Positions 1 to 17,845 of a stretch of 17,845 nt of DNA are shown in pieces. A program made the translations under genes and the position numbers. Origin of the DNA: Oscillospiraceae bacterium. Its GTDB lineage: Bacteria; Bacillota_A; Clostridia; Oscillospirales; Oscillospiraceae. The stretch covers positions 1-17,845 of the forward strand of contig JAGBAI010000057.1 in NCBI GenBank assembly GCA_017939025.1. The letters run 5' to 3'. The notes beneath the pieces are model-generated. The model saw nothing but the letters and a program-made list of their open reading frames with translations. It ran no database searches and was not told the origin of the DNA. The stretch's first letter is position 1; every line of letters begins with the position of its first letter.

Positions 1-232
1 CACCGGAGGCCTTCTCCAGGCAGCGCTTGATGTTGTCGTTGGGCATGTTGGCAGCCTTGGCCTTGGTAATGACGGTGGCCAGGCGGGAGTTGTTGGCAGG
101 ATCGGTGATGCCGCCGCCTTCCTTAACGGCGACGATCAGCTCCTTGGCGATCTTGGTAAAGGCGGCAGCACGCTTGGCATCCTGTGCGCCCTTGGTCTTC
201 TGAATGTTATGCCATTTGGAATGTCCGGACAT
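1..232 (-). CDS. YebC/PmpR family transcriptional regulator, N-terminal part (gene continues past left edge)
   Basis: The first 77 residues are visible and begin [20 protein letters not shown], the near-invariant start of the YebC/PmpR (TACO1-like) family. The lysine-rich stretch that follows and the segment around MPNDNIKR (residues 64-71) are also typical. Family members are about 240-250 residues, so roughly two thirds of the gene lies outside the window. Known members act as DNA-binding regulators, and newer work ties some of them to translation of proline-rich stretches; which applies here cannot be told. The start codon at 232 is preceded on the minus strand by a purine-rich GGAAGGGAAG ribosome binding site. 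The gene stands upstream of a hairpin repeat and is oriented like trmK and the Nif3 gene, but a gap of about 190 bp separates it from them. Confidence 0.93.
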
Positions 233-287
233 ATGAAAAACTTCCCTTCCAGTAAAAATCAAAGATTCAGATTGTTGAAAACGTATT

Positions 288-362
288 CGTAGGGGGCGAT
301 GCCCACATCGCCCCTCAGAAGCATTGCACGATTAAGGGCCGATGTGGGCATCGGCCCCTACG
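288..362. repeat. Double-hairpin inverted repeat (Oscillospiraceae-type intergenic repeat)
   Basis: Two 28-base arms, 288-315 and 335-362, are inverted copies of each other with 26 of 28 positions matching and a 19-base spacer. Each arm is also a small hairpin by itself: GGGCGATG with CATCGCCC on the left, and GGGCCGATG with CATCGGCCC on the right. The two differences between the arms keep each local hairpin paired. It lies between the yebC-like gene and the 3' end of the Nif3 gene. It could serve as a transcription terminator or RNA-stabilising element for the leftward trmK-nif3 transcript, although neither arm has a clear U-tract. Origin as a small mobile repeat is inferred from its shape. 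Confidence 0.75.
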
Positions 363-421
363 ATGTCGCTGCAACGTACTGAAAAAATTCCTATATATTT
401 TAGCACCTTGTGACAAAAAAA

Positions 422-1213
422 TCAATAGAATTTCATGCAATCCGTATGGGTTTCGGAAATTTTTACCTCTGCTTCCGGGAACGCAGCGGAAATTTTCTCG
501 GCAAGGCAGGCGGTGACGGGGTTTTCTGTATAGAAATGGCCTGCGTCGATAAGGTTCAGTCCCAGATCATAGGCGTCCCAGAACTGGTTGTATTTCACAT
601 CGGAGGTGACGAAGGTATCGCAGCCGGCCCGGTAAGCGTCCATGATTTCCGAAGCACAGGCACCGCCGCCTACGGCAACCTTGCGAACCGGCTTCCCGGC
701 ATCCACATAGCGCAGGCCTTCGCAGCCCAGCGCAGTTTTAACGGTGGGGAGGAAAGACGCAAGGGGCTGCTCTGCCACGATGCCCTTGCGCAGCAGGCCC
801 CACGCAGCGCCGTTTTCGTCGGTGCCCATGGGATCGACGACTTCAATGTTTTCAAGGCCCAGTGCGGCAGCCAGACGGTCGTTGACACCACCGGGGGTAC
901 AATCTAAGTTGGTATGGGCATTGATGGCGCTGATGCGGTTTTCGCACAGCAGCTGGATGCTGCGGCCAATGGAAGTCTCATCGGTAATGGAATTCAGGGC
1001 CTTGAAGATCAGGGGATGGTGGGTCACGATCAGCTGGGCGCCGAATTCCACAGCCTCCTGACAGACCCCCTCAAAGGGATCCAGTGCCACCAGAATTTTC
1101 GTAACCTCCCGGCTGCGGCTGCCGCAGAGGAGCCCCACATTGTCCCAGTCCATTTTCATAAACCGGGGTGCCAGGGTTTCCAGAAAGGTGAGAATGTCAT
1201 TGACGGTTGCCAT
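422..1213 (-). CDS. Nif3-like dinuclear metal center hexameric protein (YqfO family, short form)
   Basis: A 263-residue member of the Nif3/YqfO/YbgI family, toroidal proteins that bind a pair of metal ions; some are annotated GTP cyclohydrolase I type 2, but the substrate is not settled. The expected ligands are present: H65-H66-P, H100 and D104 in HTNLD, and H226 with E230 in DAGHFYTE. At this length it is the short form, without the PII-like insertion domain of the longer Bacillus YqfO. The start at 1213 is chosen over an in-frame ATG 63 bp upstream because it has a GGAGGAA site about 8 bases before it and gives the family N-terminus (MATVNDILTFLE). Its first codons overlap the 3' end of trmK by 17 bp, so the two genes are translationally coupled, matching the trmK-yqfO order common in Firmicutes. 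Confidence 0.93.
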   Translation of the reverse strand: MATVNDILTFLETLAPRFMKMDWDNVGLLCGSRSREVTKILVALDPFEGVCQEAVEFGAQLIVTHHPLIFKALNSITDETSIGRSIQLLCENRISAINAHTNLDCTPGGVNDRLAAALGLENIEVVDPMGTDENGAAWGLLRKGIVAEQPLASFLPTVKTALGCEGLRYVDAGKPVRKVAVGGGACASEIMDAYRAGCDTFVTSDVKYNQFWDAYDLGLNLIDAGHFYTENPVTACLAEKISAAFPEAEVKISETHTDCMKFY

Positions 1214-1895
1214 AGATGCGTTCCTCCATTGCAGTAAGGTCAGACAGGATGGTTTCGTGGATGGCCAGCTGGTCACTTTCTGCCCGCTTCAGCCCGTAAA
1301 TGGTCAGCTCCACGCCGTGTTTCACCCGCTCATAGTATTCCGGCAGCAGGGGGTGATTGTCGTCCAGAAGCTGCGGTGTGATGTAGGTTTCGGCAGGTGT
1401 AATACCGTGACCGGGATCGTAGACCACTTCCATGATGGTGTAGACGAATTTTCCGTCCTTGGCCAGGGTTTCCCGGTTGATCCGAAAACCCTCGTCATAG
1501 AGCCACTGGCGCAGCTCGGGGCGCTTAGACTGACACTGTAAGATCAGACGGTATTTGGGATCTTTCAGCCACTGGGCGCTGTGGTGAATAATGGACATAA
1601 TGGTATCGGCACCCATACCGGCGCAGACCATCACGTCAAAATCCCGGGGGATGTTCCGGGCACCATCGGACAGGTGGAAGGTCATTTTGCTTTTGGTGCC
1701 GAATTTCACCGCGTTGCGCATGGCGCTTTGCAGGGGGCCTTCTGCCACGTCGGATTCAATGACGGAGCGGGCGATGCCTTTGGTCAGAAGATAAATGCCC
1801 AGGTAGCCATGATCGCAGCCGATGTCCGCCACCCGGTCGCCGGGCTTTATGTAATTGCAGCAGGCCAAAAGGCGAGTGGAAAGGGGGATTTTCAT
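1197..1895 (-). CDS. trmK: tRNA (adenine(22)-N(1))-methyltransferase TrmK
   Basis: A 232-residue class I SAM-dependent methyltransferase of the TrmK/YqfN family, which methylates N1 of adenine 22 in the D-arm of bacterial tRNAs. The SAM-binding motif I is VADIGCDHGYL at residues 22-32. The family signature CAGMGADTI (91-99) and the LQCQSKRPELRQWL stretch (119-132) follow in the expected order. The C-terminal third is the helical, charged domain typical of the family. The start at 1895 is preferred over upstream in-frame codons because it has a GGAGGAA site, and because the upstream extension would be encoded by the inverted repeat at 1917-2021. It overlaps the Nif3 gene by 17 bp. In many Firmicutes the pair lies downstream of the primary sigma factor gene; here a DUF1858 gene is upstream instead. 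Confidence 0.94.
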   Translation of the reverse strand: MKIPLSTRLLACCNYIKPGDRVADIGCDHGYLGIYLLTKGIARSVIESDVAEGPLQSAMRNAVKFGTKSKMTFHLSDGARNIPRDFDVMVCAGMGADTIMSIIHHSAQWLKDPKYRLILQCQSKRPELRQWLYDEGFRINRETLAKDGKFVYTIMEVVYDPGHGITPAETYITPQLLDDNHPLLPEYYERVKHGVELTIYGLKRAESDQLAIHETILSDLTAMEERIYGNRQ

Positions 1896-1916
1896 GGGAA
1901 TTCCTCCATAAAAAGA

Positions 1917-2021
1917 TGTCATTGCGAACCAGTCCTCAGACTGGTGCGGCAATCTCCTCCCACATTTTCCGGAAGCGGAAGGGGATTGCCACGCCAGTGT
2001 GCACACTGGCTCGCAATGACA
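1917..2021. repeat. MITE-like inverted repeat element, about 105 bp
   Basis: The outer 11 bases, TGTCATTGCGA at 1917-1927, are perfectly inverted at 2011-2021. The two sides stay alignable for about 40 bases, with a handful of differences. The inner part carries self-complementary CCAGT and ACTGG pieces on each side, so each arm can fold by itself. The element sits between the DUF1858 stop and the trmK ribosome binding site and contains no gene. No flanking target duplication is obvious. Similar CATTGCGA...CCAGT repeats recur in Oscillospiraceae genomes (recollection, not checked). It may alter trmK expression by changing the leader RNA. Confidence 0.75.
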
Positions 2022-2037
2022 CGCGAGTTTTATTGAT

Positions 2038-2271
2038 TTAGATCTTCTTCTCAGCCTGAGCGGCCTCGTAGGCCTCCAGGAAGTGGTTCAGCTGAGCCAG
2101 GAAGGGGTCGCACTCGATGCCGTGAACCATGCAGGCTTCCTCAACGGTCTCGCCACGGGAAGAGGGGCAGCCCAGGCAGTGCATGCCGATGGCAAAGAAC
2201 AGGGGAGCAGCGTGGGGTGCGATGTCCAGAATGTCACCGATGATGGTGGATTTTTCAATTTTAACAGCCAT
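2038..2271 (-). CDS. DUF1858 domain protein (hybrid-cluster-protein-associated redox disulfide domain)
   Basis: A 77-residue soluble protein matching the small DUF1858 family. The hallmark is the helical N-terminal part with TIIGDILDIAP (9-19), followed by the CxxC pair C32 and C35 in GMHCLGCPSSRGET. In this family the two cysteines are thought to form a redox-active disulfide, and such proteins often occur with hybrid cluster protein or other anaerobic redox enzymes. No such partner is in the window. The start at 2271 is supported by an AGGAGG site about 7 bases upstream and a TATAAT box at 2303-2308. The C-terminus is short and charged. It may be co-transcribed with trmK, although a 142-bp gap holding an inverted repeat separates them. 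Confidence 0.92.
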   Translation of the reverse strand: MAVKIEKSTIIGDILDIAPHAAPLFFAIGMHCLGCPSSRGETVEEACMVHGIECDPFLAQLNHFLEAYEAAQAEKKI

Positions 2272-2302
2272 GATGATAGCCTCCTAATTTTTATCTCCCG
2301 CT

Positions 2303-2331
2303 ATTATAACCGCTATAGAGAGAAAAAACAA
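2303..2331 (-). promoter_or_regulatory. Promoter of the DUF1858 gene
   Basis: On the minus strand a perfect TATAAT (2303-2308) is preceded by a 17-base spacer and a weak -35 TTGTTT (2326-2331). It lies about 30 bases upstream of the DUF1858 start codon. Confidence 0.55.
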
Positions 2332-2356
2332 GAGGGAATATTCGGTTGAATGCAAA

Positions 2357-2569
2357 TTATTCTGCTTCTTTCTGGTATTCCAGAATATCCCCCGGCTGGC
2401 AGTCCAGGGCTTTGCAGATGGCCTCCAGCGTGGAAAAGCGTACGGCGCTGACTTTGCCGGTTTTCAGCTTGGAGAGGTTGACATTGGAAACGCCGACTTT
2501 GGCGGACAGCTCATTCAGTGACATTTTTCGATCCGCCATGACACGATCTAAGCGTAAAATGATAGGCAT
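2357..2569 (-). CDS. Small helix-turn-helix (Cro/C1, YozG-like) transcriptional regulator
   Basis: A 70-residue protein that is essentially one Cro/C1-type helix-turn-helix domain. The helix-turn-helix covers about residues 16-45, with LNELSAKVGVSNVNLSKLKTG giving the two helices, followed by FSTLEAICKALDCQPGDILEY, the usual end of this compact family. Very similar regulators occur next to DUF2975 membrane proteins across Firmicutes, which fits the gene immediately upstream. The start at 2569 has an AAGGAGG site that overlaps the DUF2975 stop region; only 12 bp separate the two genes, so they form one operon. The likely role is autoregulation of the pair, but the signal is unknown. Confidence 0.9.
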   Translation of the reverse strand: MPIILRLDRVMADRKMSLNELSAKVGVSNVNLSKLKTGKVSAVRFSTLEAICKALDCQPGDILEYQKEAE

Positions 2570-2581
2570 GGGGTATCCTCC

Positions 2582-3178
2582 TTACAGAGTCTCGTCGGAC
2601 AGCTGCTGGAGCTCTTCGCCGTAGCGGAAAACACCGGAAAGAAGGAAAACCACTGCTGCAATCAGTAAGAACGTGGTATCCGGTTGGAATTCATAGGTTA
2701 CCTTGGTAATGTGCCCGCCTAAAAAGAAATCGGCGAAACGGTATTGATTCTCCATAATATACTGCATGGCATAATCCGTCAGGTTTTCAATGGCAAACAC
2801 GGCCAGACTGACCCAACCCAGCTTGGCGAGCAGCTTGCCGGTGCCGCTGAAGGGCCGGTGATGTGTCATGGGACGCAGGATTCGCCGCAGGATCTGGAGC
2901 CCCCAGCACATCAGAGGCACCTGCCCGAAATAGACAAGCAGCGAAATCAGAGACATATTCCGCAGGGCGTGGCGACTGACGGTGATGCCGCCGCTCTCCG
3001 AGTAGAAATACAGATTATCCAGAGAAATGCCACTGATAAAAACCTCCGGGGATATGCTGTCGGAAAATGCACTATGGACACAAACCAGGCCGTGGAACAG
3101 ACTGCCAATCAGGATCACCCAGCAGGCCAGATTCAGAAGAACAGAGATGATCCCAGCAATCTTTGCATGTGATTTCAT
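2582..3178 (-). CDS. DUF2975 family integral membrane protein
   Basis: A 198-residue protein with four predicted membrane segments at about residues 8-33, 74-98, 116-133 and 168-185, and an extracytoplasmic loop of about 40 residues after the first. The RPFS motif (108-111) before the third segment and the ending FRYGEELQQLSDETL are typical of DUF2975. The biochemical function of this family is unknown. It is regularly paired with a small YozG-like Cro/C1 regulator, as here, so a membrane sensor or regulator partner is plausible but unproven. The start at 3178 has a strong AAGGAGGT site, and a near-consensus promoter lies just upstream at 3209-3237. Confidence 0.88.
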   Translation of the reverse strand: MKSHAKIAGIISVLLNLACWVILIGSLFHGLVCVHSAFSDSISPEVFISGISLDNLYFYSESGGITVSRHALRNMSLISLLVYFGQVPLMCWGLQILRRILRPMTHHRPFSGTGKLLAKLGWVSLAVFAIENLTDYAMQYIMENQYRFADFFLGGHITKVTYEFQPDTTFLLIAAVVFLLSGVFRYGEELQQLSDETL

Positions 3179-3208
3179 AGAAGTACCTCCTTGTGTTTCG
3201 GTAACTTC

Positions 3209-3237
3209 AATATAACATGATGAATTGCGTTTGTCAA
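3209..3237 (-). promoter_or_regulatory. Promoter of the DUF2975-regulator operon
   Basis: On the minus strand a perfect -35 TTGACA (3232-3237), a 17-base spacer and a -10 TATATT (3209-3214) lie about 30 bases upstream of the DUF2975 start. Short AT-rich repeats just upstream (ACGATAA twice at about 3248-3261, and AATTTG with CAAATT at 3264-3281) could be operator half-sites, but that is speculative. Confidence 0.8.
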
Positions 3238-3352
3238 CAAATATTTAACGATAAACGATAAATAATTTGCGAAAACAAATTCTGTGACATTTATTGGACG
3301 GAATCTGTACTATGCTGTGCACAGGGAAGAGAAAGCAGTCAGGGAGCTTTCC

Positions 3353-3381
3353 TTGACTTTCTGTTCCTTTTTGCGTATAAT
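3353..3381 (+). promoter_or_regulatory. Consensus-type promoter of the topoisomerase operon
   Basis: TTGACT (3353-3358), a 17-base spacer and a perfect TATAAT (3376-3381) lie about 50 bases before the ParE-like start codon. It is back to back with the DUF2975 promoter at 3209-3237, with roughly 115 bp between the two -35 boxes. No other clear promoter is seen before the ParC-like, YitT or lipoprotein genes, so it may drive all of them. Confidence 0.85.
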
Positions 3382-3432
3382 ACAATAGAATTATTATGGA
3401 TAATTATGCTTTGCTAGGTAGGTAAGAATAAA

Positions 3433-5427
3433 ATGGCAAAAAAGAAGCAAGAACAATACGGAAATTCCAGTATCTCCATGCTCAAGGGTGAGGACCGGGT
3501 GCGTAAGCGTCCTGCGGTCATCTTCGGCTCTGACGATCTGGAGGGCTGTAAGCACGCGGTGTTTGAGATCCTCTCCAACGCCATCGACGAAGCCCGGGAG
3601 GGCCACGGCGATACCATCCTCGTCACCCGCTACGAGGATTTATCTGTGGAAGTGGAGGACTTCGGCCGGGGCTGTCCCGTGGATTATAACGAAAAGGAAA
3701 AGCGCTACAACTGGGAGCTGGTTTTCTGCGAAATGTACGCAGGTGGCAAGTATGGCGAAAACGGCGAAAACTACGAATATTCCCTGGGTCTGAACGGCCT
3801 GGGCTCCTGTGCCACCCAGTACGCTTCGGAATATTTTGATGCTACCATCCGCCGGGATGGGTTCCGGTACGATCTGCACTTTGAAAAGGGCCGGAACGTC
3901 GGCGGGCTGAAAAAAGAAGCGGCTGACCGGAAAAAAACCGGCTCCTGCTTCCGCTGGCGGCCGGACAAGGAAGTGTTCACCGACATCAACATTCCCGTGG
4001 AATATTACCGGGATGTGCTGCGCCGGCAGGCGGTGGTGAATAAGGGCATCCGCTTCAAGTTCCGCAACCAGGTGGGCCGGAAATTTGAGGAAGAGGAATA
4101 TTGCTATGAGGACGGTATCCGTCAGTATATTGAGGAAATGGTGGGAGATAACGCCTTCACCATGCCCGCCTACTGGGAGACGGAGCGCCGTGGCCGGGAT
4201 GCGGAAAACCGCCCGGAAATGAAATTAAAAATCACGGCCGCATTCTGTTTCAGTAAGCAGGTCAGCCACATCGAGTATTACCACAACTCCTCCTGGCTGG
4301 AATACGGCGGCAGCCCCGACCGGGCCGTGCGCCTGGGCTTTACCGCGGCATTTGACAAGTATTTAAGGGACAATAATAAATATACCAAAAATGAGTCGAA
4401 GATCATCTATCAGGATATTCAGGATTCTCTGGTGATGGTCACCAACTGCTTCTCCACCATCGGCTGTTTTGAGAACCAGACCAAAAAGTCGGTCAATTCC
4501 AAGTTCACCCAAGAGGCCATGACCGCTTTCTTTAAGGAACAGCTGCAGGTCTGGTTCATTGAAAATGCCCAGGAGGCGGCTAAGGCTGCGGAGCAGATCC
4601 TGGTGAACAAGCGGGCCAGAGAGTCTGCGGAAAAGACCAAAAGCAATGTGAAGAAAAAGCTCTCCGGCTCCATTGACATTGCCAACCGGGTGCAGAAATT
4701 TGTGGATTGCCGTACCCGGGATACCTCCCTGCGGGAGCTGTATATCGTGGAGGGCGACTCCGCATTGGGAAGCGTCAAGTTTGCCCGGGACGCAGAATTC
4801 CAGGGAATCATGCCCGTTCGCGGCAAGATCCTCAACTGTCTGAAAGCAGACTATACCAAGATCTTTGCGTCTCCCATCATTACGGATCTGATGAAGGTTC
4901 TGGGCTGTGGTGTAGAGGTTCAGGGAAAGAAGGCCAAGGAGCTTTCTTCCTTTGATATTGATAACCTCCGCTGGAACAAGGTCATCATCTGTACCGACGC
5001 AGACGTGGACGGCTTCCAGATCCGCACGCTGATCCTGACTATGCTCTACCGGCTGTGTCCGACGCTCATTCGGGATGGTTACGTCTACATCGCCGAATCT
5101 CCGCTTTTTGAGATCACGTACAAGGAAAAAAATAAGGAAATGACCCAGTTTGCCTACAACGAGGCGGAAAAGGTTCAGATCCTGAAATCTTTGCAGGGAA
5201 AAAAGGTGGATATCCAGCGCTCCAAGGGCTTAGGTGAGAACACCAAGGAAATGATGTGGATGACCACCATGAATCCGGAAACCCGCCGTCTCATCAAAGT
5301 CATGCCGGAGGACGCGGAGCGGACTGCCATGTATTTTGACATCCTGCTGGGCGATGCGCTGCAGGAAAGAAAGAATTTCATTGCGGAGAACGGTGCGAAA
5401 TATCTGGAACTGGCAGATATTTCTTAA
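3433..5427 (+). CDS. parE: Type IIA topoisomerase ATPase/TOPRIM subunit, divergent ParE/GyrB-like
   Basis: A 664-residue GyrB/ParE homologue. Its GHKL ATPase domain (about 35-210) keeps the catalytic glutamate E45 and N49 in EILSNAIDEA, D76 in DFGRG and the LNGLGS loop (120-125). A transducer domain follows with the QTK lysine loop (349-351). The TOPRIM domain has EGDSALG (440-446) and DADVDG (522-527), then SKGLGE (597-602) and TTMNPETR (611-618). It would supply ATP hydrolysis and the DNA-cleavage metal site to the ParC-like subunit downstream. It differs from canonical GyrB at usually fixed places: DFGRGCPVD instead of DNGRGIPVD, DGFQI instead of DG[AS]HI, and QRSKGLGE instead of QRYKGLGE. 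The topoisomerase IV role is inferred from the partner lacking a GyrA-box; the symbol is by role only. An AGGTAGG-like site precedes the start at 3433. Confidence 0.9.
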   Translation: MAKKKQEQYGNSSISMLKGEDRVRKRPAVIFGSDDLEGCKHAVFEILSNAIDEAREGHGDTILVTRYEDLSVEVEDFGRGCPVDYNEKEKRYNWELVFCEMYAGGKYGENGENYEYSLGLNGLGSCATQYASEYFDATIRRDGFRYDLHFEKGRNVGGLKKEAADRKKTGSCFRWRPDKEVFTDINIPVEYYRDVLRRQAVVNKGIRFKFRNQVGRKFEEEEYCYEDGIRQYIEEMVGDNAFTMPAYWETERRGRDAENRPEMKLKITAAFCFSKQVSHIEYYHNSSWLEYGGSPDRAVRLGFTAAFDKYLRDNNKYTKNESKIIYQDIQDSLVMVTNCFSTIGCFENQTKKSVNSKFTQEAMTAFFKEQLQVWFIENAQEAAKAAEQILVNKRARESAEKTKSNVKKKLSGSIDIANRVQKFVDCRTRDTSLRELYIVEGDSALGSVKFARDAEFQGIMPVRGKILNCLKADYTKIFASPIITDLMKVLGCGVEVQGKKAKELSSFDIDNLRWNKVIICTDADVDGFQIRTLILTMLYRLCPTLIRDGYVYIAESPLFEITYKEKNKEMTQFAYNEAEKVQILKSLQGKKVDIQRSKGLGENTKEMMWMTTMNPETRRLIKVMPEDAERTAMYFDILLGDALQERKNFIAENGAKYLELADIS

Positions 5428-5432
5428 AAATG

Positions 5433-5479
5433 CCTTCCCCTTTGGGGAAGGTGGCACGGCGAAGCCGTGACGGATGAGG
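5433..5479. repeat. Left inverted-repeat end of the DUF559 cassette (two hairpins)
   Basis: CCTTCCCC (5433-5440) pairs with GGGGAAGG (5444-5451) around TTT. A second hairpin, CACGGC (5455-5460) with GCCGTG (5464-5469), follows, then CGGATGAGG (5471-5479). The same order of parts appears inverted at 5904-5944, beyond the DUF559 gene. It begins 6 bases after the ParE-like stop and could act as an attenuator in the operon. Confidence 0.8.
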
Positions 5480-5525
5480 GCGGTACACGGCCCGATCCAG
5501 CACAAGGGAAAGGCGAAGAGGAACC

Positions 5526-5879
5526 ATGCGGTATAACTCGAAGCTAACACCCAGAGCGCAGAAGCTGCGCCGGGAAATGACCAAGGAAGAGCGCAGACTA
5601 TGGTATGAATATCTCAGAACATACCCACATACCTTTCGCAGGCAGGTGGCATTTGGCAACTATATTCTGGATTTTTACTGTGCTGCGGCAAAGCTGGCGA
5701 TAGAGCTGGATGGCTCCCAGCACTATGAGGAGCAGGGACTTCGGCATGATATGTATCGGGATATGTATCTGAACAGCATTGGAATCTATGTGCTGCACTT
5801 TTCTAATACGGATGTTTTACAGAATTTGCGCGGTGTTTGTCAAGTGATTGACATGACAGTTGCGCAGAGAATCAGGTAA
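5526..5879 (+). CDS. DUF559 endonuclease-domain protein (Vsr-like PD-(D/E)XK fold)
   Basis: A 117-residue protein of the DUF559 family, related to very-short-patch-repair and other restriction-like nucleases. The N-terminal LRREMTKEERRLWYEYLR (14-31), then FRRQVAFGNYILDFYC (37-52) and AIELDGSQH (58-66), give the metal-binding D49 and the E60-x-D62 pair of the fold. The C-terminal part with GIYVLHFSNTDVLQN is also typical. The substrate of DUF559 proteins is not established; nicking or mismatch repair activity is only inferred from the fold. It begins 98 bp after the ParE-like gene, behind a GAGGA site, and is enclosed by inverted hairpin repeats. Codon choice and base composition look more AT-rich than its neighbours by eye, which fits insertion from elsewhere. 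Whether it is active, or the repeats are its targets, is unknown. Confidence 0.88.
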   Translation: MRYNSKLTPRAQKLRREMTKEERRLWYEYLRTYPHTFRRQVAFGNYILDFYCAAAKLAIELDGSQHYEEQGLRHDMYRDMYLNSIGIYVLHFSNTDVLQNLRGVCQVIDMTVAQRIR

Positions 5880-5882
5880 AAA

Positions 5883-5944
5883 CCATTCCCTTCGGGAATG
5901 GAACCTCACCCGCCCCTGCGGGGCACCCTCCTCAAAGGGGAGGG
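5883..5944. repeat. Right inverted-repeat end of the DUF559 cassette (three hairpins)
   Basis: Three hairpins follow the DUF559 stop. CCATTCCC (5883-5890) pairs with GGGAATGG (5894-5901), GCCCC (5912-5916) with GGGGC (5920-5924), and CCCTCCTC (5926-5933) with GGGGAGGG (5937-5944). Read on the minus strand from 5944, the outer hairpin, the GGTG step, the inner hairpin and CGGGTGAGG match the left end at 5433-5479 in order. It ends 9 bases before the ribosome binding site of the ParC-like gene. Confidence 0.78.
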
Positions 5945-5966
5945 CACTATTGCAAAGGAGCCAACT

Positions 5967-8216
5967 ATGGCACGAAAAAAGAAGGAACCGGAAAAGAATC
6001 AGAAGAATATTGACACCGACGGCATCGTCGGTCTGGTGGGCGGCACCTCAGAACAGGCGATTTCCGAAACGCTGGAAATCAACTACATGCCCTATGCCAT
6101 GTCCGTCATCGTTTCCCGTGCGATTCCGGAAATCGACGGATTCAAGCCTTCCCACCGGAAACTGCTCTACACCATGTATAAAATGGGTCTGCTCACCGGA
6201 AAGCGGACTAAATCTGCCAATATTGTTGGCCAGACCATGAAGCTCAATCCCCATGGCGACGCGGCAATCTATGAAACTATGGTGCGCCTGGCCCGGGACA
6301 ATGAGACCCTGCTGCATCCCTTCGTGGATTCCAAGGGTAACTTCGGTAAAGTCTATTCCCGGGATACGGCCTACGCCGCTTCCCGTTATACAGAGGCCAA
6401 GCTGGAAAGCATCTGCAGCGAACTGTTCCGGGATATCGACAGTGACACTGTAGACATGGTGGATAACTATGATGCCACCATGAAGGAACCGGCATTGCTG
6501 CCTACCACCTATCCCAATGTGCTGGTGTCTGCCAACCAGGGCATTGCCGTTGGTATGGCTTCCAACATCTGCTCTTTTAACTTGAAAGAGGTCTGTGAAA
6601 CCACCATCGCCCTTATGAAAAATCCCGACCACGATGTTCTGGAGACCCTGCCCGGCCCGGATTTTTCCACCGGTGCAGAGCTGCTTTTTGATGAGGCAAC
6701 TACCAGGGAGATCTATAACACCGGCCGGGGAAGCTTTAAGCTTCGGGCGAAGTGGCGCTATGTCAAGGACGGCAACCTCATTGAAATTACCCAGATCCCC
6801 TATTCCACCACCACCGAGGTCATTATGGACAAGGTGGCAGAGCTGATCAAGGCCGGTAAGATCAAGGAAATCGCTGATATGCGTGATGAGACTGATTTAG
6901 GAGGTCTGAAGCTGACCATTGACCTGAAGCGGGGTGTGGATGCCGATAAGCTGATGCAGAAGCTCTATCGGATGACACCCCTGCAGGACAGCTTCCCCTG
7001 CAACTTCAATATTCTGATCGCCGGTATGCCCCGGGTCATGGGCGTTGGTGAGATCCTGAATGAGTGGACGGCCTGGCGGACTGACTGCATCAAGCGCAGA
7101 CTGTTCTTTCAGATCGGCAGGAAGGAGGATCGGCTGCATCTGCTGAAGGGTCTGGAACGGATCCTGCTGGACATTGACAAGGCCATCCGGGTCATCCGGG
7201 AAACGGAGCAGGAAGCGGAGGTCGTGCCCAATCTGATGATCGAATTCGGCATCGACGAGATCCAGGCAAATTATGTTGCGGAGATCAAGCTGCGCAACAT
7301 CAATAAGGAATACATCCTCAAGCAGACCAAAGCAATCTCTCAGCTGGAGGAGGAGATCGAGGATCTGCGTTCTACCCTCAATTCCTCCCGGAAACTGAAA
7401 AATGTTATCATCAAAGAGCTGCAGGCTGTCTCTGACAAATTCGGTCAGGAGCGCAAGACCGAGATCATCTATGATGTCCAGGAAGCTGCTCCTGAGGAAG
7501 AAGAGGATCCCATCCCGGATTATCCTGTCACCGTCTTTGTCTCCAAAGAGGGCTACATGAAGAAGATCACCGCCCAGTCCCTGCGGATGAGCGGTGAGCA
7601 GAAGTTCAAAGAGGGCGACAGCCTGCTGTTTACCAGAGAAGCTACCAACAAGGCGGAATTCCTGGTGTTTACCGACAAATTCCAGTGCTATAAGTCAAGA
7701 CTTTCTGACTTTGATGATGGTAAGGCGTCCCTTTTGGGTGACTACCTGCCTCAGAAGCTGGGCTTTGAGCCGGGAGAGAATATCGTTTCACTGATCTTCT
7801 GCGGAGATTATAAGGGCTTTATTCTGTTCTTCTTTGAAAACGGTAAGGTGGCCAAGGTGCCGCTCAGTGCCTACGAGACAAAAACCAACCGACGCAAGCT
7901 TACCGGTGCTTACTCGGATAAGAGTCCTCTGGTGAAGGCGGTAGCGCTGGATGCGGATGAGCAGATGGCAGTATACGCTTCCGATGGCCGGGCTGCCATT
8001 TTCTCCACAGCCCAGCTGCTGCCCAAAACCACCCGAAATACCCAGGGTGTTTCTGTCTTGACTTTGAAAAAGAAAGCGACCCTGCAAAATGCCCTGCTGC
8101 TGAGCGAAAGCGGCATCACAAACGAAAGCCGTTACCGCAGCAAAACAATCCCTTCTGCCGGTGCCCTGTTAAAGGAAGAGGACTCGGCGGAGAAGCAGCA
8201 GAGTTTTGATGTCTGA
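5967..8216 (+). CDS. parC: Type IIA topoisomerase DNA-cleavage subunit, ParC/GyrA-like
   Basis: A 749-residue GyrA/ParC homologue that would form the heterotetramer with the ParE-like subunit and cut DNA through a transient tyrosine linkage. The breakage-reunion domain (about 35-495) has the active-site Y141 in ASRYTE, the HGDAAIYE helix (96-103) and the tower and coiled-coil region with an EEEIEDLRSTL stretch (461-471). The C-terminal part (about 518-700) is a reduced beta-pinwheel with repeats such as FVSKEGYMKKI and FFENGKVAKVPL. No GyrA-box (QRRGGKG) is seen, so a decatenase (topoisomerase IV) rather than gyrase role is likely. Ala99 occupies the position of quinolone-resistance residue Ser83 of E. 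coli GyrA. The start at 5967 has AAAGGAG 6 bases upstream; an in-frame ATG at 5898 lies inside the repeat and is rejected. Confidence 0.92.
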   Translation: MARKKKEPEKNQKNIDTDGIVGLVGGTSEQAISETLEINYMPYAMSVIVSRAIPEIDGFKPSHRKLLYTMYKMGLLTGKRTKSANIVGQTMKLNPHGDAAIYETMVRLARDNETLLHPFVDSKGNFGKVYSRDTAYAASRYTEAKLESICSELFRDIDSDTVDMVDNYDATMKEPALLPTTYPNVLVSANQGIAVGMASNICSFNLKEVCETTIALMKNPDHDVLETLPGPDFSTGAELLFDEATTREIYNTGRGSFKLRAKWRYVKDGNLIEITQIPYSTTTEVIMDKVAELIKAGKIKEIADMRDETDLGGLKLTIDLKRGVDADKLMQKLYRMTPLQDSFPCNFNILIAGMPRVMGVGEILNEWTAWRTDCIKRRLFFQIGRKEDRLHLLKGLERILLDIDKAIRVIRETEQEAEVVPNLMIEFGIDEIQANYVAEIKLRNINKEYILKQTKAISQLEEEIEDLRSTLNSSRKLKNVIIKELQAVSDKFGQERKTEIIYDVQEAAPEEEEDPIPDYPVTVFVSKEGYMKKITAQSLRMSGEQKFKEGDSLLFTREATNKAEFLVFTDKFQCYKSRLSDFDDGKASLLGDYLPQKLGFEPGENIVSLIFCGDYKGFILFFFENGKVAKVPLSAYETKTNRRKLTGAYSDKSPLVKAVALDADEQMAVYASDGRAAIFSTAQLLPKTTRNTQGVSVLTLKKKATLQNALLLSESGITNESRYRSKTIPSAGALLKEEDSAEKQQSFDV

Positions 8217-8244
8217 TGGCTGTGGCATGCCGAAAGGAGCCGAT

Positions 8245-9108
8245 ATGAAGGAACTTTGGAACCAATACCGATGGATTCCTGTAACTGCTTTTGGCAGTGC
8301 TGTGTTTTCCGCAGGCTTTGCCTTTTTCCTCCAGCCCAACGATATGAGCCCCGGCGGGATCTCCGGTCTGGCACTGGTGGCAGTGGAACTGCTGGGTTTT
8401 GGCAGTGTGGGTCTGTTTTCCATTCTGATCAATCTGCCCCTGTTTGCCCTGGGCGGCCTGAAGATAGGAAAGAAGTTCTTTGCAGGCTCTGCTTTGGGAA
8501 TGTTTCTCAGCTCACTGCTCATCGATCTTTTTGCAACAATGGATTTTCCGGCTGTGGAGCCGCTGCTGGGTGTGCTGTATGGCGGCACCATCTGCGGTGT
8601 GGGGCTGGGGATCGTCTTTGTCTGCGGCACTTCAACAGGCGGATCGGATATTCTGGTGCGCTTATTAAAGCTGCGGTACCGGAATGTGCCCATTGGACAG
8701 ATATCCATTTGCTTTGACGCAGTGGTGGTGCTTTTGACGGGACTGGTGTTCCGGGATGTAAATAAAGCACTGTACACCGGCATTACAGCGGTTCTGTGCG
8801 GCAAGCTGGTGGATGCGGTAGTGTACCGCTTCGATTATTCCAAGGTAGCGCTGATCATCTCCCGGGAGCATGAGAAGATTGCCCGGGAAATCGGATTGCG
8901 GCTGGACCGTGGTGCCACCTTCCTGCAGGGGGAGGGAAGCTATTCCGGCCAGCAGACAAAGGTCATACTGACAGCTGTGAAGCGGCAGCAGGTGGCGGAA
9001 TTGAAGGAACTGGTCATGTCCACCGATCCCAATGCCTTTGTTATCGTACAGGAGGCCCACCAGGTGCTGGGCGACGGCTTCAGCCGGTACAACAAACATG
9101 ACTTATAG
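8245..9108 (+). CDS. YitT family membrane protein with C-terminal DUF2179 domain
   Basis: A 287-residue protein with five or six hydrophobic segments between about residues 10 and 195 and a soluble C-terminal DUF2179 domain (about 200-275). The paired glycine-rich motifs SPGGISGL (35-42) and GTSTGGSDILVRLL (128-141) are diagnostic of the YitT family. VALIISREHEKIAREI opens the DUF2179 domain, which is probably cytoplasmic. The transported or sensed compound is unknown for this family. The start at 8245 has a GAAAGGAG site. It lies 28 bp after the ParC-like stop and 10 bp before the lipoprotein gene, so it is likely co-transcribed with both. Nothing links its job to DNA topology. Confidence 0.92.
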   Translation: MKELWNQYRWIPVTAFGSAVFSAGFAFFLQPNDMSPGGISGLALVAVELLGFGSVGLFSILINLPLFALGGLKIGKKFFAGSALGMFLSSLLIDLFATMDFPAVEPLLGVLYGGTICGVGLGIVFVCGTSTGGSDILVRLLKLRYRNVPIGQISICFDAVVVLLTGLVFRDVNKALYTGITAVLCGKLVDAVVYRFDYSKVALIISREHEKIAREIGLRLDRGATFLQGEGSYSGQQTKVILTAVKRQQVAELKELVMSTDPNAFVIVQEAHQVLGDGFSRYNKHDL

Positions 9109-9118
9109 GAGGGCGGAT

Positions 9119-10222
9119 ATGAAACGGAGTTTTTGTTGCCTGCTGCTGGCTATGTGTCTGCTGCTGACAGGCTGTGGGCCCTATGTATCTATAACGCCCC
9201 ACCGGGAGCAGCGGCAGACCGGACAGTCAGAGCTGATATCCGCATCGGATTATCTGGAACTGCTTGCCGCATTGAAAGCAACCATTGCCGAGGGAATAGA
9301 GGTAACTACCATCACCGTGGCGGATTATCCTCAGGACAGGCTGGAGCACGGCATCCGGCAGGCGATGCGCCATGCGAAAAATAACGACCCCATCGGATCC
9401 TACGCGGTGGAGAAAATCGAATATGAGCTGGGTACCCGTAATGGTGTTCCTGCTTTGTCTGTCAGTATCACTTACCTGCACAACCGCAGTGAGATCCTCC
9501 GGATCCGGAAGGCTGCCAACATGGAGCGGGCGGAAGCCATTGTCTCTGATGCTCTGGAAGGCTACGCATCCGGTATCGTTCTGCTGGTGGAAGATTATAA
9601 GACCAAGGACTTTGCTCAGTTCGTTCAGGACTACGCAGAGCTGCACCCGCAGGCAGTCATGGAGATCCCGCTGGTGAGCCAGACGGTATATGGTACCGGC
9701 AAGGATCGGGTAGTGGAGCTGATTTTTACTTATCAGACAAACCGGGATTCTCTGCGGCGGATGCAAAGTCAGGTACAGCCGGTGTTTGACGCGGCAAAGC
9801 TCTATGTCAGTGGTGATGGTGAGGATAAGCAGAAATTCGCACAGCTGTACGCCTTCCTGATGGAACGCTTTGAGTATAAGCTGGAGACCTCCATCACTCC
9901 GGCTTACAGCCTGCTGCGCCACGGCGTTGGTGACAGCCGGGCTTTCGCTACCGTTTATGCCGCCATGTGCCGCAGTGCGGGACTGGAATGCCTGGTGGTT
10001 ACCGGAACCCGGGCGGGTGAGCCCAGAAGCTGGAACATGGTGCTGGACAACGGACAGTATTACCATGTGGATCTGCTGCATGAACTGGGCAGCTTCTGGG
10101 AGTACACCGACTGGCAAATGAGCAGCTATGTCTGGGATTACTCGGACTATCCTGCTTGTAATGGCAAAAATGCAGATGAAAAGTTGGAAGAAACCCTGGA
10201 AACAACTGAGAATATCCAATAA
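9119..10222 (+). CDS. Lipoprotein with degenerate transglutaminase-like domain
   Basis: A 367-residue protein with a lipoprotein signal peptide: Lys-Arg start, hydrophobic core, and LLTGC lipobox with C19 as the lipidated residue, so it should be anchored on the outside of the membrane. Residues about 260-345 resemble a transglutaminase core, with HGVGDSRAFATVYAAMCRSAGLEC, then RSWNMVLDNGQYYHVD. The expected catalytic Cys (in GVCxxxA) is Gly271 and the expected His (HAWN) is Arg303; only Asp318 of the triad remains. It is therefore probably a non-catalytic binding or structural version. The middle region (about 40-250) has no family I recognise. The AGGAGGG site adjoins the YitT stop codon, 10 bp away, so translation is coupled. 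Confidence 0.82.
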   Translation: MKRSFCCLLLAMCLLLTGCGPYVSITPHREQRQTGQSELISASDYLELLAALKATIAEGIEVTTITVADYPQDRLEHGIRQAMRHAKNNDPIGSYAVEKIEYELGTRNGVPALSVSITYLHNRSEILRIRKAANMERAEAIVSDALEGYASGIVLLVEDYKTKDFAQFVQDYAELHPQAVMEIPLVSQTVYGTGKDRVVELIFTYQTNRDSLRRMQSQVQPVFDAAKLYVSGDGEDKQKFAQLYAFLMERFEYKLETSITPAYSLLRHGVGDSRAFATVYAAMCRSAGLECLVVTGTRAGEPRSWNMVLDNGQYYHVDLLHELGSFWEYTDWQMSSYVWDYSDYPACNGKNADEKLEETLETTENIQ

Positions 10223-10265
10223 ATGGACAGAAAATAAAAAATCTGAAAAAATCTGAAAAAAGGGC

Positions 10266-10293
10266 TTGACTTTTTCGGGAAAATCGTTATAAT
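10266..10293 (+). promoter_or_regulatory. tRNA-Gly promoter
   Basis: TTGACT (10266-10271), a 16-base spacer and a perfect TATAAT (10288-10293) lie 14 bases before the tRNA. The 35 bases upstream are A-rich, with AAAAAATCTG repeated, and could act as an UP element for stable-RNA transcription. Confidence 0.85.
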
Positions 10294-10307
10294 AAGTCAT
10301 GTCCGTT

Positions 10308-10383
10308 GCGGGTGTAGCTCATCCGGTAGAGCGCCACCTTGCCAAGGTGGAGGTAGCGAGTTCGAGCCTCGTCACCCGCTCCA
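10308..10383 (+). tRNA. tRNA-Gly (anticodon GCC)
   Basis: A complete 76-base cloverleaf. The acceptor stem is GCGGGTG with CACCCGC. The D-arm is AGCTC...GAGC. The anticodon stem is CCACC with GGTGG around loop TTGCCAA, with anticodon GCC at 10341-10343. The T-arm contains TTCGAGC. The discriminator base is T and CCA is encoded at 10381-10383. It reads GGC and GGT glycine codons. The encoded CCA is also the first base-paired part of the terminator stem that follows. Confidence 0.97.
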
Positions 10384-10391
10384 AAAAAGAA
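10363..10391 (+). repeat. 29-bp direct repeat, copy 1 (3' end of tRNA-Gly)
   Basis: These 29 bases cover the T-loop end, the T-stem and acceptor 3' strands, CCA and the first bases of the terminator. They are identical to 10516-10544. Duplication of a tRNA 3' end is the usual mark of site-specific integration, or of loss of a tandem tRNA copy. Confidence 0.9.
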
Positions 10392-10424
10392 AGACCACAC
10401 AGTTGTGTGGTCTTTCTTTTTTGG
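10381..10424. terminator. Bidirectional intrinsic terminator after tRNA-Gly
   Basis: A perfect 20-bp stem, 10381-10400 with 10405-10424, encloses an AGTT loop. The GACCACAC/GTGTGGTC core is flanked by A-rich and T-rich tracts, so it works in both directions. Confidence 0.92.
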
Positions 10425-10455
10425 GGGATGGATGGTGAGGGCCGAACCATTCAAT

Positions 10456-10478
10456 GCAACTGTCCGGTGGACAGTTGC
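10456..10478. repeat. Perfect 10-bp inverted repeat between the two tRNA-Gly 3' copies
   Basis: GCAACTGTCC (10456-10465) pairs with GGACAGTTGC (10469-10478) around GGT. No T-tract follows, so it is not a typical terminator. It may be a recombination or protein-binding site, or part of a dispersed repeat. Confidence 0.75.
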
Positions 10479-10515
10479 TTGATTCCGTCGAGCCGGAATA
10501 AACACCATAGTGTCC

Positions 10516-10544
10516 CGAGCCTCGTCACCCGCTCCAAAAAAGAA
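10516..10544 (+). pseudogene. tRNA-Gly 3'-end remnant (29-bp direct repeat, copy 2)
   Basis: It is identical to 10363-10391 over 29 bases, including the T-stem and acceptor 3' strands and CCA. Upstream there is no D-arm or anticodon arm, so it cannot be a working tRNA. It leads directly into another strong hairpin terminator, as the intact gene does. It could be the leftover of a second tandem tRNA-Gly gene, or an attachment-site scar. Confidence 0.8.
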
Positions 10545-10577
10545 CAGCAGATGCGAAAGCATCTGCTGTTCTTTTTC
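10536..10577. terminator. Second bidirectional terminator, after the tRNA-Gly remnant
   Basis: AAAAAGAACAGCAGATGC and its exact complement enclose a GAAA tetraloop, ending in TTTTT. It follows the remnant as the first terminator follows the intact tRNA, but the stem core differs. It also insulates the GyrI-like gene from upstream transcription. Confidence 0.9.
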
Positions 10578-10606
10578 ATGAAATAAATCCTGTTAGGGTA
10601 TTTCAC

Positions 10607-10635
10607 TTCCCATTCCGTCTTTTCTGTGGTATAAT
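10607..10635 (+). promoter_or_regulatory. Promoter of the GyrI-like gene
   Basis: A perfect TATAAT at 10630-10635 lies 34 bases before the start codon. A weak -35, TTCCCA (10607-10612), is placed 17 bases upstream. Confidence 0.55.
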
Positions 10636-10669
10636 CAATTTAATAATCTTGAATCTAACGGAGGCTGTT

Positions 10670-11302
10670 ATGGCTTTTGATTTTAAGAAAGAATTCAAAG
10701 AGTATTATATGCCTAAAAACAAACCGCAGCTTGTCAATGTTTCGAAGACAAATTATATCGCGGTAATAGGCAAAGGGGATCCAAATGAAGAAGGCGGTGC
10801 ATATCAGCAGGCGATCAGCGTTTTATATGCTGTTGCGTACACCTTGAAGATGAGCTATAAAACAGATTACAAAATCGAGGGCTTCTTTGAATATGTTGTC
10901 CCGCCGCTTGAGGGATTCTGGTGGCAGGATCATGTCGATGGAGTGGATTACTCTGACAAGTCTGCTTTCAATTGGATCTCTGTGATTCGTTTGCCGGATT
11001 TCGTTTCCAAAGCAGATTTTGACTGGGCAGTGGCAGCCGCAGCCAAAAAGAAAAAAATGGATTGTTCCGCAGCGGAGTTTATAACCATCGAAGAGGGGCT
11101 GTGTGTTCAGATTATGCACACAGGGCCTTTTGATGAGGAACCTGCAACAGTTGCTTTGATGGATGCCTACCTGGAGCAGAATGGATATGTAAATGATTTC
11201 AGCGAAAGCAGACTGCACCATGAGATTTATCTGTCCGATGCCAGAAAGATTGCTCCCGACAAGTGGAAAACTGTTATCAGGCATCCGGTCAGAAAGGTAT
11301 GA
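10670..11302 (+). CDS. GyrI-like small-molecule-binding domain protein
   Basis: A 210-residue stand-alone GyrI-like domain (the SHS2-type ligand-binding module also found fused to AraC- and MerR-type regulators). No DNA-binding domain is present. The features seen are the N-terminal FDFKKEFKEYY start, VPPLEGFWW (77-85) around the glutamate position often used for ligand binding, and the C-terminal signature RLHHEIYLSDARK (181-193) with a TVIRHPV ending. Such single-domain proteins are thought to bind or hydrolyse small organic compounds; the ligand here is unknown. The start at 10670 has an ACGGAGG site, preferred over the upstream in-frame TTG at 10649. The gene has its own promoter, and it converges on the regulator gene at 11329-12090 with only 26 bp between stops. 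Confidence 0.9.
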   Translation: MAFDFKKEFKEYYMPKNKPQLVNVSKTNYIAVIGKGDPNEEGGAYQQAISVLYAVAYTLKMSYKTDYKIEGFFEYVVPPLEGFWWQDHVDGVDYSDKSAFNWISVIRLPDFVSKADFDWAVAAAAKKKKMDCSAAEFITIEEGLCVQIMHTGPFDEEPATVALMDAYLEQNGYVNDFSESRLHHEIYLSDARKIAPDKWKTVIRHPVRKV

Positions 11303-11328
11303 CCGATTTTGGTAACCGGCGGGAACCA

Positions 11329-12090
11329 TCATTCATATTTCTTCCCCACAAGGGTCATAGGAAGCAGCAGCCCGCCTAGCATCAGTACCAGCAGGATGGC
11401 CTTTTCCCACCGGAGCCATAGGTGGGGAGTAAAGTGCATGGCGGCCAGTTGCAGCAGGGGATATCCCACCAGCATCCCCATGGACCAGATCTGGCCCACC
11501 CGGACGATATGGGGCCAGTTCCGGTTGCTGATCCGGACACCGGGAAGGTTCATCCGCAGGGGGCCGTCGCTGAAGGCGCTGATCCGGTAATCATCATAGT
11601 ACCGCGGAAGCTGTTTCGCAGCCAGCCCCATGAAATACAGTCCGAAAATGGGACACAACACCATGACCGTGGAGATAGGTTCCTCCATGCCCAGCCGGGT
11701 AAAACCCAGGTGATACAGCAGTGCCACTTCTGCGATGGCCAGAACCAGACAGCAGAAGTAGGCGGCCAGTCCCCGGCGGCGCATGCGGCCCTTCGGCTTG
11801 GGCTCGGAGTAGGTAATGGCGGTTTTCATCAGATCCTCCACCTGGTGGCTGTTTAGCGGGACATCTGCTGGCAGGCGTTCGCAGCGCAGCAGCTCTGTGA
11901 CGGTGACGCCCAGTGCCTCGGACAAGGGAATCAGCATGGCCACATCCGGGATACTGACGCCGGTTTCCCATTTGCTGATGGCCTTGTTGGAGATATACAG
12001 TTTTTCAGCCAGCTGCTGCTGGGTGTAGCCTTTTTCCTTGCGCAGGGCGGCAACGAAGGCTCCGAAGCGCTCTTTATTGATTTCGTGCAT
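11329..12090 (-). CDS. Membrane-anchored XRE-family (Cro/C1) transcriptional regulator
   Basis: A 253-residue two-part protein. Residues 8-68 form a Cro/C1 helix-turn-helix domain, with YTQQQLAEKLYISNKAISKWETG spanning the recognition helices and SIPDVAMLIPLSEALGVTVTELL completing it, a form common in Clostridia. After a basic linker (about 95-106, KPKGRMRRR) come four predicted membrane segments at about 106-126, 138-157, 200-217 and 229-249. This suggests a DNA-binding regulator tied to the membrane that senses an envelope or small-molecule signal. The target genes are unknown; no obvious partner transporter is adjacent. The start at 12090 has an AAGGAGGT site and lies just behind a good promoter at 12119-12147, which rules out the longer upstream reading. 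Confidence 0.88.
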   Translation of the reverse strand: MHEINKERFGAFVAALRKEKGYTQQQLAEKLYISNKAISKWETGVSIPDVAMLIPLSEALGVTVTELLRCERLPADVPLNSHQVEDLMKTAITYSEPKPKGRMRRRGLAAYFCCLVLAIAEVALLYHLGFTRLGMEEPISTVMVLCPIFGLYFMGLAAKQLPRYYDDYRISAFSDGPLRMNLPGVRISNRNWPHIVRVGQIWSMGMLVGYPLLQLAAMHFTPHLWLRWEKAILLVLMLGGLLLPMTLVGKKYE

Positions 12091-12118
12091 GGAACGCACC
12101 TCCTTGTTTTCCAGGTTC

Positions 12119-12147
12119 ATTGTACCGTTAAGACGGCATTTTGGCAA
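12119..12147 (-). promoter_or_regulatory. Promoter of the membrane-anchored regulator gene
   Basis: On the minus strand TTGCCA (12142-12147), a 17-base spacer and TACAAT (12119-12124) precede the start codon by about 30 bases. The spacer contains a small CCGT/ACGG palindrome. Confidence 0.7.
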
Positions 12148-12215
12148 TCGAACCGTAAGCGAATTGGTTTTTTGAGGCTCCGGTAAAGAAAAATCAGAAA
12201 AAATGAAAAAACCTC

Positions 12216-12244
12216 TTTACAAATCGTGATTTTTCTGCTATAAT
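12216..12244 (+). promoter_or_regulatory. tRNA-Asp promoter
   Basis: TTTACA (12216-12221), a 17-base spacer and a perfect TATAAT (12239-12244) lie 12 bases before the tRNA. An A-rich tract at about 12185-12211 resembles the one upstream of the tRNA-Gly promoter. Confidence 0.85.
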
Positions 12245-12256
12245 TCACCTTGTTCT

Positions 12257-12333
12257 GGCCCGGTGGTGCAGTCGGTTAGCACGCCAGCCTGTCACGCTGG
12301 AGGTCGACGGTTCGAGTCCGTTCCGGGTCGCCA
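12257..12333 (+). tRNA. tRNA-Asp (anticodon GTC)
   Basis: A complete 77-base cloverleaf. The acceptor stem is GGCCCGG with CCGGGTC (one G-T pair). The anticodon stem is CCAGC with GCTGG around loop CTGTCAC, with anticodon GTC at 12291-12293. The T-loop contains TTCGAGT. The discriminator base is G, as expected for Asp, and CCA is encoded at 12331-12333. It reads GAC and GAT codons. Confidence 0.97.
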
Positions 12334-12371
12334 GAAAAAACGCCATCCTTTCGGATGGCGTTTTCTTTTTT
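12334..12371. terminator. Bidirectional terminator between tRNA-Asp and the convergent membrane-protein gene
   Basis: A 12-bp stem has core CGCCATCC (12341-12348) and GGATGGCG (12353-12360) around TTTC, extended by AAAA/TTTT and followed by a T-tract on both strands. It can end tRNA-Asp transcription rightward and the 12377-13802 operon leftward. Confidence 0.92.
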
Positions 12372-12376
12372 GTAAG

Positions 12377-12799
12377 TTATGTTTTTCTGAGTTTACAGCC
12401 CAGAAGCGCAGCGCCGACCATCAGAAGAAATGCTGCGCAGTAAGCGCTGAAAACGCTGTGGCTCCAGCGGGTCAATGTGAAACCAAGGTGCAGCAGGGGC
12501 AGAAAATAGAGCTGCGTCCAGACACCGATTGCATGATTCCAGTATGCCTGAAGGATCAGTTCCTGAATTCCGATCAGAACCAGCACAAGAAGGGCGAGTG
12601 TATTCAGCCCGATAACAACATTCCTTGTGCCGCCTGCGTATGGCTTTATCCAAAATGCGATGACGCCCCAGAGAAGCAGGGTAATGGCAGCAATGAACAT
12701 AAACGGCGGAAGGGAATCCGGATGAGCTGTGAGATACCGGTTCATAAAACTGCCAAGGGCAAAGGGAATCAGTCCCAGCGCTGTTAAGATGATTTGCAT
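12377..12799 (-). CDS. Small integral membrane protein of unknown function
   Basis: A 140-residue, very hydrophobic protein with four predicted membrane segments, at about residues 3-18, 32-51, 62-83 and 114-134. I do not recognise a family. There are no conserved enzyme motifs; charged residues cluster in the short loops and at the C-terminus (KLRKT). The start at 12799 has a strong GAGGAGG site. The gene begins 28 bp after the stop of the oxidoreductase gene and shares its direction, so it is probably the second gene of that operon. Its 3' end runs into the shared bidirectional terminator. A role in the sugar locus is possible from position only. Confidence 0.75.
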   Translation of the reverse strand: MQIILTALGLIPFALGSFMNRYLTAHPDSLPPFMFIAAITLLLWGVIAFWIKPYAGGTRNVVIGLNTLALLVLVLIGIQELILQAYWNHAIGVWTQLYFLPLLHLGFTLTRWSHSVFSAYCAAFLLMVGAALLGCKLRKT

Positions 12800-12827
12800 A
12801 TGGATGCCTCCTCAAATGAAGGTTGCA

Positions 12828-13802
12828 TTATTCCCGCTCCTGGGGATACACCACGCCCCACTGGGCTCTCAGCTGATCCATGACTGCCATGACCCGGACG
12901 CTTTCTGCCAGGGAGATGGAGGGCGCTTCGTGTTTGCCTTCCCGGATACAGCGGACGGCCTCACGGAATTCGTATTCATAGCCGTTGATCTGCTCCGGCA
13001 CTGCATGGAATTCCAGAAGCTGATCATTGTCGTCAAAGATACTGACAGACTGGGGATTGTTGATATTTTCCACCACGATGTAGCCCTTTTCTCCGTAGAA
13101 GATGCCCTTCCGGTCGGAGCGGGTATAAATGCCGTGGGTCAGCATGGCGATTTTACCGTCGGTAAAGTGAATGGTGATGCTCTCCATACCGTCCACACCG
13201 GTGTCTGTCAGCTGGACACTGGACTCGATCCGTTCGATCTCGCCGTCAAAATGGGTCAGGGCAAAGCTCAGACCGTAAATGCCTACATCCAGCAGGGCAC
13301 CGCCGGCCAGTTCCGGAAGCCGGATCCGGGGAACGTCATCGATTTTGTAATGGAGATTTGCCGTCATGGCGTAGACCTTGCCGATCTTACCGCTGTTGAG
13401 GGCATCCTGAATGATCCCGCGGGAGGGCATATACCGGGGCCAGATGGCCTCAGCGGCGAAAATACCATGGGTTTCAGAATAGTCCCTGATGGCCTGTGCC
13501 TGTTTGGCATTCATGGTGAAGGCCTTTTCACAGATTACGGGCTTACCGTGGGTCAGACAGAGCATCATGTGTTCAAAGTGGTGAGAATGGGGCGTAGCCA
13601 CATAGATGAGCTCCACTTCCGGATCCTGCACCATGTCCTCGTAGCGGTTGTAGATCTTCTGGAAGCCATGTTCCCGGGCGAAGGCCTCTGCCTTGCCGGG
13701 AGTTCGGGAGGCAACGGCATAACACTCAATTTCCGGCATCTGTTTCAGCGCATAAACAACACCCTGGGCGATTTTTCCGGGGCCGAGAATTCCGATTTTC
13801 AT
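12828..13802 (-). CDS. Gfo/Idh/MocA family NAD(P)-dependent oxidoreductase (dihydrodiol-dehydrogenase-like)
   Basis: A 324-residue cytoplasmic dehydrogenase. The Rossmann domain (about 1-120) has the glycine-rich GILGPGKIAQG (4-14) for nucleotide binding, and CEKAF (91-95), which contains the catalytic-type lysine K93. The C-terminal alpha/beta domain has GGALLDVGIY (167-176). A Tyr in place of the usual His at its end (D172...Y176) is the pattern seen in the dihydrodiol dehydrogenase and xylose 1-dehydrogenase branch. Substrates in this family are sugars, polyols or their keto forms; the exact one cannot be read. The start at 13802 is preferred over an in-frame ATG 45 bp upstream because it starts exactly at the MKIGILG strand and has GGAAAGG before it. 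It is transcribed divergently from the GH3 gene, with mirrored promoters. Confidence 0.92.
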   Translation of the reverse strand: MKIGILGPGKIAQGVVYALKQMPEIECYAVASRTPGKAEAFAREHGFQKIYNRYEDMVQDPEVELIYVATPHSHHFEHMMLCLTHGKPVICEKAFTMNAKQAQAIRDYSETHGIFAAEAIWPRYMPSRGIIQDALNSGKIGKVYAMTANLHYKIDDVPRIRLPELAGGALLDVGIYGLSFALTHFDGEIERIESSVQLTDTGVDGMESITIHFTDGKIAMLTHGIYTRSDRKGIFYGEKGYIVVENINNPQSVSIFDDNDQLLEFHAVPEQINGYEYEFREAVRCIREGKHEAPSISLAESVRVMAVMDQLRAQWGVVYPQERE

Positions 13803-13830
13803 ATTGTGCACGACCTTTCCGTTTTTCTTT

Positions 13831-13858
13831 ATTGTAGCAGATTCCACAGGGAAGTCAA
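13831..13858 (-). promoter_or_regulatory. Promoter of the oxidoreductase operon
   Basis: On the minus strand TTGACT (13853-13858), a 16-base spacer and TACAAT (13831-13836) lie about 30 bases before the oxidoreductase start. The -35 lies in the left arm of the inverted repeat 13850-13884. Confidence 0.82.
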
Positions 13859-13884
13859 TTTTCTATTCCGGGAAATTGACTTCC
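13850..13884. promoter_or_regulatory. Inverted repeat spanning both divergent -35 boxes (candidate shared operator)
   Basis: GGAAGTCAATTT (13850-13861) and AAATTGACTTCC (13873-13884) are perfect inverted copies with an 11-base gap. Each arm holds the TTGACT -35 box of one of the two divergent promoters. A dimeric regulator bound here would control both units. It could also simply reflect similar promoters; the identity extends beyond the -35 hexamer by six bases. Confidence 0.65.
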
Positions 13885-13904
13885 TTTTTGTTGAATGATA
13901 CAAT
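13876..13904 (+). promoter_or_regulatory. Promoter of the GH3-symporter operon
   Basis: TTGACT (13876-13881), a 17-base spacer and TACAAT (13899-13904) lie about 30 bases before the GH3 start. It mirrors the oxidoreductase promoter, with the same -35 and -10 hexamers. Confidence 0.85.
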
Positions 13905-13934
13905 CAGAAAAATGAAAGAAATGGAGGTCTTTCC

Positions 13935-16277
13935 ATGTTCTTAAAAGAAAAGATCATCCTCACAGGCGCCAATCTGCTGGGAATCAACGCCCAGCAGCAG
14001 GAACACCACAATCCGGTGAAAACCGTAACGCCCGGAATGCCGGAGCTGCTTAGAAAAGCCGCGGCGGAGGGCGCTGTTCTGCTGGAAAACCGGGTGCTGC
14101 CCTTTGAACGGGGCACAAAGATTTCCGTCTTTGGACGGGTTCAGAAGGATTACTTTTATACCGGCTACGGTTCCGGCGGCGATGTGAATTATCCTTACGC
14201 CGTTTCCCTTCTGGAGGGGCTGCGTGATTGTGAGAGTCTGGAGGTCAATGAAAAACTGGCCTGCGTTTATGAACACTGGATCAAAGATCATCCTGCCGAC
14301 CATGGAGTCTGGGGCATGTGGCCCCGGTTCCATCCGGAAATGGTGGTCACCGACGAACTGGTAAAGGAAGCCCGGGAGAATTCTGACCGGGCGGTGATTG
14401 TGCTGGGCCGCGCCTCCGGCGAAGACCGGGAAAGCCTGCTGGAAGAGGGCAGCTTTTATCTGACGGAAGAAGAAAATACGCTGCTGGATACCGTCACACG
14501 GCATTTTCCCGATGCGGTGCTGGTGCTGAACATCGGTTCGGTGATGGATCTGTCGTTTCTGGCAGAGTATTCCTTCGGGGCGGTGCTGATCCTCTGGCAG
14601 GGAGGCATGGAAAGCGGCAATGCAGCTGCTGATCTGCTCTGCGGCAAGGTAAATCCCTCGGGCCGGCTGACGGATACCATTGCCCGGCGGTATGAAGACC
14701 ATCCCAGCGCCGATTATTTCGGTGCCCGGGAGAAAAATGTCTATTTTGAAGATATTTATGTAGGCTACCGGTACTTTGAGACCTTTGGGAAAGACAAGGT
14801 GCTGTATCCCTTCGGTCATGGCCTCAGCTATACTACTTTTGCAATCAGGACAGAACAGACCGGCCCTCTGACCTTCCGGGCTACGGTCACCAATACCGGA
14901 ACAAGGGCTGGCCGGGAAACGGTATTGCTGTTTGCGGAAAAGCCCCAGGGGCATTTGGGGAATCCCGACCGGGAGCTGGTGGCCTTTGGCAAGACACGGG
15001 AGCTGGCACCTGGTGAGGAAGAGACATTGGAACTGGCGGTTACCCGGTATCAGCTTGCTTCCTATGATGAGAAGCATTCTGCGTATCTGTTGCTGGCGGG
15101 CACAACTTCCTATTATTGCGGTACCGATGTCCGCACTGCCCAAAAAGCCGGTGAATTTTTTTCAGATAAAAACTACCTGCTGAAAGTCCATACAGAAGCG
15201 GCTGCGCCGGAAAAGAGCTTCTCCGCGCTGACCCGGAGGGTTCCTGGCAGAAAATCCAAATTGAAGAACCGCATTTTGTCAAACCTACCCAAATCACTGC
15301 CTCTGATCGGTGACCAGGGGTGGAAATTGCAGGATGTGGCATCGGGAAAAATCGATCTGGATACCTTCGTTGCCCAGCTGAGCCTTACGGAACTGGAGGC
15401 CATTTCCCGGGGCGCCTATATCATGGATCATCCGCTGGGGGCCAAGGGCAACGCGGGTATTTTTGGCGGTGTGACCGGGTCTTTGCGGGATAAGGGGATC
15501 CCGGCCATTACCACCACCGACGGCCCCTCCGGCATCCGGCTGTATGATTCCTGTTCCCTGCTGCCTGTCGGTACGCTTTTGGCGTGTACCTTTGATGTGA
15601 AGCTGGTGGAGGAACTCTACGGAGCCGTGGGCAGGGAAATGAAAGAAAGAGGCAGCGATGTACTGCTGGCACCGGGCATGAATATTCACCGGAATCCTCT
15701 GTGCGGGCGGAATTTTGAATATTTTTCTGAAGATCCTTATGTCACAGGCCGTATAGCAGCAGCTGTAGTAAAGGGTGTGCAGTCTGCCGGTGTGGCAGCC
15801 TGCCCCAAGCACTTTGCCTGCAACAATCAGGAGACCAACCGCAACCGGACCGACTCTGTTTTGTCAGAGCGGGCCTTGCGGGAGATCTATCTCAAGGGCT
15901 TTGAGATCTGCGTCAAGCTGGCAAAACCCAGAACCATTATGACCAGTTATAACAAGATCAACGGCGTCTGGGGCCACTACCATTATGACCTGGTGCAGAC
16001 CATCCTTCGGGGAGAGTGGGGCTACAAGGGCCTTGTTATCACAGACTGGTGGATGCAGTATGCAGAAAGTCCGGAATTTGCCAGGCTTACCGGAAACGGC
16101 TACCGGGTTCGTGCCGGCGTGGATGTGCTGATGCCCGGCAGCCGCAGCTTCCCGGACAGAAGGAGAAAGCCGGACGGAACGCTGCTTGCCACCTACGAAA
16201 AGCCCGGCGGCATTACACTGGGAGAAATGCAGCGGTGTGCCAAACGGGTTCTGCGGTTCATTCTGGAATCTATGTAA
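13935..16277 (+). CDS. Family 3 glycoside hydrolase, circularly permuted (beta-glucosidase-like)
   Basis: A 780-residue enzyme with the usual GH3 domains in swapped order. The GH3 C-terminal sandwich domain comes first (about 35-300, with LLENRVLPF and YPFGHGLSYT), then a fibronectin III-like domain (about 312-392), then the TIM-barrel domain that is normally N-terminal (about 475-775). Barrel motifs are intact: DGPSGIR (529-535), RNFEYFSEDP (592-601), KHFACNNQE (625-633), and VITDWW with the nucleophile D704. The sandwich domain GEDRE region (162-166) may hold the acid/base. It should release terminal beta-linked sugars such as glucose or xylose; substrate is undetermined. There is no signal peptide, so it acts in the cytoplasm on imported glycosides, consistent with the symporter 13 bp downstream. 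The start has a GGAGG site. Confidence 0.92.
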   Translation: MFLKEKIILTGANLLGINAQQQEHHNPVKTVTPGMPELLRKAAAEGAVLLENRVLPFERGTKISVFGRVQKDYFYTGYGSGGDVNYPYAVSLLEGLRDCESLEVNEKLACVYEHWIKDHPADHGVWGMWPRFHPEMVVTDELVKEARENSDRAVIVLGRASGEDRESLLEEGSFYLTEEENTLLDTVTRHFPDAVLVLNIGSVMDLSFLAEYSFGAVLILWQGGMESGNAAADLLCGKVNPSGRLTDTIARRYEDHPSADYFGAREKNVYFEDIYVGYRYFETFGKDKVLYPFGHGLSYTTFAIRTEQTGPLTFRATVTNTGTRAGRETVLLFAEKPQGHLGNPDRELVAFGKTRELAPGEEETLELAVTRYQLASYDEKHSAYLLLAGTTSYYCGTDVRTAQKAGEFFSDKNYLLKVHTEAAAPEKSFSALTRRVPGRKSKLKNRILSNLPKSLPLIGDQGWKLQDVASGKIDLDTFVAQLSLTELEAISRGAYIMDHPLGAKGNAGIFGGVTGSLRDKGIPAITTTDGPSGIRLYDSCSLLPVGTLLACTFDVKLVEELYGAVGREMKERGSDVLLAPGMNIHRNPLCGRNFEYFSEDPYVTGRIAAAVVKGVQSAGVAACPKHFACNNQETNRNRTDSVLSERALREIYLKGFEICVKLAKPRTIMTSYNKINGVWGHYHYDLVQTILRGEWGYKGLVITDWWMQYAESPEFARLTGNGYRVRAGVDVLMPGSRSFPDRRRKPDGTLLATYEKPGGITLGEMQRCAKRVLRFILESM

Positions 16278-16290
16278 GGGAGCGTATCGT

Positions 16291-17709
16291 ATGGCAAACA
16301 AACATCCTGAATATATGACCACCAAAAAGGAGCGGCTCAGCTACTGGACGTACTTTGTGGGTCAGAATATCTATTACAACATCACCGCTGCCTTTATTTC
16401 CACCTATCTTGCCATGCAGGGCATTGATCTGGCAAAGGTGGCTGTGGTGCTGCTGATCGTGAAGGTCTGGGACGCTGTCAACGACCCTATTTTTGGCTTT
16501 ATCTTCGACAAGGTCAGGTTTAAAAACGGGCAGAAGAGCCTGCCCTGGCTGCGGATCGCCACGGCGCTGATCCCAGTGGTGACCATTATTCTGTTCTCCA
16601 TTCCCTCGGCCCTGGGCGAAACGGGCAAGCTGGTCTGGTTCGGCGTGGCTTACCTGCTGTGGGATACCGTCTACACTCTGACGGATGTGCCAGCCTATGC
16701 CATGCTGAACACCATGACGGATAATCTGACGGAGCGGAACCTGCTGCTGAGCGTCAACCGGGTCTTTTCCGGTGCCGGTGTGCTGATCTACGGCGTGGTG
16801 CTTCCGCTGCTGATCTCCGAAAGTGTTGGTATGAGCGCGTCCATGGCAGTTGCCATCATGGCGGTTTTCAGTGCGTTGACCATGGTACCTCTGAACCTCA
16901 ACTGCAAGGAGCGAAACTACCGGCCTGAGGATGAGGAGGAGAATTTCACTCCGAAGCAGATGTTCTCTTATTTAAAGTCCAACAAGTATCTGCTGATCTA
17001 TTACGGCGGCTATATGGCTACTGATGCGCTGAAAACTTTCAATGCGGTGCTGCTGTTTGCCTCCTTCTATCTGTTCGGCAACTCTCTGTTTGCCATTGTG
17101 CTGAATGTGCTGAATATGGTGCCCGGTGTTTTTGCGGCCATGCTGATGCCCACGATCTTAAAGCGTTTTGACAAGTTCAAGACCCTTTTCTGGTGTAATA
17201 TCGTCTGTGTTGTTCTGGGACTGGTGATTTATTTCCTGGGCTGGGATAACCAGGGTATCTTCCTGACACTGACCTGCATCCGCACCATTCCCATGAGCGT
17301 GGTGGGAATTCTGGCCTTTATGTTCACTCCGGACTGTGCTGAGTACGGCGAATACAAGTCCGGCATCAGTGCCAAGGGTATCACCTTTGCCATTCAGACC
17401 TTCTCGGTGAAAATTACAGGCGCGGTGTCCTCGTCTCTGGCATTGTTCCTGCTGGGCCTTTTCGGCTGGATATCTGTGGAGGCGGAGAGCTTTGAACAGC
17501 TGGCGGCTATGAATATCCAGCAGTCAGCCGCAGCACTGAACGGATTGTGGATCGTCTATGCGCTGGTGCCTGTCATCGGCATGATCATTTCCACCTTCTT
17601 CTATCTGGGCTACAAGCTCAATGATAAGGATGTGCAGATCATGGCCAAGTGCAATTCCGGTGAGATCACAAGGGAAGAAGCAGAAAAGCTGCTGTCCCAG
17701 AAATATTAA
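16291..17709 (+). CDS. GPH-family sugar:cation symporter (MFS superfamily)
   Basis: A 472-residue transporter with about 12 membrane segments, of the glycoside-pentoside-hexuronide:cation symporter family (MelB/XynB-like). The early DAVNDPIFGFIFDK (61-74) carries the two aspartates D61 and D65 that bind the coupling cation in this family. The later CAEYGEYKSG (349-358) corresponds to the conserved segment before helix 10. It would import a glycoside or oligosaccharide with Na+ or H+. The start at 16291 has an AAGGGAG site that overlaps the GH3 stop; the gap is 13 bp, so the two genes are one operon. The upstream in-frame extension lies inside the GH3 gene and is rejected. A hairpin terminator follows at 17758. 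Confidence 0.93.
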   Translation: MANKHPEYMTTKKERLSYWTYFVGQNIYYNITAAFISTYLAMQGIDLAKVAVVLLIVKVWDAVNDPIFGFIFDKVRFKNGQKSLPWLRIATALIPVVTIILFSIPSALGETGKLVWFGVAYLLWDTVYTLTDVPAYAMLNTMTDNLTERNLLLSVNRVFSGAGVLIYGVVLPLLISESVGMSASMAVAIMAVFSALTMVPLNLNCKERNYRPEDEEENFTPKQMFSYLKSNKYLLIYYGGYMATDALKTFNAVLLFASFYLFGNSLFAIVLNVLNMVPGVFAAMLMPTILKRFDKFKTLFWCNIVCVVLGLVIYFLGWDNQGIFLTLTCIRTIPMSVVGILAFMFTPDCAEYGEYKSGISAKGITFAIQTFSVKITGAVSSSLALFLLGLFGWISVEAESFEQLAAMNIQQSAAALNGLWIVYALVPVIGMIISTFFYLGYKLNDKDVQIMAKCNSGEITREEAEKLLSQKY

Positions 17710-17757
17710 AGGTTCTATGTCAATAGTTGGGGTAGAGCCAAAATGAAACATCTAAGG

Positions 17758-17791
17758 ATCGTGTCGGAGCGGCAGCTCCGGCACGATTTTT
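17758..17791 (+). terminator. Intrinsic terminator of the GH3-symporter operon
   Basis: A 13-bp stem (17758-17770 with 17775-17787, one G-T pair) encloses a GGCA loop and is followed by TTTTT. It lies 48 bases after the symporter stop. Confidence 0.9.
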
Positions 17792-17845
17792 ATGTATTAC
17801 AGAAGAGGATTCTCTTTCTGAAATTATTGAAGTTTCTCATACCAA
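17792..17845. other. Right-edge intergenic sequence, nothing recognised
   Basis: These 54 AT-rich bases after the terminator contain no supported gene start, hairpin or promoter. The next gene lies outside the window. Confidence 0.6.

Follow-up and report, generated by a model that had tools for sequence, protein, structure and literature searches.

A DUF559 nuclease cassette at a parE-parC junction and the association of DUF559 genes with triplex-type repeats

The window analysed here is a stretch of 17,845 nucleotides from an Oscillospiraceae bacterium (contig JAGBAI010000057.1), probably a relative of Faecousia. An earlier note on this DNA had described a DUF559 gene between inverted two-hairpin ends at the parE-parC junction. 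This is borne out by a match to PF04480 and by an inverted match between positions 5426-5458 and 5919-5951 (79% complementary), and we can confirm that the cassette is real. Its parts, those of the two ends obtained by end parsing, and the neighbouring genes are as follows:

3433..5427, + strand: parE-type topoisomerase B subunit (gyrase-B/ParE-type), the upstream host gene (ORF list and Pfam)
5433..5451, + strand: left end, outer hairpin CCTTCCCC-TTT-GGGGAAGG (pyrimidine arm, purine arm)
5452, + strand: left end, connector T
5453..5471, + strand: left end, inner hairpin GGCACGGC-GAA-GCCGTGAC
5472..5479, + strand: left end, tail GGATGAGG, mirror of the outer purine arm and candidate third strand, with one departure from the code
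5526..5879, + strand: gene of a DUF559 / PD-(D/E)XK Vsr-like nuclease, 117 aa (PF04480)
5904..5911, - strand: right end, tail GGGTGAGG
5912..5924, - strand: right end, inner hairpin GCCCCGCAGGGGC
5925, - strand: right end, connector T
5926..5944, - strand: right end, outer hairpin, worn (6 clean pairs)
5898..8216, + strand: ORF of the parC-type topoisomerase A subunit; its first ATG (5898) falls inside the cassette and the likely true start is the ATG at 5967, after the cassette

Each end is more than the two hairpins of the earlier note, which did not point out that the purine tail is a mirror repeat of the outer arm. At the left end we find the order of a class II triplex motif (pyrimidine arm, purine arm, mirror purine third strand) with one departure, and the connector T and the inner hairpin (5452..5471) occupy the place of the 3-nt second loop in the published E. 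coli triplex motif. Relative to the left end, A is replaced by G in both the purine arm and the tail of the right end, at positions that mirror each other. A strict motif scan detects the left end only, the right end being too worn. When we searched the window for the left outer hairpin followed by TGGC, allowing up to three mismatches, we found two matches, one at the left end (no mismatches) and one at 8914-8936 (three mismatches), and none in 200 shuffles.

Between the nuclease gene and the right end there is an extra small hairpin, CCATTCCC-TTCG-GGAATGG (5876-5905), with a sub-threshold Rfam match to CRISPR-DR63 (28.9 of 37 bits). No Rfam family exceeded its gathering score in positions 3400-8300 of the window or in 13 loci, where all matches were sub-threshold, and a known RNA element was rejected on these grounds. 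A defence system was rejected as well, PADLOC giving two weak and partial matches. Elsewhere in the window, a 29-nt inverted repeat of another intergenic palindrome type (TCGTAGGGGGCGATGCCC.., 93% complementary) lies at 287-363, and a perfect 29-nt direct repeat (10363-10391 / 10516-10544) covers the 3' part of a tRNA-Gly (10308-10383) and recurs 153 bp downstream.

The ORF at 5526-5879 matches PF04480 with E 1.4e-28 and 99.3 bits against a curated cut-off of 20.6; its other Pfam match, MTES_1575, is below the cut-off of that family. In an alignment of 28 sequences from four phyla 13 residues are invariant, among them E22, D49, E60, D62 and H66, all present in the window protein, which we infer to be PD-(D/E)XK-like catalytic residues. 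A profile of the 28 homologs matches PDB 3hrl (E 2e-34) and, as remote homology over the domain, PDB 3r3p, a 'mobile intron protein' (E 3.8e-5) which we take to be I-Bth0305I of the EDxHD family. Of 18 pairs 13 were measurable, and in these omega lies between 0.05 and 0.16, one pair being near saturation, which points to strong purifying selection. As for related proteins, the available text of PMC12907096 states that VsrA contains a DUF559 domain and that a Caulobacter DUF559 protein causes an SOS response when a methyltransferase is missing, and that of PMC1189080 that a YcjD profile detects Vsr.

To count DUF559 genes at the level of genomes we used the genomes of relatives. PF04480 has 29 matches, spread over seven of eight such genomes with up to six copies in each; two of the matches are fragments of other proteins. 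The flanks of these genes are built to one plan, in which the arm sequences differ and the inner hairpins are interchangeable. Several inner hairpins, among them CACGGC-GAA-GCCGTG, CAGTGCGCACACTG and AAAATCTTTGATTTT, are seen again with other outer arms (L081-L109 and other places), which looks like an exchange between families. For quantification, the upstream flank was aligned locally with the reverse-complemented downstream flank and a score of 16 was taken as the cut-off. This score is reached by 23 of 30 DUF559 matches (the 29 and the window); the control ORFs, taken from the parE loci, reach it in 3 of 574 cases. With a cut-off of 14 the numbers are 24/30 and 11/574. The window's own flank pair, at 15.5, is narrowly under 16. 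In the wider set of family and class loci, where 2 of 83 matches were left unscored, 56 of the 81 scored matches reach 16, or 51 of 76 after removal of five duplicates, with the window included in the 76. Genes elsewhere that lack these ends, with the repeat widespread apart from them, would, according to the earlier note, speak against mobility; most genes have them (51/76), and 25 of the 76 distinct Clostridia genes, the window narrowly included, have no inverted flanks above the cut-off. Several of the latter adjoin a gene-less pair instead (by eye). In 1.2 Mb of clostridial contigs, inward-facing motifs flank 10 of 19 DUF559 genes; for comparison, they flank 9 of 308 gap-matched ORFs and 11 of 879 control ORFs.

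Next, we analysed the relationship between arm and tail. With an end parser that is blind to the tail and requires the first arm to be pyrimidine-rich, we obtained 370 ends from 2.45 Mb (151 per Mb, some loci overlapping so that some ends are counted twice) and 1 end from 0.42 Mb of order-1 resampled sequence. The 332 ends with a T connector gave 110 distinct arm/tail rows. Across these rows, the mutual information between arm and tail peaks on the mirror diagonal at 7 of 8 positions, the exception being position 2, which is nearly always G; at position 1 it amounts to 0.89, with a permutation maximum of 0.11. The rule G-G, A-A, A-T, C-T is satisfied in 631 of 757 cells when the tail is read as a mirror, compared with 61% in direct reading, 45-52% when shifted by one or two, and at most 60% for permuted tails; since the rows are related, the permutation result is not a probability. 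C with T (48 rows) and G with G (47 rows) dominate position 1, and the main departures are G with A at positions 6 (33 rows) and 5 (13 rows). The pattern is seen in several arm families, and in most of them position 1 occurs in either state, C-T or G-G.

In the purine motif, T on C-G is a tolerated triad. The purine-motif intrastrand triplex code itself, as given in the available text of PMC4666352, places A or T on AT and G on GC. On the level of sequence, the arm/tail substitutions are thus those predicted by this code plus T on C-G. The mirror tail might instead serve a G-quadruplex or a repeat that is read by a protein, which would leave the link to the nuclease unaffected. Arm and tail do hold several G-runs in the commonest families, but quadruplexes do not need the matching of A with A/T and of C with T on the mirror diagonal, and the related motif with a 3-nt loop (TM-ECO) forms a triplex in vitro (PMC4666352, available text), so that we find this alternative distinctly unlikely. 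The same text reports in vivo footprinting that gave no support for a stable triplex.

As relatives we took the best 80 loci from a ParE scan, several of them Candidatus Faecousia and the others mostly Oscillospiraceae, Clostridia or Clostridiales MAGs; 79 of these best 80 junctions were readable, and their contents were sorted by eye from the sequence. Five of the 79 carry the DUF559 cassette (L004, L007, L024, L038, L060), three carry the ends without the gene (L031, L047 and, in part, L014), 17 have other repeat-like inserts, one has an unrelated gene, and 53 have no larger insert. The earlier note had proposed comparing orthologous junctions with and without the cassette: junctions without a larger insert are frequent, but a clean empty junction was not found among the sites compared. 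Nor did we see, by eye, a target-site duplication at parE-parC or at one E. coli boxC site. The right end can be read in seven other loci and is followed by ATTA in all of them (by eye; in L014 it comes after another insert), and by ACTA in the window. The junction copy of L007 (L098) has an in-frame stop.

The six junction nucleases, that is the window and the five relatives, form one clade (support 99/99), and the cassette is scattered on the ParE tree, where six carriers need six changes. Synonymous sites of the junction DUF559 genes are saturated (pS 0.79-0.99), whereas parE is not (dS 0.81-1.30). The junction copies are therefore more diverged at synonymous sites than parE, which argues against recent lateral copying. 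The simplest reading is that the window copy probably goes back to a single old insertion, inherited vertically and lost repeatedly, in most descendants. The earlier note had regarded presence at the same junction in all relatives with vertical descent as evidence against mobility; the copies look vertical, yet they are confined to 5 of the 79 relatives.

A recent jump or homing into the junction, the latter suggested in the earlier note, was rejected on account of the synonymous divergence, the single clade and the one shared site. More generally, the nuclease could be a selfish homing-type endonuclease that cuts cassette-free alleles and is copied in by homologous repair, the repeats only marking safe intergenic sites. 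Such an enzyme would fit the profile homology to 3r3p and the one site common to six species. This homology is remote, however, there is no intron here, lateral copying into the same site is not what the saturated DUF559 sites and the parE dS values indicate, and gene-less pairs, mirror code and the match of nuclease and end family (see below) would be left unexplained. We therefore consider homing improbable as a general explanation.

The parE-parC junction is a hot spot: the 17 other inserts, of the TGTCATTGCGA.., TTGACAGTTGACAAT.., GTAGGGCGGGGTCATGACC.. types and others, lie straight after the parE stop (by eye). An inverted repeat with 45-bp arms at 1917-2021 of the window starts with TGTCATTGCGAACCAGT; 14 of the 283 loci examined contain this start, five of these at parE-parC.

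In the clostridial contigs (1.2 Mb), 43 motif pairs are no more than 250 bp apart, and 33 of them are inverted with their tails facing inward. An A-type (G/G) end is paired with a B-type (C/T) end in 24 of 32 inverted pairs of the hairpin type. Since gene-less inverted pairs with such ends are common, the anatomy is that of an autonomous element with miniatures, as in RAYT/REP. Assembly G148 has an 800-bp unit in duplicate; the two copies are 91% identical and their flanks are unrelated. The end sequences of this unit are also found on their own in G120, G148, G171 and, in shorter form, in G139. Note that the unit reaches about 140 and 200 bp past its ends, so that these may not be its outer limits, and that the genomes are partly metagenome assemblies, where strain mixing is possible. 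Among 61 family genomes, 13 have a complete or almost complete DUF559 gene, and 12 of these contain ends of the two main families, compared with 11 of the 48 others (Fisher 8e-6, two genomes with fragment matches only being scored as DUF559-less). The minimal mobile unit proposed in the earlier note thus stands in part. The same ends at other genes (51/76), the gene-less units and the 53 of 79 junctions without a larger insert agree with it, but the parE-parC copy itself is old and vertical.

Both ends could be parsed in 27 of 78 distinct genes, and in 21 of the 27 both ends share an arm core. A nuclease tree was built from the 56 sequences with at least one parsed and classed end; the downstream end, or else the upstream one, served as label, and close variants were lumped. 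End family changes 11 times on this tree, compared with a mean of 28 for shuffled labels, and none of 200 shuffles was as low; near-copies add to the clustering in this test. Two of the six end families are not significantly clustered, CCCCCT (47/500 shuffles as low) and CTCCCC (500/500). Paralogs within G001, G003, G005 and G006 bear different end families, matching their own clade. In Clostridia, nuclease clade tracks end family, even among the paralogs of one genome. At one gene junction, L085 (G006) and L095 (G005) have DUF559 genes of two clades and two end families; the sister genes of L085 (L081, L084) adjoin a dnaJ-like gene, from which we conclude by eye that relocation or replacement has happened. 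Two neighbours are presumably genes of a SEC-C motif protein and of DnaJ.

DUF559 could also be a host maintenance nuclease that resolves or trims triplexes and hairpins, with selection keeping the enzyme near the repeats and the repeats spreading by other means. The strong purifying selection (omega 0.05-0.16 in 13/18 pairs), the old inheritance at parE-parC and the DNA-damage setting in which the Caulobacter protein acts (PMC12907096, available text) are what one would expect from such an enzyme. On the other hand, an enzyme acting in trans need not sit inside inverted ends, its clades need not match the ends of their own flanks, and there are up to six copies per genome. We consider this explanation unlikely.

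To extend the comparison, we searched plasmid records with the window protein (tblastn); 25 of 38 records were used and 13 dropped, mostly species repeats or partial matches. Outside Clostridia, a class II motif lies within 300 bp of 22 of 25 DUF559 loci, compared with 35 of 218 control ORFs, and motifs lie on both sides in 11/25 and 2/218, respectively. The three loci without a motif within 300 bp come from Sphingobium, one Sphingomonas and Novosphingobium. Among gap-matched controls (gaps of at least 60 bp on both sides), 17 of 66 have a motif and 1 of 66 has motifs on both sides. Of the 218 control ORFs, 213 come from the eleven 30-kb loci; for these eleven, each with its own 30-kb controls, the numbers are 8/11 against 33/213 for a motif and 4/11 against 1/213 for both sides. 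The second loop outside Clostridia is mostly parsed as 3-5 nt (3 nt in the published motif), and Shinella has the clostridial hairpin form. Pair orientation varies: the pairs of Clostridia and four pairs of E. coli have their tails inward, those of Deinococcus and Sinorhizobium have them outward.

Across the sampled loci, the pairing of DUF559 and motif spans Clostridia, Proteobacteria, Deinococcota and Cyanobacteria. The association of DUF559 genes with repeats of the triplex code is shown by several independent controls and is wider than what the earlier note had observed. That note had offered a common intergenic repeat, flanking the gene by chance, as one explanation; the controls reject it (23/30 against 3/574, 11/25 against 2/218, 10/19 against 9/308). 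A related possibility is that of an insertion bias only, where DUF559 genes and repeats gather in tolerant intergenic gaps without interacting. It is true that the parE-parC gap holds other repeat-like inserts in 17 of 79 species (by eye), and that gap-rich controls have more motifs than controls overall. But the gap-matched controls still differ (both sides 11/25 against 1/66; inward pair 10/19 against 9/308), and clade predicts end family among the paralogs of one genome. Insertion bias alone is disfavoured already, and we regard it as very improbable.

In each of two E. coli chromosomes ycjD is the sole DUF559 gene, and 2 of 11 and 1 of 27 exact TM-ECO matches, respectively, lie within about 250 bp of it. 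The motif scan finds motifs on one side of ycjD only, and for the reversed TM-ECO pattern the two chromosomes gave none. For counts in E. coli we used a spread of 60 records, dropping one that was plasmid-like, and took matches to a ycjD-boxC query as boxC-like places. Their median is 17 (10-25) in 37 records with ycjD and 4 in 22 records without it (p 2e-9), a difference that is confounded by lineage. The records without ycjD are split into 14 with 2-5 and 8 with 11-16 such places. Strains without ycjD were rejected as clean empty sites: in three of them a TetR-type gene adjoins fabI instead, because in E. coli ycjD alternates with the eefRABCD operon (PMC12817139, available text). At hrpB-mrcB, about 100 bp are missing in 13 of 39 chromosomes among the matches listed. 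In the one such chromosome compared, the boxC pair is absent and the flanks differ too, which makes insertion and deletion indistinguishable. In L279, another boxC locus of E. coli, the records lacking the unit mostly matched one flank only.

Taken together, we think that the cassette in the window belongs to a widespread pairing of DUF559 nucleases with intrastrand-triplex repeats, and that fold-specific nicking disperses the repeats; judging from sequence, we would give this a probability of roughly 0.6. When one strand is exposed, on the lagging strand or during repair, an end would fold into a hairpin with a third strand. The cognate DUF559 nuclease would recognise this fold and nick at the tail or next to it. 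Copying or strand transfer would then spread the full cassette and, in trans, the gene-less pairs, such as boxC/PIT in E. coli, in a way similar to that proposed for RAYT transposases and REPs. A broader claim, to which we would give somewhat less than even odds, is that DUF559 and intrastrand-triplex repeats might constitute a pan-bacterial class of mobile elements read via a three-stranded DNA fold, with boxC/PIT as non-autonomous members and YcjD as their mobiliser.

E. coli has been known since the 1990s to contain triplex-forming repeats, called boxC, and many other bacteria were later found to have such repeats; we know of no enzyme that spreads them. DUF559 enzymes may be the missing partners of this class. 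Like boxC/PIT/TM-ECO (PMC4666352, available text), the clostridial ends have the class II order, are intergenic and multicopy and occur in inverted pairs too, and E. coli ycjD adjoins canonical copies. They differ in having a T and a modular hairpin in place of the 3-nt second loop, as well as several arm sequences; the window, whose second loop is a T and a 19-nt hairpin, departs from the published consensus. Furthermore, a DUF559 gene lies beside the motif here, whereas the available text of PMC4666352 reports that no mobility gene was found near TM-ECO. In open-access titles and abstract openings, among the matches listed, we found no published link of DUF559/YcjD to boxC, PIT or other repeats.

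The second comparison is with RAYT (TnpA-REP) and REP/REPIN, where the REPIN side is partly general background. Here as there, a nuclease gene lies by its own hairpin repeats, there are gene-less miniature pairs and clade-specific repeats, and the spread is intergenic (PMC8266576, available text); for DUF559 as a class, the inverted repeats that flank the gene also occur gene-less. The predicted enzyme is different, a PD-(D/E)XK Vsr-like protein and no HUH tyrosine nuclease, and the ends bear a mirror tail. With the DUF559/YcjD/VsrA nucleases (PMC1189080, PMC12907096, available text) the window protein shares the family; the same text describes no repeat partner.

A nuclease family that adjoins such repeats in four phyla, and in Clostridia has ends matching its clades, is a candidate for the spreading enzyme. 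At the same time DUF559, a family of unknown function in Pfam, gains a candidate substrate, and the question can be tested in E. coli K-12. Should it be the fold that is read, nature would offer here an example of a dedicated enzyme recognising three-stranded DNA.

Some loci outside Clostridia have unusual surroundings. In Deinococcus, DUF559 genes are found at three different points of hpa catabolic operons (L239, L245, L253), on the opposite strand and each by triplex motifs. In L237 and L257, DUF559 genes or domains lie beside or inside BREX genes. Finally, Pseudanabaena galeata has a DUF559 domain within a 1621-residue ORF; triplex motifs flank the domain on either side, and the arrangement looks like an in-frame insertion of a cassette.
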